Numbered from the stretch's first letter, positions 1-64,000 are shown. The stretch is 64,000 nt of DNA from Akkermansiaceae bacterium (GCA_019634595.1 JAHCBC010000001.1:868001-932000); one strand, 5' to 3'. The notes: generated by a model from the letters alone, not told the origin. Program-made: numbers and translations.

Positions 1-1056
1 TTCTACCTGCTCAGTGGGATCGCCGGATGGGGCTTCCCCGCCATCAAGGATTTCCGTCCCGCCCTGAAAGTGGGCGTCCACTTCGAGGACGGCCGCGTGG
101 AGGAGACGGTCCTTCTCAACGGCATGGCCTTCGGCGACTACAACAAGGAGACGGACATCTCCGGATCGAAGCTGGTGAGGAAAGTCGTCGAAAAGGGCCA
201 GATCCGCCTGATCCGCATCGACGTGAAGAAGCCCGGGAAGATCACGAAGCTGACGCTCGAAAGCAGCAACAACGGGGTGACTCCCGTGGTCGCGGCGATC
301 ACCGCCGACCTTTCCTCCGAAGCTGCGGAGGTGGAGACAAAGACCGAGCCGAAAGAGCTGGAGAAATACGATCCGAAGACCACCGCACCCACGGGCGCGA
401 AGTTCCAGGAACCGAAGGTGGAGGGCACCCTGCGCGTGCTGCTCGCGGGTGCCGGAAGCTCGCATGACTTCCCGCGTTACTTCCTCAAGGAGGACTCGGA
501 GATCCTGAAGGCGGCGGGCGGCATCGATGTCGCGGCCACGCCGAACCTGGGCGAAGCGCTCGCGCTCATCCCGCAGGCGGATGTGCTGGTGTTCAGCGGC
601 AACGATCCGCAGTACGCCCGTCCCGACTTCCAGAAGGCCATCAATGCCTTCGCGGACGCCGGCAAGGGTCTGGTCATGCTGCATGCGGCCACCTGGTATA
701 ACTACCCTCCGGAGACGGGCTACAACGCGCGCTTCATCGGTGGCGGCACCCGCAGCCATGGCAAGGGTGACTTCGATGTGCTGGTGGTCAACAAAGACCA
801 CCCGGTGACCAAGGGCGTTTCCGCGAAGTTCGTCATCAATGATGAGAGCTACCGCATGGAAGTGCCGGACGCCTCGAAGGTGGAGATCCTCACGGAGAAC
901 CACGCCGAGGGAGCCGTCCACCCCAGCGTCTGGGTGACGAAGGACGCGAAGACCAGGATCGTCGGCATCACCCTCGGCCACGCCGCGGAGGCCCATGGAA
1001 ATCCGGATTTCCAGAAACTCCTCGTCAATGCCGTCCGCTGGGTCGCATCGAAATGA
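1..1056 (+). CDS. ThuA-domain protein, 5' end missing
   Basis: The reading frame is open from the first base, so this is the C-terminal 351 residues of a longer protein that starts outside the window. The last ~215 residues resemble the ThuA/trehalose-utilisation domain, a class I glutamine-amidotransferase-like fold: LRVLLAGAGSSHDFPRYF opens the domain, followed by DVLVFSGND, GKGLVMLHAATWY and a closing LGHAAEAHGNPDFQ. The ~115 residues before it look like a beta-rich accessory domain with no clear family. In Verrucomicrobia and Planctomycetes such domains are often attached to secreted or haem-linked sugar dehydrogenases. The true substrate is unknown. The stop overlaps the start of the cupin gene (ATGA), so the two are probably translationally coupled. 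Confidence 0.85.
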   Translation, partial: FYLLSGIAGWGFPAIKDFRPALKVGVHFEDGRVEETVLLNGMAFGDYNKETDISGSKLVRKVVEKGQIRLIRIDVKKPGKITKLTLESSNNGVTPVVAAITADLSSEAAEVETKTEPKELEKYDPKTTAPTGAKFQEPKVEGTLRVLLAGAGSSHDFPRYFLKEDSEILKAAGGIDVAATPNLGEALALIPQADVLVFSGNDPQYARPDFQKAINAFADAGKGLVMLHAATWYNYPPETGYNARFIGGGTRSHGKGDFDVLVVNKDHPVTKGVSAKFVINDESYRMEVPDASKVEILTENHAEGAVHPSVWVTKDAKTRIVGITLGHAAEAHGNPDFQKLLVNAVRWVASK

Positions 1057-1454
1057 AGAATCAGGAAAATATGTCAGCACATCGTTTCACACAGCCGGGA
1101 GAGGAAGAGGTCGAAGTCATCGGCGGAAAGACGCACCTGTGGCACTCGAAGCCCGGCTTCACCACCACGGAGGATCTCCTGTTCGTCCGCGTCCTCATCC
1201 AGCCCGGCGAGGGTCATTCCTTCCACTACCACCCTAACAAGGAGGAGATCATCTACTTCATCTCCGGCACTGCGGAACAGTGGCTGGAGGATGAGATGCG
1301 CGTGATGGGCCCCGGCTCGTCCCTCTACATCCCGAAGGGCGTGGTCCACGCCACCTTCAACCGCAGCGACAGCCCCATCGAGTTCATCGCCGTCATCACC
1401 CCCGCCAGCGCGGAAGGGCCGGTGACGATCGAGGTGGGTGAAAGACCTGCTTGA
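1053..1454 (+). CDS. Small cupin-domain protein
   Basis: A 133-residue single-domain cupin. Cupin motif 1 is seen as HSFHYHPNKEEIIYFISG, with two His and the downstream Glu placed as metal ligands. Motif 2 is seen around GPGSSLYIPKGVVHATFN, with the final His ligand. Such stand-alone cupins are usually metal-binding isomerases, dioxygenases or sugar-binding proteins, and the sequence does not decide between these. The start at 1053 overlaps the upstream stop. An alternative ATG at 1071 would remove six residues. There is no signal peptide, so it is probably cytoplasmic. Coupling to the ThuA-domain gene suggests a shared sugar-related role (inference). Confidence 0.85.
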   Translation: MKNQENMSAHRFTQPGEEEVEVIGGKTHLWHSKPGFTTTEDLLFVRVLIQPGEGHSFHYHPNKEEIIYFISGTAEQWLEDEMRVMGPGSSLYIPKGVVHATFNRSDSPIEFIAVITPASAEGPVTIEVGERPA

Positions 1455-1475
1455 GCACCCCGGTATGGGCCGTGG

Positions 1476-2597
1476 ATGAGGCATGTCCTGTTGTTGGCGT
1501 TGGCCGCGTTATTCGCGGGGAATCTGGAAGCGGAGATCATCGACATACGGAAGGCTCCGTATTCGGCGGCAGGCGATGGCACTGCGGATGACCGTGCCGC
1601 GCTGGCCGCCGCCTTTTCCGCCGCGAAGAAAGGCGACACCATCCTTGTGCCCGCCGGTGACTACCGCATGGTGCTGGGCAAGGGGCGGCTGGCGATGCCC
1701 GACGGTGTGACCCTGCTGGGTGAAGGCGGCCGCTCGAGGTTTCTCCTCGTCTCGGAAGGTGGAAAGCCGGAGCACCGGGAGTTCCTCCAGCCCGGCTCCT
1801 CCTCGGTGCTCCAGGGACTGACGTTTTCGCGTGAAGAGAATTTCGCGGCGGTGCTGTTCCCGCTCTTCGGGGAGAGGGACGGGATCACCTTCCGGGACTG
1901 CGTTTTCGAGGGAGGGGTCGAGAAATTTCCCGGCACCTACTGCCATGCGTTCCAGGTGGGCAACGGCGCGCTCAGGAACCTCACCTTTGACAAGATCGAG
2001 TTGCGCGGATTCACCTTCGGTCTGTTCCAGGCCAACCAGGCGACCGGTTCCGTGGAAGGCGTGATCGTGAGGCAGTCATTGTTTGAGCGGAACAAGGCGT
2101 CGGATCTGGAGTTCAACTCACCCAAAGGAAAGATGACGGACATCCGGGTGGAGGACTGCATTTTCCGGGACAACCTGAGCAAGACCCCTTCGGGTGGCTT
2201 TGCCGTGGGCTTCGCCAATGTCCAGAGAGGGGTGGTGGAGCGCTGCCGGATCGAAAACTACGGCGCGGAGGCCCTGCATGTTGAGGATCGCTCCGAAGAC
2301 ATCCGCCTGTCCGGAAACACCATTGTCGGCGGATCGAAGATCCAGCCGAACGGAGTGATTCTTGTGGTGAACGATTCCCGGAAAGTCGTGATCGAGGGCA
2401 ATTACATCGACGGCCGCCCGAACGAAAACAAGGTCCACCTCGTCCTGGTGACTGCAGGTGGCTCCAAATTCCCGAATCCCTCGGAAGTCTCTCTGAAGGA
2501 CAACGTCCTGCTCAGCGGCCCGAAAACCGTGAAATGGTATCTCCAGGGAGGAAGTGGCCCCGAGCCATCCGGGAACATCGTTGTGGGATCCGAGTGA
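1476..2597 (+). CDS. Secreted right-handed beta-helix (pectate-lyase-like) protein
   Basis: A 373-residue protein with a signal peptide (MRHVLLLALAALFAGNLEA). It continues with the typical start of pectate-lyase superfamily proteins: IDIRKAPYSAAGDGTADDRAALAAAF, then GDTILVPAGDY and a VTLLGEG turn. The remainder carries irregular beta-helix rungs of the type LRNLTFDKIEL, IRVEDCIFRDN, VERCRIENYG and IRLSGNTIVGG. This architecture is usual for polysaccharide lyases, epimerases and other carbohydrate-active or surface proteins. No catalytic residues can be assigned with confidence. It begins 21 bases after the cupin stop and may be in the same transcript. Confidence 0.8.
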   Translation: MRHVLLLALAALFAGNLEAEIIDIRKAPYSAAGDGTADDRAALAAAFSAAKKGDTILVPAGDYRMVLGKGRLAMPDGVTLLGEGGRSRFLLVSEGGKPEHREFLQPGSSSVLQGLTFSREENFAAVLFPLFGERDGITFRDCVFEGGVEKFPGTYCHAFQVGNGALRNLTFDKIELRGFTFGLFQANQATGSVEGVIVRQSLFERNKASDLEFNSPKGKMTDIRVEDCIFRDNLSKTPSGGFAVGFANVQRGVVERCRIENYGAEALHVEDRSEDIRLSGNTIVGGSKIQPNGVILVVNDSRKVVIEGNYIDGRPNENKVHLVLVTAGGSKFPNPSEVSLKDNVLLSGPKTVKWYLQGGSGPEPSGNIVVGSE

Positions 2598-2631
2598 TCT
2601 TCATCCGGTCATCCCCAACAAAGTGTGGGGA

Positions 2632-2707
2632 TGGTGGAGCGTAGCGGATTCGAACCGCTGACCCCTTGCATGCCATGCAAGTGCTCTACCAACTGAGCTA
2701 ACGCCCC
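2632..2707 (-). tRNA. tRNA-Ala (anticodon GGC)
   Basis: Read on the minus strand, the sequence folds as a complete 76-base tRNA. The acceptor stem starts GGGGCGT and pairs with ACGCTCC (one G-U). The D arm contains TAGCTCAGTTGGTAGAGCA, the anticodon stem-loop is CTTGC-ATGGCAT-GCAAG with anticodon GGC, and the T arm contains GGTTCGAATCC. The CCA end is encoded at 2632-2634. It lies between a beta-helix gene and a C39 peptidase gene, with no other tRNA nearby. Confidence 0.97.
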
Positions 2708-2851
2708 TTGCGGGTTTGTCTCCCTTGCGGGAGGCGCGGCGGAGGTTTAGATACGGGGATGGGTGCGTGCAAGACGTTTTTTGAAAATGTTGCGGGTTTC
2801 TCTGGCTGAGTCTCCTTGCCATGGCTTCCGGGAGCGGATTAGGGTTGGCGG

Positions 2852-4096
2852 ATGAACCGGATGTTGGTGGTGGCCGTGGTGGCGGTCTCGGGATGGGTGG
2901 GTGCCCTGCGCGCGGCGGAGAGCAGGATGGAGTGCAAGCTGGATGGCCTGATGGCCTTTCCGCAGGTGTGGGAGATGACGCCGGAACAACTGGAAAAGGA
3001 CTTCGGTGGGGCGAACGGCAAGCTGATGAAGTGGCTGACGAACGACAAGACGCGGGCGAAGTTCAGCCGGAAGCTTTATTCGAATGTGGAGATCGACCTG
3101 AAGACGCTCGATGGAGAGGTGCCGCTGGAGGAGGCGGTGGTGGATTTCGCGGACGGGAAAGTGAACGTGGTCACTTTCTCGGTCTTCAACCGCGGGGATG
3201 GCGGGGAGATCACGAAGGAAGAGTTCGAGAAGCGCTTCAAAGCGTGTGGCGCGGGCATGAGCAAGGCACTGGCGGCAAAGCCATCGGTGACGAAGGCGGA
3301 CCGCCAGCAGGGCTTGCTGTCGGAGGGCTACCGGTGGGCCTCACCGGCCGGGATCGCGGTTCTGGAATACAATGAAGGGGCGCTGGCGGACCAACCCCGC
3401 GAGTTCCTGCGGCTGCGTGTTTCCCGCAAGGGCGCGACGGGTGGGCTGGCGGCCGCCATGCTGGCGAGCCGGGGCGGAGCTGCGGTGAAGCTGTCCGATC
3501 TGCCGAAGAACGTGGTGAAGGAAGAGGATGGCAGTGTCGTTGTCGCCGGACTGCCGATGGTGGATCAGGGGAACAAGGGCTACTGTGTGGTCGCTTCCGT
3601 GCAGCGGCTTTTCGAATACTTCGGCATCGGCGCGGACATGCACCAGATCGCGGCGGTGTCCGGAGCGGATCCGGAGAAGGGGACCAGCACCATGGCCATG
3701 GCCCAGGAACTGGACAAGATCGACTACCGTTTCAAGACCCGCCTGAAGATCCTGGGGATGACCGCGCAGCGCGGTGGATTCGTGCAGGTGGAGCGCGACT
3801 TCGTGGTCGGCAGGCCGATCGATGAGGCCGCGTTCATGAAGATGGTGCGGACTTATGTGAACAACGGACTGCCGCTGCTGTGGTCGCTCGAGCTGGGGCT
3901 GTTCAAGGAGGAACCGGATCTCAACCCCCAGACGGCGGGCGGGCACATGCGCATCATCACCGGCTACAATGACAAGGACCAGTCGATCATCTTCTCCGAC
4001 TCCTGGGGAGCCGGCCATGAAAGGAAACGCATGAAGATGTCGGAGGGTTATCAGGCGACACGGGGCCTGTTCGCCTTGCAGCCGACGGTACGCTAA
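2852..4096 (+). CDS. Secreted C39-like cysteine peptidase-domain protein
   Basis: A 414-residue protein with a signal peptide (MNRMLVVAVVAVSGWVGALRA). The N-terminal half has no recognised family. The C-terminal half, from about residue 225, looks like a peptidase C39-like domain: LPMVDQGNKGYCVVASVQRLF carries the presumed catalytic Cys, GGHMRIITGYN the His, and IIFSDSWG the third residue. C39-like proteins of this type are often stand-alone bacterial cysteine proteases or inactive binding modules. No bacteriocin or ABC exporter lies nearby, so a leader-peptidase role is not supported. The stop overlaps the convergent aldehyde dehydrogenase stop by four bases. Confidence 0.75.
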   Translation: MNRMLVVAVVAVSGWVGALRAAESRMECKLDGLMAFPQVWEMTPEQLEKDFGGANGKLMKWLTNDKTRAKFSRKLYSNVEIDLKTLDGEVPLEEAVVDFADGKVNVVTFSVFNRGDGGEITKEEFEKRFKACGAGMSKALAAKPSVTKADRQQGLLSEGYRWASPAGIAVLEYNEGALADQPREFLRLRVSRKGATGGLAAAMLASRGGAAVKLSDLPKNVVKEEDGSVVVAGLPMVDQGNKGYCVVASVQRLFEYFGIGADMHQIAAVSGADPEKGTSTMAMAQELDKIDYRFKTRLKILGMTAQRGGFVQVERDFVVGRPIDEAAFMKMVRTYVNNGLPLLWSLELGLFKEEPDLNPQTAGGHMRIITGYNDKDQSIIFSDSWGAGHERKRMKMSEGYQATRGLFALQPTVR

Positions 4097-5622
4097 CCGA
4101 GGAAATCCGGCAGCAGGGTGGCGGGAAAGTTCTGATAGGCCACCGGGCGGACGAAGCGGAGCAGGGCGGTGGGACCGACGGCGGAGAAGCGCGGATCACT
4201 GCATGCCGGCCATGGTCCGCCATGCTGGATGGCGGCGTTCACCTCCACTCCGGTTGGCACACCGTTCACGATCACACGGCCCGCGGTTTCCTCCAGCAGC
4301 GGAATGAGATCCACTGCCGCCTGGTCATTTTCCTCCGTGAACAACGTCGCCGTGAGCTGGCCGCCAAGACACTGGAGGATCTGCCTGACCTGATCCAGGC
4401 GGGACCATGTGACGATGATGGAAAGCGGCCCGAAGTATTCCTGCCGGAGAAGTTCTTCATTCAGGAACTCTTCCGCATCCGTGTGGATGAGATGGATGCT
4501 TCCTTCGAGGGTGTCTGGCGCAGCCTCCTTGCACGCAATGACGGATACCGATGGCAGTGCCCGTAGTTTCTTGGTTCCTTCGTTGAAGGCCGCGTGGATG
4601 CCCCGGTGCAGCATGGGCACCGGCGCGATGGCTTCCGCCTCCGCGGCGATGAGTTCCATGAAATCTCTGCCATCTTCTCCGTCCGGGATCAGGATGACAC
4701 CGGGCTTCGTGCAGAACTGACCGGCATTCGTCGTGATGGAGGCAGCCAGCAGGCGCGCGGTCGTTTTGGGATCCTTTTCCAAGCCGGACGGCAGGATCAC
4801 CACGGGGTTGAGACTGCCCATTTCGGCGAAGACCGGGATGGGATCGGGCCGTTTCGCCGCGGCATCGATGAAGATACGGCCCGCATGGGTGGAGCCGGTG
4901 AATCCGACCGCGCGTGTGGCGGGATGGGTGACCAGCGGGATGCCCAGTTCCTTTCCGCTGCCCTGGAGCAAGGAGAAGATGCCCGCAGGAAGACCGGTCC
5001 TGGCGATGGCTGAAGTGATGGCTGCCGCCACCATCTCCGAGGTGCCGGGGTGGGCTTCATGGGCCTTCACCACCACCGGATTCCCGGTGGCGAGCGCGGA
5101 GGCGGTGTCTCCACCGGCCACGGAGTAGGCGAGGGGGAAGTTGCTGGAGCCGAAGACCACCACCGGGCCGATGGGCCGGAAGGCCCGCCTCAGATCCGGC
5201 CGCGGCGATGGAGTGCGGTCCGGCACCGCCGGTTCATGCCGGAGATCGAGCCACGAACCATCCCGCGCGATGGCGGCGAACATCCGGAGATGGCCGGTCG
5301 TGCGGTCCAGTTCGGACTCCAGCCGTGGAATCGGCAGGCCGGTTTCCAGACTCGCCCGGTTGAGCAGATCATGCCGGATGCCGGTGAGATTCTCCGCGAT
5401 GGCTTCGAGAAAGACGGCGCGCGTTTCCCCGGAAGATGTCCGGAAGGTGGGGAAAGCCTCCCGCGCTGCAGCCAATGCGCGATCCACGTCCTTTCCGGAG
5501 GCAGGGAAGAACTCTCCAGGTAGTTCCTCCAACGTGATGGGGGAGAACACGCTGAAGCCCCCAGCGGTCGGTGGGAGATGTTTTCCCCCGATCAGGGAAC
5601 TGCCATGAAACGATGAAGCCAT
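4093..5622 (-). CDS. NAD(P)-dependent aldehyde dehydrogenase (2,5-dioxovalerate dehydrogenase type)
   Basis: A 509-residue member of the aldehyde dehydrogenase superfamily. The Rossmann/NAD(P) region contains VVVFGSSNFPLAYSVAGGD, NPVVVKAHEAHPGTS and GFTGSTHAGR. The general-base Glu is in FAEMGSLNPVVILP and the nucleophile is Cys in GQFCTKPG. The FGSSNFPLAYS...KAHEAHPGTS signature and the CTKPG motif are those of alpha-ketoglutaric semialdehyde (2,5-dioxopentanoate) dehydrogenases, which finish the oxidative breakdown of pentoses, uronic acids or hydroxyproline to 2-oxoglutarate. No sugar-acid dehydratase gene is adjacent, so the pathway is inferred from family only. It converges with the C39 peptidase gene. 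Confidence 0.85.
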   Translation of the reverse strand: MASSFHGSSLIGGKHLPPTAGGFSVFSPITLEELPGEFFPASGKDVDRALAAAREAFPTFRTSSGETRAVFLEAIAENLTGIRHDLLNRASLETGLPIPRLESELDRTTGHLRMFAAIARDGSWLDLRHEPAVPDRTPSPRPDLRRAFRPIGPVVVFGSSNFPLAYSVAGGDTASALATGNPVVVKAHEAHPGTSEMVAAAITSAIARTGLPAGIFSLLQGSGKELGIPLVTHPATRAVGFTGSTHAGRIFIDAAAKRPDPIPVFAEMGSLNPVVILPSGLEKDPKTTARLLAASITTNAGQFCTKPGVILIPDGEDGRDFMELIAAEAEAIAPVPMLHRGIHAAFNEGTKKLRALPSVSVIACKEAAPDTLEGSIHLIHTDAEEFLNEELLRQEYFGPLSIIVTWSRLDQVRQILQCLGGQLTATLFTEENDQAAVDLIPLLEETAGRVIVNGVPTGVEVNAAIQHGGPWPACSDPRFSAVGPTALLRFVRPVAYQNFPATLLPDFLG

Positions 5623-5683
5623 TGGTTTGCGTGAAAACCAATGGCCTTGATTGCCTGCTGTTCAAGAGCGGATGTCGCCCGGA

Positions 5684-6487
5684 TCACCGTTTGCGGCGGG
5701 AGATGAGGGGCAGGGCGCCGAGAAGGCCGATGAGGAGGGAGGACGGCTCCGGCACCACCGCGACGCTCGGCGTGGTGGTGAAGCGGCCGATGATCTCCGC
5801 ACGGCTGGTGGTACCCTCATAGGCGCGGAACTCCGTGCCGGTCGAAAGCGCGTTCAGCGTGTCCGCGTCCATCTTGAAGGACAGCTCCAGATAGTAGGCG
5901 TTGCCGGAACTGTCCTTGTAGCCGGTGGGGGCGAAGTGGTTGGAGAGGGAGACCACATCCGCATTCTGCTCGGCGGTGCCGTTGTTGGGCGTGTTGATCA
6001 GCTTGCTGGTGAAGCTGGTGTTCATCGTCGCCCCGTCCGACGGAAAGCTGAACGTGAAGGACATATCGACGGCGGAGGCCCCGGTGGAGCTTTGGATCGT
6101 GCCATTCCGGTAGTAGAGGTAGCCGATCTGGAAGTCCTGTTCCGGAGCTGCGTTGGTGACATCCACCGGGATGAACCAAAGGGCGCTGGGGTGTGAGTAG
6201 GTGTCGGAGGTGGAGGCACGGCCCCATTGGAAGAATGCGGCGCCGGCAGGTCCGGTGGAGGAAAGTCCGGCTGGAGCGTCCGTGAGGTCCGCACCGGAGT
6301 TGTAGCCATTGGTGAGATTGTTGTCCCGGACCAGCAGGCTGTTGGAGCCTTCTTCGACAGGATTGGTGAAGCGTCCGCTGACCAGGAAGGTGGGTGCGCC
6401 GGAGAGGGTCTGGCCTTTCGCTTCGCGTACGGATGTGATCGCGGCAATGACGCCGACACAGATGAACAGGAACCGGGTGGGGGACAT
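5684..6487 (-). CDS. PEP-CTERM sorted secreted protein
   Basis: A 267-residue protein with an N-terminal signal peptide (MSPTRFLFICVGVIAAITSVREAKG) and a C-terminal PEP-CTERM tail. The tail has VPEPSSLLIGLLGALPLI followed by the basic end SRRKR. The PEP-CTERM/exosortase system processes such tails at the envelope. The body is Ser/Thr/Asn-rich and resembles other beta-sandwich extracellular proteins of Verrucomicrobia, with no enzyme motif visible. It stands alone between the aldehyde dehydrogenase and NUDIX genes. No exosortase gene is present in this window. Confidence 0.85.
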   Translation of the reverse strand: MSPTRFLFICVGVIAAITSVREAKGQTLSGAPTFLVSGRFTNPVEEGSNSLLVRDNNLTNGYNSGADLTDAPAGLSSTGPAGAAFFQWGRASTSDTYSHPSALWFIPVDVTNAAPEQDFQIGYLYYRNGTIQSSTGASAVDMSFTFSFPSDGATMNTSFTSKLINTPNNGTAEQNADVVSLSNHFAPTGYKDSSGNAYYLELSFKMDADTLNALSTGTEFRAYEGTTSRAEIIGRFTTTPSVAVVPEPSSLLIGLLGALPLISRRKR

Positions 6488-6651
6488 GACGGGGTGGGGG
6501 TAAGGGGGAAACCGCCCACGGGGGTGGACGACGGGAAGATCATGCGGGAAATCTCCGGGGAATGATATTACGGGATGCCGTAGGACCGGATGCCTGCGGA
6601 TAAATGGGGATCCACAGCTTGTTCGCTTGGCTCCGGCGGAGGGGATTCCCT

Positions 6652-7281
6652 ATGTTCCGGGGCATGTCGAAGTATGCCGGTGAGCAGGTATTGGTGGTTC
6701 CGCGTTCGTTGCTGGAAGAGATCGGGATTTTCCAGGGGATCAAGGGAGAAGGGGTGGAGCAGGCACTGGAGAAGCTGCTGGACCCTGCGAACCATTTCTT
6801 CATGGACCGCGCCGAGGCGGAGGAAGACCCCACCCACAAGCAACTGATCCCCTATTGCGTTTTCAGACATGGCGACCAACTGCTGCACTATACCCGTGGC
6901 AAGTCGGGCGGGGAAAATCGCCTCCATGCAAAAATTTCGGTGGGCGTGGGTGGCCACATCAACCCGGTGGATACCGGCGGCGGCAGGACCGGCAGGGCCG
7001 CCTATTTCGCCGCGGTGGAGCGGGAGATCGATGAGGAGCTGGACATCCCCGGCGGCTACCAGCAGCGGATCGTCGCCCTGCTCAATGACGACACCAATCC
7101 GGTCGGCCAGGTCCACCTCGGTGTGGTGCATCTCGTCGAGTTGCCGGATGGTAACGTGACGTCGAAGGAAGACGCGCTGTCGGAGCTTTCCTTCAGCTCC
7201 ATCAGCGACCTGAACGGGCCCCTGCATGAGCGCCTGGAAACGTGGTCACAGCACTGCGTGCGTCATTTCGTGGATGCGTGA
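6652..7281 (+). CDS. NUDIX-like hydrolase
   Basis: About 209 residues. The core contains SVGVGGHINPVD, and after a Gly-rich insertion AAVEREIDEELDI, which matches the REuxEExGu half of the NUDIX box. The usual Gx5Ex7 spacing is broken by the insertion, so the fold is likely but the substrate is not predictable. The start at 6652 is preferred because a strong ribosome-binding site (GGAGGGG) lies seven bases upstream. The next ATG, at 6664, is also possible. A frame open from 6604 lacks such a site. Two short hairpin-forming stretches follow the stop, before the glycogen synthase gene. Confidence 0.7.
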   Translation: MFRGMSKYAGEQVLVVPRSLLEEIGIFQGIKGEGVEQALEKLLDPANHFFMDRAEAEEDPTHKQLIPYCVFRHGDQLLHYTRGKSGGENRLHAKISVGVGGHINPVDTGGGRTGRAAYFAAVEREIDEELDIPGGYQQRIVALLNDDTNPVGQVHLGVVHLVELPDGNVTSKEDALSELSFSSISDLNGPLHERLETWSQHCVRHFVDA

Positions 7282-7344
7282 GATTCCGCGAAATAAAGGC
7301 GATCTCCTTGAGATTGATGTGGAATAGTCCACGGATTTGACCTA

Positions 7345-8961
7345 ATGCTCAGCAGTCCCGCCCCTCTCTCACTTTCCGCAAAAACCCCGATGTCTTCGCT
7401 CCCCAAGCCCGAGAAGCCCCGCATTCTCATTGTCACCCCGGAAATCACCTATCTGCCCCCCGGTATGGGCAACATGGCCCAGCGGATGTCGGCGAAAGCC
7501 GGTGGTCTGGCGGACGTCTCAGCATCGCTCGTTTCCGCGTTGTTCGAGCTGGGAGCGGATGTTCACGTAGCCATGCCGAACTACCGGCGGATGTTCCAGG
7601 GCGACGTCTTCAACCTCCATGAACGGGAGTTGAGGAAATACCACGAAGTCCTCCCGGAAGCGCACATCCATCTGGCGGAGGACCGCATCTTCTACTACCG
7701 GGAACACGTCTATAGCAGCCATGCGGATGAGGCGATGAAGATCGCCCTCGTCTTCCAGCGGGAGGTCATCAACAACGTCGTCCCGCGCGTGCGTCCGGAT
7801 CTCATCCACTGCAATGACTGGATGACCGCGCTCATCCCGGCCATGGCGCGCCGCCGGGGCATCAAGAGCCTCTTCACGGTCCATAACATCCACACCCGCC
7901 AGGTGTCTCTCGCGCAGGTGGAGGAGACCGGGATCGATGCCGCGGAGTTCTGGATGAACCTTTATTTCTCCGGTGCCCCGTCGGGCTATGACCACGCCCG
8001 CTCCCATGTGCCGGTGGACCTGCTGACCTCCGGTATTTTCGCCGCCCACTTCATCAATACCGTCAGCCCGCGCTTCCTGTGGGAGATCGTGGAAGGATGG
8101 CACCCCATGGTGCCGCAGACCGTGCGTCAGGAACTGCGGCACAAGTATCTGGCCGGTTGCTCCGACGGCATCCTCAATGCTCCGGATGTTTCCTACAACC
8201 CGCTCACGGACGACTCGCTCGCGCTCAATTTCGACCACAACGATTTCGTAGCCGGAAAGGCCGCCAACAAGAAAGCCCTGCAACTGGAACTCGGCCTGGA
8301 AGAGGACGAAACCGCGCCGATCTTCTTCTGGCCGTCCCGCCTCGACCCCGTCCAGAAAGGCCCGGAACTGCTGACAAACACGCTTCATCGTCTGGTTTCG
8401 GAATACTGGAACCGGAACTTCCAGGTCGTCGTCGTGGCGGACGGTCCGCACCAGCGCTGGATCCATGAGATCGTGGACCGTTTCAACCTCCATGAGAGGG
8501 TGGCCGTGCGGAACTTCGAGGAACGTCTCTCCCGTCTCGCCTACGCCGGTTCGGACTTCATGTTGATGCCGTCCTTGTTCGAGCCATGCGGGCTGCCGCA
8601 GATGACCGCGCCGATCTATGGCTCACTGCCGGTCGTCCATGCCACCGGCGGGTTGTATGACACGGTCCGGCATCTGGATGCGGACGCCTCCACCGGAAAT
8701 GGGTTCCGCTTCGACAACTATGATGCCCGCGGCTTCCGCTGGGCGATCGATGAGGCGATGCGGTTCTTCGCCCTGCCTGCGGAAACCCGCGCCCGTGAGA
8801 TCGGCCGGGTGATGCGGGAAAGCCTGAATGAATTCAGCCACAAGGAAGTCGCCCGGCGCTACATCGCCATCTACGAGCAGATGCTCGCACGTCCGCTGGT
8901 GGAGAAGGAAGCGGGCGAGGAGATTAAGGAAATCGCCGAGCGCGAAGCGCAGATGGCGTAA
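7345..8961 (+). CDS. glgA: Glycogen/starch synthase (GT5)
   Basis: Transfers glucosyl units from ADP- or UDP-glucose to a growing alpha-1,4-glucan. The N-terminal GT5 domain begins RILIVTPEITYLPPG and carries the donor-binding KAGGLADV loop (about residues 51-58). The C-terminal GT-B half has FFWPSRLDPVQKGPELL and the PSLFEPCGLPQMTAPIYGSLP segment with the E-x7-E-type retaining-glucosyltransferase motif, then HATGGLYDTV. The length of 538 is normal for the family. An alternative start at 7390 would drop 15 residues. No Shine-Dalgarno sequence is obvious before either. It stands apart from other glycogen genes. A hairpin follows the stop within five bases. Confidence 0.92.
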   Translation: MLSSPAPLSLSAKTPMSSLPKPEKPRILIVTPEITYLPPGMGNMAQRMSAKAGGLADVSASLVSALFELGADVHVAMPNYRRMFQGDVFNLHERELRKYHEVLPEAHIHLAEDRIFYYREHVYSSHADEAMKIALVFQREVINNVVPRVRPDLIHCNDWMTALIPAMARRRGIKSLFTVHNIHTRQVSLAQVEETGIDAAEFWMNLYFSGAPSGYDHARSHVPVDLLTSGIFAAHFINTVSPRFLWEIVEGWHPMVPQTVRQELRHKYLAGCSDGILNAPDVSYNPLTDDSLALNFDHNDFVAGKAANKKALQLELGLEEDETAPIFFWPSRLDPVQKGPELLTNTLHRLVSEYWNRNFQVVVVADGPHQRWIHEIVDRFNLHERVAVRNFEERLSRLAYAGSDFMLMPSLFEPCGLPQMTAPIYGSLPVVHATGGLYDTVRHLDADASTGNGFRFDNYDARGFRWAIDEAMRFFALPAETRAREIGRVMRESLNEFSHKEVARRYIAIYEQMLARPLVEKEAGEEIKEIAEREAQMA

Positions 8962-9207
8962 GGAGGGTGGACACTCCTGTCCACCGGCGGCATTGGCGAA
9001 TCACAACAGATCCGCCGCAAAGCCGCCAAGGTCGCAAGGAACGCCGAGAGAAGAAAACGATTTTTCCAAAATTCGCATGATTTGCGTTCAGTCTTCTTTC
9101 TTCCCTGAACACTGAACACCTCTCCTCTTTTTTTTCGCCAATGCCGCCGGTGGAAAAGAATGGGAGCGAAGCGGACATGGCGGCTCTGCCGCCATGTCCA
9201 CCCTCCT
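8961..9207 (+). repeat. 247-bp inverted-repeat (MITE-like) intergenic element
   Basis: The gap between two converging genes is bounded by a perfect 12-bp inverted repeat: AGGAGGGTGGAC at 8961-8972 and its complement at 9196-9207. A second perfect inverted pair of 20 bases lies inside at 8981-9000 and 9134-9153. There are two further hairpins: 8966-8985 (8-bp stem, loop CTCC) and 9173-9199 (12-bp stem GGACATGGCGGC, 3-base loop). No open reading frame lies in it. The ends also overlap the glgA stop and the stop of the next gene, so the hairpins may act as transcription terminators for both. Whether it is mobile cannot be told from one copy. Confidence 0.6.
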
Positions 9208-10157
9208 CACTGCTTCGCCATGTTCTGCTTCCATAGCAGGGATGGCGTCAGTTCGTTCGGGCGGCAGATGATGATGCCGGCGTGCTTGGCGGTTCCGTTC
9301 ACATAGTCGGCGATGGGACGGTCGATGATGGTCATGCGGCCTTTGTCACGGTCGGAGGTGGCGTGGCAGAAATAAGCGCGGTCCTTCACCCGCAGGATGA
9401 GTCCCACGTGGGAGGTGTAGCCGAAGGTGCTGTGCGTGGTGATGGCGCAGATGTCGCCATCCTGAAGGTATTTCTCGATGCCCCGGACATTCTGCTTCGG
9501 AATGTGGTGGACGGGCAGGCGGGACACCTGGGCCTCGATCTTGCCCATCGGGCTGATGAGGGATGGGTTGTTTTTCAGGTAGCGGTAGGCTTTCCACTGC
9601 ACGGTCATCTCGCGGATCTCTCGTTCGATCTTCACGGAGCCGGGGATGCGGCGGGTGATGTTCTCCGCCAGGCCCCGGCGCTGGTTGTCATGGAAGACCT
9701 CCTCCAGATGGTGCATGCGGCTGAGGTAGCCACCGGTGCAGGTGCCGTTGCGGTAGCGCTCCACCTCGATCATGTGGAGCATGTCCTGCGGCTTGTAGGG
9801 GCCGGGTTTGTAGCGGAGCATCCGTGCGAACGCCAGGGAGTTCTCATAATACGTCCAGCAGTCCATGCCCGTGAAATTCACCGAGGGCGACTCGATCCTG
9901 TCGTCGATCTCCAGCGTGTAGTTCACATAGGGGACGCCCACCAGTTCGCGGGCCACCCGCATGGTCCGCTGTGGCAGGGGCAGGTTCCGCCAGTTCTCAC
10001 GCTCCGCTTTCGCCACCATGGCGTGGAATTTCGCCTCGCCCTTGAACACGGTGTCGAGCGGCAGCCGGAGCGGGCAGGGAGAACCGACCCTCTGCGCCAC
10101 CGCGACCGTCATGCAGGCGGCGAGGGAAAGGAAAATCGCGGCGATCTTATGGATCAT
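9207..10157 (-). CDS. DUF1460 N-acetylmuramoyl-L-alanine amidase-like protein
   Basis: A 316-residue protein with a signal peptide (MIHKIAAIFLSLAACMTVAVA). It has the DUF1460 pattern: GVPYVNYTLEI, then FTGMDCWTYYENSLAFARML with the presumed catalytic Cys, GDICAITTHSTFGYTSHVGLILR with the presumed catalytic His, and YFCHATSD. DUF1460 proteins are NlpC/P60-like papain-fold amidases that act on peptidoglycan fragments. Periplasmic or surface location is inferred from the signal peptide. It is likely transcribed separately from the DUF488 gene upstream (44-base gap). Confidence 0.8.
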   Translation of the reverse strand: MIHKIAAIFLSLAACMTVAVAQRVGSPCPLRLPLDTVFKGEAKFHAMVAKAERENWRNLPLPQRTMRVARELVGVPYVNYTLEIDDRIESPSVNFTGMDCWTYYENSLAFARMLRYKPGPYKPQDMLHMIEVERYRNGTCTGGYLSRMHHLEEVFHDNQRRGLAENITRRIPGSVKIEREIREMTVQWKAYRYLKNNPSLISPMGKIEAQVSRLPVHHIPKQNVRGIEKYLQDGDICAITTHSTFGYTSHVGLILRVKDRAYFCHATSDRDKGRMTIIDRPIADYVNGTAKHAGIIICRPNELTPSLLWKQNMAKQ

Positions 10158-10201
10158 GACCGCCAGACTACGCCGGAATTTCCAGAAGGGAAGGCGAAGG
10201 T

Positions 10202-10552
10202 TCAGCCGCTTTCCAGGAGGAAGTCGCGCAACACCAGCGCATGGTTGTGTTCCCCATCCCGGGCGGCGTGGAGGAGGGTGACGGGACCTTCCTTCATGGC
10301 GCCGCGCAGCGTTTCCACCGGCACATCCATGGAACGCAGTTCGGTGAAGTAGCGTTTCCGGAATTCCTGCCAGCGTTCCGGATCATGGTTGAACCATTTG
10401 CGGAGTTCCGTGGAGGGGGCGATCTCCTTCAGCCAGACGGCGGAGCCGAGATCCTTTTTCGAAACTCCGCGGGGCCAGACGCGGTCGATCAGGAACCGGC
10501 TGCCGTCTTCCTTGGAAGAGGGTTCATAAACCCGCTTGAGATGGATTTTCAT
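10202..10552 (-). CDS. DUF488 family protein (YeaO-like)
   Basis: A 116-residue single-domain protein starting MKIHLKRVYEPSSKEDGSRF. It has the hallmark DUF488 sequence RFLIDRVWPRGVSKKDL, the RKWFNHDPERWQEFRKRY helix and the VTLLHAARDGEHNHALVLRDFL end. The biochemical role of this family is unknown. The ATG at 10552 is chosen because the domain starts there. It lies 13 bases downstream of the c-haem protein gene on the same strand, so the two are probably cotranscribed and may share the FNR-type control seen further upstream. Confidence 0.85.
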   Translation of the reverse strand: MKIHLKRVYEPSSKEDGSRFLIDRVWPRGVSKKDLGSAVWLKEIAPSTELRKWFNHDPERWQEFRKRYFTELRSMDVPVETLRGAMKEGPVTLLHAARDGEHNHALVLRDFLLESG

Positions 10553-10565
10553 GGCGATGGTGGTT

Positions 10566-11789
10566 TCATGGACCATCAGTGAAACCGGGCACGGTTTCAT
10601 GGAGAATCTCCAGAATCCGCTTCCGCTCGCCCTCCGGAATCCATCCGCAGCCGTTCCCGGAAGTGAGCCGCCGCTCCAGTTCCCGGAACACCGCCTCTTT
10701 CATGGGAGCAGGCAGGGAGGTGAAAGCCTTCGAGTGGATCATGTAGGAACAGCGGTTCTTGAAAAGGCGGTTCCCGAGATGGAAATCCGCGAGCGAATCA
10801 CCGGCTTCCGTTTTCGGGAAACGTGAGGCGAAGGCGTTTTGGTATGCGGGGCTGCCATCCACACCGCCGTCACCCATCGGAGCTTCGTCCTTGAACAACA
10901 TCACATCTACGATGCCGCGCGCCTTCGCTTCAGCGAGAACCGCGGCCTGTTTTCCGCCACTGGTTCCTTCCAGCCAGGATGCCCTGCGGAACTCCATGGA
11001 GGCGTTGATGAGGAGGTTGTGCATCAGGCATTGGTGCTCCAGCACCATGAGCGCGACGATGTCGCTGGTATCCGTCAGATAGCGGGAAGTATCGATCTTT
11101 CCGGAAACCGTTTTCAATGTTGCTTGTGGCTGGTCCGGCAGCAGGCCGCCTTCGAGGGTGAACGTACGGTTTCCGAGATGGGGCAGGGCGCTGCCGCCAG
11201 TGACATGGTAGCCCGCCCACCGCCGCGGCAGCAGCGTGCGGTGATCCGTGCGGGTGGATCCCAGCGTCAGCAGCAGATTGCCATCGGCATCCGTGGGCAC
11301 GGAACGCACCGTCAGACCGGGGACCAGTTCCGTGCGGCGGGTGGCGTGGCAGTTCAGGCAGGAGGTGGTGTTCCGCTGGATCTCCAGCTTCCGGCCGTCC
11401 GGTTCCGGCTCGATGAAATAGAAAACCGCCCCCAGATGATCGTCATGGATGATGATCTCGAAGCCTCCGCCCAAGACATGCCCCACGTAGGCGTTCTCAT
11501 TGAAGTGCAGCGCGCGCGGCGTGCGCGGACTGATGAAATAGTTCTGGGCGCTTGTTTTCGAATAAACGAGGATCTGCGAGGCTTCCGGAATCTCCAGCAG
11601 GCGGAGCAGAAACCGGAGCGTTTCCTGTTCACTGCCCTGGGGTAGGGCGGTTCCTGTTTCCACCAGCCGTGCGAGCGGATCCGTCGCCACCGTCTTCGAG
11701 TAAAGGATGGGCGGGAGATCCCACATCTCCTGGGCTGCTGCCATGCCGGAGACGGCGGACAGGGCGGGAGCAAGGAGAAGGGCTTTCAT
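10566..11789 (-). CDS. Periplasmic single c-type-haem protein
   Basis: A 407-residue protein starting MKALLLAPALSAVSGMAAAQ, a signal peptide. A single haem c attachment site CLNCH lies mid-protein (TTSCLNCHATRRTELV), in a context resembling the DUF3365/haem-sensor and cytochrome-like proteins of Planctomycetes and Verrucomicrobia. The C-terminal part is helical and has no known family to my reading. Function is unknown; redox sensing or electron transfer are the obvious possibilities. The frame stays open far upstream of 11789, but that part is the mirror of the globin gene and is not coding. It is divergent from the truncated haemoglobin across a perfect FNR-type box. Confidence 0.75.
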   Translation of the reverse strand: MKALLLAPALSAVSGMAAAQEMWDLPPILYSKTVATDPLARLVETGTALPQGSEQETLRFLLRLLEIPEASQILVYSKTSAQNYFISPRTPRALHFNENAYVGHVLGGGFEIIIHDDHLGAVFYFIEPEPDGRKLEIQRNTTSCLNCHATRRTELVPGLTVRSVPTDADGNLLLTLGSTRTDHRTLLPRRWAGYHVTGGSALPHLGNRTFTLEGGLLPDQPQATLKTVSGKIDTSRYLTDTSDIVALMVLEHQCLMHNLLINASMEFRRASWLEGTSGGKQAAVLAEAKARGIVDVMLFKDEAPMGDGGVDGSPAYQNAFASRFPKTEAGDSLADFHLGNRLFKNRCSYMIHSKAFTSLPAPMKEAVFRELERRLTSGNGCGWIPEGERKRILEILHETVPGFTDGP

Positions 11790-11849
11790 GCGTGGCTGCC
11801 GGACTATACGTGGATCAGGAGGATTCCTGCCTGATGAAATGCCGGGGAT

Positions 11850-11863
11850 TTGATCCGGATCAA
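11850..11863. promoter_or_regulatory. Perfect FNR/CRP-family box between c-haem protein and globin genes
   Basis: TTGATCCGGATCAA is a perfect 14-base palindrome matching TTGAT-N4-ATCAA, the recognition site of FNR, ANR, DNR and NnrR regulators. Its centre is about 62 bases before the globin ATG at 11919 and about 67 bases before the start of the divergent c-haem gene at 11789. Both distances are suitable for control of promoters on either side. It suggests regulation by oxygen or nitric oxide. The regulator is not encoded in this window. Confidence 0.7.
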
Positions 11864-11918
11864 AAAGGGACGGGAAACAAGGTTGGAGATCGGAGGCATC
11901 CGGGAAGAGGATGGCGTC

Positions 11919-12335
11919 ATGCAAACGATGACGGAAGGCAGGAGTGACATCCGGGGGCGGGAGGACATCGAGCTGCTGGTGGATCGCTTTTACGCATCCG
12001 TCAGGCGGGATGCCACGCTGGGGCCTGTCTTTGACGACATCGCCAAGGTGAACTGGGAGGAACACCTGCCGAAGCTCTGTGACTTTTGGGAAACGGTGCT
12101 TTTCCGCACCGGCGGATACAGGGGGAATCCCCTCGCCGTCCATCGCCACCTCGCCGGGCGCACGCCCATGGATCGGGCGATGTTCGACCGTTGGCTCCAT
12201 CTTTTCACCACCACGGTGGACCAGTGGTTCGAGGGGGAGAACGCGGGGCACATCAAGCGCGTGGCGGCGGACATGGCGAACGTGATCCACAGCCGGTTGC
12301 ACGGGCTTCCGCAGACGGTGCCCTATTCCCGCTGA
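11919..12335 (+). CDS. Group III truncated haemoglobin
   Basis: A 138-residue globin. It carries the group III landmarks: Tyr B10 (Y25) in RFYASVRRD, followed by ATLGPVFDD; proximal His F8 (H75) in NPLAVHRHL; and Trp G8 (W92) in FDRWLHLF. Campylobacter Ctb, the best-studied member, is under a Crp/Fnr regulator and is linked to oxygen handling and nitrosative stress. An upstream TTG start at 11850 would fall inside the FNR box, so the ATG at 11919 is preferred. The last 13 bases overlap the 3' end of the convergent acyltransferase gene. Confidence 0.88.
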   Translation: MQTMTEGRSDIRGREDIELLVDRFYASVRRDATLGPVFDDIAKVNWEEHLPKLCDFWETVLFRTGGYRGNPLAVHRHLAGRTPMDRAMFDRWLHLFTTTVDQWFEGENAGHIKRVAADMANVIHSRLHGLPQTVPYSR

Positions 12336-13333
12336 TCCGCTTTCTCCGTGGTGCGCTGCAGCACGGGTTCGAAGACGAACCACTGGTTCCAGTGGGAGCG
12401 GACCACATCGAGGATCGTCTTCGCCCAAAGGACGGAGGCTTCCGTGTCCGGCCCACGCGTCCGCGCGGGGAGTTCCAGTGCGGGCAGCACCTTCACCCGG
12501 TAGCGGCGCCAGCCATCCCGCATGATGAAAAGGGGGTAGCAGGCGCAACCGGCGGCACGGACGAGGAACAGCGGGCCGCGGGGTAGGCGCATGACGAGAC
12601 CCGGTTCGACCTCCACCTCCATGGGAGAAACATCGAACACCACCCGGTCCCCCTGCACCGCCACCAGATTCCCGTCCTGGAGCAGCTTCGCCAGTTCGAT
12701 GCCCAGCAGGTTGTTGTCGTGGTTGTACAGGGTGCGGAAATGGGGGTTCTCCACCTCTTTCCTGCGCATCTCCTCTTCGCGGATCTTCTGCACCTCCGGC
12801 TCCTTTTCAGGAGCACGGACCGCATACAACGAACGCTGGATACGCGAGGAGAACAAGGGCGCCGCGATGTCGTAGTTCCCCATATGGGCGGTGAGGATCA
12901 CCGCCCCTCCAGGATGGCTGGACAGGCTCTCCAGATGATCGATGCCTTCGATCGCCCAGTCGATGTCACCCGTCCCGCTCTCACAGCGCAGGCCATCCAC
13001 ATAGGTGATGGAGAAATTCCAAACCACCTGCCAGGCACCCAGCCGCGCCCTCCACGGCCCCCAGTGGGGGAACATCGCCCTCAGATTCGCGGCGACGGCA
13101 CGGCGCGGCTTTTTCGCCATCAGGAAGAACAACGGCGCCCAGCCCGCGATGAGGGGGGCCTCCAGGAACCAAGGCACCCCGGACAGCGCACGGCGGAGCA
13201 ACCGTGCCCAGAAATCCCCGGTCACGCCGAGTTTCCGTTTCAGTCTGCTTTCCTTGGGGGATTCCACGCGGGCAGGAGGAAACCCGTCCGCCGGGGATGA
13301 GGCAAGCCGCCGTTTCAACGGAGCATCGTTCAT
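12323..13333 (-). CDS. Lipid A biosynthesis acyltransferase-like protein (LpxL/HtrB family)
   Basis: A 336-residue LPLAT-superfamily enzyme. A membrane-proximal N-terminus is followed by [17 protein letters not shown], the LpxL-type acceptor/catalytic motif (H-x4-D as HMGNYD), then [13 protein letters not shown] and [22 protein letters not shown]. Members transfer acyl chains to lipid A or related glycolipids at the cytoplasmic face of the inner membrane. The ATG at 13333 overlaps the RNase HI stop by four bases, so the gene is translationally coupled to it. Which acyl acceptor is used is not visible. The frame continues upstream, but that part overlaps RNase HI. Confidence 0.83.
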
Positions 13334-13803
13334 TCTCCGGATTCGGTGAATCCGGTGTCTTCCTGGAAATCCTTTTTCGCCACCGCCAGATTCGCCAGCT
13401 CGTCGCAGCGCTCGTTCTCCGCATGGCCGGCATGACCCTTCACCCAACGCCAGTCAATCTTGTGGTGCTTGCTTGCGGCCACCAGGCGGATCCACAGGTC
13501 CTTGTTCTTCACCGGGGTCTTGCCGGCGGTCATCCAGTCCCGGCGTTTCCAGCCGTCCACCCACTTCTTGGTCATCGCGTCGATGACATACTTCGAGTCC
13601 GAATGGAGTTCGATTTCACACGGTTGTTTGAGCAACTCCAGCGCGGCGATGGCGGCGCGGAGTTCCATGCGGTTGTTGGTGGTGAGACGGTATCCGGCGG
13701 AAAGTTCCTTCCGGTGGCGTCCCGCGACGAGGACGACGCCGTAGCCTCCCGGCCCCGGGTTGCCTTTGCAGCCTCCGTCGGTATGGATGATGACCTTGTG
13801 CAA
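13330..13803 (-). CDS. rnhA: Ribonuclease HI
   Basis: Degrades the RNA strand of RNA-DNA hybrids, for example Okazaki primers and R-loops. All four metal-binding acidic positions are seen: Asp in [18 protein letters not shown], Glu in [12 protein letters not shown], Asp in [12 protein letters not shown] and Asp in [13 protein letters not shown]. The KNKDLWIRL segment and the [14 protein letters not shown] His loop are also present. With the TTG codon at 13803 as start the protein has 157 residues, the usual size, and a GGAAG sequence lies about 11 bases upstream. No ATG gives a sensible N-terminus. Confidence 0.93.
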
Positions 13804-13897
13804 GGCGGCGGATTCTTCCGGCCTACGTGACTTTCGCAAGCATTTCCGGTGAATACGAAATTGCGTGGCATTCCCGGATTCCATACAATGGACGGAC

Positions 13898-14356
13898 ATG
13901 GAGGTGGCAGATACTTTGCGGGCAGCCAGTGGCTGGCTGGATCTGGGATTACCGGACGAAGCGCTCCTGGAGTTGCAGTGCCTTGCGGAAGAGGAACAGG
14001 TCACTTCCGTGGTGCTGGAGATGAAGGTGATCATCCAGATGGAGTGCCGGTCATGGAATGCCGCGTCCGAAACCGCCAGGGTGCTGTGCACCAGAGAACC
14101 GCTGAATGCCGAGTATTTCCTGCAGGCGGCGTTTTGTCTCCATGAGACAGGGGACACGCTGGCGGCCCGCAACTGGTTGCTGCGGGGGCCGAAGGCCCTG
14201 CTGGAAATGCCCACCTTCCACTACAACATCGGCTGCTATCTGTGGGTGCTGGGGGAACATGCATCCGCCCGCACTCATCTTAAACGGGCGTTTCGAATGG
14301 ACCGGTCGCTGGAGGCATTCGCAAGGAGCGACCGTGATCTCGCCGGGTTCCAGTGA
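13898..14356 (+). CDS. Small TPR-like helical repeat protein
   Basis: About 152 residues, nearly all helical. It is built of tetratricopeptide-like pairs such as [48 protein letters not shown] and [29 protein letters not shown]. There is no signal peptide. TPR proteins are protein-protein adaptors, and no partner can be inferred from the neighbours. ATG at 13898 is preferred. A GTG at 13865 in the same frame would add 11 residues. The gene is divergent from RNase HI and convergent with the PVC dehydrogenase, whose stop lies four bases beyond its own. Confidence 0.7.
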
Positions 14357-14360
14357 GGGA

Positions 14361-17300
14361 TCAACCACCCTTGTCCATCAGCCATGCGATGAGATCCCGG
14401 ACCTGTTCACGGGGGAGGGAATCGATCAGGCCTTCCGGCATCAGCGAGTTCGGGAGGGTTTCGATCTTGCCGATGTCCGCGGTGGGCAGGGAGATTTTCT
14501 CCGCGAGCGTCTGGAGGGAAGTGGTGCGGCCGTCACTGGCCCGGATCATTCCGCTGAGGGTGCGGCCGTCCTTCAGGGTGATGATGGAAAGCTGGTTCTC
14601 CTTCGCGACCACCTCGCTCGGATCGAGGATGTTGGAGAGCAGGTAGTCGAGGTTGTCCCTGCCTCCACCCGTGAGTTCGGGGCCGACGGTGCCGCCTTCA
14701 CCGTACATCTTGTGGCAGGTGCCGCAGTATTGGCCGTAGATTTCCTTGCCCTTCTTCTTGTCCGCCTGCGAAAGCGTCTTCGGGGTGAGGTAGAGCTTCC
14801 AGACGTTCGCCGCGTGGATCTTCTCCTTGCTGGAATCCCGCATCTCCCCCCACAGCCGTGTGATCTCACCGGCCAGTTCAGGGGCCTTCAGCGAGCGCAT
14901 CTGCCGGACCTGGAAGGGGGAAAGCAGATCCGCGGTGAGCTTCCCGGCGGAGATCTCCGCAACCAACTGCGCGGCCCATTGCGGACGGGAGATCAGGGCG
15001 TCGATCGCCACGGATCTGTCAGCCGTTGAAAGGCCCTGCAAATGGCTGAGGATCTCCGCGGCAATGGCGGGATCACCTTCGACGGCCAGGCGTTCCATGG
15101 CCACCGCATGGAGGCCGGGCCTGCCGATGAGGGATTTCGCCACCTCCAGTGAGCCGGCATCGCGGATGGTGGTCAGGGTCCGCAGCGCTGCGGCCCGTGC
15201 TTCGGCAGGCGCGCCATCATCGGCGGCCAGCATGCGGTTGGATTCGACGGCGGCCGGATCCTTGAACAAAGCGCCCAGGGAGCGATAGAAGCCCATCATG
15301 CCGGGATCCGGGGATTTCCCGATCACCGCGGAAAGCCGGGGCCAGGATGCCGGGGGATTGGGTGCGCCGATGCCCTCAAGCGCTTTCGAAAGCCCGGCGA
15401 GGATGTCCATCGTCCACTCCTCCGGTGCGGTGGCGGCATGGCGGATGAGTCCGTCGAATGCCTGTTCCGGATCCGCCGGATCGAGGGCGAGGCGTCGTGC
15501 GATATGGTTGCGGACCAGCGGGATGGCGGAACTTTTCGCCAGATCCGCCAGTGTCCGGCGGTGGGCCGTGGCGAGCGGCTCGATGCCATACCACAGCATC
15601 AGCGGCAGGTTGTGATCCGTGGCATCCCCGGCGTGTCCGAGCAGCGGTGCGGCGATTCCGGCCCGGGAAGCGATGGGAATCCGTTGGAGGGCACCGGCAA
15701 GCGCGAGGCGCACGGCGGGGGAAGATTCGGCTCCGGCGAGGCGCGTCAGCGCGGCGATGGTTTCTTCATCGCCGGAAGCGGGAGTGGCGGTGTCGAGCAG
15801 CAGGCGGACCGACCAGACCCGGACAGCAGGCTCCGGATGGGAGAGGAGATCGGTCAGCATCTTCCGGTCCGCCTTGCCGATGGCGTGCAGTGACCACAGT
15901 GCCCGGAGCTTCAGCGCGGTGGTGGCACCGTTCCCGAGTTGGTTGCGGAGGCCGGTCAGAAGCGGCTCCATGTTTTCACCCGAGGCCGCGCGTTGCTGCA
16001 ATGAAAGGCGCGCCCTGCGTGCGAACCATTCGTTCCGGTGGGAGAGAAGGGGAAGCAATGCGTCCGTTGGAACGGCTGCGACATCCGTCACCGCCGGGAC
16101 GGCCGGGGTTCCGTGGGTGATCTTGTAGATCCTGCCGGACTGGCGGTGGATGCCATCGTCGTCATGGCATTCTCCGGTGTCCGACCAATCGGCGATGAAC
16201 ACCCCGCCGTCCGGACCATAAAGCAGGTCGATTCCCCGGAACCATGGGTCCGCCGAAAAGACGAGGTCGGCACGGTGGCGACCGGTGAAGCCGCTGCCGG
16301 TTGGCTCCAGATGCTCCCGGTTCAGGCGGCGGCCATGGAAGTTGATGGTGAAAAGCTCTTTCCGGTATTCTTCCGGCCAGTTGTCGCCCAGATAGATCAT
16401 CAGGCCGGTGTGGGCGTGGCCGCCACCGGCGGAGGAGGATTCCGCGCTCATGCCGACCCGGATTTCATTCCACTTTTCCGCCGTGTCCCAGTGGACGTGG
16501 TCGGCATGCTGGTCGATCTGTCCGAAGATGTGCGGGTTGTAGTCGTCGCCGAACATCCTCTTGTAGTGGGCACCGGGGATGACATGCCAGAGATGGCCGA
16601 TGACGGTGTTGATGAAGAACATCTCCCCGTGTTCATCCCAATCCATCCCCCATGGGTTGGTGGTTCCTTCCGCCACCACTTCGACCGTGCGGCGGGCGGG
16701 ATGATAACGCCAGATGCCCACGTTCATCTTCACGCGGGATTCCGGTGATGCGCCGGGCGTCCCCAGCAATGAATGGCCGAGGATGCCCTGCCTTCCATAG
16801 AGCCAGCCGTCCGGTCCCCAGCGCAGGCCGTTGGCCATGGTATGGCCGGATTTCTTGACGTCGAATCCATCGATGAGCCGGACGGCGGGACCGTCGGGAA
16901 CGTCATCGCGGTCTTTGTCCGGGATGAACACCAGATCGGGCAATGTCAGCGCCCACACCCCGCCGAGGCCGACCTCGATGCTGGTGAGGCGTTCCAATCC
17001 TTCCGCGAACACGGTCCGCTTGTCATGCACGCCGTCGTGGTCTGTGTCCTCCAGGATGATGATGCGGTCGCGCAGCTTCTTCTCGTAGTAGCCGCCGATG
17101 CTCCCGGCATACATGAAACTCTCCGCGACCCACAGGCGGCCGCGGTCGTCCATGCACATGGCGATCGGTTGGCGGACGTCCGGTTCCGCGGCGAAGACGC
17201 TCGCTTGGAAACCCTCCGGCAGCTTCCAATCCGCCGCCGCCTTTTCAGGTGGGAGCGGGAGGGAGGTGGATTTCTCGGTATTGAAAGGTTCGGTCGCCTT

Positions 17301-17369
17301 TTCGGCGGAAAGTCCTGCGGTCAGGACGGATAGACAGAGAATGATGACGGTGGGAACTGGAGGCATCAA
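14361..17369 (-). CDS. PVC-type membrane-bound dehydrogenase with HEAT repeats and C-terminal cytochrome c domain
   Basis: A 1002-residue secreted protein. After a signal peptide, the N-terminal ~400 residues form a beta-propeller dehydrogenase-like domain (DWKLPEGFQASVFAAEPDV, MDDRGRLWVAES, GLGGVWALTLPDL, TNPWGMDWDEHGEMFFIN, YGPDGGVFIADWSDTGECH). The middle is HEAT-like helical repeats. The end is the Planctomycete/Verrucomicrobia haem-binding domain with one CxxCH (YCGTCHKMYGEGGTVGPELTG) and the typical NILDPSEVVAKENQ tail. Such proteins are thought to oxidise sugars or related compounds in the periplasm and pass electrons to a quinone or oxidase chain. The sulfatase and esterase upstream on the same strand (73-base gap) suggest a shared polysaccharide-degradation programme. 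Confidence 0.9.
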   Translation of the reverse strand: MMPPVPTVIILCLSVLTAGLSAEKATEPFNTEKSTSLPLPPEKAAADWKLPEGFQASVFAAEPDVRQPIAMCMDDRGRLWVAESFMYAGSIGGYYEKKLRDRIIILEDTDHDGVHDKRTVFAEGLERLTSIEVGLGGVWALTLPDLVFIPDKDRDDVPDGPAVRLIDGFDVKKSGHTMANGLRWGPDGWLYGRQGILGHSLLGTPGASPESRVKMNVGIWRYHPARRTVEVVAEGTTNPWGMDWDEHGEMFFINTVIGHLWHVIPGAHYKRMFGDDYNPHIFGQIDQHADHVHWDTAEKWNEIRVGMSAESSSAGGGHAHTGLMIYLGDNWPEEYRKELFTINFHGRRLNREHLEPTGSGFTGRHRADLVFSADPWFRGIDLLYGPDGGVFIADWSDTGECHDDDGIHRQSGRIYKITHGTPAVPAVTDVAAVPTDALLPLLSHRNEWFARRARLSLQQRAASGENMEPLLTGLRNQLGNGATTALKLRALWSLHAIGKADRKMLTDLLSHPEPAVRVWSVRLLLDTATPASGDEETIAALTRLAGAESSPAVRLALAGALQRIPIASRAGIAAPLLGHAGDATDHNLPLMLWYGIEPLATAHRRTLADLAKSSAIPLVRNHIARRLALDPADPEQAFDGLIRHAATAPEEWTMDILAGLSKALEGIGAPNPPASWPRLSAVIGKSPDPGMMGFYRSLGALFKDPAAVESNRMLAADDGAPAEARAAALRTLTTIRDAGSLEVAKSLIGRPGLHAVAMERLAVEGDPAIAAEILSHLQGLSTADRSVAIDALISRPQWAAQLVAEISAGKLTADLLSPFQVRQMRSLKAPELAGEITRLWGEMRDSSKEKIHAANVWKLYLTPKTLSQADKKKGKEIYGQYCGTCHKMYGEGGTVGPELTGGGRDNLDYLLSNILDPSEVVAKENQLSIITLKDGRTLSGMIRASDGRTTSLQTLAEKISLPTADIGKIETLPNSLMPEGLIDSLPREQVRDLIAWLMDKGG

Positions 17370-17442
17370 CCATCCATACGGTCACCACGCGGTGAAACTC
17401 TCTGCTTTCTTTTATTACAGGTGCCGGTCAGGGCGGATTCCG

Positions 17443-18915
17443 TTATTCGCGTTCCCACTTCAGCAACCACGGATCATCGGTCGATTTCTGGAAGTCCTTG
17501 ATCTTGGTTTTCAGGGATTCGAGCTGCTCGGCATGTTCCGGCGCGCCGGCCAGGTTCTTGAATTCCCACGGATCGTTCTCGATGTCGTAGAGTTCGAACT
17601 TGGGACGGTTCAGGTAGGAAGCAACCGTCCGTCCACCATAGGAAGCGTCCGGTCCTTTCTTCATCGCTTCCTGCCAGCACGGGGTGGTCCAGAGGTCCGA
17701 GGCGAAAGGGAAGGGGGTGCCATGGGCAAGGTTGAAGATGAGCTTGTAACGGCCCTCCCGCCACACGCGCATGGGGTAGTACATCGTCACCTCATGCCAG
17801 GAATGGGAAGCCGCGGCATGGTTCCATCCGGCGGGATTCTCCTGCGTCAGCACCGGCAGCCAGGAACGTCCGTGGTAACTTTTGAATGCGGGGCCCGCGT
17901 TCTCATGCTTGGGGGTATCCGCCACCGCCGAGGCTTTCTTCGGTCCCTGCGATGTGGAATCATAGCCACCGGCGAAATCCAGCAGGGAGGGGGTGATGTC
18001 GGCATGGGTGATCATCGCCTTGCTGACGGTTCCTTTCTTTTCCTGGTAAGGATCCCGGACGATGAAGGGAACCCGCAGGCCCGCGTCATAGACGGTGGTT
18101 TTCGCCCCGGGAAACGGCATGCCGTGGTCCGAGGTATAGACGATGAGCGTGTCTTCCCATCTGCCTGCTTCCTTGAGGATGGCGATGAGACGGGCAACCC
18201 CCTGGTCGATGCGGGAGATGGATTGGTAATACTGGGCGATCTCGGCACGGGCGGAGGGCACGTCCGGGAGGAAAGGAGGGACGATGACTTCCGCCGGATC
18301 ATAGAACACCTCCTTGATGCCCGGATAGCCGCCGCGGTCCTTCTTGTTGCCGAACAGATTCGGACGCCATTCGGAAGCTTCGTCGAAGTCTCCGCTGCGA
18401 TGCGGGTCCGCCGGGCAGAAATAGAGGAAGAACGGCTGGGCGTCATCCGCCTTGATGAAGGCGGCGGAGTCCTCCGCCATTTTCACCGGGTTGCGTCCCC
18501 CGGGGATGAATTTATGGAAATCGAACGCGGAGCGCGGGGCGACATGGTATTTCCCGGCGACGGCGGTGCGGTAGCCGAGTTGGTTGAGCTGGTTGGGCAG
18601 CGACACCGCGCCGACGCTGGGATGGGATTCCGATTTGTGCGGCCCGTGCGCCAAACCGTATTGGCCGTTGGCATGGTTGTGCAGGCCGGAAAGGATGACG
18701 GAGCGGCTGGCGGAGCAACTGGCCGTGGTGGCAAAGGCATTGGTGAACCGAGTGGCGTCCGCCGCCAGAGCGTCGATGGCGGGGGTCTTCAGCACGGGAT
18801 TCGCGTAGCAGCCGAGATCGGGACTCTGGTCGTCGGTGACGATGAGCACGATGTTCCGCGGAGCGGCCGCCAGAGGCAGGAGCGAAAGAAGGAGAAAAGA
18901 AAGCAGGACTCTCAT
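17443..18915 (-). CDS. Secreted sulfatase (heparan N-sulfatase-like)
   Basis: A 490-residue type I sulfatase with a signal peptide (MRVLLSFLLLSLLPLAAA). The domain starts NIVLIVTDDQSPDLGCYAN with metal-binding Asp pairs. The formylglycine motif is TTASCSASRSVILSG, i.e. C-S-A-S-R, an allowed C-x-(A/P)-x-R variant. Later features are TSDHGMPFPGAKTTVYDAGLRVPFIVRDP and a final ENDPWEFKNLAG. The subfamily resembles N-sulfoglucosamine sulfohydrolases, but the substrate (host or algal sulfated glycan) cannot be fixed by sequence. It overlaps the upstream esterase gene by four bases and is presumably coupled to it. No maturase gene is in the window. Confidence 0.9.
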   Translation of the reverse strand: MRVLLSFLLLSLLPLAAAPRNIVLIVTDDQSPDLGCYANPVLKTPAIDALAADATRFTNAFATTASCSASRSVILSGLHNHANGQYGLAHGPHKSESHPSVGAVSLPNQLNQLGYRTAVAGKYHVAPRSAFDFHKFIPGGRNPVKMAEDSAAFIKADDAQPFFLYFCPADPHRSGDFDEASEWRPNLFGNKKDRGGYPGIKEVFYDPAEVIVPPFLPDVPSARAEIAQYYQSISRIDQGVARLIAILKEAGRWEDTLIVYTSDHGMPFPGAKTTVYDAGLRVPFIVRDPYQEKKGTVSKAMITHADITPSLLDFAGGYDSTSQGPKKASAVADTPKHENAGPAFKSYHGRSWLPVLTQENPAGWNHAAASHSWHEVTMYYPMRVWREGRYKLIFNLAHGTPFPFASDLWTTPCWQEAMKKGPDASYGGRTVASYLNRPKFELYDIENDPWEFKNLAGAPEHAEQLESLKTKIKDFQKSTDDPWLLKWERE

Positions 18916-19799
18916 GGTGTCGGCACGGATGGTTTGAGGTGGGTTTCCAGGAACTTTTCGGTGCGCTTCATGAAATCCTGGATTTGGGTGGCATTGGCGA
19001 AACTGTGGCCGCTGTCCATGGTGACCAGTTCCGCCTCCACTCCGGCGGCTTTGAGAGCGGCTTCGAGACGCTGTGACTGGTCCAGCGGCACGATGTCATC
19101 CTTTGAACCGTGGAAAATGAGAAAGGGTGCGGACTTTCCATCCACCAGGAAAAGGGGCGACGCCTCGCGCGCGCCCTCCCGCTTCTTATTTCCCAGCAGG
19201 GAGTCGATGATGCCGTTGCACCATTCGCCCTTGGGCACCTTCGGGCGGAGGTCTTCGGTGAGATCGGTGGGACCGCAGAGATCCACCACGCAGGCCACGC
19301 GGCTGGAATGGGCGGCAAGCGTGGCGTCGGAGTTGTCCCGCGTGTCCAGCATGCCCAGACACGCCACCAGATGCCCGCCCGCGGAAGCACCGAGCGCGCC
19401 GATCCGGTTGGGATCGACCTGATATTCCGCGGCATGGGCGCGAATCCAGCGGACCGAACGCTGCACGTCATCCAGTTGCGCGGGCCAATGATTTCCTTCC
19501 GCCGTTACCAGCCGGTAGCTCGTGGAGAAAGCCACATAGCCCCGGGAGGCCAGCCATTGTCCGAACCATGAGAAATCCCGGCGATGACCGGCCGACCAGC
19601 CTCCGCCATGCACCATCAGCACCGCCGGCCGGAGTCCGGCAGCCGGGGCGGACGGCAGATAGACATCCATCTCCAGCCTCCGGTCTTCCCGTTCATCATA
19701 TGCGACGGTTGCCTGAGGCTTCGGTGCGGCGGCTTCCTTGCATCCCGGGAGAGGCAGCAGCAGCGCGGAAAGGATGATGAGGAATCGTGACATACCCAT
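18912..19799 (-). CDS. Lipoprotein alpha/beta hydrolase (BD-FAE/esterase-lipase family)
   Basis: A 295-residue alpha/beta hydrolase. The N-terminus is a lipoprotein signal (LLLPLPGCKEAA, lipobox LPGC), so the enzyme is likely anchored in a membrane. The oxyanion HGGGW motif is in VLMVHGGGWSAG, and the nucleophile Ser is in GALGASAGGHLVACLG. The acid and His lie in SAPFLIFHGSKDDIVP and DSGHSFANATQ. These enzymes remove acetyl or feruloyl esters from polysaccharides or small substrates. Cotranscription with a sulfatase supports a role in trimming decorated glycans (inference). The start at 19799 or the second Met at 19793 are both plausible. Confidence 0.85.
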   Translation of the reverse strand: MGMSRFLIILSALLLPLPGCKEAAAPKPQATVAYDEREDRRLEMDVYLPSAPAAGLRPAVLMVHGGGWSAGHRRDFSWFGQWLASRGYVAFSTSYRLVTAEGNHWPAQLDDVQRSVRWIRAHAAEYQVDPNRIGALGASAGGHLVACLGMLDTRDNSDATLAAHSSRVACVVDLCGPTDLTEDLRPKVPKGEWCNGIIDSLLGNKKREGAREASPLFLVDGKSAPFLIFHGSKDDIVPLDQSQRLEAALKAAGVEAELVTMDSGHSFANATQIQDFMKRTEKFLETHLKPSVPTP

Positions 19800-19834
19800 G
19801 GGACGGCGGGATGCCGCCGATACGGACGGGGCTC

Positions 19835-21223
19835 TCAGAGATTCAGGGTCTGGTCGATGAGATTCAGGAGATCATACCGGTCCGCCGGCAGATTGTCCGA
19901 AGCCATCTCGCGTGCGAGGGCGGCGACGACCTCGCTGTCGATCATACCGGACTGGTCATCCCCGGCGAGCCACTGCGCGTAGGTGCAGAGCAGGGAGGCG
20001 AAACGAGCATCGTCGGACGGCTCGGCGTCCGGCTTGCGGGAAAGGGCGATGGGCGGCGCGTCCTTCCCATTCACGCTCCACTCAACCGTGCCGAAATCCG
20101 TCGAGGACCCGCTCGGCTCGATCTCGATGGCGAGCAATGTGAGGGCCTTTGCAGGCAGCAGGGTGGGCAGGGAACCATCGGGAATGCCTGCCACCGTTGA
20201 ATAGCCCAGCAGACGGTAGCGGGCCACCGTGGCCGGATCCGCCTTGAAGTTCGCCTGGATCTGGCGGTCTCCGTCATTGGAACCACGGAAGGCGATGATG
20301 AGGAGGCTGGCGGAAGGTTTCCACGGGCATGGGAGCGCTTCCGTGGAAAGCGTGACCCCTTGGGCGACCGATGCGGCACCCGCCGGACGGAGCGGGTAGT
20401 GGTTGAGGATCTCCTCCACCCGCACGGCATTCACCGGTGGCTTCTTGTGCTCCTTGCGGATCGAGTCAGTCACCCAGATCATGCTGGCATTGCCAGCCCG
20501 GACCGGCAGCCGCATCTGTGGGCTGGCGGCGGCCACCACCGATCCGCGGCGGAAAAGGACGGGAAGTTCATCGTCAGCCGGGACCGGCTTGTCCTTCAGG
20601 CTGTCCGCGGCTTCGTCGTAGAATCTGGAACCGGCTTTCGCGATGGCTTCATCACGGGCCGCGGCCAGTCTCGAAATGGTGGAAGCGGGCGCGGCGGCAC
20701 CTGCGAAGGTGCGGCCAACCTGGCTGGCATCCGCCGGTCCGGGTGCCGGCAGCATGGCGATGTTGATCGGTATGGTGCGCCATTCCCCTTCGTTCCCCGG
20801 GGTGATCGGCGAGGGGGAGGTGGCCGGGCGGGGTGGAGGCGTCAGATCGCGTTCCGTCAGCTTGGGCGAGAACACCGGGGCGCGTGAGAACATGACGAAT
20901 GCGAACAGCAGCAAGGCCGCCGCGGCCAGGCTCACGATCCAAGACCTGCGCTGGTGCCGGGAGTCCGGGATCTTCGGCAGATGGGTGATCTTTTCCGGTT
21001 CACGGGCTGCGAGCAGAATGGCCTGCCGCTGGGCGGGGCGCAGCTTCGGTTTTTCCGCGAAAAGGGATTCCGACAGAAGCTCACCGAGCGAGCCCGCTTC
21101 CCCGATGGCGGCTTTCACCGCGGGATCATTCTCCGCGGCGGCTTCCACTGCCGCAGCATCTTCCGGCGTCAGCTCGCCCAGGACATAGGCGGTGATGCGG
21201 GGATCGTCAGAATGGAGTTTCAT
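19835..21223 (-). CDS. Anti-sigma-like membrane protein with YfbK flanking domains but no VWA core
   Basis: A 462-residue protein. Residues 1-70 look like an anti-sigma cytoplasmic domain (DDPRITAYVLGELTPEDAAAVEAAA). A single transmembrane helix follows near residue 95-110 (WIVSLAAAALLLFAFVMF). The C-terminal half has the YfbK N-terminal signature (VNAVRVEEILNHYPL, then LPCPWKPSASLLIIAF). It then passes directly into the DUF3520-like end (ATVARYRLLGYSTVAGI...LTLLAIEIEP). The ~170-200-residue VWA domain with its MIDAS motif that normally separates these blocks is absent. It lies 14 bases after the ECF sigma gene, so it probably regulates that sigma factor. Confidence 0.75.
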   Translation of the reverse strand: MKLHSDDPRITAYVLGELTPEDAAAVEAAAENDPAVKAAIGEAGSLGELLSESLFAEKPKLRPAQRQAILLAAREPEKITHLPKIPDSRHQRRSWIVSLAAAALLLFAFVMFSRAPVFSPKLTERDLTPPPRPATSPSPITPGNEGEWRTIPINIAMLPAPGPADASQVGRTFAGAAAPASTISRLAAARDEAIAKAGSRFYDEAADSLKDKPVPADDELPVLFRRGSVVAAASPQMRLPVRAGNASMIWVTDSIRKEHKKPPVNAVRVEEILNHYPLRPAGAASVAQGVTLSTEALPCPWKPSASLLIIAFRGSNDGDRQIQANFKADPATVARYRLLGYSTVAGIPDGSLPTLLPAKALTLLAIEIEPSGSSTDFGTVEWSVNGKDAPPIALSRKPDAEPSDDARFASLLCTYAQWLAGDDQSGMIDSEVVAALAREMASDNLPADRYDLLNLIDQTLNL

Positions 21224-21237
21224 GGGAGGAAGAGGCG

Positions 21238-21840
21238 TTAGCTGCGGAAGTCCGCGGGAAGGGATTCTCGGAGGCGTTTCAGCCCGGTATGGATGAGAAA
21301 GCCGATGTTGCCGGAACTGAGGCCGGTGACTTCGACGATCTCCTGATAGCTGAGACCTTGCTGGAATTTGAGGAGGATGACTTCGCGTTGGTTGGCGGAA
21401 AGCCTGTCGAGTGATTTCATGACCTGCCCGATGCGCTCGTCATGGAGGGCCTGTTCATCGGGGGCGGGTTCCGGACCGGCGACGCGCTTCCACTGCACCT
21501 CGTCGAGCGGCTGGACCCGCTTCTCCTTGCGGAGGACGTCGAAGGCACGGTTGCGGCATACGGTGAACAGCCAGGTCTTGAGGCTTTCACGGATCTTGTT
21601 GGGTTCTTGCTGGCACAGGCGGATGAAGGTGTCCTGGACCACGTCCCGGGCCCGGTCGAGGTCGTGCAGGATGGTGACCGCGTAGCCGATCAGCGGTGAT
21701 TCGAACTCGGCGAGTGCCCTCTCGACGAACTGTTCCCGCGTTTCCGCCATCGGTTTTTCCGGAGCGGTTTGCGCCCCGTCATAGGGATCAACGTCCGGGA
21801 GGGCGGAAAGTTTAGGGGCATTTTCAGGAAAACCGCTCAT
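21238..21840 (-). CDS. RNA polymerase ECF-type sigma-70 factor
   Basis: A 200-residue sigma factor with region 2 (SPLIGYAVTILHDLDRARDVVQDTFIRLCQ, TWLFTVCRNRAFDVLRK) and region 4 (LDRLSANQREVILLKFQQGLSYQEIVEVTGLSSGNIGFLIHTGLKRLRE, a helix-turn-helix). Region 3 is absent, as expected for an ECF factor. It begins one base after the Rex stop and is followed after 14 bases by an anti-sigma-like gene. This places an alternative sigma factor and its probable regulator within the same transcript as the 2-oxoacid dehydrogenase genes. Confidence 0.92.
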   Translation of the reverse strand: MSGFPENAPKLSALPDVDPYDGAQTAPEKPMAETREQFVERALAEFESPLIGYAVTILHDLDRARDVVQDTFIRLCQQEPNKIRESLKTWLFTVCRNRAFDVLRKEKRVQPLDEVQWKRVAGPEPAPDEQALHDERIGQVMKSLDRLSANQREVILLKFQQGLSYQEIVEVTGLSSGNIGFLIHTGLKRLRESLPADFRS

Positions 21841-21841
21841 T

Positions 21842-22480
21842 TTACCGGATGAAGTAGCCGAGGTGCTCCAGTTCCAAAGCCAGATCGACGTTATTGACGG
21901 TCACATCCGGCGCCACTTCAAGGACGATGGGTGAGAAATTGAGGATTCCCTGGATCCCGGCGGCCACCAGACGGTTCGCCACGGATTGGGCGGATTCCAC
22001 CGGAACGCAGAGGATTGCGAGCTTCACCCCATGATTCTGGATGAATGACTCCAGATCATTGGGGGAATGGACGGGGATGCCCACCCCCCGGGCAACGGCA
22101 CTGTCAGGATGGGTGTCGAAGGCGGCGATGACCTCGAATCCCTCCCTGCCGAATCCCTGGTAGCGCAGCAGGGCGGATCCCAGATTACCCGCACCGACGA
22201 GGATGACCGGCTGCAGGTGTTCACGGCCCAGCGTCTCACGGATGATGCCGGAGAGGATCTCCACCGGGTAGCCCAGCCCGCGGGTGCCGAACTGGCCGAA
22301 ATAGGCGAGATCCTTCCGGAGCTGCGCGGGTTTCACACCGGCTGCACGCGCCAGCGTCGTGGATGACACGGTCTCCACGCCGTTGGCCCTGAGCTTCTGG
22401 AGGCAACGGTTGTAGATCGAAAGCCGGTAGATGGCTTTCTTGGGAATATCGATCTTCCCGATCTTGTCCTGCGGTTCCAC
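21842..22480 (-). CDS. rex: Redox-sensing transcriptional repressor Rex
   Basis: Rex senses the NADH/NAD ratio and represses fermentative and respiratory genes when NADH is low. The N-terminal winged helix is seen as IPKKAIYRLSIYNRCLQKL, SSTTLARAAGVKPAQLRKDLAYFGQFGTRGLGY. The Rossmann domain carries VILVGAGNLGSALLRY and FEVIAAFDTHPD. The C-terminal LILCVPVESAQ and swapped helix LALELEHLGYF complete the family. A GTG at 22480 gives 212 residues, the usual size, with AGGA five bases upstream. An extension to 22561 would run into the E2 gene. It follows the E2 stop by 13 bases. Confidence 0.93.
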   Translation of the reverse strand: MEPQDKIGKIDIPKKAIYRLSIYNRCLQKLRANGVETVSSTTLARAAGVKPAQLRKDLAYFGQFGTRGLGYPVEILSGIIRETLGREHLQPVILVGAGNLGSALLRYQGFGREGFEVIAAFDTHPDSAVARGVGIPVHSPNDLESFIQNHGVKLAILCVPVESAQSVANRLVAAGIQGILNFSPIVLEVAPDVTVNNVDLALELEHLGYFIR

Positions 22481-22493
22481 GGCCGTCCTGGGT

Positions 22494-23723
22494 TCAGAGG
22501 GATTCCGGATGTTGGAGCAGTTCCGCCACGCGGTTGAGCAGGAATCCCGCTCCGCCGCCATCGACCACCCGGTGGTCGAAGGTCAGGAAAAGATCCGCCT
22601 GGGTGGCCGGGAGGAACGCTTCGACATGGCTGCTCCACACGGGCTTCTTCACACCCGCACCGATGCCCAGGATGAGGGTTTCGTTCGGCAGGGGGATGGG
22701 GGTTCCCGAGGTGAGGCCGAAGGTGCCGAAGTTCGTCACCGTGGCGATGCCGCCGCGGGTGTCCGCCTCGGTCAGACGGCGGCGGCGGGCGCGGTCCACC
22801 AGATCGTCATAGGTGGCGATGAGATCGGAAAGGCGGAGCTGGTCCACCTTGCGGACGGTCGGGACCACGACGCCGTCCTCGACCTGTACGGCCACGCCGA
22901 TGTCGAACGAGCGGGGATGCACGATCTTTTCCCCGATGAGGTAGCCGGCGGTGGCGGGCTGTTCGGTGAGGGCGAGGGCGAAGGCACGGAGGAGGTAAAG
23001 GGTGAGGCCGGGCTTGGGATTCTGCGCACGGCGGTGGTCCAGCACGCGGTCCAGCAGCACGGGCAGGCCCACGGTGGCCAGCGGGCGCGTCCAGCTCCGG
23101 CGCATGGCATCCGCCACGGCGAGGCGCATCGGTGAAGCGGTGCTGCTCGGCCAGTCTTCGAGGTAGTCCAGGAAACGCTCGAGGTCCTCCACGGTCACCC
23201 GGCCGCCATTGCCGGTGCCGGCGACTGCGGAGATGTCAGCCTCGCGGAGACCCATGTCATCCATGCGGGCGCGCATGCGCGGGGAAATATAGTGCGCGCC
23301 CATGACGCCGGTGGGGACGGGCAGGCCCTTCACGCTGGGGACCACGGGCGGCGCTTCCTCATAGGCGTCATCGTCGAGGGCGAAGTGCAGGTTGGCTTCA
23401 CCCTGCTGGGATGGGACGTTCACGTTCCTCTTCGAATCGAGCGACTCGACGGTGTCCACGCCGGTACGGGCGATTTCCTCCTCGGTCACCTCCAGCAGAC
23501 CGAGCACGGTGCCGACGGAGTAGGACTCGCCCTCCACCGCCCGGATCTCGGAAACGATGCCGTCGCAGAGGGTGGTGACGCCCATGACCGCCTTGTTCGT
23601 CTCCACCTCGATGATTTCCTGGTCGGTCCGGACGGGATCACCGACGGCGACCCCAAGGCGAATGATGGTCGCCTCGGCGATCGATTCGCCGAGCTGCGGC
23701 ATGAGGATGGGAACGGTGGGCAT
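22494..23723 (-). CDS. pdhC: Dihydrolipoyl acyltransferase, E2 of a 2-oxoacid (pyruvate) dehydrogenase complex
   Basis: A 409-residue E2. An N-terminal lipoyl domain (PILMPQLGESIAEATI...EVETNKAVMGV, Lys of the NKA turn is the lipoylation site) is followed by a peripheral-subunit-binding domain (ISPRMRARMDDMGLREADISAVAGTGNGGRVTVEDLERFL). The catalytic acyltransferase domain ends TFDHRVVDGGGAGFLLN with the HxxxDG active site. It moves the acyl group made by E1 to coenzyme A. The presence of E1alpha/beta upstream shows a two-subunit E1 type complex. No E3 (lpd) gene is adjacent. Whether the substrate is pyruvate or a branched-chain oxoacid is not settled by sequence alone. Confidence 0.9.
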   Translation of the reverse strand: MPTVPILMPQLGESIAEATIIRLGVAVGDPVRTDQEIIEVETNKAVMGVTTLCDGIVSEIRAVEGESYSVGTVLGLLEVTEEEIARTGVDTVESLDSKRNVNVPSQQGEANLHFALDDDAYEEAPPVVPSVKGLPVPTGVMGAHYISPRMRARMDDMGLREADISAVAGTGNGGRVTVEDLERFLDYLEDWPSSTASPMRLAVADAMRRSWTRPLATVGLPVLLDRVLDHRRAQNPKPGLTLYLLRAFALALTEQPATAGYLIGEKIVHPRSFDIGVAVQVEDGVVVPTVRKVDQLRLSDLIATYDDLVDRARRRRLTEADTRGGIATVTNFGTFGLTSGTPIPLPNETLILGIGAGVKKPVWSSHVEAFLPATQADLFLTFDHRVVDGGGAGFLLNRVAELLQHPESL

Positions 23724-23775
23724 GTCAGGAAAGTTGACTGGTTTTCAGGAAATTCAGGGTCCAGGGGAGTTGGAA

Positions 23776-24741
23776 CTAGAAGGAAAGAAGCTTCCGCAAT
23801 GCCTCGCAGATGGATTCCGGAGTGGGCCGGTGGGCGGCCCAGAGCTTGGGATGATAGGGGACGGGAGTGTCGCGGGCGTTCAGCCGCTGCGGCGGTGCGT
23901 CCAGCAGGTGGAAGCCTTCCTCGGTGACACGGGAAACGATCTCCGCGGTGACCCCGCCCCATGGGAAAGCCTCACCGACGGCCAGCAGGCGGCCGGTGCG
24001 GGCGACGGAGGCGAGCACGGTGTCGATGTCGAGCGGCTTGACCGAGCGCAGGTCCACCACCTCGATCTCCCATCCGTCCTGCGCCAGGCGGTCGGCGGCG
24101 CGGACCGCCTCATGGACCATGGCGCTGTAGGCCACCACCGTCGCGTGCTTTCCGGGACGGGTGATGCGGGCCTGGCCGATGGGCAGGTGGTCGCCGTTGA
24201 TGGACTTCGCCTTCAGCCAGCGGTAGAGGAACTTGTGCTCGCAGTAGATGACCGGGTCATCCAGCGCGACGCCGTCCAGCAGCATGTGATAGGCGTCCGA
24301 AACGGTCGCCGGGGTCAGCACCACCAGACCGGGATACTGGGCGTAGATGCCCTCCATGCTCTGGCTGTGGAAGGGGCCGGAACCGGGTGTGCCGCCGGAG
24401 GGCAGGCGCACCGTGATGGGGATGGGCATGCCGGTGCGGTAGAAGTGCGTGGCCGCCTGGTTGACGATCTGGTTGAACGCGATCGACGAGAAATCCGCGA
24501 ACTGCATTTCCACGATCGGCCGCATGCCCTCGATGGCGGCGCCGACGGCCAGACCGATCATGGCATCCTCCGAGATGGGCGCGTCGAACACGCGGTTCGG
24601 ATAGGCTTCGGCGAGTCCCTTGGTCGCCTTGAAAGCACCGCCGAAGGTGGCGATGTCCTGGCCGTAGAGGAAAACGCGGTCATCTTCACGCAGGAGCTTT
24701 TCCTGCGCTTCACGGATGGCGTCGATATAGGTCACACTCAC
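23776..24741 (-). CDS. pdhB: 2-oxoacid dehydrogenase E1 component, beta subunit
   Basis: A 321-residue transketolase-like beta subunit. Recognisable segments are TYIDAIREAQEKLLREDDRVFLYGQD, GGAFKATKGL, PISEDAMIGLAVGAAIEGMRPIVEMQFADF, GGTPGSGPFHSQSMEGIYAQYPGLVVLTPA and GKHATVVAYSAMVHEA. It forms the pyrimidine-side of the thiamine-diphosphate site with the alpha subunit. The start overlaps the alpha-subunit stop by four bases (ATGA), so the pair is coupled to give equal amounts. E2 follows after 52 bases. Confidence 0.92.
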   Translation of the reverse strand: MSVTYIDAIREAQEKLLREDDRVFLYGQDIATFGGAFKATKGLAEAYPNRVFDAPISEDAMIGLAVGAAIEGMRPIVEMQFADFSSIAFNQIVNQAATHFYRTGMPIPITVRLPSGGTPGSGPFHSQSMEGIYAQYPGLVVLTPATVSDAYHMLLDGVALDDPVIYCEHKFLYRWLKAKSINGDHLPIGQARITRPGKHATVVAYSAMVHEAVRAADRLAQDGWEIEVVDLRSVKPLDIDTVLASVARTGRLLAVGEAFPWGGVTAEIVSRVTEEGFHLLDAPPQRLNARDTPVPYHPKLWAAHRPTPESICEALRKLLSF

Positions 24742-25751
24742 TGGGCGGAAAGGGGAAAGCGGGTGGAAAGGGCGGTCCAGTTCTCCTTGTAGGGATCCGG
24801 GGTGTCCTCCTGCTGGGCCTGGGCGACGGCGCGCTGCACTTCCTCAGCCACCTCATCCTGCCAGGCGAGGATCTCATCCACGGTGGCGAACTGGTGCTCC
24901 ACGAGCTGGCGCATGGCGACCTCAATGCAGTCGCGGCCATAGTGGCCGCCTTTGATGTCGGACGGGACGTAGGAACCGTCATCATGCTCACCGTGGCCGG
25001 ACAGGCGCAGAAGGTGGGCGACCACCATCTGCGGGCCACCGCCGCTGCGGGCTTTGCGCACCGCTTCGGAGATCACGGATGCACAGGCGAGGAGATCCGT
25101 GCCATCGACCGAATAGCCGCCGATGCCGTAGCCGCGGGCGCGTTCCACCAGATCCCGGCAGGCGAACTGGCGGGTGTTCGGGGTGGAGTAGGCGAACTGG
25201 TTGTTCGCGACCACGACCACCATCGGCAGTCCTTCGATGGCGGCGAGGTTCACCCCTTCGTGGAAGGCACCGGTGGAGGTCGCTCCGTCGCCGATGCAGG
25301 TGGCTCCGACGACGCCGTTGAGCTGGCCTTTCAGCCGCTTGGCGAAAAGCATGCCCGCCACCAGCGGGACCTGTGCGCCCAGGTGGGAAATCATCGCCGG
25401 CATGCCCATTTCCGGGCGTCCGCGGTGGATGTTGCCGTCCCGGCCGCGCATGGGCCCCTCGACCGAGCCGAGGTAGGTGCGGGTGCAGTCGAGGAGAGGT
25501 TCGCCAAAGGCGGTGCGTCCCGCCTGGTCCCGGATCAGCGGGGCGAACACATCACGTCCCTGGACCAAGGCGGTGCCGAGGCTGGCGCTCACCGCCTCCT
25601 GCCCGCGTCCGAGATAGACCCCACCGACGATTTTCCCCGCTTTGTAGAGGGAGGAGAGCTTGTTTTCCAAGATCCTCCCGCGGAGCATCGAACGGAAAAC
25701 GGACCTCAGGAAGTCACGGTCGATCATCGGTCCGTCGTCAAAGGGCTTCAT
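24738..25751 (-). CDS. pdhA: 2-oxoacid dehydrogenase E1 component, alpha subunit
   Basis: A 337-residue subunit carrying the thiamine-diphosphate motif GDG...NN, seen as CIGDGATSTGAFHEGVNLAA and MVVVVANNQFAYST. Further landmarks are MLRGRILENKLSSLYKAGKIVGG, GRGQEAVSASLGTAL and HLLRLSGHGEHDDGSYVP. The phosphorylation-loop-like segment YGIGGYSVDGTD is also present. The start ATG at 25751 gives the expected N-terminus. The frame is open upstream, but that part overlaps hisA. The gap to hisA is 62 bases, so a promoter could lie there, or the genes could form one long operon. Confidence 0.92.
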   Translation of the reverse strand: MKPFDDGPMIDRDFLRSVFRSMLRGRILENKLSSLYKAGKIVGGVYLGRGQEAVSASLGTALVQGRDVFAPLIRDQAGRTAFGEPLLDCTRTYLGSVEGPMRGRDGNIHRGRPEMGMPAMISHLGAQVPLVAGMLFAKRLKGQLNGVVGATCIGDGATSTGAFHEGVNLAAIEGLPMVVVVANNQFAYSTPNTRQFACRDLVERARGYGIGGYSVDGTDLLACASVISEAVRKARSGGGPQMVVAHLLRLSGHGEHDDGSYVPSDIKGGHYGRDCIEVAMRQLVEHQFATVDEILAWQDEVAEEVQRAVAQAQQEDTPDPYKENWTALSTRFPLSAQ

Positions 25752-25813
25752 TTCCAATTCGGGCACGGGCCAAGGGTATGACGACCCGGGCGGTGCCTGC
25801 AACCGCTTTCCCA

Positions 25814-26584
25814 TCATGCCGTCCGGCGGTTCCAGTCCAGAAGCTCCGCGTAGGTCACGCCGCTCCCCCCGAAGATGTCCAGCGCACTGCCGACGGTGAT
25901 GTCCACCACGCCCTGGCCGGCCCATTCGAGAAGCTCCACATCCGCGATGGAGGCGGCTCCGCCCGCATACGTGATCGGGATTTTCCCCCAACCACCCAGC
26001 AGGGACACCAGATCCACATCGATGCCCCGGCAGAGGCCCTCCACATCCGCGGCGTGGATCAGGAATTCCGCGCAGTGCGGGGCGAGACGGTCCAGCGTGG
26101 CGTGGTCCACCGTCATTTCCGTGGGGGTCTGCCAGCGGTTCATCGACACCGTCCATCCATCGCCGGATTTCCGGCAGGAAAGGTCGATGACCAACCGCTC
26201 CCTGCCGACGCCTTTCACGAACGCTTCCAGGACATCGGGGAGGAATTTCCCGTCCGCATCAAACAATGCGGAGGTCACGATCACGTGGCTGGCACCCGCG
26301 TCCAGCCATTCCCTGGCGTTCGCGGGGGTGATGCCGCCGCCGATCTGGAGGCCGCCGGGCCATGTCGCCAGGGCCTCGCGGGCCGCCGCGTCGTTTCCCG
26401 GTCCCAGTTTGATGACGTGGCCGCCTTTCAATCCATCATCACGGAAGCGGGCGGCGAACCAGCCGGAGGGTTTTTCCGAAACAAAGTTCTCCCTGGGCCC
26501 CTGCCCGTCGTCACGCAAAGTACCTCCGACGATTTGTTTCACTTGGCCATGGTGAAGATCGATGCAGGGGCGGAATTTCGTCAT
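25814..26584 (-). CDS. hisA: Histidine biosynthesis isomerase HisA, eukaryotic (HIS6) type
   Basis: Phosphoribosylformimino-5-aminoimidazole carboxamide ribotide isomerase, fourth step of histidine synthesis. The 256-residue protein has the pattern of fungal and plant HIS6 rather than of ordinary bacterial HisA: PCIDLHHGQVKQIVGGTL, GGHVIKLGPGNDAAAREAL, LQIGGGITPANAREWL, SHVIVTSALF, RLVIDLSCRKSGDGWTV, FLIHAADVEGLCRGID and ITVGSALDIFGG. The ATG at 26584 gives the correct start, five bases after the AraC-regulator stop. No other his gene is nearby. Confidence 0.9.
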   Translation of the reverse strand: MTKFRPCIDLHHGQVKQIVGGTLRDDGQGPRENFVSEKPSGWFAARFRDDGLKGGHVIKLGPGNDAAAREALATWPGGLQIGGGITPANAREWLDAGASHVIVTSALFDADGKFLPDVLEAFVKGVGRERLVIDLSCRKSGDGWTVSMNRWQTPTEMTVDHATLDRLAPHCAEFLIHAADVEGLCRGIDVDLVSLLGGWGKIPITYAGGAASIADVELLEWAGQGVVDITVGSALDIFGGSGVTYAELLDWNRRTA

Positions 26585-26588
26585 GGGA

Positions 26589-27458
26589 TCAGTTATGCCG
26601 GTAGAGGGAGGGAAGGATGCCTTTTTCGAGGAGGAAAGCCTTGGTGAAGTGGCTGATGCTGCTGTAGCCAACCTCCAGGGCGGCCTCCGTCACGTTGTGG
26701 GTGCCATTCTGGAGGAGGTCGGCCGCGTGGTCGATACGGATCTGGCGGAGTTTTTGTGTCAGGGTCTTGCCCGTGTGGCTCCGGAAAAGGCGGCTCAGAT
26801 AGTGGGGCGCGCAGCCCACATGGGTGGAGAGCGCTTTGAGGTCCAGTTCCTCGTCAAAGTGCTCCCTCAGCCATAGCACCGCCTTGTCCACCCGGAGGCT
26901 GATGCTGTCCTGCTTCCTGGTGGTGGAGGGGTGTTCCACTCCACCGAAAAGGCTGAAGCATTCCACCAGCTTCGCGCGGAACCACATGGGCCGCAGGGGG
27001 CGGGCGACGGGAGGTGACAGCATGGCTTCACAGAGATCCTTTTCCGCGAGGGACATGGTGCGGGTGAGGCCGATCTGTTCGGGAACGGCATCCGCTTTTC
27101 CGAACAACGGATGCAGGGAGGCCAGCAGTCCTCCGAATTTATCCGCCAGCCAGCGGTCGGAAACCGTGAGCACCACGCAGCGGTGACGGCCGCTGCCCGG
27201 CAGGCGGCTCGCATAGATGCCGCCCTCCGGGGGAATCCGGCAGATGGCGGTCATGCCCGGGAAGATGCTGAGGCGGATGTTTTCCCCCAGCACGACCCCG
27301 TAGCCATCCGGATTCAGGATGAGATGGGCATAGCCGGGGAGGAGCATGCCGCCCCAGTCCAGGGGCTGGCTGGAGTCCGAGTCGATCCCGACGACCGTGG
27401 CTCCATCACGCGCCAAAGAGCCGTGGAGGATGTGGGCTTGTGCGGGCAGCTTCATCAA
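26589..27458 (-). CDS. AraC-family transcriptional regulator
   Basis: A 289-residue regulator. The C-terminal ~100 residues are an AraC double helix-turn-helix: VDKAVLWLREHFDEELDLKALSTHVGCAPHYLSRLFRSHTGKTLTQKLRQIRIDHAADLLQNGTHNVTEAALEVGYSSISHFTKAFLLEKGILPS. The N-terminal part is a cupin-like sensor domain without a recognisable ligand. It is followed after four bases by hisA, so the two are cotranscribed. It is divergent from the PEP-CTERM/TonB operon across 177 bases and could control either side. The ligand is unknown. Confidence 0.88.
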   Translation of the reverse strand: MMKLPAQAHILHGSLARDGATVVGIDSDSSQPLDWGGMLLPGYAHLILNPDGYGVVLGENIRLSIFPGMTAICRIPPEGGIYASRLPGSGRHRCVVLTVSDRWLADKFGGLLASLHPLFGKADAVPEQIGLTRTMSLAEKDLCEAMLSPPVARPLRPMWFRAKLVECFSLFGGVEHPSTTRKQDSISLRVDKAVLWLREHFDEELDLKALSTHVGCAPHYLSRLFRSHTGKTLTQKLRQIRIDHAADLLQNGTHNVTEAALEVGYSSISHFTKAFLLEKGILPSLYRHN

Positions 27459-27635
27459 GGAGGGCGGTTACGGAGCAACAGCCTAGGGAGGGAAGCGATT
27501 CTCGCTCGCGGTTGGTTGTCAGAGGATGACGATGAATTGTCATTAACGTCCGCGCAGTGCACCGGGGCGCGATGAATTGGCAACACGGCGGGAGCGCGGC
27601 CAACGGGATTGGGGGAAGGTCGGGACGTGAAGCAA

Positions 27636-28406
27636 ATGACCATGACCTCCATACGATTGTCAGTGATCGGCGCCATCGCCGCCGTATCCTCCGCCCACGC
27701 AGCGCTGCTCATCCAGGCTCCGTCCCTGGGAAGCGGCCAGGAAAGCGTTTATTGGGAGTTCTTCGAGGGCACCGGACCAAACCGGGGACTCAGCAGCGGC
27801 AATGCGGCGGGCACCCCCGCGGCCGGTGTGGGGACCATCGCCCCCGTTTCGCCGGGCTACCGCGCGAGCGCGGGCTACTACTCCTTCATGGGCAGCTTCG
27901 GCCTCACAGCGACCACCCAGGCGACGGCGCTGAGCGATATCCAGAACGTCGTTTTCCAACGGGTGTCCATGGCGAACCCGGATTTCTCGCTGGACGTGAA
28001 CCTGAACTGGGACGGAAACGCGATCGTCGGTGCGACGCCGGATGATCCTTCGCTCGGAGCCGCACCATCCATCACCCTGGGTGGCCCGTGGTTGTCCTAT
28101 TATGATGCGGCGAACAACCTGCTCGGCAGGGTCCAGGCGACCTACACCGGTATCCTTGCTTCCGCCACCGACATCACGGTTGGAGGTTTCAGCGGGGATC
28201 TCAACAGCTTCACCTACCAGTGGGACCTTTCCGGAGTCGCGGAGGAAGTGAGGTCCATCCGGATCGACGCTCCCATCATCGTCCACTCATCCACGGTCGA
28301 GGCGCGGATCGACATCGGGGGGAGCTTCGTGCAGGTCGTTCCGGAGCCATCCAGCGGTTTGCTGAGTCTGGGTGTGGCCGCGCTCCTCATCCGCCGCCGT
28401 CGCTGA
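27636..28406 (+). CDS. PEP-CTERM sorted secreted protein
   Basis: About 256 residues, with a signal peptide in the first ~28 residues (SIRLSVIGAIAAVSSAHA). It ends in a PEP-CTERM tail, VVPEPSSGLLSLGVAALLI followed by RRRR. The body is a Ser/Gly/Thr-rich beta-sandwich with no catalytic motif visible. Starts at 27636 and 27642 are both possible. It lies 34 bases upstream of a TonB-dependent receptor and is presumably in one operon with it, so it may help to present or bind the receptor's substrate at the surface (inference). Confidence 0.82.
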   Translation: MTMTSIRLSVIGAIAAVSSAHAALLIQAPSLGSGQESVYWEFFEGTGPNRGLSSGNAAGTPAAGVGTIAPVSPGYRASAGYYSFMGSFGLTATTQATALSDIQNVVFQRVSMANPDFSLDVNLNWDGNAIVGATPDDPSLGAAPSITLGGPWLSYYDAANNLLGRVQATYTGILASATDITVGGFSGDLNSFTYQWDLSGVAEEVRSIRIDAPIIVHSSTVEARIDIGGSFVQVVPEPSSGLLSLGVAALLIRRRR

Positions 28407-28440
28407 ATTTCCTGGGTTGCACAAGCGTGTTCCGGACGTG

Positions 28441-30693
28441 ATGAATGCAAAAACGATAGGCGCGTTCATCGCGTCCGGTCTTCTCGGGGCTACCTTTTCG
28501 CGTGGCGAGGAGGAGCTCGGGGAAATCATCGTGGTGGGCAACCGCATCGGCAGGACGTGGATCGACTCCGCGGGGACGGTCCTGCGGAGGGATTACAACC
28601 AGATGCTGGAGGAGGGGACCTACGATCTGGCGGGCTTCGCCAAGTATGACCCGACCGTTTCGCTGCCGTTCGACTTCGCGAGTGGTGACGGGGCCTACGC
28701 CTACGGCCAGAGCGGCTACGGCTCCATCAACATCCGCGGGATGGAGGGCAACCGCATCACCATGGAGCTGGATGGCGTGCGCCAGCCGCCGCAGTATGTC
28801 TCCACCTCCTTTGACATGGGGAGTGACGATGGTGCGGGTGGCGTCGGCCGCGACTACTTCGACCCCGCCATGTTCGAGGCGGTGGAGGTGTTGAAGGGCG
28901 GTGCCAGCGCCCTCTACGGAAGTGACGCGCTGGGGGGCGTGGTCTCCTTCACCACACCGGATCCGGAGCATTTCCTGAAGGGGCGCGGCTACGGCGCCCT
29001 GCTCCGGTCGCAATACTACTCCGTGAACGAAAGCCACTCGCTGCAGGCGGGTGGGGCTGTCCGCAAGGGGGACACCGCCTTCATGCTGATGGGCTCGTGG
29101 CGGGAGGGCCATGAGAACGGGAACAACGGCAACATCGCGCCGAACCCCGCGGACTTCGACTCCCTTTCGCTGCTCTTCAAGGCGGAGCACCGGATGGACC
29201 GCCACCTTTTCCGCCTGGCGGTGGAAACGTTCGAGCGGGACAGCTTCATCGACGCGCGCAGCGCGGCCGAGTCGTCCTTCGTCCTCTTCAACGACTTCGT
29301 GCACAACAACCAGCATCTGGAACGCCAGCGCGTGAGCGCGTGGTGGGACTACGAGCCGGAGCGGTGGCTGGACGAGGTGAAGGTTCACGGCTACTGGCAG
29401 CAGTCCTCCAGCACCAGTGACAGCCGGTCGGCCTCGAAGCCCATCGTCATCGGCGGCAGGCCCATCCCGGGCACGTCCATCACGCGCCAGCAGTCCATCG
29501 AGTTCGACACGGACATCCTGGGGCTCACCACCACCGGCATGAAGGAGATTGGCGCGGGAGGCCGCGTCGTCCAGCAGCTCCTCATGGGCATCGACCTCTC
29601 GTTCGAGGAAAACGAGAACCGCTTTTTCCGGATCAACAACAACCTGCCATCGGACCGCGTTTCGTTCTCCCCGACGGAGACGCTCCGGGCAGGCGTTTTT
29701 GTCCAGGATGAGTTCCGCATCGGCGACCAATGGAGCGTCACGCCCGGTGTGCGGTTCGACTGGCAGAGCATCAAGCCACGGCCGAACCAGGGGTATCTGG
29801 ACCGCCTGAACTCCCTGGGCAACTATGGCTACGCGCCGCCGGAGGACTATGACAACCTGGCCATCTCCCCGCGCCTGACCGTTTCCTGGAAACCGCGCGA
29901 GACGGTCCAGTGGTATGCGACCTATGCGCACGGCGTGAGGAACCCCACTGCGGAGGAGCTTTCGATGGTCTTCGACCATCCGCCGGACGGGAGCAATCCC
30001 GCGGGGTCGATGACTCTGCCGAACTCCAAGCTGAAGGAGGAGAAGAGCGATGCCTTTGAGATCGGCGTGAAGACGGACAGCGATGCAGGGAGATTCCAGG
30101 CGTCCGCCTTCCACACCCGTTACGATGATTTCATCGAGAACGGCTCCCGCACCGGGGAACTGACGGATGACGGGCGCGACATCCTCACCACCGTGAACCG
30201 TGGCCGCGCGGACATCTATGGCTTCGAGCTGGGCGGGTTGTGGAACCTCGGCCAATGGTGGAGCCAGGCGGAGGGGTGGCAGGTCGGCCTGAGCACGGGA
30301 AAGAGCGTGGGCATCAACCGCTCCGACAGCACCTGGCTCAACACGGTGGAGCCGTGGAAATCCGTGGCATCCATCGGTTATGACGACCCGGCCGGGAGGT
30401 TCGGCGCGAGACTCACGGGTGTCTACACGGACGAGGTGACACGGGTGGATGACAACACGAACCAAGGCGATTTCTACCGTCCTCCAGCCTGGTTCACCAT
30501 GGATCTCTCCGCCTACTGGCGACCCACGGACACCGTCATCATCCATGCGGGGCTGAACAACATCTTCGACGAGAAATACTGGTCCTGGGGCTCCGTGCGG
30601 CGTGGTGGCGGGCACCTCGGCGGGAACTCCGTCAGCGAGCGATCCACCGCGCCGGGCCGCAACTTCAGCATCTCCCTCACCAAGACCTTCTGA
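28441..30693 (+). CDS. TonB-dependent outer-membrane receptor, haem/haemoglobin type
   Basis: A 750-residue receptor. After a signal peptide, a TonB-box-like ELGEIIVVGNRIG leads into the plug (SINIRGMEGNRITMELDGVRQPP, EVLKGGASALYGSDALGGVVSFTTPDP). The plug is followed by a large beta-barrel ending in the aromatic FSISLTKTF. The IRGxEGNRI...DGVRQP pattern is that of the haemoglobin/haem/transferrin receptor subfamily. Diagnostic NPNL and FRAP equivalents are replaced by RNPTAEELSMVF and LPNSKLKEEKSDAFEIGVK. It imports a substrate with energy from TonB-ExbBD, which are not in this window. It is followed two bases later by a DNRLRE-domain gene. Confidence 0.9.
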   Translation: MNAKTIGAFIASGLLGATFSRGEEELGEIIVVGNRIGRTWIDSAGTVLRRDYNQMLEEGTYDLAGFAKYDPTVSLPFDFASGDGAYAYGQSGYGSINIRGMEGNRITMELDGVRQPPQYVSTSFDMGSDDGAGGVGRDYFDPAMFEAVEVLKGGASALYGSDALGGVVSFTTPDPEHFLKGRGYGALLRSQYYSVNESHSLQAGGAVRKGDTAFMLMGSWREGHENGNNGNIAPNPADFDSLSLLFKAEHRMDRHLFRLAVETFERDSFIDARSAAESSFVLFNDFVHNNQHLERQRVSAWWDYEPERWLDEVKVHGYWQQSSSTSDSRSASKPIVIGGRPIPGTSITRQQSIEFDTDILGLTTTGMKEIGAGGRVVQQLLMGIDLSFEENENRFFRINNNLPSDRVSFSPTETLRAGVFVQDEFRIGDQWSVTPGVRFDWQSIKPRPNQGYLDRLNSLGNYGYAPPEDYDNLAISPRLTVSWKPRETVQWYATYAHGVRNPTAEELSMVFDHPPDGSNPAGSMTLPNSKLKEEKSDAFEIGVKTDSDAGRFQASAFHTRYDDFIENGSRTGELTDDGRDILTTVNRGRADIYGFELGGLWNLGQWWSQAEGWQVGLSTGKSVGINRSDSTWLNTVEPWKSVASIGYDDPAGRFGARLTGVYTDEVTRVDDNTNQGDFYRPPAWFTMDLSAYWRPTDTVIIHAGLNNIFDEKYWSWGSVRRGGGHLGGNSVSERSTAPGRNFSISLTKTF

Positions 30694-30695
30694 CC

Positions 30696-31505
30696 ATGAA
30701 ACGGATCATCGCCACCCTATTCGCTGCCGTCGCGGTTGCCAGCGCGGAACCGGTCATCCTCACTCCCGTGCAGGACTCGGACGTCTATTCCTATCCCGGC
30801 GACGGCAACCCCACCAGCACCACCTTTTCGCTCGGTGTGAGTTCGACCCCGCCGAGCTATCCCACGCTGCATTCCCAGAAATCGCTCATCCAGTTCGATC
30901 TCTCATCACTGCCGTTCCCGGCGTCGGAGATCGGTTCCGCGGTGCTGAGGTTGTTCGTCTTCCCGCCGGATCCCAGTTACGGATCGCTCTACCCTGGGGA
31001 TGTGCATGTGCACCGGCAGGCGGTCGCATGGTCCGTCACCGCCATCACCCCGAAGTGGCCGACGTTCCAGTCCGCGGAGCATCTGGGAAGCTTTCCCGTC
31101 CTGTTATCCTCGGCCAATGAATGGGTGGAGTACGACCTCACGCCCACCGTGGTGGGATGGGCATCCGGCAGTTATCCGAACCATGGCATTTTCCTCGCCC
31201 CGCTGACGGACCGGATGACGCCCTCACTGAACGTGACCTTCGCCTCCATGGAGGTGGAAGGTTACCGTCCGGAGCTTGTCATCACCCGGCGGACCGCCAA
31301 TCCGCAGTTGTCGATCCGGACCAACGGAGGGGCATTGGCACTGACATGGCCAGTCGCCGGCAGCGAAGGCTGGACCCTTGAGCGCGCCGACCATCCGGGA
31401 GGGCCATGGACGTCCCATACGGCAACGGCCGGAGAAAATGGCGGCTTCTGGGAGATCCACGGCACAACGGGTGCAGGCCCCGAATTTTTCCGCCTCGCCA
31501 GGTAA
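30696..31505 (+). CDS. Secreted DNRLRE/CBM96-type protein
   Basis: A 269-residue protein with a signal peptide (MKRIIATLFAAVAVASA). The central part matches the DNRLRE domain found in surface proteins of Verrucomicrobia and Bacteroidetes: VQDSDVYSYPGDGNPTSTTF, KSLIQFDLSSLPFPASEIGSAVLRLFV, VEYDLTPTVVGWASGSYPNHGIFLAP. The C-terminal third looks like a second beta-sandwich module. Such domains can bind carbohydrate. It starts two bases after the TonB receptor stop, so it is expected to be made together with the receptor. A 10-bp-stem hairpin follows at 31523-31550. Confidence 0.82.
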   Translation: MKRIIATLFAAVAVASAEPVILTPVQDSDVYSYPGDGNPTSTTFSLGVSSTPPSYPTLHSQKSLIQFDLSSLPFPASEIGSAVLRLFVFPPDPSYGSLYPGDVHVHRQAVAWSVTAITPKWPTFQSAEHLGSFPVLLSSANEWVEYDLTPTVVGWASGSYPNHGIFLAPLTDRMTPSLNVTFASMEVEGYRPELVITRRTANPQLSIRTNGGALALTWPVAGSEGWTLERADHPGGPWTSHTATAGENGGFWEIHGTTGAGPEFFRLAR

Positions 31506-31522
31506 TGAGGGTGCGTCCGGCG

Positions 31523-31550
31523 GAGGCCCTGGACATGGCACCAGGGCCTC
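31523..31550 (+). terminator. Hairpin terminator after the DNRLRE gene
   Basis: A perfect 10-bp stem (GAGGCCCTGG, loop ACATGGCA, CCAGGGCCTC) lies 17 bases after the stop at 31505. A short T-rich stretch (TCATTTC) follows. It is the likely end of the PEP-CTERM/TonB/DNRLRE operon. Confidence 0.7.
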
Positions 31551-31582
31551 TCATTTCGGAGTTCGATCCGAAATTTGAAAAG

Positions 31583-31740
31583 ATTACCACTGATTGCACT
31601 GATTTACTGATTCAGAATCCGCCAATGTAACGGAAGAATATCTTTTCCTCCCTTTCTTCAAATCAGTGCAATTTGGCTTAGTCTTCAGACGCTGGTTCGC
31701 CCATCTCCGCTGCGCTCCGATGGTGGTAATCCAACGGTTT
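31583..31740. repeat. CACTGAT-type intergenic repeat in a gene-free stretch
   Basis: The 371 bases between 31506 and 31876 hold no supported gene. Apart from the hairpin at 31523, they contain a degenerate period-10 motif (CCACTGATTG, CACTGATTTA). Its 13-base piece ATTGCACTGATTT at 31593-31605 is repeated in inverted form at 31660-31672. The remainder is unremarkable. Similar motifs occur at 47991-48067 and 63861-63897. The 31.7-31.98 kb region also contains small frames, but none has supporting features. Confidence 0.55.
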
Positions 31741-31876
31741 TCCTCCGGCATCGCCTGAAATGAGATGGCCCTGGACATGGAACAGAATCCGCTCGCCGGA
31801 TGCGGATGGAACTGCCATTCTGTCCAGTACGGACACAGGTTGACGGTGTCCTTCAGCCCCCACGCCCCGGCACGCC

Positions 31877-34800
31877 ATGCGCTTTCCATGTCTTTTTCCG
31901 GCCATCGCATTGATCTTCACCGCCGCAGGGCCGGTCCATGCCATCGTCATCGGCCTCGACCAGTTCGACTACCCTGACGGCCCCATCGCCGGGCAAAGCG
32001 GCGGCACTTTCTGGAACTGGCGGAACCGTGCTCCGGCGGCGCGCACGGCGGGTATCTCCGATTGGGACGACACGCAGGTAGCTCCCGCTGTTGCCGCCGG
32101 GAGACTTGTCACTCTGAACAGCGCCGCGAAACGCGAATACAACGGCCCCGGCGAGGGCGACACGGTGGACATCGAACGTGCCGACGGGCTGGGGGCCATC
32201 AGCGCGTTCGACAACGGCACGGTTTCATTCAGCCAGCATACCGTCTATTACCGTGTCACCTTCACGACGGGGTCCAGCGTCACGCCTGACCCGTTCATCG
32301 GCCTTGCTTCCCTCGACTTCGGGACGGAGCGGATCACCTTCGGCAAGCATGTCGGCAGCACGGTATTCGGCATCGGGGAATCCGGAGCGGGCACCACGAA
32401 TGGTGGCACGGTGATCCAGCCGGGCACCACCTACACCCTCGTGGCGAAGCTCGACTTCGGCAACGGCACCACCGGCACGGCCAGTCTGTTCCTCAACCCG
32501 GACTTCAATGCCGCGGAGCCTGCGCCTCTGGTGACACGTTCCTTCAACGCGGGCTTCTGGAGCACCGCCGTGCGCCTCTCCAGTGGCGGCGGCACTCCCG
32601 TCCTGTGGGACGATCTCGTCGTCGGCACCACCTGGGATGACCTTGGCGCCGTCGTCACCACCACGGTGGACGAGAACAACGGCTCGCTGGATCCCGCGGC
32701 TGGCGGCGGCGCAGGCGTGTCGCTGCGTGAGGCGGTGGAACACTCCCCGGCAGGCAGCCTGGTCACCTTCTCGCCCGGCCTCTCCGGGCAGACCATCACG
32801 CTCACCCATCCCGGCGGCGACATCACCGTTCCATCCGCCGTCACCCTCGATGCCAGCAGCCTGGCCGGTGGCCTGACAGTCGATGGGAACAACGCCTCGC
32901 GGCATTTCCATGTGGAGACGGGGAAATCCCTCACCCTGCGCGGCCTCACCCTCACCGGGGGGAATGGCAACGAGGCCAACGGCGGCTCCATTTTCGCTGA
33001 AGGCACACTCCGTCTCCATCACTGCACCTTCACGGGAAATGCCAGCACCATGGCGGGTGGGGCGATTGGCCTCTTTTCCGGAGTTCTGTCGGCCACCGGC
33101 TGCACCTTTGCGGAGAATACGGCGGGCGACAGCGTCATCTGGTATGACAGCCCTTCCGCAGGGACTCTCTCCCACTGCACTGTGACGGGAAATCTCTCCA
33201 CGAGAAACAACGCAACCGGGGGCATTACGGTCGTGGCGGGCACACTGGCCCTGGAGCGCTGCACCATCGCCCGCAACACCGGCAAGGGCGGCGGCGGTGG
33301 CCTTTACATGGTGGGTTCCACCACGGTGGTGAGCATCCATTCCTCCATCATCGCCGGAAATGCGGATCCCGGCGAAACCCGGCATGATGTCTGGAAATTC
33401 AGCGGCACCCTCAACCGTTCCGGTGCCAATCTCATCGGCAACCCAACCGGCGCGGAGGCGCAGTTCCCCGCTGGCAGCCCGAATGCCAACGGCGACCATG
33501 TCGGGACGGCCATCGCCCCGCTGGACCCCCGGCTGAGCCCGCCGGGTTGGTTCGGAGGTCCCGTGCCGACCATGCACCCGCTCATCGGCTCCCCAGCCAT
33601 CGATGCGGCGGGCACCGGCGACCCCGGCGGCACGGATGCCCGGGGCTTCCCGCGGTTTGTGGACGGTGACGCCAGCGAATCTTCCCGTACTGACATCGGT
33701 GCGGTGGAGGCAGGGCCCCTGATGACGGTGGCTTCCGCCACGGATTCCGGTGATCTGGCCTCCCTCCGCGGCAGGATCTCCGCCGCGGCCGGCATTCCCG
33801 GAGCCCGCATCGGATTCCTGCCCGGTGTGTTCCCCGGCGGAACCATCATCACCCTGGGCGGCGTGGAACTTTCCATTCCCGCCACGCCAGGGCTTTTCAT
33901 CGATGCTTCCAACCTTTCCGGCCCCGTGATCCTCTCCGGCGACCAGCGGAGCCGTGTGTTCGACATCCCCGCCACCGCCACCGTGGCGATGCATTCGCTG
34001 CGCATCGTGAATGGAAAGGCGGCGAACGGGGCGACAGGAACCCCGACAACGGCGGGCCAGCCAGGTGGAGACGGTGGCGGCATCCGCAGCGCCGGTTCGC
34101 TGAGCCTCTTCTCCTGCGAAGTGTCCGGAAACAGGGCGGGGAACGGTGGCTCCCACGGACTCAATGGCATGGGTCTGGACAACGTTGTGGATGGAGGGAA
34201 TGGCGGCAAGGGGGGCGGCATTTCCAGCACCGGTCCGCTTGTTCTCTCCGTTTGCTCGGTCTCCGGCAATACCTCGGGCCGGGGGGGCAATTCCAGGACG
34301 TCCAACTCCAGTTCCGGTGGCTCCGGCGGTGGCATTTTCTGCGGTGGTCCCACCCGCCTCAGCGCCTGCACCTTGTCCGGCAACACGGGCGGACAAGGCG
34401 GAACCCGGATGGGGTCCGGAGGCGGCAGAGGAGGGGATGGAGGAGCCATCTCCAGCGGTGGAGCCTTGACCATCATCGACAGCACCCTTTCAGGAAACAG
34501 TGCCGGAGATGGTGCGGGTGTATCTGCTGACGGAGGAGGACGGGGCGGCGCGATTTTCAAGCAGGACTCCGTTAAGTTCCATCTCAGCAACTGCACGATC
34601 GCGGACAACCGGTCTGGGACAGGAGGCAATCCCGGCCAAGGTGGCGGGATCTTCGGTGCCACCCTCACGCTGCGGAATTGTGTGATCGCCGGAAATATCC
34701 GCCCTGGCATCGGCGGCGACAACCTTTCCTCCAATTCCAGCCAGCCTCTTCTTTACATCGGGGCGAATCTGCTGGGAACGCCCCCCACCGTTTTTTCCGC

Positions 34801-35362
34801 CACAGGCCCGGCTCCCATCATCGCCGATCCTCTCCTGGCACCGCTGGGTGACTACGGCGGTCCCACGCTGACCATGGCCCTCCGTCCGGGCAGTCCGGCG
34901 CTCAATGGCGGAACCGCCTCCGCCCGCATCACGGACCAGCGCGGCTTTCCCAATGTCGGCCTGCCGGACATCGGCGCCTATGAGGCGGGCACAAACGCGG
35001 GCTACAACGCCTACATCTGGGAAACCCTGCCCGCCGCCGCCACCGAGGACCAGCACGCCGCCACCGCCGACTACGATGGCGATGGCGCGGCGAATGGAGA
35101 TGAGTTCATCGCCGGCACCCTTGTCACGGACCCGGGGAGCGTCTTCCGCATCAAGCAAAGTGTGCGCAGCGGCCCGAACTTCTCAGTGACGTTTCCCACC
35201 CGCGCGGGCCGCACCTACCGGTTTCTCGCCTCTCCGGATCTCAAAGACCCGTGGATCGACATTTCCGGCGCCAGGGAAGGCACCGGGGCGGATATGACCT
35301 TGGCCGTGGACGTCACCGGCTTCCCGCGTTATTTTTTCCGCATCAGCGTGAGCGCCGAGTGA
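31877..35362 (+). CDS. Giant choice-of-anchor-Q/beta-helix surface protein
   Basis: A 1161-residue secreted protein. After the signal peptide it contains a LamG-like N-terminal region, then a CSLREA-like start (VTTTVDENNGSLDPAAGGGAGVSLREAVEHS). Two beta-helix blocks follow, rich in Gly rungs such as LRLHHCTFTGN and LSACTLSGNTGGQGG. Each block closes with the choice-of-anchor-Q type PGSPALNGG...DQRGFPN...PDIGAYE and the earlier GGTDARGFPRF...TDIGAVE. The two blocks suggest an internal duplication. The C-terminal ~80 residues form a conserved Verrucomicrobial end domain. It is likely displayed on the cell surface; its ligand is unknown. Confidence 0.85.
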   Translation: MRFPCLFPAIALIFTAAGPVHAIVIGLDQFDYPDGPIAGQSGGTFWNWRNRAPAARTAGISDWDDTQVAPAVAAGRLVTLNSAAKREYNGPGEGDTVDIERADGLGAISAFDNGTVSFSQHTVYYRVTFTTGSSVTPDPFIGLASLDFGTERITFGKHVGSTVFGIGESGAGTTNGGTVIQPGTTYTLVAKLDFGNGTTGTASLFLNPDFNAAEPAPLVTRSFNAGFWSTAVRLSSGGGTPVLWDDLVVGTTWDDLGAVVTTTVDENNGSLDPAAGGGAGVSLREAVEHSPAGSLVTFSPGLSGQTITLTHPGGDITVPSAVTLDASSLAGGLTVDGNNASRHFHVETGKSLTLRGLTLTGGNGNEANGGSIFAEGTLRLHHCTFTGNASTMAGGAIGLFSGVLSATGCTFAENTAGDSVIWYDSPSAGTLSHCTVTGNLSTRNNATGGITVVAGTLALERCTIARNTGKGGGGGLYMVGSTTVVSIHSSIIAGNADPGETRHDVWKFSGTLNRSGANLIGNPTGAEAQFPAGSPNANGDHVGTAIAPLDPRLSPPGWFGGPVPTMHPLIGSPAIDAAGTGDPGGTDARGFPRFVDGDASESSRTDIGAVEAGPLMTVASATDSGDLASLRGRISAAAGIPGARIGFLPGVFPGGTIITLGGVELSIPATPGLFIDASNLSGPVILSGDQRSRVFDIPATATVAMHSLRIVNGKAANGATGTPTTAGQPGGDGGGIRSAGSLSLFSCEVSGNRAGNGGSHGLNGMGLDNVVDGGNGGKGGGISSTGPLVLSVCSVSGNTSGRGGNSRTSNSSSGGSGGGIFCGGPTRLSACTLSGNTGGQGGTRMGSGGGRGGDGGAISSGGALTIIDSTLSGNSAGDGAGVSADGGGRGGAIFKQDSVKFHLSNCTIADNRSGTGGNPGQGGGIFGATLTLRNCVIAGNIRPGIGGDNLSSNSSQPLLYIGANLLGTPPTVFSATGPAPIIADPLLAPLGDYGGPTLTMALRPGSPALNGGTASARITDQRGFPNVGLPDIGAYEAGTNAGYNAYIWETLPAAATEDQHAATADYDGDGAANGDEFIAGTLVTDPGSVFRIKQSVRSGPNFSVTFPTRAGRTYRFLASPDLKDPWIDISGAREGTGADMTLAVDVTGFPRYFFRISVSAE

Positions 35363-35384
35363 GGCGGCCCGCCGCCGGGCCGCC
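35363..35384. terminator. GC-rich hairpin between converging genes
   Basis: GGCGGCCC and GGGCCGCC form an 8-bp stem around a 6-base loop, immediately after the stop of the beta-helix gene at 35362 and 12 bases from the stop of the converging sigma gene. It could terminate transcription from either side. No T-run follows, so Rho independence is uncertain. Confidence 0.5.
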
Positions 35385-35396
35385 ACCATCGCGCGG

Positions 35397-35996
35397 TCAG
35401 GGCTCCAGATATTTTGAGAGCGAGTCCCTCAAGGTGGTCCGTGCACGGAAGAGGAGACTCTTCACGGCGGAGACGGAGAGGTCCAGCACCGTCGCGATCT
35501 CCTCGTAGGGCATCTGCTCGTAACGGCGGAGCACCACTGCCATGCGCTGTTGTTCCGGCAGGGCGGAAATGGCTTTGTCCACCGCTGCACGCAGTTCCGT
35601 CTGGAGCAGCTCGGCATCCGGCTGGCGGCTGGGATCATCCGGCGTCCCGGCATGCGAGGTGTCCTCCCGTTCGTCGGATGACACTTCCTTCCGGCGCTTC
35701 TTCCGTCTGGATTCGTTGAAGACGAGGTTGCGGGTGATGGTGAAAAGGTAGGTGGTGAACTTCGCGTCAGGCCGGTAGCGCTTCGCGTGGCGCCAGACCC
35801 GGAGAAATACCTGCTGGGAGATGTCCTCCGCCTCGGACGGATTCCCCAGCATCTTCGCCACGGTGCCCACGACGGCGTTCTGGTGCCGTTCCACCAGCTC
35901 CCGGAATGCGCGGTGGTCGCCCGCGCCGATGCGCTCCATCAGCAGGATGTCGCGTGAATTTTCGTCGGTGGGCGCTGGCGGGCGGTCGGCCTCCAT
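35397..35996 (-). CDS. RNA polymerase ECF-type sigma-70 factor
   Basis: About 199 residues. Region 2 is seen in RAFRELVERHQNAVVGTVAKMLGNPSEAEDISQQVFLRVWRHA and TYLFTITRNLVFNESR. Region 4 is seen in ALPEQQRMAVVLRRYEQMPYEEIATVLDLSVSAVKSLLFRARTTLRD, with a clear helix-turn-helix. The ATG at 35996 starts the recognisable N-terminus. A start at 36086 would add 30 residues. Unlike the first ECF factor of the window, it has no anti-sigma gene beside it. Its target genes are unknown. Confidence 0.92.
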   Translation of the reverse strand: MEADRPPAPTDENSRDILLMERIGAGDHRAFRELVERHQNAVVGTVAKMLGNPSEAEDISQQVFLRVWRHAKRYRPDAKFTTYLFTITRNLVFNESRRKKRRKEVSSDEREDTSHAGTPDDPSRQPDAELLQTELRAAVDKAISALPEQQRMAVVLRRYEQMPYEEIATVLDLSVSAVKSLLFRARTTLRDSLSKYLEP

Positions 35997-36100
35997 GATG
36001 GCAAGGAAAGGGCTAGCGGCGAATCCGGCGCTGGGCATGGATTTCCAACCACCGGATGAGAGGGAAGTTGCGCCGAATTTATTCACATGGGAACAAAAAG

Positions 36101-36126
36101 AAAGGCACGCGCTGACGCGTGCCTTT
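36101..36126 (-). terminator. Rho-independent terminator of transaldolase
   Basis: AAAGGCACGCG, loop CTGA, CGCGTGCCTTT form a perfect 11-bp stem. Read on the minus strand it is followed by CTTTTTG, a T-run. It lies 29 bases after the transaldolase stop at 36156 and is the clearest intrinsic terminator in the window. Confidence 0.88.
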
Positions 36127-36155
36127 CCGTGGCGGAATGCCGCTGATCCGTCCGT

Positions 36156-37115
36156 TCAGAGGGAACCGGCGATGAGTTTTTCGAGTTTCACGATGTCTGC
36201 GGCGAACTTCCGGATGCCATCGGCGGTTTTCTCGACGGCCATGGCGTCCTCGTTGAACATCAGTCGGAACGATTTCTCGTCCAGGGTGATCTGCTCCACA
36301 TCGGAAGCGGCGGCTTCTTCGGCGGAGAGTTTCTTTTCGACCGGCTCCGTGGATGCCTGGAGTTCCGCGAGCAGGCTGGGTCCGATGGTGAGGAGGTCGC
36401 AACCGGCGAGCGCGAGGATTTCCCCTTTGTTCCGGAAGGAAGCGCCCATCACCTCCGTGGTGTAGCCGAACTTCTTGTAGTAGGTGTAGATCTCGCGGAC
36501 GGAGACGACACCGGGATCTTCCTCCGCCGTGTAGTCCTTGCCGGTGCTGGCCTTGTACCAATCGAGGATCCGTCCGACAAACGGGGAGATGAGCTGCACG
36601 CCGGCCTCCGCGCAGGCGACGGCCTGGGCAAAGGAAAAGAGCAGCGTGAGGTTGCAGTGGATGCCTTCCTTCTCCAGCACCTCGGCGGCCTTGATGCCTT
36701 CCCAGGTGGAGGCGATCTTGATGAGGATGCGGCTGCGGGCGTGGCCCTCCGCCTCATAGGCGGCGATGAGCTGGCGGGCCTTTGCGATGGTGCCTTCCGT
36801 ATCGAAGGAAAGACGTGCGTCCACCTCGGTGGAAACCCGGCCAGGGACGATCTTGAGGATCTCCAGGCCGAAGAGGATGAGGATGCGGTCGAGGATGGTC
36901 TCCATGAGCGCCGCTCCTTCCTGACCGGACTCCTTTCCGTCCGCGATCGCCTGGTCGATCAGGTGGCGGTATTCCGCTTTTCCCGCGGCCTGCAGGATCA
37001 GGGAAGGGTTGGTGGTCGCGTCACGGGGTTGGTACGCTTTCATCGACTCGAAATCGCCGGTATCGGCGACGACGGTGGTGAACTGTTTGAGCTGGTCGAG
37101 TTGGTTGGCACTCAT
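36156..37115 (-). CDS. tal: Transaldolase
   Basis: Non-oxidative pentose-phosphate enzyme that moves a dihydroxyacetone unit between sugar phosphates. The 319-residue protein is of the TalB type: [40 protein letters not shown] carries the conserved Asp and TTNPSL segment. The Schiff-base Lys is in [17 protein letters not shown], and [17 protein letters not shown] follows. The ATG at 37115 gives the standard N-terminus. It is transcribed alone, with its own terminator. Intermediate between 37116 and 37215: no gene recognised. Confidence 0.95.
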
Positions 37116-37215
37116 TGCCACCACCCTATGCCGGGCCTGCGGCGAGGAAAGTTGAAAAGCGGGGGAACGGAGATCCGGAGGATGAGAACGCTTCAAGCCG
37201 CTGATGAACGGGGTT

Positions 37216-37623
37216 TCAGCGGAGAATGTGATGCAGGCGGCGGAATATCAGCGCCCCGCAGACCGCCCCGCTGACATCAGCCAGCCAGTCGCCGGGATCG
37301 TTGCCGGTTCTTCCCGGAACATGGCTCTGGTGATGCTCGTCCAGCCAGCCAACGAGTGCCAGAACCACGAATACCATCGCCACGATCAGCGGCCAATGCG
37401 GCCGGTGGGGACGCAGACGGAAAAAGAACGCCGCCAGCAGGCCGCCACCACCAAGGAAGTAGCCGAAATGCGCCACCTTATCAATGCCTGGGATGGGCGG
37501 CAGGCCGCCGGCGTCACCGCTGCGGGAGGAAAGCAGCCAGAGGATGCCGAACCAACCTGCGAAGCAGGCGAACCAGAACCAGGGATTGCGTGGAAAAACC
37601 AAGACGTGACGGGGATGTATCAC
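37216..37623 (-). CDS. VanZ-like membrane protein
   Basis: About 135 residues with three or four hydrophobic segments ([54 protein letters not shown]). It has the VanZ-family pattern [11 protein letters not shown] and a D-E-x-x-Q-...[20 protein letters not shown] end. VanZ-family proteins are poorly understood; the prototype gives low-level teicoplanin resistance. The start is uncertain: GTG at 37623 is used because a longer frame from 37701 overlaps the antitoxin gene and has an atypical N-terminus. Confidence 0.75.
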
Positions 37624-37681
37624 CCTTTCCCGATAACAAACGGAACGGGGATGATGCGTGAAATTCCCGTGAAATCCTCCG

Positions 37682-37954
37682 TCACTGCTTGCGCATCTCA
37701 TCCTCCAGACGTTCCGCGAGCCACTGCTTCATCATCGACTGATAGTTGAGGAAGCGGGAGCGGGCGATGCGCTTGATTCTGGACAGCATCCGGGGATCGA
37801 AGCGGAGGGTGATGGTCGTGGATTCACGGGAGTCCGCCTCGTGGACGGATGTGGACATGAGGCGCGGGTCAAGTTCGTGGGTCGCCCAGAACTGGGCCTC
37901 GGCGGCTTCGTCGGGGAACTCCGGAATATCAGACCAGCGGGAGATTGGGGTCAT
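37682..37954 (-). CDS. CopG/BrnA-type antitoxin
   Basis: A 90-residue protein. The N-terminal half has the IPEFPDEAAEAQFWATHELD pattern of the CopG-antitoxin family. The C-terminal half is a ribbon-helix-helix-like DNA-binding unit, TTITLRFDPRMLSRIKRIARSRFLNYQSMMKQWLAERLEDEM. Such proteins bind and neutralise a BrnT-type toxin and repress the operon. It starts 14 bases after the toxin gene stop. The order toxin then antitoxin is that of brnT-brnA systems. Confidence 0.85.
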   Translation of the reverse strand: MTPISRWSDIPEFPDEAAEAQFWATHELDPRLMSTSVHEADSRESTTITLRFDPRMLSRIKRIARSRFLNYQSMMKQWLAERLEDEMRKQ

Positions 37955-37968
37955 GTCAGGATGGGGTT

Positions 37969-38247
37969 TTAGCGGAATTCCGCGTATTTTCGGTCGTAGA
38001 ATTTCTGTTCTCCTTCGGTCATGTCGCGGGCGGCGACCACACGGACGGTCTTGCCGTCCGTGCCGAAACAGAAGAAAAGATAACGGTCGGCCACCGTGCG
38101 GCCGAGGGAGTAGTAGCGGGAGGAGCCGTCGCCCCGTTCACTGTCAGGGAGAAAGCGCACGGCAAATGGATCTTCAAGCGCTTCCTCAAGCTCCCGGGGC
38201 TTGATCGAGCGGAGATCGAATTGAACGTCGATAAGGTCGAGTTCCAT
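37969..38247 (-). CDS. BrnT-family (DUF497) toxin
   Basis: A 92-residue small basic protein. The features RELEEALEDPFAVRFLPDSERGDGSSRYYSLGRTVADRYLFFCFGTDGKTVRVVAARDMTEGEQKFYDRKY fit the BrnT/DUF497 fold, a RelE-like ribonuclease that inhibits translation. The N-terminal W-D-x-x-K segment of typical BrnT is changed here (IDVQFDLRSI), so this is a divergent member and toxicity is not certain. It is upstream of the CopG-type antitoxin gene with a 14-base gap and is likely cotranscribed. Confidence 0.82.
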   Translation of the reverse strand: MELDLIDVQFDLRSIKPRELEEALEDPFAVRFLPDSERGDGSSRYYSLGRTVADRYLFFCFGTDGKTVRVVAARDMTEGEQKFYDRKYAEFR

Positions 38248-38306
38248 GGGGTGATGGTGGAGAGTCTGTTAGGGAAGTGCAATCACTCGCTCGAAAAAAG
38301 AGCGGT

Positions 38307-38957
38307 TTATTGCCGGTTTAGCACGATGAGATGGTTGTTGAAAGGTGTTCCGCCCCAAAGAGGGGTGATGGAAACCTTTCCGAAAGGTGAGAGGATCCGC
38401 GAAAAGTCCTCCGCGGTGGGATAGTGGGTGGGGGCGGCCTTCATCCAGAAAGTCACCTTGGCGAGCAGGTCTCCCAGGATGGTGACGCGGAAACGCCATG
38501 AATCATCCCGCACGCAGGAGCGGATGACCAGTTTCCCGCCGGGCAGGACGCTGGAGGCCGCCTGCTGGAGCAGCGTCTCCTGCTGCTCCGGAGTGAAAAA
38601 CTGCAGGATGTCGAGGATCGTCACATTCCCCGCATGGTCCGGCAATCCGTTGCGGGCGTCATGAAAGGCGAAAGTGAGGCCGGAGAAGCCCGACCCGGGA
38701 ATCGCCTGCTCCGCGCATTTGATCTTCAGTTCGTCGTAGTCGAGGCTGTGGATGGGAAAGGTGAGGCCTTTTTCCCGCAGATAGAAAGCCAGCACGCCCA
38801 ATCCGCAGCCGAGATCCAGCAGGGGCAGATCCGTGCCCTCCAGCTCCCGGTGGATGGCCGTGTAGAGCGGATCCGTGCGCAGCTTGGAGCGCACGTAGTA
38901 GTGGTGCTGTTTCCTTGGAAACAGGTCGGCGATGCGTCGTTCGAGGGTGCCGGTCAC
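38307..38957 (-). CDS. Class I SAM-dependent methyltransferase
   Basis: A 216-residue methyltransferase. The SAM-binding motif I is LPLLDLGCGLGVLAFYL, followed by HSLDYDELKIKCAEQ, NVTILDILQFFTPEQQETLLQQAASSVLPGGKLVIRS. The substrate cannot be read from the sequence. It overlaps the GT2 gene by four bases, and a PlsC-type acyltransferase is upstream of that. This suggests a lipid- or glycan-related acceptor (inference). About 60 bases separate it from the toxin gene. Confidence 0.85.
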   Translation of the reverse strand: MTGTLERRIADLFPRKQHHYYVRSKLRTDPLYTAIHRELEGTDLPLLDLGCGLGVLAFYLREKGLTFPIHSLDYDELKIKCAEQAIPGSGFSGLTFAFHDARNGLPDHAGNVTILDILQFFTPEQQETLLQQAASSVLPGGKLVIRSCVRDDSWRFRVTILGDLLAKVTFWMKAAPTHYPTAEDFSRILSPFGKVSITPLWGGTPFNNHLIVLNRQ

Positions 38958-39736
38958 GCGCTGGGTGGATTGAGATGATCGAGGGGATTCGCCCCCCGGG
39001 CGATGAGCAGGGGCAGGCGGAAGAGGAACCCGGCCATCAGGCGCATGTGCATCCAGGTGAGCAGGGTATTGTCACGCAGGTAGCGGAACTGGGAGATCCC
39101 TCCTTCCTCCTTGCTGGGGTAGCGCACCGGCGTGGCGAGGTTGAGGATCGGGACACCGCTCCAAGCGAGGCGGACGGCGACCTCCGGGTCGAAGTCGAAA
39201 CGGCGTGCGAAGGCGGTGGATTCCATCACTTCCAGCAGGCGGGCCGCCGGATAAAGCCGCATCCCGAACAGGGAATCATCGATGCCCCAGCCGAGGGTTT
39301 CGAGGTTCGCCCAGAAATTGGAGATTTTCCGTCCGTTGACCCGGATGGCCGGTGCGGAGGAATCGAATACCGGTTTGCCGAAGACGGCGGCTTCGGGGTG
39401 CTCCGCCGACAGGCGGAAGAACTCCGGCAGATGGGTGGCAGGGTGCTGGCCGTCCGCATCCATGGTCAGCACATGGGTGTAGCCGGCTTCGATGGCGGCC
39501 TTCAGGCCATGGAAAACGGCGGCGCCTTTTCCGGAGTTCCGCTCCAAGCGGAGGATGCGGAAGTCCTGCGAGGGAGCAGGGGAAAGCCCCTCCAGCAGGG
39601 CGGGGGAACCGTCGGTGGAACCATCAACGACGATCCATAGTGGAAAGCCGGAGGCCAGGGCCTTGGAAACGGTGTCACGGAGAATGGGGCCGGTGTTATA
39701 AGTCGGGATCAGGATGAGCGGTCTCGGATCGGCCAT
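38954..39736 (-). CDS. Family 2 glycosyltransferase
   Basis: About 260 residues. The GT-A core is PLILIPTYNTGPILRDTV, LWIVVDGSTDGSPAL, NSGKGAAVFHGLKAAIEAGYTHVLTMDADGQHP (the metal-binding D-x-D is DAD). The C-terminal part resembles those of polyprenyl-phosphate or lipid-linked glycosyltransferases and has two possible membrane-associated helices. The acceptor is unknown. A GTG start at 39808 would overlap the acyltransferase gene; the ATG at 39736 fits the domain better. It is in one transcript with the methyltransferase. Confidence 0.85.
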   Translation of the reverse strand: MADPRPLILIPTYNTGPILRDTVSKALASGFPLWIVVDGSTDGSPALLEGLSPAPSQDFRILRLERNSGKGAAVFHGLKAAIEAGYTHVLTMDADGQHPATHLPEFFRLSAEHPEAAVFGKPVFDSSAPAIRVNGRKISNFWANLETLGWGIDDSLFGMRLYPAARLLEVMESTAFARRFDFDPEVAVRLAWSGVPILNLATPVRYPSKEEGGISQFRYLRDNTLLTWMHMRLMAGFLFRLPLLIARGANPLDHLNPPSA

Positions 39737-39800
39737 GTGGGAAGGTGCTTTATCCACAGCGGGCAGGGAGGGCAAGCGCGGTGGCAGCGTGAGCGATGAA

Positions 39801-40670
39801 TCAAACACCGGTTTGACGCCTCAACGGGTGGGATTTTGCAAGTTCCTGCTCATACACCTGTTGCATGCGGCGGGTGAATGCGGAGGCGGATTCGTCCCCC
39901 TGCGGGAGAAGTGGTTCGCCGACGTTGATGGAGATCCCGATGGGGAAGACAGGCGGCTTCCACAGCGGCCAGCCCTTCTGGAGGAACCGGCTGTTGCTCC
40001 TGATGAAGACGGGATACACCGGGACCTTGGCGCGGATGGCAATCAGGGCGCACCCTCCTTTCAGCGGGTTGATCCAACGCTCGGTGGGGTGGGTGCGGGT
40101 TCCCTCCGGGAAAAGCAGGAGCTGGCCGCCCCTTTGGAGGGCATCCGCGGCATCACGGACCATGCGTGAGGTGGCGCCATTCGGGATGTAGCCGGAGAGC
40201 CGGGATCCGCCGCCGAGGAATGGATTCCGGAGGATGGAGTTTTTCATCACGCAGATGGCCTGGGGCAGACGGGCGATGATGAAGACGGCATCCCAAAGTG
40301 AGGCATGGTTGGGCGCGACGATGATGGGGGTGGAGACACGCCCCAATTTCTCCAATTCAGAGAGATCAACTTTCAGAAGGCCGGTTACCCTCAGATAAAC
40401 CACGAAGAAATGGAAAATGTAGTGGTGAACCTGGCGGCCCAACCGCTCACCAGCAGCGCGTGGCATGATGTATGAAAGCGTCCCGCAGACAACGGTCACC
40501 AGCAGTCCGAGAATGCCCCAATAGAGGATGGCCCCCGCCATGGCGAGCCAGTCCAGTGGAACGCGGGCCAATGGGCGTAGCCGGGCTGTTTCTGCCCGGA
40601 AGGAGGGAATGGCACTGGGATCCGCAGGGTGCAACAGTCGGGGAGGGGTGGTGTGCTTGGACACCGGCAC
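39801..40670 (-). CDS. 1-acylglycerol-3-phosphate acyltransferase-like protein (PlsC family)
   Basis: A 289-residue LPLAT enzyme. A membrane helix near residues 45-70 (AILYWGILGLLVTVVCGTLSY) is followed by the catalytic H-x4-D in IIVAPNHASLWDAVF and the acceptor motif LLLFPEGTRTHP. The segment PVYPVFIRSNSRFLQKG completes the fold. It acylates a lysophospholipid or related acceptor at the membrane. The neighbouring GT2 and methyltransferase on the same strand, and the dehydratase on the other, hint at a specialised lipid. It diverges from the dehydratase gene across 83 bases. Confidence 0.88.
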   Translation of the reverse strand: MPVSKHTTPPRLLHPADPSAIPSFRAETARLRPLARVPLDWLAMAGAILYWGILGLLVTVVCGTLSYIMPRAAGERLGRQVHHYIFHFFVVYLRVTGLLKVDLSELEKLGRVSTPIIVAPNHASLWDAVFIIARLPQAICVMKNSILRNPFLGGGSRLSGYIPNGATSRMVRDAADALQRGGQLLLFPEGTRTHPTERWINPLKGGCALIAIRAKVPVYPVFIRSNSRFLQKGWPLWKPPVFPIGISINVGEPLLPQGDESASAFTRRMQQVYEQELAKSHPLRRQTGV

Positions 40671-40753
40671 GTAACCAAAAATTACCGCGCTGGTCGATGA
40701 TTTTTACGAGCTGCCTTGCCAAGGGACGGCAGGCCACAAAGCATGCTTCCCGC

Positions 40754-41212
40754 ATGTCCCAGCTTTCCTCCGCCCTTCTTTCCTCCGCCCTTGATTCGCT
40801 TCCCCACGGGCCATCGTTCCGTTTTGTCGATGAACTGGTCACGCTCGAGGGAGGAAAGCGCGGAGAAGGAATCTACCGGCTGAAGGGGGACGAGGCATTT
40901 CTGGAGGGGCATTTCCCGGGACATCCGATGATGCCGGGAGTCATCCTCATCGAGGCCATCGCCCAACTGGGGGGAGTGGTGGCACAGAGCGATCCGGTGG
41001 AAAAGCCGTTGTCCGACCTGCGCCTGACGGCGGTGAGAGCGGCCAAGATCCTTGGCGCGGCGGTGCCGGGGGAGACGCTGGAGATTCGGGTGGTGGTGGA
41101 GGGCCGGATGGGGGGGCTGATCCAGGTGGATGGCGAGATCCACACCGGCGGGAATCTGCTGGCGAAGGCGAAGATCACCCTGAGTGGGGGGATCCCCGGC
41201 TCCGCCGCCTGA
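40754..41212 (+). CDS. FabZ/FabA-like 3-hydroxyacyl-ACP dehydratase
   Basis: A 152-residue hot-dog-fold protein. The catalytic helix has the His of FLEGHFPGHPMMPGVILIEAIAQLGG, the hallmark of FabZ, with the acid contributed by the ILIEA segment. It removes water from 3-hydroxyacyl-ACP during fatty-acid or polyene synthesis. The ATG at 40754 is selected; the frame is open upstream but without domain similarity. As an isolated copy next to PlsC and GT2 genes it may serve a specialised lipid instead of housekeeping fatty-acid synthesis (inference). Confidence 0.88.
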   Translation: MSQLSSALLSSALDSLPHGPSFRFVDELVTLEGGKRGEGIYRLKGDEAFLEGHFPGHPMMPGVILIEAIAQLGGVVAQSDPVEKPLSDLRLTAVRAAKILGAAVPGETLEIRVVVEGRMGGLIQVDGEIHTGGNLLAKAKITLSGGIPGSAA

Positions 41213-41217
41213 ACGGC

Positions 41218-42354
41218 TCAGAGGACCGCCTTGATCTTCTCCAGTCCCTCCATCATGCGGGACCGGGGGCAGCCGAAGTTGAAGCGGAAATGGCCGGGCC
41301 AGCCGAAGAACGTGCCATCGGAGAGGAACAGGCCCGCCTTCTTCTCGAAGTGGTTCGCGGGGTTGTCATAGCCGGCGTGCTTCGCATCGATCCACGCCAG
41401 GTAGGTCGCCTGTGGCGCGAGGATGGAAAGGCCGTCGCATTCGTTGTTGATGAAGTCCACGAGGATGTCGCGGTTGCCTTTCAGGTAGGCCATGAGTTCC
41501 TGCCTCCATGGCTCTCCGTGGCGGTAGGCTGCTTCCGCGGCGTAGTAGGAGAGGGCGTTGATTTCCGCGAGGGTATGGCCGCGGGCGGCGATGAATCTCC
41601 GGCGCAGCGAGTCATCCTGGATGACGGCGAAGGCGTAGCCGAGGCCGGCGATGTTCCATGTCTTGCTGGGGGCCAGCAGGGTGATGACGCGGCCGCGGTA
41701 TTTCTCCGGCAGGTTGAGCACGGAGAAGTGGGGCGTCGCCGCTTCGTCAAAGATGAGGTCGCAGTGGATTTCATCCGAGATGAGGACCAGATCATGGAGC
41801 TCGCAGAAGGCGGCCAGCTTTCCGATTTCCTCCTTCGAAAAGGCACGGCCCAGCGGGTTCTGCGGATTGCAGAGGATGAAGATCTTCGTGTCCGGGCGGA
41901 CAGCGGCCTCCATCGCCGCCCAGTCGAAGGTCCACACACCGTCCTGCAGGACATGGTCCGTGGTGATCAGCTTCGTGTCCGCATCATGGTGGACGCCGAG
42001 GAATGGGGGATAGACGGGCGTGCAGGTCATCACTGATTCGCCGGGCTTGCAGAAAGCCCGCGCGGCGAGGGAAAGCGCGGGCACCAGACCGCCCAGGTGG
42101 ACGATCTCCGCGACGGTGGCATCCGCACCGCGGCGGTCCTTCAGGTAGCCGAGGACGGCGTCATTCAGGGATTCATGGGCCTGGGCATAGCCGAAGATGC
42201 CGTGGTCCACCCGGCGGTGCAGTGCCTCCAGGATTTCCGGCGGCGAAGCGAAATCCATGTCCGCGACCCAGAACGGATCGAGCTCCGGGCGGCGGTCATA
42301 CTTGATGTTGCCGGTGCCGCGGCGGGGAATGACGGTGTCGAAATCGAAAGGCAT
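41218..42354 (-). CDS. MalY/PatB-type aminotransferase (cystathionine beta-lyase)
   Basis: A 378-residue fold-type I PLP enzyme. The N-terminus FDTVIPRRGTGNIKYDRRPELDPFWVADMDFASPPEI is typical for MalY/PatB. The PLP-binding Lys is in LLAPSKTWNIAGLGYAFAVI, with the NPQNPLGRAFSKEEIGKL and ISDEIHCDLIF segments and the RFNFGCPRSRMMEGLEKI end. Family members cleave cystathionine to homocysteine and, in some cases, modulate a regulator. Whether it is a lyase or an aminotransferase in vivo is not certain. It converges with the FabZ-like gene (5-base gap). Confidence 0.92.
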   Translation of the reverse strand: MPFDFDTVIPRRGTGNIKYDRRPELDPFWVADMDFASPPEILEALHRRVDHGIFGYAQAHESLNDAVLGYLKDRRGADATVAEIVHLGGLVPALSLAARAFCKPGESVMTCTPVYPPFLGVHHDADTKLITTDHVLQDGVWTFDWAAMEAAVRPDTKIFILCNPQNPLGRAFSKEEIGKLAAFCELHDLVLISDEIHCDLIFDEAATPHFSVLNLPEKYRGRVITLLAPSKTWNIAGLGYAFAVIQDDSLRRRFIAARGHTLAEINALSYYAAEAAYRHGEPWRQELMAYLKGNRDILVDFINNECDGLSILAPQATYLAWIDAKHAGYDNPANHFEKKAGLFLSDGTFFGWPGHFRFNFGCPRSRMMEGLEKIKAVL

Positions 42355-42426
42355 GCGGCGGGATCTTTCGCCCGTGAAGGGTGGAAGATCAAGGCCGATG
42401 ACGCGCGGACATCCGCGTCCGCTTTC

Positions 42427-42512
42427 TCAGACGACCGCGTGCAGGCCGATCATGTTTCCTTCCGTGTCCGTCACCAGGGCGATGGGGGAATGGTGGCGCG
42501 GGGATGAGACCG
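42427..42512 (-). pseudogene. C-terminal remnant of a VOC/glyoxalase-family gene
   Basis: On the minus strand this stretch encodes about 27 residues ending HSPIALVTDTEGNMIGLHAVV and then a TGA stop at 42429-42427. The DTEGNxIGLH ending is the signature of the last strand and metal ligand of vicinal-oxygen-chelate (glyoxalase/bleomycin-resistance) proteins. No upstream VOC domain follows in this frame. A short neighbouring frame may carry more of it after a frameshift. It is probably the decayed end of a former gene. Confidence 0.45.
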
Positions 42513-42551
42513 GAAAACTCCATCGGGACAATCTTCAGAGGACGTTTCAGG

Positions 42552-42980
42552 TCACCACCAGCGGAAGAATCCGAGAACGCCCGACCAAGTATCATCACCA
42601 TGGCGTGCGGCATAGGTGCTTGTTGCTGTTGTAAACAGAAGCCACGAAATCCCAAGAACAGCCGGAGATTCGATCCGATGGAAAATCCTCAGGATCACGA
42701 CCCCGGCAAGAATCCCAAACACGACGAATGAGATAATGAAGCGGATCCTGCACGGGGAGTCATATGGCAACGGGGCGGGATCGCCGCTGCCATGGCGGGC
42801 CGCGAAGAAGCTTACCGTTGTCGTGATTAACAAGACAGATGCAGTGACGGCAACATTGGCAGGAGAGTCAATGCGGGCAGGAATCTGGCACGCGAACAAA
42901 ACGACGATAGTCCCGAAAGCAACGAAGAAACATGCGAAGTTGATCCAGAATTCGGAGCGGTCTGATGGTCGTGCCGTCAT
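42552..42980 (-). CDS. Small membrane protein of unknown function
   Basis: A 142-residue protein starting MTARPSDRSEFWINFACFFVAFG. It has four hydrophobic segments (FWINFACFFVAFGTIVVLF, VAVTASVLLITTTVSFFA, IRFIISFVVFGILAGVVIL, VLGISWLLFTTATSTYAA). No family is recognised. It starts 23 bases after the stop of the large VWA-domain gene and ends the Bat-type cluster, so it may be cotranscribed with it. The frame can be extended upstream, but that part lies on the VWA gene. Confidence 0.65.
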   Translation of the reverse strand: MTARPSDRSEFWINFACFFVAFGTIVVLFACQIPARIDSPANVAVTASVLLITTTVSFFAARHGSGDPAPLPYDSPCRIRFIISFVVFGILAGVVILRIFHRIESPAVLGISWLLFTTATSTYAARHGDDTWSGVLGFFRWW

Positions 42981-43003
42981 CAATATCCGGGGTTGCGGGT
43001 GGC

Positions 43004-45688
43004 TTACTTCCGATCCTTCGCGCGCTGGAAGCGCGAACGTCGGGTGGATTCGTCCACTTCCTCCAGGACGGGGGAAGGTGAAGGTTCCTCCTCTTTCACC
43101 TGTGGGATCACCGGTTTGGCGGGTTTGTATTTCGGGGCCTTGGGGATCTTCGGCTGCGGGGCGCGCTGGGGCAGGGCGAACTGCGGGAGCCTCCAGCCGG
43201 TGCGGGTCATGAGGGCCTCCGCGATGATCAGCAGGACCAGGGCGATGCCCAGCGGCAGCCGGAGGTTGGTTTCCGCAATGAATGGCGGGCGCAGCCATGC
43301 GGTGGATAGATCCAGGAGTTCCCGTCCGCCGGTCTGTGCGGAGACGGAGCGGAGTTCCGCGACGCGGGCGGAGTCGAACGACCACTCCACGGACGAGCCG
43401 ACATTCACCGGTCCGAAGGCAAGCGCGTGCTCGCCCACCTGGACGGCGCCACGGACGACGCTGCCTTCCTCCAGATCCCGGGTGAGGGAGAAGTGGCCCG
43501 GGGAGATGCGACGCCATGGCAGATCGTAGGCCGGTGTTCCGCTGTCATCCTGGAGCCGCACTTTCGGCGGCAGCGCGGCGAGTTTCTGCCCCCATTCCTC
43601 CGCATCATAGAGCAGGTCCACGGTGAGGCGGGTGCCTTCGATGCGATGGCGGATGGCGATGCCGGGCGGGGTGGCGTCGCCCATCAGGAAACGTCCGAGC
43701 GTCTGGAGAAAGTCGCCGTATCCGGGCCAGTTCCGGACCATTTCCGAATGGTCGCCACCGAGCGGGAATGAAACCGCCGCCGTCCTGCCGAGACCCCGGC
43801 GGGCATGGGCGACCAACGGGCCGAGGTATTCATCCGCCGCGATCAGGGAGACGGTCGCATCCGGCCGGGCGTAGGAAAGGTTGTAGCCGTCCACCTCCGG
43901 CAGCCAGGCGAGGGGCTTCGGGGAAATCTCGGACCAGCGGCCGGTCGCCTTCGTGCCCACCAGATCCTTGAGGAAGGCGGAGCGGGCGATGGTCACGGTT
44001 TCCTGGGCGAAGATCTTCGGGATGTCCATCGGCCGGTCGGAGAAGAAGATGCGACCGTTGCCCAGCTTCGCCACATCCTCGATGAAGGCCGCGTCGGGGT
44101 CCGCCTTGGTCCCCAGGCCAATGACGGAGATGGTGCAGCCACCGTCGGTCATCTCCTTGATGAGCTTCTTGTAGTCGCCGGGTTCCTCGGAGTCCGCGGC
44201 ATCGGTGAAGAGGATGACATGGCGGGTGCCTGCCTGGGATTTCTGGAGTTCCTCCCATGCGGCCTTCAGGCCGGTATAGACGTAGATGCCGCCACCGCCG
44301 GACTCGATCTTCCGCGCGCGCGCGCCGAGTTCCTGCTTCCGGTTGCCCACGGTGGTGAGCGGGATGGTTTTCGTCGGCTCGCTGTCCACGGCGAAAACGG
44401 TCACCTGGTCCATCGGCCCCAGCAGGTCGATCGCGTTCGCGGCACCGCTGTTGGCGAGGTCCATCTTGGTGTTCTTCGCATCCACGTTGACCGACATGGA
44501 ACCGGAGCGGTCCATGACAATCGCAAGCGCGACGGAGAGCTTGCGGTGCTCGTTCTTCAACTCCATCGAAATGGGAAGCAACGGATCGATGGCGGACTCG
44601 AAATATCCGCCCGCGCCGAAGGATCGTTCGCCGCCGGCCATCAGGAAGCCGCCGCCCTGTTCGCGGACAAAGAAGTCGAGCGCCTTCATGAAATCGTTGG
44701 GGATCTCATGAGCGGGCACGTTGTTGATGACCACGGCCTTCGCCCCGGTGAGCAGGCCCGCCTTGAGCTGGGTGGGATCGCTGATGGTCTGGACGTTGAA
44801 ATCGAGGGCGGAGAGCACCTTTGCCAGCGGATCGTTCTCGTAGCGGGAGACGAGAACGAGACGGGGACCGCCGGTGATCTCGATCCAGCGGCTGGCTTTG
44901 TTGTTGCCCATGTGGGCGTCGCCCTCGGCGCGCACCTCCGCCTCGTATTCAAAGGCACCGGAGCGTGGGATGCGGTCGGTGAACTCCACCGTGGCATTCC
45001 CTTCGGTGAGGGTCACCTTGGTCTCCGTGAGGGTGGCTCCGTTGCGGCGGAGGATGAGCGGCACTTTGAGATCGTTGGGACCACGTGCGGTGATGGTGAT
45101 GACAAACGGCTCGCCGACCTGCACCCGTTCAGGGAAATGCAGCCGGGCCAGGCGCACGTCATTCGGGTCCTGCTCCCGCACGATCCGGTAGTCGATGGGG
45201 ATGCCGCGGGCCTCCAGTTGGGCGGCGGCTTCCTGGACCGGCTCGGTGGAGTAACCATCGGTGAAAAGCAGCACCCGTGATGGACGCTTTTCATCCGACT
45301 CCGCGGCGATGGTGGAAAGGGCGAGGCCGGTGCGCGTAAGCTTGCGGGAGCCGGTGAAGGAGGAACCATCCGCCCCCATTTCTGCCATCTCGGCGGCGTA
45401 GTTGTGGAAATAAAGGTTGTCCCGCCGGGTGGGCTTGGACTTCTCCAGCAACCGCTGCCATTCCGGAAAACCCTTGTCGATGAGGTCTTCGGTCGAGTCC
45501 GAACGATCCAGCAGCACGTGGAGATCCAGCGAGTTCTGCTGGCGTTGCAGAACCGGCTCCGCCAGCGCCACCACCGCCAACAGCAGGATGACCATGCGCA
45601 GAGGCGAATGCAGCCGCAGACTCCTCCAGAACCAACCGACGAGGGCCAGTGCGGGGATCAGCAGGAAAAATTCAGGGTGGCGGAACAT
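43004..45688 (-). CDS. VWA and glutamine-amidotransferase-like domain membrane protein
   Basis: An 894-residue protein. It starts with two membrane helices (FLLIPALALVGWFW, MVILLLAVVALAEPVL) and has a first VWA-like part (HVLLDRSDSTED...VLLFTDGYSTEP). Next comes a GATase1-like segment (AVVINNVPAHEIPNDFMKALDFFVREQGGGFLMAGGERSFGAGGYF). A second VWA domain has the MIDAS motif DRSGS (ALAIVMDRSGSMSVNVDAKNTKMDL) and IKEMTDGGCTISVIGLGTK. A membrane anchor lies near the C-terminus. This architecture is frequent in Planctomycetes and Verrucomicrobia beside MoxR genes, and its role may be envelope or stress related. It lies at the distal end of the MoxR/DUF58/BatA cluster. Confidence 0.82.
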   Translation of the reverse strand: MFRHPEFFLLIPALALVGWFWRSLRLHSPLRMVILLLAVVALAEPVLQRQQNSLDLHVLLDRSDSTEDLIDKGFPEWQRLLEKSKPTRRDNLYFHNYAAEMAEMGADGSSFTGSRKLTRTGLALSTIAAESDEKRPSRVLLFTDGYSTEPVQEAAAQLEARGIPIDYRIVREQDPNDVRLARLHFPERVQVGEPFVITITARGPNDLKVPLILRRNGATLTETKVTLTEGNATVEFTDRIPRSGAFEYEAEVRAEGDAHMGNNKASRWIEITGGPRLVLVSRYENDPLAKVLSALDFNVQTISDPTQLKAGLLTGAKAVVINNVPAHEIPNDFMKALDFFVREQGGGFLMAGGERSFGAGGYFESAIDPLLPISMELKNEHRKLSVALAIVMDRSGSMSVNVDAKNTKMDLANSGAANAIDLLGPMDQVTVFAVDSEPTKTIPLTTVGNRKQELGARARKIESGGGGIYVYTGLKAAWEELQKSQAGTRHVILFTDAADSEEPGDYKKLIKEMTDGGCTISVIGLGTKADPDAAFIEDVAKLGNGRIFFSDRPMDIPKIFAQETVTIARSAFLKDLVGTKATGRWSEISPKPLAWLPEVDGYNLSYARPDATVSLIAADEYLGPLVAHARRGLGRTAAVSFPLGGDHSEMVRNWPGYGDFLQTLGRFLMGDATPPGIAIRHRIEGTRLTVDLLYDAEEWGQKLAALPPKVRLQDDSGTPAYDLPWRRISPGHFSLTRDLEEGSVVRGAVQVGEHALAFGPVNVGSSVEWSFDSARVAELRSVSAQTGGRELLDLSTAWLRPPFIAETNLRLPLGIALVLLIIAEALMTRTGWRLPQFALPQRAPQPKIPKAPKYKPAKPVIPQVKEEEPSPSPVLEEVDESTRRSRFQRAKDRK

Positions 45689-45717
45689 TTTAGAGGAACA
45701 TCGAACTTTGAACGGGA

Positions 45718-46152
45718 TCAGGGATAAATGGCGATAGGCTTTAAACTGTCGACTGAGTCAGCCTCTGCCCTGCGAACAGTGCCATTGCGATAATAAAGAC
45801 GGACGATATGAAAACCGGAGGCGTTCCCGCCGGAAAGGGATATGGTGAAACTGGAAGGGCTGTTGCGGGAGACTGAGAAGTCCAATTTGCTGGGATGAGC
45901 GATTTTCCGGACAATCATTGCCGGAACATCATATCGTTGGGATCCGTCCGTGAAATGGAGATGGGTTGCCTGCCAGTCGGGTTCGCTGTCGTTGAACAGC
46001 CAGCCTCCGTATTTCCCGGTCTTGGGAAATCGCTCTTTCTCCTTGCCGTGCATTTCCCATGAGCCTCCATCAGAGACGACAAACGCGTTGCGCTTGCCAC
46101 ATCCGGCAAGGAACAGGCTGATCGGAGCGCAGAGCAGAGGAAGGAATTTCAT
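45718..46152 (-). CDS. Small lipoprotein of unknown function
   Basis: 144 residues starting MKFLPLLCAPISLFLAGCGKRN, with lipobox LAGC. The rest is soluble, with no known domain (GGSWEMHGKEKERFPKTGKYGGWLFND is the most regular part). The ATG at 46152 overlaps the BatA-like gene stop by four bases, so the two are translationally coupled. A longer frame to 46254 is shadow of that gene. It may be an envelope partner of the VWA proteins (inference). Confidence 0.65.
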   Translation of the reverse strand: MKFLPLLCAPISLFLAGCGKRNAFVVSDGGSWEMHGKEKERFPKTGKYGGWLFNDSEPDWQATHLHFTDGSQRYDVPAMIVRKIAHPSKLDFSVSRNSPSSFTISLSGGNASGFHIVRLYYRNGTVRRAEADSVDSLKPIAIYP

Positions 46153-47957
46153 GAAACTGCCGGGATCTCGGAGGATCTGTTGTTTCCTTTTGCTTTGGTG
46201 AACTTCCACGAGGCGAGCAGCGCGGCCAGCAGGAGCATGAGCCAGATCTGCCAATAGGGATCCGGCTTGGTGTGGCGTTCGGTGGTGGTCGCACCGAGCT
46301 TGCCGAGATCGGAAACAGGCGCGCAGGCGGAGAAGTCGGCTTCGCGGGTGTCCGCGAAGTGGAGTGCGGCGGTGAGCAGGGGCTTGTCCCCCTGGGTGAC
46401 GGTCAGGAAGCCGGGGTCTCCCGGAGTATGCGAGCCAGTGCCGGGGCGAAGGGCGTTTTTTCCGGTGGGATCGATCGCTTTGACCAGGAGCGGAACACCG
46501 GGAGCGGCGGTGAGGGTGAGCGGTTGGTTCGTTTCCAGATTCGCGGAAACGTGGGCCACCTTCGCTTCACGGATGGTTTCCGCGAAGCGGTGCAGAAGGA
46601 CGATGAACGCGGGCTGCTGGAGGGCGTTGGACAGCCGGAGGTCGAAGTTGAAGCGGAGCTGGCGGAAGGCGGGCTTCTCCACTGTGGCGGGCACATCGCG
46701 GACGAAGATGAGAGGGCGCTTTTCCTGCCATAGCAGCACGCGGTCGGTGGGCGTCCGGTCGAGCTGGATGGTTTCCCGCACCAGCAGCGACTGCCAGTTC
46801 AGTCCGTCCAACAATCTGTCCGGCTCCGCGACGATGCCGCCGCGGAGGTAGGTTCCGGCGCTGGTGGAGTCCTCCACGAAGATGATGGAATTTCCATCCG
46901 GCAGCACCGGGTCCAGCGGATCATAGGAAGCGATGGCCAGATCCGCGGTGGCGGCGTCATTGACAGGAGCGGCGGACTCCAGCGACTTCAGCAGCTTTTC
47001 CGTGAGCGAAGCGAAGGCAGGGGAGGTGTTGGTGAAGAGGTTCAACGGCTTCGCGGCGGGAGCAACCAGCGGCAGCACGTCATCCAATGCGAAGGCATCC
47101 GCGGAGAGGACGATGCGGACGTTTTCCGCGCCCTTCGGAAAGGCGGCCTGGAGGTTGACCAGCGCACCGGGGGCGATGCTGAAAGCGCGCGGTTCGGTCG
47201 CCCCCTGCGATGACTGGAGGGACCATGTGCGCTCGGCGGGCGCGGTGCCGTAGTTCCGGACCATGGCCTTCCAGACAAGCGCGCCTTCTTCAAGGGAGAA
47301 CGTCACTCCGGTGAAGCCGGCATTTTCCACCGGCTTCCCGGCGGAAAGGATGCGGGCGTTGAAGGGCAGGGGGATCGGCTCTCCGTCGCTGTCCACGGAG
47401 GGGGTGTCCGTGAGGTAGATCACACTGCCATCGGAGGAAACGAGGGAGCGTGCGAGGCGGAGGGAGGAAGTGGGATCATTCATGCCGTCCCGCGGGTTCC
47501 ACTTTTCCAGCGCCGTCTTGAAGTCATCGATGGACGTTCCGGAATAGATGCGGGGGCGGGTGGGGACGGATTCCAGGACGGTCAGTTCAAGTGTTTCCGC
47601 CGAGCCTTTGAGGGATGGCAGGGCATCGGTGAGACGTTTGATCGCTTCCTGCCTGGAGACGGTCATGGAGGCGGAGGAATCGAGCACCACGGCCACCCGC
47701 TGGACGGTGCCGGACTTCGGGTAGCGGGGTTCGACCAGGAACCAGGTGAGCAGCAGCACCGCCAGCAACTGCATCCATAGTGGGATGGACGGGATCAGCC
47801 GGTCGAACCGCCTTCCACTGGCGGCATCACGCTGCGTCCGCTCCAGCAGGAAGAGGGTGGAGACGGGCAGTTCGACGGCCTTCCGCTGGAGGAAATGGAT
47901 CGCCAGCACGGCGGGGATGCCGAGCAGGGCGAGCAGACCTAGGGGATTGGTGAGCAT
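46149..47957 (-). CDS. BatA-like VWA-domain membrane protein
   Basis: A 602-residue protein. The N-terminus is the aerotolerance-regulator BatA domain (MLTNPLGLLALLGIPAVLAIHFLQRKAVELPVSTLFLLERTQRDAA) with two membrane helices. A VWA domain with MIDAS motif follows: VAVVLDSSASMTVSRQEAIKRLTDALPS and SVIYLTDTPSVDSD. The C-terminus ends in one more membrane helix (WQIWLMLLLAALLASWKF). Bat proteins of Bacteroides aid aerobic stress tolerance; the role here is inferred. It lies downstream of DUF58 after a 191-base gap that contains the period-10 repeat. Confidence 0.83.
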   Translation of the reverse strand: MLTNPLGLLALLGIPAVLAIHFLQRKAVELPVSTLFLLERTQRDAASGRRFDRLIPSIPLWMQLLAVLLLTWFLVEPRYPKSGTVQRVAVVLDSSASMTVSRQEAIKRLTDALPSLKGSAETLELTVLESVPTRPRIYSGTSIDDFKTALEKWNPRDGMNDPTSSLRLARSLVSSDGSVIYLTDTPSVDSDGEPIPLPFNARILSAGKPVENAGFTGVTFSLEEGALVWKAMVRNYGTAPAERTWSLQSSQGATEPRAFSIAPGALVNLQAAFPKGAENVRIVLSADAFALDDVLPLVAPAAKPLNLFTNTSPAFASLTEKLLKSLESAAPVNDAATADLAIASYDPLDPVLPDGNSIIFVEDSTSAGTYLRGGIVAEPDRLLDGLNWQSLLVRETIQLDRTPTDRVLLWQEKRPLIFVRDVPATVEKPAFRQLRFNFDLRLSNALQQPAFIVLLHRFAETIREAKVAHVSANLETNQPLTLTAAPGVPLLVKAIDPTGKNALRPGTGSHTPGDPGFLTVTQGDKPLLTAALHFADTREADFSACAPVSDLGKLGATTTERHTKPDPYWQIWLMLLLAALLASWKFTKAKGNNRSSEIPAVS

Positions 47958-47990
47958 GGAAAAAGCGTCGGAAGATCAGAAGATTTCAAC

Positions 47991-48067
47991 CACAGATGAA
48001 CGCAGATGAACACGGATGGAAGAGTCTCGATCGAAATTCCTTTCTGAAAAATCCGTGTAATCCGTGG
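47991..48067. repeat. Inverted CACGGATGGA-type period-10 repeat
   Basis: The gap between DUF58 and BatA-like genes holds CACAGATGAA, CGCAGATGAA, CACGGATGGA on the + strand (47991-48020). The inverted equivalent ATCCGTGTAATCCGTGG follows at 48051-48067. Two arms of ten-base period around ~30 bases of spacer could form a stem-loop. The sequence is of the class scattered through intergenic regions in PVC bacteria. See also 31583-31740 and 63861-63897. Confidence 0.6.
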
Positions 48068-48148
48068 TCAATGAAAAGCCTGTCTTTATGGAAGGGCGGG
48101 ATCCAACCAAACAGAAGTAATCAGTGATCAGAAAAAGAGAATCCCGTT

Positions 48149-49021
48149 TCATGTGGACTCCAGTGTGTGGCGTGCGTGTTGGAAGAGGGTGGGGATCAGT
48201 TCCGGTTCGGAGGGGATGCGCGAGAAAGCCGTCTGATGGCGGATCGCGGTCTGTTTCCAGAGCGAAAAATGGTTGGTGTAGGCCTCCTTGTAGCGGCGCA
48301 GGGTGGCAGGCTCGATGCGGTGGGCGTGGCGGGTGTTTTCCTCCGGATCGACGAACTCGTAGTTGCCGGACCATTCGGGATCCGCCTCGCTTGCGAGGTA
48401 AGGGGAGAACAGGAGAACGGTGCCGTGGCGCTGGCCGAGGTGGCGGAGGATGGGGTCCGGATCCGCGGCGAAGAGAAGATCCGAGATGAGGACGCGGATG
48501 GAGTTGGCGCGCAGAGGGATGCGTGAGAGATCCGGAGCCTGGGCGGGAGCCGCCGCTTTCATGGACCGGGCTTTGTCCAGCCATGTGTGCGACCGGATGG
48601 TGGAGGGGTCGAGCGTGAGGGTGGAATCCCCGCGGACCAGATGCACGGCGATGGCGGCTCCGGCGGCGTGGCTGCTTTCCACGACCAGATAGAACAGCTC
48701 CGCCGTCCGTGCGGCCTTCTTTTCATCGAAGAACATGGACTCGGAGACATCCAGGATGAGATCGATCACCGGGCGCACTTCCTCGCGGAAGAGCTTCATG
48801 GTGTAGCTGCCGGTGCGCGCGTAGGCCTGCCAGTTGATGTGCCGTGGATCGTCACCCGGCACGTAGGACCGGTGGTCCTGGAAATCCAGGGACGAACCGG
48901 TACCTCCGCCCGCGAATTCACCGGCCTGGCCGCGCCATACCTTCGAGCGCAGCGGCAGCCGGAAACGCGCCGCCGCGGCGAGCGCGCGGGAGTGGCAATG
49001 GGAAAGATCGGCGGAGGTCAT
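48149..49021 (-). CDS. DUF58 domain protein (MoxR-associated VWA-like)
   Basis: A 290-residue cytoplasmic protein. It has the DUF58 core FAGGGTGSSLDFQDHRSYVPGDDPRHINWQAYARTGSYTMKLFREEVRPVIDLILDVSESM, which includes the DxSxS-like DVSES motif of VWA-type domains. DUF58 proteins are the regular partners of MoxR AAA+ ATPases, thought to function in complex maturation or stress response. It overlaps the permease gene by four bases. It is followed, after the repeat region, by the BatA-like gene. Confidence 0.9.
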   Translation of the reverse strand: MTSADLSHCHSRALAAAARFRLPLRSKVWRGQAGEFAGGGTGSSLDFQDHRSYVPGDDPRHINWQAYARTGSYTMKLFREEVRPVIDLILDVSESMFFDEKKAARTAELFYLVVESSHAAGAAIAVHLVRGDSTLTLDPSTIRSHTWLDKARSMKAAAPAQAPDLSRIPLRANSIRVLISDLLFAADPDPILRHLGQRHGTVLLFSPYLASEADPEWSGNYEFVDPEENTRHAHRIEPATLRRYKEAYTNHFSLWKQTAIRHQTAFSRIPSEPELIPTLFQHARHTLEST

Positions 49022-50448
49022 GCTTCGGGAGCGGTTTCTTTCTCTTCGGCCTTTCTCATGCGTTTCATGGCGATAACCGCCATGGTGAGCAGGAGGAGGA
49101 AATAAAATCCCGTTACGATTGGAGCGGCGGTGGGGGCGTATTCATGTCCATCCGGCGAGCTTCCAACGATGGAGAGGAACGACAGCGGATTCCAGACCAG
49201 GAACCAGAGCAGCTCCCCATTCCGCAAGGACTCGATGATGCCCCACATGACCAGGGTGAAGATACCGCTTGCCACCAGGATCAGGATATAGGCGGATACC
49301 CGGATGGCTTCATCCACCCGGAAAAGAACCAGAATCACGGCAGGGAACAACAGTCCGCCGATGATCGCGGACAGCACCACCTGATGATCATCCGTCCAAT
49401 GGGGGATCAAGCCGGAATAGGTGACGCCGAGGAAGATTCCGGAAAGAAGCAGCGAGAAAAACACCCCGGCCGGCCATCCCGGTGCGAGGAAAAGGCCGGC
49501 CAGTTCTCCCAGCGGGCCATTTCTCGAAAACGGCGTTCTAACGCCCTGGGGAAGGGTGGTGCGTTCCGTGAGGGCGGTTGCCATCGCGGGAAGGGCGATC
49601 AGGACGAAAAGGAAAGGCACGATCTCCTCATTCACGGAGGTGCCTCCGATGATGGCCGCACAAGCCACCGCCACCCCCAGCACGATCAGTCTCCTCCGGG
49701 TGGTATGATTCTCCGCGGCGGGAGCGATGAAACTCACCCCAAGAGACAGCAACGACCATCCCAGGTAGAGGATGGCCAGCACATAGCTGCCCACATAGAC
49801 CCGCGACTGGAAGTCACCGAGGGCGCAGTATTCGATCACGCTCGGGCCGCCGAAGAAGCCACGGGAAAAGATGAAGACCAGCGCGCTGTAGGTGAGGATG
49901 GGGATGCCGACGATGGGCATGAGCGCGCGCAGGATGACCGAGGACGAACCGGAAAGCCCCACCGTGACCGCCGTAAGGGCCATGGAGGTCAGGAAGATCA
50001 TCATCAGCAGGACCACCTCTCCCAGCAGGTTCATCTTTCCGAAGAAATACCGGAAGATGAGATAAGGGACGATGGTGGCGAAGATGAGCGCGGACTGGCT
50101 CACGATGGCGAACCATTTCCCATGAACGATGCGCCGTGCCGTGAGGCGGGTGAGCACGATCATGTCGAGGGTGTTCCCCTTCACCTCCGACGACAGCGCG
50201 CCGATGCCCCGGAGCGGCTGGACGATCAGCACCGCGATGGCGAAGAACGTGAAGATGAAGCCGGAGATGAGCTTTCCGGCGGATGCGGACGAGGTGCTGG
50301 CCGTGGCGGTGAGCAGGATGATCAGGAGGATGATCTGCAGGCTCAGGAAAACGGCGATGAAGGTCTTCGCACGCAGGCCCTGCCGCAGTTCCTTCACCAG
50401 CATGGGTGAAAGACGGTCCGGGAAATCGGTGGAGGCGAAAATGGACAT
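49018..50448 (-). CDS. ABC-type transport system permease (GldF-like)
   Basis: A 476-residue polytopic protein with about twelve hydrophobic helices. It begins SPMLVKELRQGLRAKTFIAVFLSLQIILLIILL, the usual start of ABC-2-type permeases. The body includes IAVLIVQPLRGIGALSSEVKGNTLDMIVLTRLTARRIVHGKWFAI, the motif common to the GldF/ABC-2 family. The ATG at 50448 is 10 bases before the stop of the ATPase gene. The exported substrate is unknown. It presumably pairs with the ATPase upstream. Confidence 0.85.
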   Translation of the reverse strand: MSIFASTDFPDRLSPMLVKELRQGLRAKTFIAVFLSLQIILLIILLTATASTSSASAGKLISGFIFTFFAIAVLIVQPLRGIGALSSEVKGNTLDMIVLTRLTARRIVHGKWFAIVSQSALIFATIVPYLIFRYFFGKMNLLGEVVLLMMIFLTSMALTAVTVGLSGSSSVILRALMPIVGIPILTYSALVFIFSRGFFGGPSVIEYCALGDFQSRVYVGSYVLAILYLGWSLLSLGVSFIAPAAENHTTRRRLIVLGVAVACAAIIGGTSVNEEIVPFLFVLIALPAMATALTERTTLPQGVRTPFSRNGPLGELAGLFLAPGWPAGVFFSLLLSGIFLGVTYSGLIPHWTDDHQVVLSAIIGGLLFPAVILVLFRVDEAIRVSAYILILVASGIFTLVMWGIIESLRNGELLWFLVWNPLSFLSIVGSSPDGHEYAPTAAPIVTGFYFLLLLTMAVIAMKRMRKAEEKETAPEA

Positions 50449-50458
50449 GGGCGGGTGA

Positions 50459-51463
50459 TCAGTTGGCCGCTGGTGTGAAAGGCGGGAGCGTGGGCATGGG
50501 CGGCGGTTCGACCGCGGACTTGCCGGCTTCCAGGCGGCCGAGGATGTCGATGAACGCGTCCTCCAGATTCCGCTGTTCCCGGTGGAACTCGGTGACACGC
50601 AGGCCGTCCTTCACCATGCGGGCCAGGACATCCGCCGCCTTCGCGGGATCATCCGTCTCGATGCGGATGCGGCCGCCATGTTTCCGGGATTCCAGGAACT
50701 CCACCTGCGGCTGGAGCACGCACCAGTCGGACACGGCCTGTGGATTTCCGTCGATCTGCACATCGTAAAGAACGCCGCCGAGCGAGTCCGAACCCCGCTT
50801 CAGGCTCTCCGCATCCCCGTGGTGGACGATGCGGCCGTTGTTGATGAAGAGCAGGGAATCGCACATCTCCCCGAGTTCGGAGAGGATGTGGGAGGAGATG
50901 AAGATGGTCTTGCCCTCCTTCGCCAGCACGCGGATGAGGTGTTTCAGTTCGACCCGTGCCTTCGGATCCAGTCCGGCGGCAGGCTCGTCCATGATGAGCA
51001 CCTGCGGATCATGCAGGAGGGCGCGGCCCAGACCGAGGCGCTGGGTGTTGCCCTTCGACAGCTTGTTGGAAAACCGCTCCGCGAGGGGCACGAGATCGGT
51101 GAACTCCATGACCTCCTGCACCCTCTGGCGGCGTTCCTTGCCCTTGTAGCCGAGTGCGCGGGCATAGAAGTCCAGGTACTCCATCACCGTCATGTGGTCG
51201 TAGTTTCCGAAATGGTCCGGCATCCAGCCGATGAGCCGCCGCACCTCCGCGGGGTGGTTCAGCACGTTGATGCCACAGACCTCCGCACTGCCCAGCGTGG
51301 GGTAGTCCAGGGTGGCCAGGATGCGCATGGTGGTGGTCTTTCCCGCGCCGTTCGCCCCCACGAAGCCGCACACGGATCCATGAGGAACGGAGAAGGTGAC
51401 GCCATTCACCGCCTGGAGCTGGCCGAAGTAGCGGTAGAGGTTGTTGACGACGAGTGCGGACAT
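50459..51463 (-). CDS. ABC transporter ATP-binding protein (GldA-like)
   Basis: A 334-residue nucleotide-binding subunit. Walker A is GANGAGKTTTMRIL (about residues 35-48), the C-loop is the variant LSKGNTQRLGLGRAL, Walker B is LIMDEPAAGLDP, and the switch His is in FISSHILSELG. The C-terminal extra ~100 residues are typical of ABC-2 ATPases of the GldA/CcmA group. It powers the adjacent permease. It follows the DUF4350-like membrane protein after 23 bases and precedes the permease by 10 bases, so the set is an operon. Confidence 0.9.
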   Translation of the reverse strand: MSALVVNNLYRYFGQLQAVNGVTFSVPHGSVCGFVGANGAGKTTTMRILATLDYPTLGSAEVCGINVLNHPAEVRRLIGWMPDHFGNYDHMTVMEYLDFYARALGYKGKERRQRVQEVMEFTDLVPLAERFSNKLSKGNTQRLGLGRALLHDPQVLIMDEPAAGLDPKARVELKHLIRVLAKEGKTIFISSHILSELGEMCDSLLFINNGRIVHHGDAESLKRGSDSLGGVLYDVQIDGNPQAVSDWCVLQPQVEFLESRKHGGRIRIETDDPAKAADVLARMVKDGLRVTEFHREQRNLEDAFIDILGRLEAGKSAVEPPPMPTLPPFTPAAN

Positions 51464-51486
51464 GAATGTCGGAGGAAAAGGGGAGA

Positions 51487-53208
51487 TTACGGGGTGGCGA
51501 TGCCGCCGGTGATGATGGTGCGCGATTCCTGCCAGCGAATGCCCGGGTGGGTTTCAATGGCGGGAGCGGCCCCGGTCACGGCGATGAAGTGGTCTTTCCT
51601 TTCCCGGGCGCGCTCGAACAGCATGGAGTTGCGCCGGGAGAACCCGCTCTGGAGGGAATCGATCTCCGGGCGGATGAGGGATTCATCCACGGAGGTGAGG
51701 GCGAACGGCTTGCCGGTTTCGACGGACTCCGCGCGGAACCACTGCCCCTGCGCGTCGCGGTAGAAGAGCTTCTCGATGGGAAAGCCGAAGGTCGAAAGCA
51801 GTTCGGAGGAGCCTGCGGCACGCTCGATCCGCCCGCGGGTGGGCACCACCGTGGCGATCGTCTGGCCCTGCATGGAGCGGCTCTGGAACCAGTCGCCGGA
51901 CGCACTCAGGCCGGAGCCATCCGGCTGGAGGCTGTAGTTGCCGTCCGTCTCGTTGTCGTTGAAGCGGGTCCAGCGGTTTTCCTCCATCGGCACCGGGGAG
52001 AAGAATGACGGCACCTCCACCGGGAAGTTCGCGCGGGTGAGCACACCCGTCCGTGAAACCTGCTCCTGCAGGATGAAGGCGGCGTTTTCCCCATTGCCCG
52101 CGGGAACCTCCATCAGCGCCAGCCGCTTCCCATCCCCACCGAAGCCGTCCTGGAACAGGATCAGCGCGATGAGGATGACGCTGGCCCCCAGTGAAATGAT
52201 GGGCGTGGTGATGAACAGCAGGTGCCTGCGCCCGGACTTGGCGAAGACGAACAGGTTGATCGGCCCCACCAGCACGCCGAAGATGAGCAGCACGATGACG
52301 AACAGGAAGTAGCGGAATTCCTTTTGCGGAAAGCTGTTGAAAAGCGACCAGCCACTGTCGAAATCCCCGACCATCGCGTAGCGGTGGGTTTTCAGGGAAC
52401 TCCCGGTGGTCAGGTGGGCCACCAGGTCGGTGGCGTTCAGGGTGAGACTCCCCGGAAGACTCTGGATGTCCACGGTGCCGAAGCTGGTGTCGTCCGGAAT
52501 CCCCAGCGATGCCTTCGACGGAGAACTGCTGCTGTAGATCACCAGATGGCCGCCCAGCCGCAGCCAGGAAAACAAGGCATTGCGGGATCCCGCCGGCATG
52601 GAGGTCCAGTCGGAGTCCAGCATCACGACGGCGTCGAATCCGGAAAAGGCGAGCCAGTTGTCCGGGAGCTGTCCGGGATCGAACTTCGAGGTGAAGCTCC
52701 CTCCGCCGAAGCTGCTCATGACGGAGGCGGCCTCACTGTCGAGACGGGAGGCGTTCACGCTGAAAAGCGGCTCGCTCAGCAGCACGGACGGCTGGTCCGC
52801 ACCGTAGTCCGCGGAGACGGAGTGGGTCTGGGTGCCCATGGTCCCGGCCATCTCCACCTTCAGATAGACGCTGGATTGGTAGGTGTCCGCCACCGGGTTC
52901 AGCGGCACCAGCAGGTCACGCGTGGTGACTTTTCCGGGGGGGGCGTTGATGGTGAACTCAGATGCCGTGCGCGTCCCTCCGTCATACCTGCCGGTGGCGG
53001 TGAACGTCAGCCGGATGAGGTGGCCCTGCTTCTGGTTGTTCGCCACCTTCACCCGCACGGGGAAGTAGCCTTCCGCGGACGGCTTGCTGAAAAGCGACGT
53101 CACCTCCACGTGGGTGTCCGTTTTGACTTCATGGACCTTCCGCATCATCTGCTCCTGGGCGGAGGCGATGGCGGTGAGGAGGAACAGGAGAGGGGCGAGG
53201 AAACGCAT
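51487..53208 (-). CDS. Secreted/membrane protein with GATase-like fold (GldG/DUF4350-like)
   Basis: A 573-residue protein with a signal peptide (MRFLAPLLFLLTAIASA). A beta-rich N-terminal half is followed by a GATase-like segment (FSGFDAVVMLDSDWTSMPAGSRNALFSWLRLGGHLVIYSSSS). Two membrane helices lie in the centre (FRYFLFVIVLLIFGVLVGPINLFVF, IISLGASVILIALILF), with an extracytoplasmic tail. It resembles the soluble partners of GldA/GldF-type ABC systems and DUF4350 proteins. Its exact role is unknown. It lies between MoxR and the ABC ATPase in one operon. Confidence 0.7.
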   Translation of the reverse strand: MRFLAPLLFLLTAIASAQEQMMRKVHEVKTDTHVEVTSLFSKPSAEGYFPVRVKVANNQKQGHLIRLTFTATGRYDGGTRTASEFTINAPPGKVTTRDLLVPLNPVADTYQSSVYLKVEMAGTMGTQTHSVSADYGADQPSVLLSEPLFSVNASRLDSEAASVMSSFGGGSFTSKFDPGQLPDNWLAFSGFDAVVMLDSDWTSMPAGSRNALFSWLRLGGHLVIYSSSSPSKASLGIPDDTSFGTVDIQSLPGSLTLNATDLVAHLTTGSSLKTHRYAMVGDFDSGWSLFNSFPQKEFRYFLFVIVLLIFGVLVGPINLFVFAKSGRRHLLFITTPIISLGASVILIALILFQDGFGGDGKRLALMEVPAGNGENAAFILQEQVSRTGVLTRANFPVEVPSFFSPVPMEENRWTRFNDNETDGNYSLQPDGSGLSASGDWFQSRSMQGQTIATVVPTRGRIERAAGSSELLSTFGFPIEKLFYRDAQGQWFRAESVETGKPFALTSVDESLIRPEIDSLQSGFSRRNSMLFERARERKDHFIAVTGAAPAIETHPGIRWQESRTIITGGIATP

Positions 53209-53268
53209 GGGGATGGGTGATGGGGTGGCGTGCCACCACGGGTGGAAACGTCGGGCCGCGCGATTCCG

Positions 53269-54276
53269 TTAGGCGGACTTCAGGGTTTTCGGCGTCGCGG
53301 TGTCCTGCACCGGAACTTCTTCGATCAGGGCGCGGACCAGATCGTTCGTCGTCTTGCCATCCACCCTGGCGTTGTAGTCCAGCACGATCCGGTGGCGCAG
53401 CACCGCCGGGGCGATGAGTTTCACGTCCTCGAAGCTGGCGTTGGTCCGCTCGTTGATGAGCGCGCGCGCCTTCGCGGCGGACGCCAGGGCCAGCGCCGCA
53501 CGCGGGCTTGCTCCGTAGCGGATGCCCTTCGCCGCCTCCGACTGGCCGGGGTGCGTGCCATCCACCAGACGGGCGATGTAGTTGGCCACCACCGGCGGCA
53601 GATAGATGCGGCGCACCAGTTCCAGCAGACTGCCGAGCGTCTCCGCGCTCATGACCGGCTCCACCACCGGCTCCGTGCCCAGCTCCCGGTGCGAAACGAT
53701 CCGCTCCAGTGTGCTGACGTTGTTCCGGGTGACCTCCAGCTTGAAAAGGAACCGGTCGAGCTGCGCTTCCGGCAGCGGGTAGGTGCCCTCCAGCTCGATG
53801 GGGTTCTGCGTGGCCAGCACGAAGAACGGCCTTGGCAGTTCGTGGGTCTTGCCCAGCACCGTCACGCGGCGCTCTTGCATCGCCTCCAGCAGCGCGGACT
53901 GCGTCTTTGGCGAGGCGCGGTTGATTTCGTCCGCCAGCACGATGTTCGTGAAAAGCGGTCCCGGCTGGAAAACGAACTCCCTGCGCCCGTCCACCTCCTG
54001 GAGTACCGGGTTTCCGGTGATGTCACCCGGTAGCAGGTCCGGCGTGAACTGCACCCGCTTCGTGTCCAGTTTCAGCAATTTCGACAGGCCCTTCACCAGC
54101 TCCGTCTTGCCCAGGCCGGGCAGGCCCTCCAGCAGGATGTGTCCCCGCGCCAGCACGCCCGTCAGCACCAGGTCGATCAGTTCCTCCTGCCCGAACAGCA
54201 CTTGGTTCAGCCCCGCCGTCAGGGAGCGGAGGTGCTTTGCGGCTTCGGCGACTTCGGTTTCGGTGGCGTTTTCCAT
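53269..54276 (-). CDS. moxR: MoxR-family AAA+ ATPase
   Basis: A 335-residue AAA+ ATPase. Walker A is LLEGLPGLGKTELVKGL (residues 49-65), Walker B is IVLADEINRASPKTQSALLEAM, sensor 1 is FFVLATQNPIELEGTYPLPEAQLDRF, and sensor 2 is in YGASPRAALALASAAKA. MoxR ATPases act as chaperones for VWA-domain partners, and several VWA/DUF58 genes follow downstream. The ATG at 54276 starts the conserved N-terminus. The frame continues to 54471, but without similarity. It is the first gene of the cluster. Confidence 0.93.
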   Translation of the reverse strand: MENATETEVAEAAKHLRSLTAGLNQVLFGQEELIDLVLTGVLARGHILLEGLPGLGKTELVKGLSKLLKLDTKRVQFTPDLLPGDITGNPVLQEVDGRREFVFQPGPLFTNIVLADEINRASPKTQSALLEAMQERRVTVLGKTHELPRPFFVLATQNPIELEGTYPLPEAQLDRFLFKLEVTRNNVSTLERIVSHRELGTEPVVEPVMSAETLGSLLELVRRIYLPPVVANYIARLVDGTHPGQSEAAKGIRYGASPRAALALASAAKARALINERTNASFEDVKLIAPAVLRHRIVLDYNARVDGKTTNDLVRALIEEVPVQDTATPKTLKSA

Positions 54277-54327
54277 GATCTTCAACGCGGAAGCTAACAA
54301 AAGATCCGCCGGAGGAAACGAAGAAGG

Positions 54328-54342
54328 CATGAAAATTTCATG
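54328..54342. promoter_or_regulatory. Short palindrome in the MoxR/HerA-like divergent intergenic region
   Basis: CATGAAAATTTCATG is a 15-base palindrome with only the central base unpaired. It lies 51 bases before the MoxR start and 140 bases before the HerA-like gene start. It could be an operator, but no regulator is linked to it and the A/T-rich half-sites are easily formed by chance. Confidence 0.3.
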
Positions 54343-54482
54343 AAATTCCGTTGTCCCTCCGCGCCGCCATTTCCCCTTGCAGGGGGCCTTCTTCCTCTTC
54401 CTATCCACCATCAACCGGATCACTTTCTCCCTTCCCTCCGCCCCTGAAAACTGAACACTGGAAACTAACAAACTTTCTTCCC

Positions 54483-56933
54483 ATGAGCATCACCCCCGCC
54501 GACTACGAGAAACTTGGCCAGTTCTACCTCGGAAAAGAATACGACCCCGCCACCCGCGCCGTCACCGATGACCTCGTGCTCTACGATTCCAAGGACCTCG
54601 TGACCCACGGCGTCGTCCTCGGCATGACCGGCTCCGGAAAGACCGGCCTCTGCCTGGCCCTGCTGGAGGAGGCCGCCATGGACAACATCCCCGCCATCAT
54701 CATCGACCCGAAGGGGGACATCTCCAACCTCCTGCTCACCTTCCCGGAGCTGGACGCCGCCAGCTTCCGCCCGTGGATCAATGAGGACGATGCCGCGAAG
54801 AAAGGCCTCTCGCCGGATGACTTCGCCGCGAAGACCGCGGAGGGCTGGAAAAAGGGCCTCGCCGACTGGGGGCAGGAGCCGGACCGCATCCGCCAGTTCC
54901 AGGAAAAGGTGGACATCAACATCTTCACCCCCGGCAGCAAGGCGGGCATCCCCGTGTCCATCCTCAGCTCGCTGGAGGTCCCGCCGGACGAGATCCTGGA
55001 GGACGGGGAGCTGTTCAGCGAGCGCGTGGAAAGCACCGTTTCCTCGCTCCTTTCGCTCGTCGGCGTGAATGCGGACACCGCCCAGAGCCCGGAGGCCGTG
55101 CTGCTGGCCGCCATTTTCCAGAATGCCTGGCAGAAAGGGCAGGGGATCACCCTGGAAAAGCTCATCGGTTCGATCCAGAAGCCCGCCTTTGACAAGATCG
55201 GCGTCATCGACCTCGCCTCCTTCTTCCCGGAGAAGAAGCGCCAGGACCTCGCGCTGAAGTTCAATACCCTCCTCGCCTCGCCGGGCTTCGCTTCATGGCT
55301 GGAGGGCGTCCCGCTGGACATCTCCGACATGCTGAAGACCCGCGCCGGAAAACCGCGCATCTCCATCTTTTCCATCGCCCACCTCGGCGATGCGGAGCGC
55401 ATGTTCTTCGTCTCGCTCCTGCTGAACCAGACGCTCGGCTGGATGCGCACCCAGACCGGCACCACCTCCCTGCGGGCGCTGCTCTACATGGATGAGATCT
55501 TCGGCTACCTGCCGCCGTCCGCCAACCCACCGTCGAAGCGCCCGATGATGACCCTGCTGAAGCAGGCCCGCGCCTTCGGCCTCGGCTGCCTCCTCGCCAC
55601 CCAGAACCCAGTCGATCTCGACTACAAGGCGCTCTCGAACATCGGCACCTGGTTCCTCGGCCGCCTCCAGACGGAGCGGGACAAGCTCCGCGTGCTGGAT
55701 GGCCTGGAAGGCGCCGCCGGCTCCCAGAACGCGCAGTTCGACCGCAAACAGATGGAAACCCTCATCTCCGGCCTCGGCAACCGCGTCTTCCTCATGAACA
55801 ACGTCCATGACGATGCACCCACGCTGTTCCACGTCCGCTGGGTCATGTCCTACCTCACCGGCCCGCTCGCCCGCGCCCAGATCAAGTCCCTCATGGACCC
55901 GAAGCGCGGGGAGTTCGCCGGCATCGGCGGCCCCTCCGGGAAGTCCTCCTCCGCCCCGGACGATGGCGGGATGCCAGGCATGCCCGGCCTCACTCCCTCC
56001 GCTCCGGAGAAGACCGGCGGTGCCCGGCCCATCGTCGGTGCCGGGGTGAAGGAGATCTTCGCCCCGCTCACCGGCCCCGCGGAGGAGACCACCTACGCGC
56101 CCCACCTCCTGCGCACCGCCACCGTCCATTTCTCCTCCACCAGGATGGGCGTCGAGGGCAGCCGCACCGTCCGCTTCGTCAATCCCATCCTTCCAGACAA
56201 GATCGACTTGGCCGTCAATCTCCCGCCGCCCCTGAAGCTGGACACCGGAAACTCGCAACCTGCCGATGGCGCGGGCTTCCGCGAACTCCCCGGCTACGCG
56301 ATGAATGCGGCCAACTACAAGCAGGTGGAGAAAACCTTCGCCGAGGAACTCTACCGCACCCAGCGCGCCGAGGTCTTTTCCTGCCCCGCGCTCAAGGCCT
56401 TCTCCAACATCGGCGAGACCGAGGGCGATTTCCGCGCCCGCCTCCACCTCCAGGCCCGCGAGGCACGGGACACCGCCGTCCAGAAGCTCCGGGACGCCGC
56501 CGCCAAGCGGATCGCCACGCTGGAAGGCCAGCTCCGCACCGCCGAAGGCCAGCTCGACCGCCAGAAGGCCGAGTCAAACGCCGCCAAGCTCAATGCCGGC
56601 GTCTCCGTCCTCGGTGGCATCCTCGGTGCCGTCCTCGGCAAGAAGGGCAGGGGAACCGGCCTCGGCTCCATCACCCGCGGCTCCTCCGCCATCAGCAAGG
56701 GTGCCTCCGCCTACAAGCAGATGCAGGACGTCTCCGCCGCCGAAGCCAAGGTGGAGGGGGTGGAATCGCAGATCGAAGCGGTTCAGAAGGATCTGGAGGC
56801 CCAGGCGGCGCAGATCGCTTCCCAGTACGATACGAACAATCTGTCGCTTGAAACCGAGTCGCTCAAGCCAACCAAGACGGATGTAAAGGTGGAGCTGGTG
56901 GCGCTGTTGTGGGTGCCTGTCTTAGGCGGATAA
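54483..56933 (+). CDS. HerA-like DUF87/DUF853 ATP-binding protein
   Basis: An 816-residue ATPase. Walker A is GMTGSGKTG (residues 47-55), followed by IPAIIIDPKGDISNLLL. A Walker B-like segment is RALLYMDEIFGYLPP, and the sensor-like LLATQNPVDLDYKALSNIGTWFLGRL and HVRWVMSYL are also present. The C-terminal quarter has a coiled-coil stretch (residues ~670-720, RDAAAKRIATLEGQLRTAEGQLDRQKAES) and a Gly-rich loop. Related proteins are FtsK/HerA-type ATPases. Codon use is like the core genome, not like the AT-rich island that begins immediately after the stop. The substrate is unknown. Confidence 0.85.
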   Translation: MSITPADYEKLGQFYLGKEYDPATRAVTDDLVLYDSKDLVTHGVVLGMTGSGKTGLCLALLEEAAMDNIPAIIIDPKGDISNLLLTFPELDAASFRPWINEDDAAKKGLSPDDFAAKTAEGWKKGLADWGQEPDRIRQFQEKVDINIFTPGSKAGIPVSILSSLEVPPDEILEDGELFSERVESTVSSLLSLVGVNADTAQSPEAVLLAAIFQNAWQKGQGITLEKLIGSIQKPAFDKIGVIDLASFFPEKKRQDLALKFNTLLASPGFASWLEGVPLDISDMLKTRAGKPRISIFSIAHLGDAERMFFVSLLLNQTLGWMRTQTGTTSLRALLYMDEIFGYLPPSANPPSKRPMMTLLKQARAFGLGCLLATQNPVDLDYKALSNIGTWFLGRLQTERDKLRVLDGLEGAAGSQNAQFDRKQMETLISGLGNRVFLMNNVHDDAPTLFHVRWVMSYLTGPLARAQIKSLMDPKRGEFAGIGGPSGKSSSAPDDGGMPGMPGLTPSAPEKTGGARPIVGAGVKEIFAPLTGPAEETTYAPHLLRTATVHFSSTRMGVEGSRTVRFVNPILPDKIDLAVNLPPPLKLDTGNSQPADGAGFRELPGYAMNAANYKQVEKTFAEELYRTQRAEVFSCPALKAFSNIGETEGDFRARLHLQAREARDTAVQKLRDAAAKRIATLEGQLRTAEGQLDRQKAESNAAKLNAGVSVLGGILGAVLGKKGRGTGLGSITRGSSAISKGASAYKQMQDVSAAEAKVEGVESQIEAVQKDLEAQAAQIASQYDTNNLSLETESLKPTKTDVKVELVALLWVPVLGG

Positions 56934-56970
56934 ATGACGCGCTCATCATTCAGTGATGAAATTATAAGGA

Positions 56971-58014
56971 TTAAATTGTACCATTGTTATCTAGCCATTG
57001 GAAATCTCGTCCAATCAACAGTTCAGTCATTTTGGCATGATGCGTACTTTTCATTGCAACAGGCCTAGACTCAAAATTAAATTCGGCAGCTAACGCGGAA
57101 ATTTCAGGAGTGTTATCGTAAGTCATTAAGAAGTCCCCTTTGCATTTTTGCAGACCTTCAAATAGTTGGCGATGATCAATCTCCCATTTTGTATACAACC
57201 GTTTGGCTGCAATAGTGTAGGGTGGGTCGATGAAAAAGACGGCATTTTTATCATTCTTTAGGCGATGCAAAAGATCAAATGCGTCGCCTTCAATAAAAGT
57301 TAGTCTATTCCTTAAATGATATATCTCTCGAATTCGTCGAGCGAGTGTTTCTGGGTACCAACGAGATTTAAGTCCACGTCCATTTTCACCTGCCTTGACT
57401 AAGCCCGCGCCTGGAGCCATGATCCCACCACGTTGCACTCGATTGCGAATAATGGTTTGAAATGCCCTTTTTTGAACGGCTTTTGAGGAGGAATCTAAGA
57501 TTTTTCGGACATTGTTCATTGAAAGGTCAAAACGTAAAATTTCTTTAGCGAGCCACTCCGCATGCTCGCTTAACATCACCTTCCAGACCGCAGCGATATC
57601 CGCATCGAGTTCCGAAAATATGACATCTTTAGCAAGCTTTTCGAATGCCACTGTTAGGCTCATAATCCCTCCCCCTGCGAAAGGTTCAATAAAACGATCA
57701 GGTAATTCTGGCTTGCTGAGAAGCCAGTCTCGAAGATAGGGAACGAACCAGGTTTTTCCTCCCGGATATCTAAATGGGCTGCGCTGAGGAACGCTAGCAA
57801 CATTCACTGGTTTCCTGGCGTCATAATGGACGCGGCGAGGGGGGCTTGTTTCCAGAAATAATCCTTCAGCTTCTTCTCTAACGCGGAAGCTTCCGAATGC
57901 GTCAAGACGGTGCGCGACGTCGAGGAGTGCGTCCGCTATTTTCTCGGGGACTCGGATTACGGTTGTTTTGCCGGAATTCCATTTTCGAGGATAGGTGGTA
58001 GATGAGCGCCCCAT
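56971..58014 (-). CDS. Dam-type N6-adenine DNA methyltransferase with extra N-terminal segment
   Basis: A 347-residue D12-class adenine methyltransferase. The entry motif is FRYPGGKTWFVPYL (residues 81-94), motif I is FIEPFAGGGIMSL (108-120), and the catalytic DPPY is in FFIDPPYTIAAKRLY (262-265). The ~70 residues before the domain are additional; KTTVIRVPEKIADALLDVAHRLD is reminiscent of a ribbon-helix-helix DNA-binding unit. The gene is AT-rich and divergent from the NotI-like gene with a 25-bp palindrome between. It should protect host DNA against the endonuclease if the two share a site, which is unproven. Confidence 0.88.
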   Translation of the reverse strand: MGRSSTTYPRKWNSGKTTVIRVPEKIADALLDVAHRLDAFGSFRVREEAEGLFLETSPPRRVHYDARKPVNVASVPQRSPFRYPGGKTWFVPYLRDWLLSKPELPDRFIEPFAGGGIMSLTVAFEKLAKDVIFSELDADIAAVWKVMLSEHAEWLAKEILRFDLSMNNVRKILDSSSKAVQKRAFQTIIRNRVQRGGIMAPGAGLVKAGENGRGLKSRWYPETLARRIREIYHLRNRLTFIEGDAFDLLHRLKNDKNAVFFIDPPYTIAAKRLYTKWEIDHRQLFEGLQKCKGDFLMTYDNTPEISALAAEFNFESRPVAMKSTHHAKMTELLIGRDFQWLDNNGTI

Positions 58015-58053
58015 GAATGAATGATGATGAGATGTGGAGCTGGTGTCAACCCT

Positions 58054-58078
58054 GTAACAGGGAAAATTTCCTTGTTAC
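58054..58078. promoter_or_regulatory. 25-bp near-perfect palindrome, likely operator of the restriction-modification locus
   Basis: Between the divergent methyltransferase (start 58014) and NotI-like gene (start about 58161) lies a 25-base palindrome. Its outer six bases are GTAACA/TGTTAC and its inner arm is GGAAA/TTTCC. Eleven of twelve arm pairs match. It sits exactly where an operator that controls both genes is expected. Restriction-modification loci are often controlled by a C protein or by the methyltransferase itself. No C gene is seen, so the extra N-terminus of the methyltransferase is the candidate binder (inference). Confidence 0.6.
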
Positions 58079-58160
58079 GAAAAACCATTTTTTCGTTGGA
58101 TCTGGCCCAAATTTAGGTAATCTGCTTTTTAAGCTGGCTCTGTTAGTTCGTATATCGAGA

Positions 58161-59003
58161 ATGGGAGCTATGGCGTTTAAGATTACGGAGGTCTTCGGCT
58201 ATTCTGTCGAGGATACTAGCCCGGAAGCCCTAAGATCTCGGATCGAAAAACCGTGTCCATTTCAAACGGCGGGAACTCGATGCACCAAGGTATCGATTTC
58301 AGATCCATTGGGTGTGTGTATGTTTGGTGATTCTCACGTAGGAACACCAGTGTGTCCTGTCCGTTTCATCCAAAATAACCAGATGTTTGTGGATGTCGCT
58401 AGATTGGCGTTTGGAAGAGATAAAAAAATTGTGATAAGGCCTGAGCTCAGAATACTTCGCAAGGAGAACGGAAAAAAAGCAGGCAAAGTGGATTACATTA
58501 TTGCCGCAGTTGGGTCGGAGGGGCGACCATCTGATTTCTGCGCGTTAGAAGTGCAGGCGGTATACGTTTCGGGGAGTTCTTATTACCCTTTATTCCGGGA
58601 TTTTCTTGCGACTGGAATCCCTCCGGAGCAATATAGAGGGATGGACTGGCTTTCTAGTCGAAAGAGGTTGATTTATCAGCTTAATCTCAAAGTTCCAGTG
58701 TTTCGGCGTTGGGGTAAGAAGTTTTTCGTTGCAGTAGACCGTCAATTTTTTAATGCGCTTCCTCAAATGAAGAGGGTTCAGGATATTGAAAATAGTGAGG
58801 TGACATGGGTTCTGTATGATTTTAAGAAAGAGGGTGTGAATACTGGATTTGGAATCAGTCCTCCTGAGTTTTATTTTACTGAGTGGGCTGATGTCGAAGT
58901 GGCTTTGCGTGAAGGCGTGCCTCCTCGCCAACAAGAGATCCTTGATGATGTTTACTCGGCGATGATCAGGAGGAGATTTCCTCTGCCTGTATTTGATATA
59001 TAA
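58161..59003 (+). CDS. NotI-family type II restriction endonuclease
   Basis: About 280 residues, AT-rich. The N-terminal ITEVFGYSVED corresponds to NotI IAEFFGH. It is followed by four Cys (32, 41, 53, 65) in PCPFQTAGTRC, LGVC and TPVCPV, matching the NotI iron-binding cluster. The catalytic set is Asp111 (KVDYIIAAV), Glu130 and Gln132 (CALEVQAVY), corresponding to NotI Asp160/Glu182/Gln184. The length is shorter than NotI (383). Starts at 58161 and 58170 are both possible; an upstream ATG at 58017 is unlikely because it precedes the palindrome. It is the first gene of the + strand island operon, 18 bases before the ParB-like gene. Confidence 0.82.
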   Translation: MGAMAFKITEVFGYSVEDTSPEALRSRIEKPCPFQTAGTRCTKVSISDPLGVCMFGDSHVGTPVCPVRFIQNNQMFVDVARLAFGRDKKIVIRPELRILRKENGKKAGKVDYIIAAVGSEGRPSDFCALEVQAVYVSGSSYYPLFRDFLATGIPPEQYRGMDWLSSRKRLIYQLNLKVPVFRRWGKKFFVAVDRQFFNALPQMKRVQDIENSEVTWVLYDFKKEGVNTGFGISPPEFYFTEWADVEVALREGVPPRQQEILDDVYSAMIRRRFPLPVFDI

Positions 59004-59021
59004 TAAAAAAGATTTCAAAAA

Positions 59022-60140
59022 ATGAATTTTAATTCACTTGATATCCCTTCTGAAAGATTGCTTTTGGATCCTAATAATTATCGGTTTCATGATTTGGCGA
59101 CTTATCGTCCTGTTCCTAATCATGCTAGATATCCTGAGGGGGGTGTGCAAGAGCGTGCTTTGGCTCTCCTACAGACTACGGATTCTTTCGATCTTGAAAG
59201 TTTGAAAGATTCTATTACGTCAAACACTTATGTTCCATTGGAGCGAGTTGTGGTAGAACTGTTTGATGGTGAGGGTGAGGAAGCGCGCTACCTCGTGGTG
59301 GAGGGTAATCGTCGTGTTGCTGCGGTTAAAACTTTACTTGCGGAGCAGGCTGCAGGGTCCGCTGATATCCCTGAGGCAACTCTCTTGAGTATCGCTACGA
59401 TACCTTCTATCGAAATCACGGGTACCCCTGAGGAACGGCATGCCTATAAGCAGAAACTTATGGCAATTAGGCACGTTGCTGGAATCAAAGAGTGGGGTCC
59501 ATATCAGCAAGCTAAATTGGTGGTGGAGCTCTATGAGCAAAATCAAAATTTTAGCCTGGTGGCTCAGGAGATCGGTATCACCTCCCGAGAGGTGGCTCGA
59601 CGTTATCGGGCAAGTAAAGCTCTCCAGCAGATGGAAGAGGATGAAGAAATGGGAGAGTACGCTAGCCCTAAGCTCTATGCGCTCTTTCATGAAGCTATGG
59701 CCCAACCGCTAATTCGCGAATGGCTGGGATTTTCAGATATCTCTTTTACCGCTGTTAACGAAGAAAACCGAGAAGCATTTTATGAGCTTTTAAGTCCTAG
59801 GTCTTTTGAGGGTGAAACATTACCCCCTAAGCTATCAACGGCTCGCCACGTCCGAGCCATTCGAAGTATCGTAAATCATCCAACCGCTTTGGCCACGCTA
59901 TTAGAACCGGAACGGTTGTTAGAGGATGCTATTCGTGAATCGGAAGTGGAAAATACCCCCGATGATCAAGCGGCTGGAGAGAGGGCGCTTTCACAAGCTT
60001 TGCGTGCTTTGAGGCTGCCTGGCTTCGACGTCTGGTTTGATCCTACTGCACGGGCACGAATTTTATTTTCTGAATTGAGGACACTCGTGGACCGCCTTAA
60101 CACCGTGATGCCTAATGTAACTCTCCCGCCAGGAGAATGA
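59022..60140 (+). CDS. ParB/Srx-fold-like protein with helix-turn-helix
   Basis: A 372-residue protein. Residues 57-105 fit the ParB N-terminal/Srx-like fold: DLESLKDSITSNTYVPLERVVVELF, then YLVVEGNRRVAAVKTLL, with GNRR at 95-98 as the ParB nucleotide-binding box. A helix-turn-helix follows at about 178-199 (SLVAQEIGITSREVARRYRAS). ParB proteins centre DNA segregation, but this fold also appears in phosphorothioate and other defence systems. No ParA is present. The stop overlaps the next gene start by four bases, and it follows the NotI-like gene by 18 bases, so the three are one operon. Confidence 0.78.
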   Translation: MNFNSLDIPSERLLLDPNNYRFHDLATYRPVPNHARYPEGGVQERALALLQTTDSFDLESLKDSITSNTYVPLERVVVELFDGEGEEARYLVVEGNRRVAAVKTLLAEQAAGSADIPEATLLSIATIPSIEITGTPEERHAYKQKLMAIRHVAGIKEWGPYQQAKLVVELYEQNQNFSLVAQEIGITSREVARRYRASKALQQMEEDEEMGEYASPKLYALFHEAMAQPLIREWLGFSDISFTAVNEENREAFYELLSPRSFEGETLPPKLSTARHVRAIRSIVNHPTALATLLEPERLLEDAIRESEVENTPDDQAAGERALSQALRALRLPGFDVWFDPTARARILFSELRTLVDRLNTVMPNVTLPPGE

Positions 60141-61009
60141 ATCTTATCGATTTATTAGAGCGAGTTGAGTGCGTCATTGGTCTTCAGGGGCATCCGCGAA
60201 CTCTTCGGCAAGTTTTGGAGGCCGAAATGTTGGGATATTTCGGACTGCTCCCTATTCACGCTGCAGAGCAAGCAGAGGCCTTTGAAAAGCGGATTCAGCA
60301 ACGTATAGTTGAGAAACAGCGGGAGATGGAATCTACCGGTGTGATCCCAGTAGTGGTGTTGCATCATGCAAACAATAGAAGAGTTGTAGGTTCTTGTTGG
60401 ATCGATCCTGATGATGATGAAAGTGTCGTCGCTGCAAAGCAGGGAAGGGCTTGGGCGGGTCAAATTCTTGAAGCCCTTCGGCAATTGACCCCGGAGGAAT
60501 TTGAGAAATTCGGGTCAAGAATCCTCAAGGAATTGGGGGCGGAGCAAGTCAGGGTTACGCGACGATCTGGCGACAATGGTGTGGATTTCTATGGTTACTT
60601 GTCATTGGGGGGAGTTATGATGCATCCACCTGCTATTTGCCAGCTTGCTCATAATATTCAGCTCTTATTTGCTGGGCAGGCCAAACACTATCCTAACAGC
60701 GCTATTGGTCCTTCAACTATACGCGAAATGATTGGTGCGATAGCGCTTGCAAGATTCAGTGTTTATTCTTCGGATCCAGATTTTTTCGAGGAGTTCAAGC
60801 TCCTTCCCTATAATCCCCTCCTGGCATTGGTTTTCACCACAGGGCGTTTTACAAAAGGGGCATTGGAGATTGCTAATGCGGCAGGTGTGATTGCACGTTC
60901 AGGAATTCAACTTGCTATCTTTCTGGCAGATCGCAATGTTGGAATAGTAAAAGAAGGGGGGATTGCTACTTTCGTGCCGGAGCGCTTCACAGACTGGTTA
61001 AATGACTGA
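60137..61009 (+). CDS. Mrr-like restriction endonuclease
   Basis: A 290-residue protein. From residue 117 it has the Mrr-cat core: LTPEEFEKFGSRILKELGAEQVRVTRRSGDNGVDFYGYL (Asp150), then LLFAGQAKHYPNSAIG (Gln181 and Lys183, the Q-x-K catalytic pair). The later motif IREMIGAIALARFSVYSS and LVFTTGRFTKGALEIANAAG belong to the Mrr fold. Its ~115-residue N-terminus is unlike known partners. Mrr-type nucleases cut modified or foreign DNA. Coupling to the ParB-like gene suggests that the ParB-like protein selects the target and this protein cuts (inference). Confidence 0.82.
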   Translation: MNLIDLLERVECVIGLQGHPRTLRQVLEAEMLGYFGLLPIHAAEQAEAFEKRIQQRIVEKQREMESTGVIPVVVLHHANNRRVVGSCWIDPDDDESVVAAKQGRAWAGQILEALRQLTPEEFEKFGSRILKELGAEQVRVTRRSGDNGVDFYGYLSLGGVMMHPPAICQLAHNIQLLFAGQAKHYPNSAIGPSTIREMIGAIALARFSVYSSDPDFFEEFKLLPYNPLLALVFTTGRFTKGALEIANAAGVIARSGIQLAIFLADRNVGIVKEGGIATFVPERFTDWLND

Positions 61010-61100
61010 GTAAGTATTATCGCAGTTTCATTTAAATTTGATTGAATATTAGATAGATGACGTGGTACGCCGAATGTTCTTCGCATTTTAGACGACTGCC

Positions 61101-62795
61101 TCACCACCCCGCCGCCTTGCCCTTCACCCGCGGATCACTCGCCCCACCAAAAGAGCCGCCATCTTTCCCGACGATCTGGGAGACGCCGAAGGTATCCACG
61201 GGCTGGAGCTTGTGGCCTTTGGCGCGGAGTTTTTCCTGAATGGCCTTCGGCAGCGAATTCTCCACGCGGAGGGTGTCGGGTGCCCATTGGTGGTGGAAGC
61301 GAGGGCGGGCGAGGGCTTCCTTCAGCGGCAGCTTGAGATCGATGACGCTGATGAGATTGAGCACGGTCTGGCTGATGATGGTGGGGCCGCCGGCGGCGCC
61401 GAGGGAGAGGAGGGGATTTCCCGCGGGATCGAGGACGATGGTGGGGCTCATGGCGGAGAGCGGGCGCTTGCCGGGCTCGACCTTGTTCGCGTCCCCGCCG
61501 ATGAGGCCGAAAGCGTTCGGCACGCCGGGCTGGATGGAGAAGTCATCCATCTCGTTGTTCAGCAGCACGCCGGTGCCGGGGACGATGACCTTGCTGCCGT
61601 AGGTGGTGTTGATGGTGGCGGTGATGGCCACCCAGTTGCCCTCGGCATCCGCCGCGGAGAAGTGGGTGGTGTGCTTGCCGAAGACATTCGTCTCCCACTC
61701 CGGCGGCAGCCCGTGCTTCGCCACCGGCATCGCCCGCGCGGGGTCGATCCGCCTTGCCAGTTCCTTGCCGTAGGAGGCATCCGCGAGGCCCTTCGGCACC
61801 TTGGTGAAATCCGGATCGCCCAGCCAATGGGCGCGGTCGGCGAAGGCCAGCTTCATCGCCTCCGCGATGGTGTGGATGCGGTCCGCCTCCTCCATCCCGG
61901 CGAGGTCGAAGTTCTCCACGATGTTGAGGATCTGCGCGACATGGACGCCGCCGGAGCTGGCGGGCGGGAAACCATAGATCCGGTGGCCGCGGTAAGTGGA
62001 CACCACCGGCTCGCGCAGCTTGATCGAGTAACCGGCGAAGTCGGCGGCGGTCATGATGCCGCCGTTTTCCTTCATCCACGCGCCGATCTTTTCCGCGACG
62101 GGGCCTTTGTAGAAATAGTCCGGTCCCTGGTCCGCGATGCCCTGGTAGGTGGCGGCGAGATCACCCTGGACCAGCAAGGTCCCGGCGGGGTGGGGCTTTC
62201 CATCGGCATCCAGGAACACCTTCCGCGAGCCGTCGAATTTCCGCAGGTCCTCCACGTTGCGCGTGAGCTTCCGGACCTCCGCATCGCCGATGCGGTAGCC
62301 ATCCCGCGCGGCACGGATACCCGGCGCGAGGTGCTCCGCGAGCGGCTTTTTCCCGAACTTCGCCACGGCATGCGCATACGCCGCCAGTGCTCCCGGCACG
62401 CCGGACGCCAGCGCGCCCGTCTGGCTCAGGTTGGTGTCCGCCTTTCCATCCACCAGATACATGTCCGGCCGCGCCGCGGCGGGGGCCATCTCCCGGCCAT
62501 CGATGGCATGCACCGTTCCATCCGCCAGCCGGATGAGGATGAAGCAGCCGCCGCCGATCCCGGAGTTCGACGGATCCACCACGCCCAGCGTCAGCCCCGC
62601 CGTGACGGCGGCATCGATGGCATTGCCACCGGATTTCATGATCTCCACCGCCGCATCCGTGGCGATGGGGTGGACGGTGGCCACCACGCCTTTGGTGAAA
62701 ACGGCCGCTTCCTTTCCATGGACAGGCAGGAGCGTGGCGGCGAAGACGGCGAGGTGGGAAAGACGGAACATGGCGGAGGAATGGCTTTGCGTCAT
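61101..62795 (-). CDS. ggt: Gamma-glutamyltransferase
   Basis: 564 residues. The proenzyme contains GVVATVHPIATDAAVEIMKSGGNAIDAAVTAGLTLGVVDPSNSGIGGGCFILI. The autocatalytic cleavage and nucleophile Thr are in FGKHTTHFSAADAEGNWVAIT. The small-subunit part has LLNNEMDDF, GKRPLSAMSPTIVLD and a GAAGGPTIISQTVL end. It cleaves glutathione and other gamma-glutamyl peptides, in the periplasm judging from the signal peptide at MFRLSHLAVFAATLLPVHG. Start codons at 62795 and 62771 are both possible. It returns to GC-rich core sequence directly after the island. Weak SD site. Confidence 0.93.
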   Translation of the reverse strand: MTQSHSSAMFRLSHLAVFAATLLPVHGKEAAVFTKGVVATVHPIATDAAVEIMKSGGNAIDAAVTAGLTLGVVDPSNSGIGGGCFILIRLADGTVHAIDGREMAPAAARPDMYLVDGKADTNLSQTGALASGVPGALAAYAHAVAKFGKKPLAEHLAPGIRAARDGYRIGDAEVRKLTRNVEDLRKFDGSRKVFLDADGKPHPAGTLLVQGDLAATYQGIADQGPDYFYKGPVAEKIGAWMKENGGIMTAADFAGYSIKLREPVVSTYRGHRIYGFPPASSGGVHVAQILNIVENFDLAGMEEADRIHTIAEAMKLAFADRAHWLGDPDFTKVPKGLADASYGKELARRIDPARAMPVAKHGLPPEWETNVFGKHTTHFSAADAEGNWVAITATINTTYGSKVIVPGTGVLLNNEMDDFSIQPGVPNAFGLIGGDANKVEPGKRPLSAMSPTIVLDPAGNPLLSLGAAGGPTIISQTVLNLISVIDLKLPLKEALARPRFHHQWAPDTLRVENSLPKAIQEKLRAKGHKLQPVDTFGVSQIVGKDGGSFGGASDPRVKGKAAGW

Positions 62796-62844
62796 TAGAC
62801 CGCCGGGAGAGCGAATGTGCAAGGGGAGGGGCGCGCTCCGATGG

Positions 62845-62869
62845 GTAGCGTCGTGGCTGCGCCATGACG
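62845..62869 (+). repeat. REP-like palindrome, copy 1
   Basis: GTAGCGTCGTGGCTGCGCCA followed by TGACG forms a stem-loop centred on CTGCG. It is the first of three near-identical 25-base copies between ggt and the tRNA-Ser gene (others at 62989-63013, inverted, and 63190-63214). Confidence 0.65.
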
Positions 62870-62988
62870 GCTGGGCAAGCGCACCATTGCCCTGCCACTC
62901 CACCTCGAATGGATGGCATCAAACGGACACCTGATCGGAGAGGCCCGGAGAGATTCGGAATCGAAAGAGGGTGGTGAAAATTCCCCAC

Positions 62989-63013
62989 CGTCGTGGCGCA
63001 GCCACGCCGCTAC
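62989..63013 (-). repeat. REP-like palindrome, copy 2 (inverted)
   Basis: The complementary strand reads GTAGCGGCGTGGCTGCGCCA and then CGACG, differing from copy 1 at only a few positions. It precedes tRNA-Asp by about 80 bases. Confidence 0.65.
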
Positions 63014-63093
63014 GATGAATCTGTTAGATCCTCCGTAAAAAAGGATTGCGCGAACCCAGTCACGCTATTAACCCTGCGCCCCCGAACGGGGAT

Positions 63094-63170
63094 GGAGCGG
63101 TAGCTCAGTTGGTTAGAGCGCCAGCCTGTCACGTTGGAGGTCGCGGGTTCGAGCCCCGTCCGCTCCGCCA
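63094..63170 (+). tRNA. tRNA-Asp (anticodon GTC)
   Basis: A complete 77-base tRNA with acceptor stem GGAGCGG/CCGCTCC, D arm AGCTCAGTTGGTTAGAGC, anticodon stem-loop CCAGC-CTGTCAC-GTTGG (anticodon GTC), T arm CGGGTTCGAGCCCCG and encoded CCA at 63168-63170. Confidence 0.97.
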
Positions 63171-63189
63171 TCCCTGTTCTTCGCCCCCC

Positions 63190-63214
63190 GTAGCGTCATG
63201 GCTGCGCCATGACG
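63190..63214 (+). repeat. REP-like palindrome, copy 3
   Basis: GTAGCGTCATGGCTGCGCCA followed by TGACG, differing from copy 1 by one base. Arms CGTCATGGC and GCCATGACG pair perfectly around TGC. The rest of the 234 bases between tRNA-Asp and tRNA-Ser shows nothing further. Confidence 0.65.
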
Positions 63215-63404
63215 GGTGTGCGGATGGGTGCGATCTTGCGATCCGTTATTCCACGGATGTCTCCTTTTGGATGCAGCTTCGCCACGGGTGATGAGTTCAC
63301 CCCCAGGATGGCCCAGCCACATTTCCTTGGCTCCGCCGGGCACACAAATTGAGAGAACACTTTACAACCAGAGCGCGGTTGCTAACTTCCGCGTCCCGGA
63401 GAAA

Positions 63405-63494
63405 GGAGAGGTGGCTGAGTGGTCTAAGGCACCCGATTCGAAATCGGACGTGGGGTAATACTCACCGTGGGTTCAAATCCCACCCTCTCCGCCA
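63405..63494 (+). tRNA. tRNA-Ser (anticodon CGA)
   Basis: A 90-base class II tRNA with a long variable arm. Acceptor stem GGAGAGG/CCTCTCC, anticodon loop TTCGAAA (anticodon CGA), variable arm around TGGGGTAATACTCACC, T arm GGGTTCAAATCC and encoded CCA. It is followed directly by TTTTTG. Confidence 0.95.
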
Positions 63495-63668
63495 TTTTTG
63501 TTGGATCGCGTGCCTGCGTGATGGAGCGGATGACGCTCCAATTCTTACCTCCATCGCCCGATTCAGACGCTGCTGGGGAAAAGATTGGATCGGTTGAATT
63601 TCCCTGTTGCCAAACCCGTCGGTCGCAGCATAATTTCTGCCCGCCGCGAGGCCGAAAGGCTTCGGAAA

Positions 63669-63739
63669 AGCCTCATAGTGTAACGGTAGCACACCGGATT
63701 TTGATTCCGTTCGCCTAGGTTCGAATCCTAGTGAGGCTA
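63669..63739 (+). tRNA. tRNA-Gln (anticodon TTG), CCA not encoded
   Basis: A 71-base tRNA: acceptor AGCCTCA/TGAGGCT, D arm TAGTGTAACGGTAGCAC, anticodon stem-loop CCGGA-TTTTGAT-TCCGT (anticodon TTG), T arm CTAGGTTCGAATCCTAG. The discriminator A at 63739 is followed by CTT, so the CCA must be added after transcription, unlike the other three tRNAs of the window. Confidence 0.95.
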
Positions 63740-63860
63740 CTTTTCCGATCGCTCCCAACAACCGATGTTGGTTTCAGAGCAAGCGGCGATCACGGGGTCC
63801 ACGATAGACTCGTTTTTTGTGCCCGGACTCCTCGCTCCGCTGCAAAGTCTGACTTGAGCC

Positions 63861-63897
63861 ACGGATGGACGCGGATGGACACGGATGGACACGGATG
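63861..63897 (+). repeat. Tandem period-10 repeat
   Basis: ACGGATGGAC, GCGGATGGAC, ACGGATGGAC and ACGGATG follow one another, 3.7 copies of a ten-base unit. It belongs to the same class as the repeats at 31583-31740 and 47991-48067. The stretch from 63740 to the window end holds no recognisable gene. It also contains a small palindrome at 63958-63973 (GGACCGG, CC, CCGGTCC). Confidence 0.7.
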
Positions 63898-64000
63898 AAA
63901 ACAGTGAGAGGCGGGTTGCCCCAAGCGGCAAAGCCGCTCCTGAAACCCGGTAGGGCTGGACCGGCCCCGGTCCGCCGTGGCTTTTGGCGCGGAGGCCAGG

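What the first reader, a model, noticed from the sequence alone, without database searches (positions are those of the whole stretch)
56971..61009. AT-rich defence island: adenine methyltransferase, NotI-like endonuclease, ParB-like and Mrr-like proteins
Four genes sit in a block whose base composition differs sharply from the GC-rich core on both sides (58441-58500 has 25/60 G+C, 55501-55560 has 41/60). They combine a divergent Dam-type methyltransferase with an operon of NotI-like endonuclease, ParB-like and Mrr-like proteins. I do not know of a described system with this set. The Mrr-like protein and the NotI-like enzyme may be two effector arms of one module, with the ParB-like protein as a recognition or nucleotide-dependent clamp. 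Transfer into this genome is supported by composition; the combined function is inference.
Basis: partly seen in the sequence, partly recalled or inferred. Interest (0 to 1): 0.85.

Follow-up and report, generated by a model that had tools for sequence, protein, structure and literature searches.

The report
R-M pair beside ParB-like/Mrr nuclease module
A small foreign-looking island carries an ordinary restriction-modification pair (adenine methylase plus NotI-type cutter) next to a widespread, apparently undescribed two-gene unit in which a ParB-like nucleotide-switch protein is paired with a DNA-cutting enzyme, probably to destroy phage or other foreign DNA.

Summary
In detail: four intact genes (56971-61009) lie in a 46% GC block inside 63% GC flanks. 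Congeneric genomes sampled lack the island.

It is not one four-gene machine but two separable modules. (1) A D12 adenine methyltransferase and a NotI-family endonuclease, divergently transcribed, form a recurrent Type II R-M pair: the same two genes are adjacent in 6 of 7 methylase-bearing genomes of the phylum, 11 of 14 viral contigs and a Thermus plasmid. (2) A ParB/Noc/KorB-fold protein and an Mrr-type PD-(D/E)XK nuclease form a tight, co-diverging pair (26 loci in at least eight bacterial phyla plus an archaeal MAG; Mantel r 0.93), usually with no methylase nearby. A sister class pairs the same ParB-like family with another nuclease-like protein and does carry a methylase (98 of 109 loci, against 2 of 26; p 5e-16).

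All four genes stand in the same order, under strong purifying selection, in one other genome, an uncultured Pedosphaera, where synonymous sites are saturated.

I found no description of the ParB-like/Mrr pair. Best reading: a two-subunit, NTP-gated restriction module working like GmrSD/SspE (ParB-fold NTPase plus nuclease) with an Mrr-type nuclease. Defence function and mechanism are inferred, not shown.

The parts
56971..58014 (-). D12-class N6-adenine DNA methyltransferase (347 aa), partner of the NotI-like enzyme; carries an extra ~70-aa N-terminal extension shared with L036 and not seen in the other NotI-linked methylases aligned
   Evidence: PF02086 9.2e-14; 48-54% identity to NotI-linked methylases (A3); tree clade 100/100
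58044..58079 (.). Operator-like conserved noncoding element in the divergent methylase/NotI intergenic region: TGTCAACCCTGTAACAGGG-N-TCCnTGTTACG, with near-perfect palindrome CCCTGTAACAGGG at 58050-58062
   Evidence: 19 consecutive identical bp with L036 where synonymous sites are saturated; the exact palindrome occurs once in the 5.09 Mb genome
58170..59003 (+). NotI-family Type II restriction endonuclease (277 aa from the probable start); catalytic D at 58491-58493, E at 58548-58550, Q at 58554-58556; four cysteines kept
   Evidence: PF12183 1.8e-38; alignment A4; profile matches solved NotI 3bvq (E 0.0068)
59022..60140 (+). ParB-like protein (372 aa): ParB/Srx nucleotide-binding fold with GNRR P-motif (residues 95-98, nt 59304-59315), HTH domain, helical C-terminus
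   Evidence: AF2 model pLDDT 91.4; Z 10.6 to KorB, 9.9 Noc, 9.3 ParB; profile hits Noc 7ol9 1.6e-5; invariant EGNRR in 28 aligned sequences
60137..61009 (+). Mrr-type PD-(D/E)XK nuclease (290 aa) with a distinctive helical N-terminal domain (residues 1-105); catalytic E123, D150 (60584-60586), Q181xK183 (60677-60685). Start overlaps the ParB-like stop by 4 bp (ATGA)
   Evidence: PF04471 1.4e-12; residues invariant in 24 aligned sequences; AF2 pLDDT 89.4; Z 13.5 MspJI, 12.8 AspBHI

Best explanation
The island is a horizontally acquired defence cassette of two modules. Module 1 is a Type II R-M system: the adenine methylase protects host sites and the NotI-type enzyme cuts the same sites when unmethylated (target sequence unknown; it must contain an adenine). 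Module 2 is a two-subunit restriction unit: the ParB-like protein binds DNA through its HTH and a nucleotide through its GNRR pocket and, on recognising non-self DNA, recruits or licenses the Mrr-type nuclease, which cuts it. Because the Mrr-type version almost never has a methylase nearby and its nuclease domain is closest to the modification-dependent enzymes MspJI and AspBHI, I think it most likely attacks abnormal or modified invading DNA (Type IV-like, as GmrSD and SspE do with a ParB-fold NTPase plus an HNH nuclease), not unmethylated sites. Shown: gene content, folds (predicted), intact catalytic motifs, conserved and co-diverging pairing, two classes. Inferred: nucleotide binding, complex formation, DNA cleavage, anti-phage role and the basis of self/non-self discrimination.
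For: Pairing: the gene directly after the ParB-like gene is the Mrr-like one in 26 loci and a different nuclease-like family (c1) in 109; median gaps 0 and -1 bp. Distances of the two proteins co-vary (Mantel r 0.93, none of 9,999 permutations). Reciprocal search from the Mrr side found L255, again with the ParB-like gene upstream. Control: 25 other Mrr_cat genes in 388 genomes of the phylum have no ParB-like neighbour. Folds. Class split in methylase linkage: 98/109 v 2/26. NotI/methylase pairing. Purifying selection on all four genes (pS 0.85-0.91, pN 0.13-0.21). Defence-type settings of relatives: P2 prophages between portal and replication gene A, the position known as a defence hotspot (PMC9519451); next to Type II and other restriction-type genes in L052 and L063. 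Analogy: ParB-fold plus HNH in SspE/DndI/GmrSD (PMC11662687, PMC12839542).
Against: No experiment shows that any of these genes restricts anything. Most stand-alone ParB-like/Mrr pairs sit among housekeeping genes, not in dense defence islands. The sister class is methylase-linked, which suggests that ParB-like/nuclease units can act on unmethylated DNA, so the Type IV reading may not hold for this locus. No modified-base reader was recognised in the nuclease's N-terminal domain, which few of the matched structures cover. ParB-fold members bind CTP, ATP or GTP, and which one cannot be predicted (PMC12704722).
Confidence: 0.6

Rival explanations
1. One integrated R-M system with two restriction arms: the methylase protects the host from both NotI and the ParB-like/Mrr nuclease, which cut the same unmethylated sites by different routes.
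For: All four genes stand in the same order in window and L036, conserved at saturated synonymous divergence. NotI, ParB-like and Mrr genes look like one operon here (18-bp gap, then 4-bp overlap). NotI-partner methylases also occur with a ParB-like/c1 pair and no NotI (L100, L108; fragmentary c1 in L107). The sister class is methylase-linked in 98/109 loci. NotI also lies near ParB-like genes in L078/L085 and L184.
Against: 24 of 26 Mrr-type pairs have no C5 or D12 methylase of the clusters found within 4.5 kb. NotI/methylase pairs usually lack the ParB-like gene. The association in window and L036 may be one event.
Confidence: 0.22
2. Abortive or guardian unit: the ParB-like/Mrr pair senses R-M failure or host DNA perturbation and kills the cell by DNA cleavage, like Abi modules attached to R-M systems.
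For: The ParB-like family is also fused to an OLD/AbiL-type ATPase with a DUF3226 partner (PDC-M38), and PD-lambda-5, which shares the N-terminal domain and a D12 methylase, was described by its discoverers as a compacted RM+Abi system (PMC9519451).
Against: Stand-alone occurrence without an R-M system; no antitoxin-like partner beyond the ParB-like protein itself.
Confidence: 0.12
3. Not defence: a DNA maintenance, partition or plasmid-competition function of a mobile element, with the ParB-like protein as a segregation-type clamp.
For: Strong fold match to KorB, Noc and ParB.
Against: No parA neighbour in the island; the constant partner is a nuclease; relatives occupy the P2 defence hotspot and pair with methylases.
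Confidence: 0.06

Closest known systems
NotI-family Type II R-M pairs with an adenine methylase (e.g. Thermus brockianus plasmid L021; L032; L223)
   Same: Same two protein families, adjacent; L032 and L223 are also head-to-head; NotI catalytic D..ExQ kept
   Different: The window copy also sits beside the ParB-like/Mrr pair, has an extra methylase N-terminus and a conserved operator-like palindrome
GmrSD / SspE / DndI (ParB-fold DUF262 NTPase plus DUF1524 HNH nuclease)
   Same: A ParB/Srx-fold NTPase working with a nuclease to restrict DNA (works like)
   Different: Here two separate proteins, ParB-type with an HTH, and an Mrr-type PD-(D/E)XK nuclease; no DUF262 or HNH detected
PD-lambda-5 (Vassallo 2022)
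   Same: N-terminal ParB-like domain in the A protein; D12 methylase as B
   Different: The A protein models are mostly 430-600 aa with another C-terminus, directly beside the methylase in the loci seen; here a 372-aa protein is paired with an Mrr nuclease, and the methylase pairs with NotI
PADLOC candidate PDC-M38
   Same: Its N-terminal ~310 residues are homologous to the ParB-like protein (3e-47)
   Different: There fused to an OLD/AbiL-type ATPase and followed by a DUF3226 protein; neither is present here
MspJI / AspBHI modification-dependent endonucleases and Mrr
   Same: Nuclease domain fold and catalytic motif (Z 13.5 and 12.8)
   Different: No base-recognition domain detected; recognition is presumably left to the ParB-like partner

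Membership tests
Type II R-M of the NotI family | Endonuclease of PF12183 with D..ExQ catalytic residues and conserved cysteines | tested here: met
Type II R-M of the NotI family | Adjacent cognate methylase, recurrent in other genomes | tested here: met
   6 of 7 methylase genomes of the phylum and 11 of 14 viral contigs have NotI adjacent
Type II R-M of the NotI family | Cleavage and methylation at the same specific site (GCGGCCGC for NotI itself) | not testable with these tools
   needs methylome or cleavage assay; an adenine methylase implies a different site from NotI
GmrSD/SspE/DndI Type IV-like restriction | ParB/Srx-fold NTPase domain | tested here: met
   predicted fold only: Z 8-10 to ParB/KorB/Noc, 3.9 to SspE; nucleotide binding itself not tested
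GmrSD/SspE/DndI Type IV-like restriction | DUF262 plus DUF1524 HNH nuclease | tested here: not met
   no such Pfam hit in any of the four proteins; nuclease is Mrr type
PD-lambda-5 | Full-length A protein (about 430-600 aa) beside the B methylase | tested here: not met
   only an N-terminal stretch matches A models; methylase adjacent to NotI instead
PDC-M38 | ParB-like domain fused to AAA ATPase (A) plus DUF3226 protein (B) | tested here: not met
   372 aa, ends before the ATPase part; no B gene
ParABS ParB / Noc | ParB fold with GxxR P-motif and HTH | tested here: met
ParABS ParB / Noc | parA partner gene | tested here: not met
   no ParA-like ORF in the island or its flanking genes (by reading)
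Mrr (Type IV) | Mrr catalytic domain with D..QxK | tested here: met
   PF04471; D150, Q181, K183 invariant
Mrr (Type IV) | Mrr_N winged-helix DNA-binding domain | tested here: inconclusive
   no Pfam hit to residues 1-105; matched structures mostly start at 106
MspJI/AspBHI | SRA-like modified-base recognition domain | tested here: inconclusive
   not among Pfam hits; structure rows mostly cover 106-290 only

The most novel reading that the evidence does not exclude
ParB-type clamps define a previously unrecognised restriction class: one ParB-like recognition/loading protein with exchangeable effectors (Mrr nuclease without a methylase; c1 nuclease with a C5 or adenine methylase; OLD-type ATPase/DUF3226), in which an NTP switch closes the clamp on non-self DNA and licenses cleavage away from the loading site.
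Probability: 0.3. Interest if true: 0.85.

Novelty: new variant of a known kind. Interest (0 to 1): 0.6.

Why it matters
It links the ParB nucleotide switch, known mainly from chromosome segregation, to a constant nuclease partner in many phyla. A recent survey of ParB-fold diversity (PMC12704722) reports domain fusions, and its main text does not mention Mrr. The split between a methylase-bound and a methylase-free class of the same recognition protein gives a direct, testable handle on how self and non-self are told apart, and the modules are small enough (about 2 kb) to test in E. coli.

Tried and rejected
Four genes as one obligatory module: rejected as a general rule. Membership of PD-lambda-5 or PDC-M38: rejected. 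Chromosome-partition ParB: no parA, constant nuclease partner. Mobile-element boundaries: no convincing flanking direct repeats found; the empty site could not be shown because the downstream flank gene was found in no other sampled congener, although the upstream HerA-like gene is followed by other genes in five congeners. Palindrome as a genome-wide parS-like site: rejected, the exact site occurs once. Homology of c1 to the Mrr-like protein: suggestive only (hhalign E 4e-4, probability 35%, with aligned D..GQ[AC]K motif). Mrr-like protein alone in viral contigs and plasmids gave nothing useful. No ParB-like/Mrr or ParB-like/c1 fusion among fetched ORFs. Literature searches found no description of the pair, but only open-licence papers are held.

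Full report
WHAT IS THERE. The window lies in contig C1 (868001-932000) of a 5.09 Mb genome. Between a HerA-like ATPase gene (54351-56933, Pfam DUF87/HerA_C) and an ORF on the minus strand that reads as a gamma-glutamyltransferase (61101-62903, by eye) lies a block of 46.2% GC in 63% GC surroundings with four open genes: D12 adenine methylase (minus), NotI-like endonuclease, ParB-like protein and Mrr-like nuclease (all plus). The NotI start is better placed at 58170 by alignment. NotI stop to ParB-like start is 18 bp; ParB-like and Mrr-like overlap by 4 bp, so the three plus-strand genes look like one operon. In the three congeners of the phylum sample the ParB-like gene, NotI and the NotI-type methylase were not found, and in five other congeners the conserved upstream HerA-like gene is followed by other genes. 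I infer recent acquisition.

MODULE 1: AN R-M PAIR. The methylase is 48-54% identical to methylases encoded next to NotI-like genes elsewhere. NotI and this methylase type are adjacent in 6 of 7 genomes of the phylum that carry the methylase, in 11 of 14 closely related viral-contig cases (some of these contigs are near-duplicates) and in a Thermus brockianus plasmid. L032 and L223 show the same head-to-head layout. NotI catalytic residues D159, E178, Q180 (numbering from 58017) and four cysteines are kept in the window copy, and the family profile reaches the solved NotI. This is an ordinary Type II R-M system of unknown specificity.

MODULE 2: A PARB-LIKE/NUCLEASE PAIR. The ParB-like protein has no Pfam hit, but its model (pLDDT 91) matches KorB, Noc and ParB over both nucleotide-binding and HTH domains (Z 10.6, 9.9, 9.3) and EGNRR is invariant across 28 aligned sequences, consistent with the GxxR P-motif described for this fold (PMC12704722). 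The Mrr-like protein has invariant E123, D150, Q181 and K183 and its residues 106-290 match MspJI (Z 13.5) and AspBHI (Z 12.8). A genome-collection scan and a viral scan with the ParB-like alignment gave 160 loci. The next gene downstream on the same strand is the Mrr-like family in 26, another nuclease-like family (c1, about 310 aa, invariant E..D..Q) in 109, and a DUF3226 protein in 6, where the ParB-like protein is as a rule fused to an OLD/AbiL-like ATPase (PADLOC PDC-M38). In several of the 19 others the contig ends or c1 is fragmentary. The ParB-like and Mrr-like distances co-vary (Mantel r 0.93). Searching from the Mrr side found L255, again with the ParB-like gene upstream, whereas 25 other Mrr_cat genes in the phylum have no ParB-like neighbour. 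Titles of the Mrr-type records point to Verrucomicrobiota, Pseudomonadota, Acidobacteriota, Actinomycetota, Chloroflexota, Bacteroidota, Balneolota, Omnitrophota and a Nitrososphaerota archaeon (phylum names partly from my own knowledge of the genera; many are MAGs).

TWO CLASSES. Methylases of the C5 or D12 type lie within 4.5 kb in 98 of 109 c1 loci but in 2 of 26 Mrr-type loci (Fisher 4.5e-16; genome loci only, 27/35 v 2/25, 7e-8). Loci are not phylogenetically independent and prophage loci are over-represented, so the p-values overstate. A survey of 90 neighbours of the Mrr-type pairs gives mostly housekeeping families, with Type II genes in L052 (C5 methylase plus BsuBI/PstI-type endonuclease) and restriction-type genes in L063. 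Among c1 loci, P2-like prophages such as L119 carry ParB-like, c1 and a C5 methylase between the portal gene and replication gene A, the known P2 defence hotspot (PMC9519451).

HOW THE TWO MODULES RELATE. L036 (uncultured Pedosphaera) has all four genes in the same order and strands; protein identities are 69-80%, synonymous sites are saturated (pS 0.85-0.91) and nonsynonymous change is low (pN 0.13-0.21), so each gene is under purifying selection. A 19-bp block with the palindrome CCCTGTAACAGGG and a following TCCnTGTTACG are conserved in the methylase/NotI intergenic region; the exact palindrome occurs once in the genome. I infer an operator controlling the divergent promoters. In the methylase tree the NotI-partner clade (20 rows, 100/100) also contains methylases that sit by ParB-like genes without NotI (L070, L100, L107, L108), and the window and L036 methylases group with L108 with moderate support (91/92). 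So the same methylase lineage can partner NotI, a ParB-like/nuclease pair, or, here, stand beside both. This keeps the two-arm rival alive.

MECHANISM. Inferred: the ParB-like protein provides DNA recognition and an NTP-driven conformational switch; the Mrr-type protein cuts. Known ParB-fold plus nuclease restriction factors are GmrSD, SspE and DndI (PMC11662687, PMC12839542). Because Mrr-type pairs seldom have a methylase and their nuclease resembles modification-dependent enzymes, targeting of modified or otherwise abnormal DNA is my first choice; methylase-protected restriction is the main rival. Nothing here demonstrates activity.

NOVELTY. No PADLOC system, Pfam family or held paper that I found describes the ParB-like/Mrr pair. 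Subscription literature, preprints and newer defence catalogues were not available, so prior description cannot be excluded. I rate it a new variant of a known kind (ParB-fold NTPase plus nuclease restriction).

Noticed in passing
window 57790-58014 (-): The methylase has a ~70-aa N-terminal extension (KTTVIRVPEKIADALLDVAHRLD...) shared with L036 but not with the other NotI-linked methylases aligned; it looks ribbon-helix-helix-like by eye, has no Pfam hit, and could repress the divergent promoter at the conserved palindrome.
   Followed up: partly
L119 5980-8923 and many of L119-L195: ParB-like, unnamed nuclease-like c1 protein and convergent C5 methylase form a three-gene unit in P2-like prophages between portal and replication gene A; one of 5,426 E. 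coli genomes has a close copy (NZ_AP027679, annotated ParB/Srx, hypothetical, cytosine methylase).
   Followed up: partly
L072 5977-9493; L019 5758-9016: Three tandem ParB-like paralogues in a row, in L019 beside a helicase, an ATP-binding protein, a radical SAM protein and a DGQHR protein; unexplained.
   Followed up: no
L184 5875-10222: A viral contig carries ParB-like, c1, a C5 methylase and a NotI-like gene together: another case of NotI beside a ParB-like unit, with a different nuclease and methylase class.
   Followed up: partly
L078 and L085 5194-9187; L107 5902-8426: ParB-like genes beside NotI-type methylases (with NotI in L078/L085) where the c1 nuclease is missing or only fragmentary (traces in L078 and L107), as if decaying.
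   Followed up: partly
L108 8945-10045: A GAF-domain protein with a weak TIR-like match follows the ParB-like/c1/methylase unit.
   Followed up: no
L027 192-2422: A protein with a DGQHR motif (DndB-like, by eye) lies directly upstream of a ParB-like gene.
   Followed up: no
window 63094-63740: Three tRNA genes (Asp, Ser, Gln) lie 2-3 kb downstream of the island; no repeat tying them to an integration event was found.
   Followed up: partly
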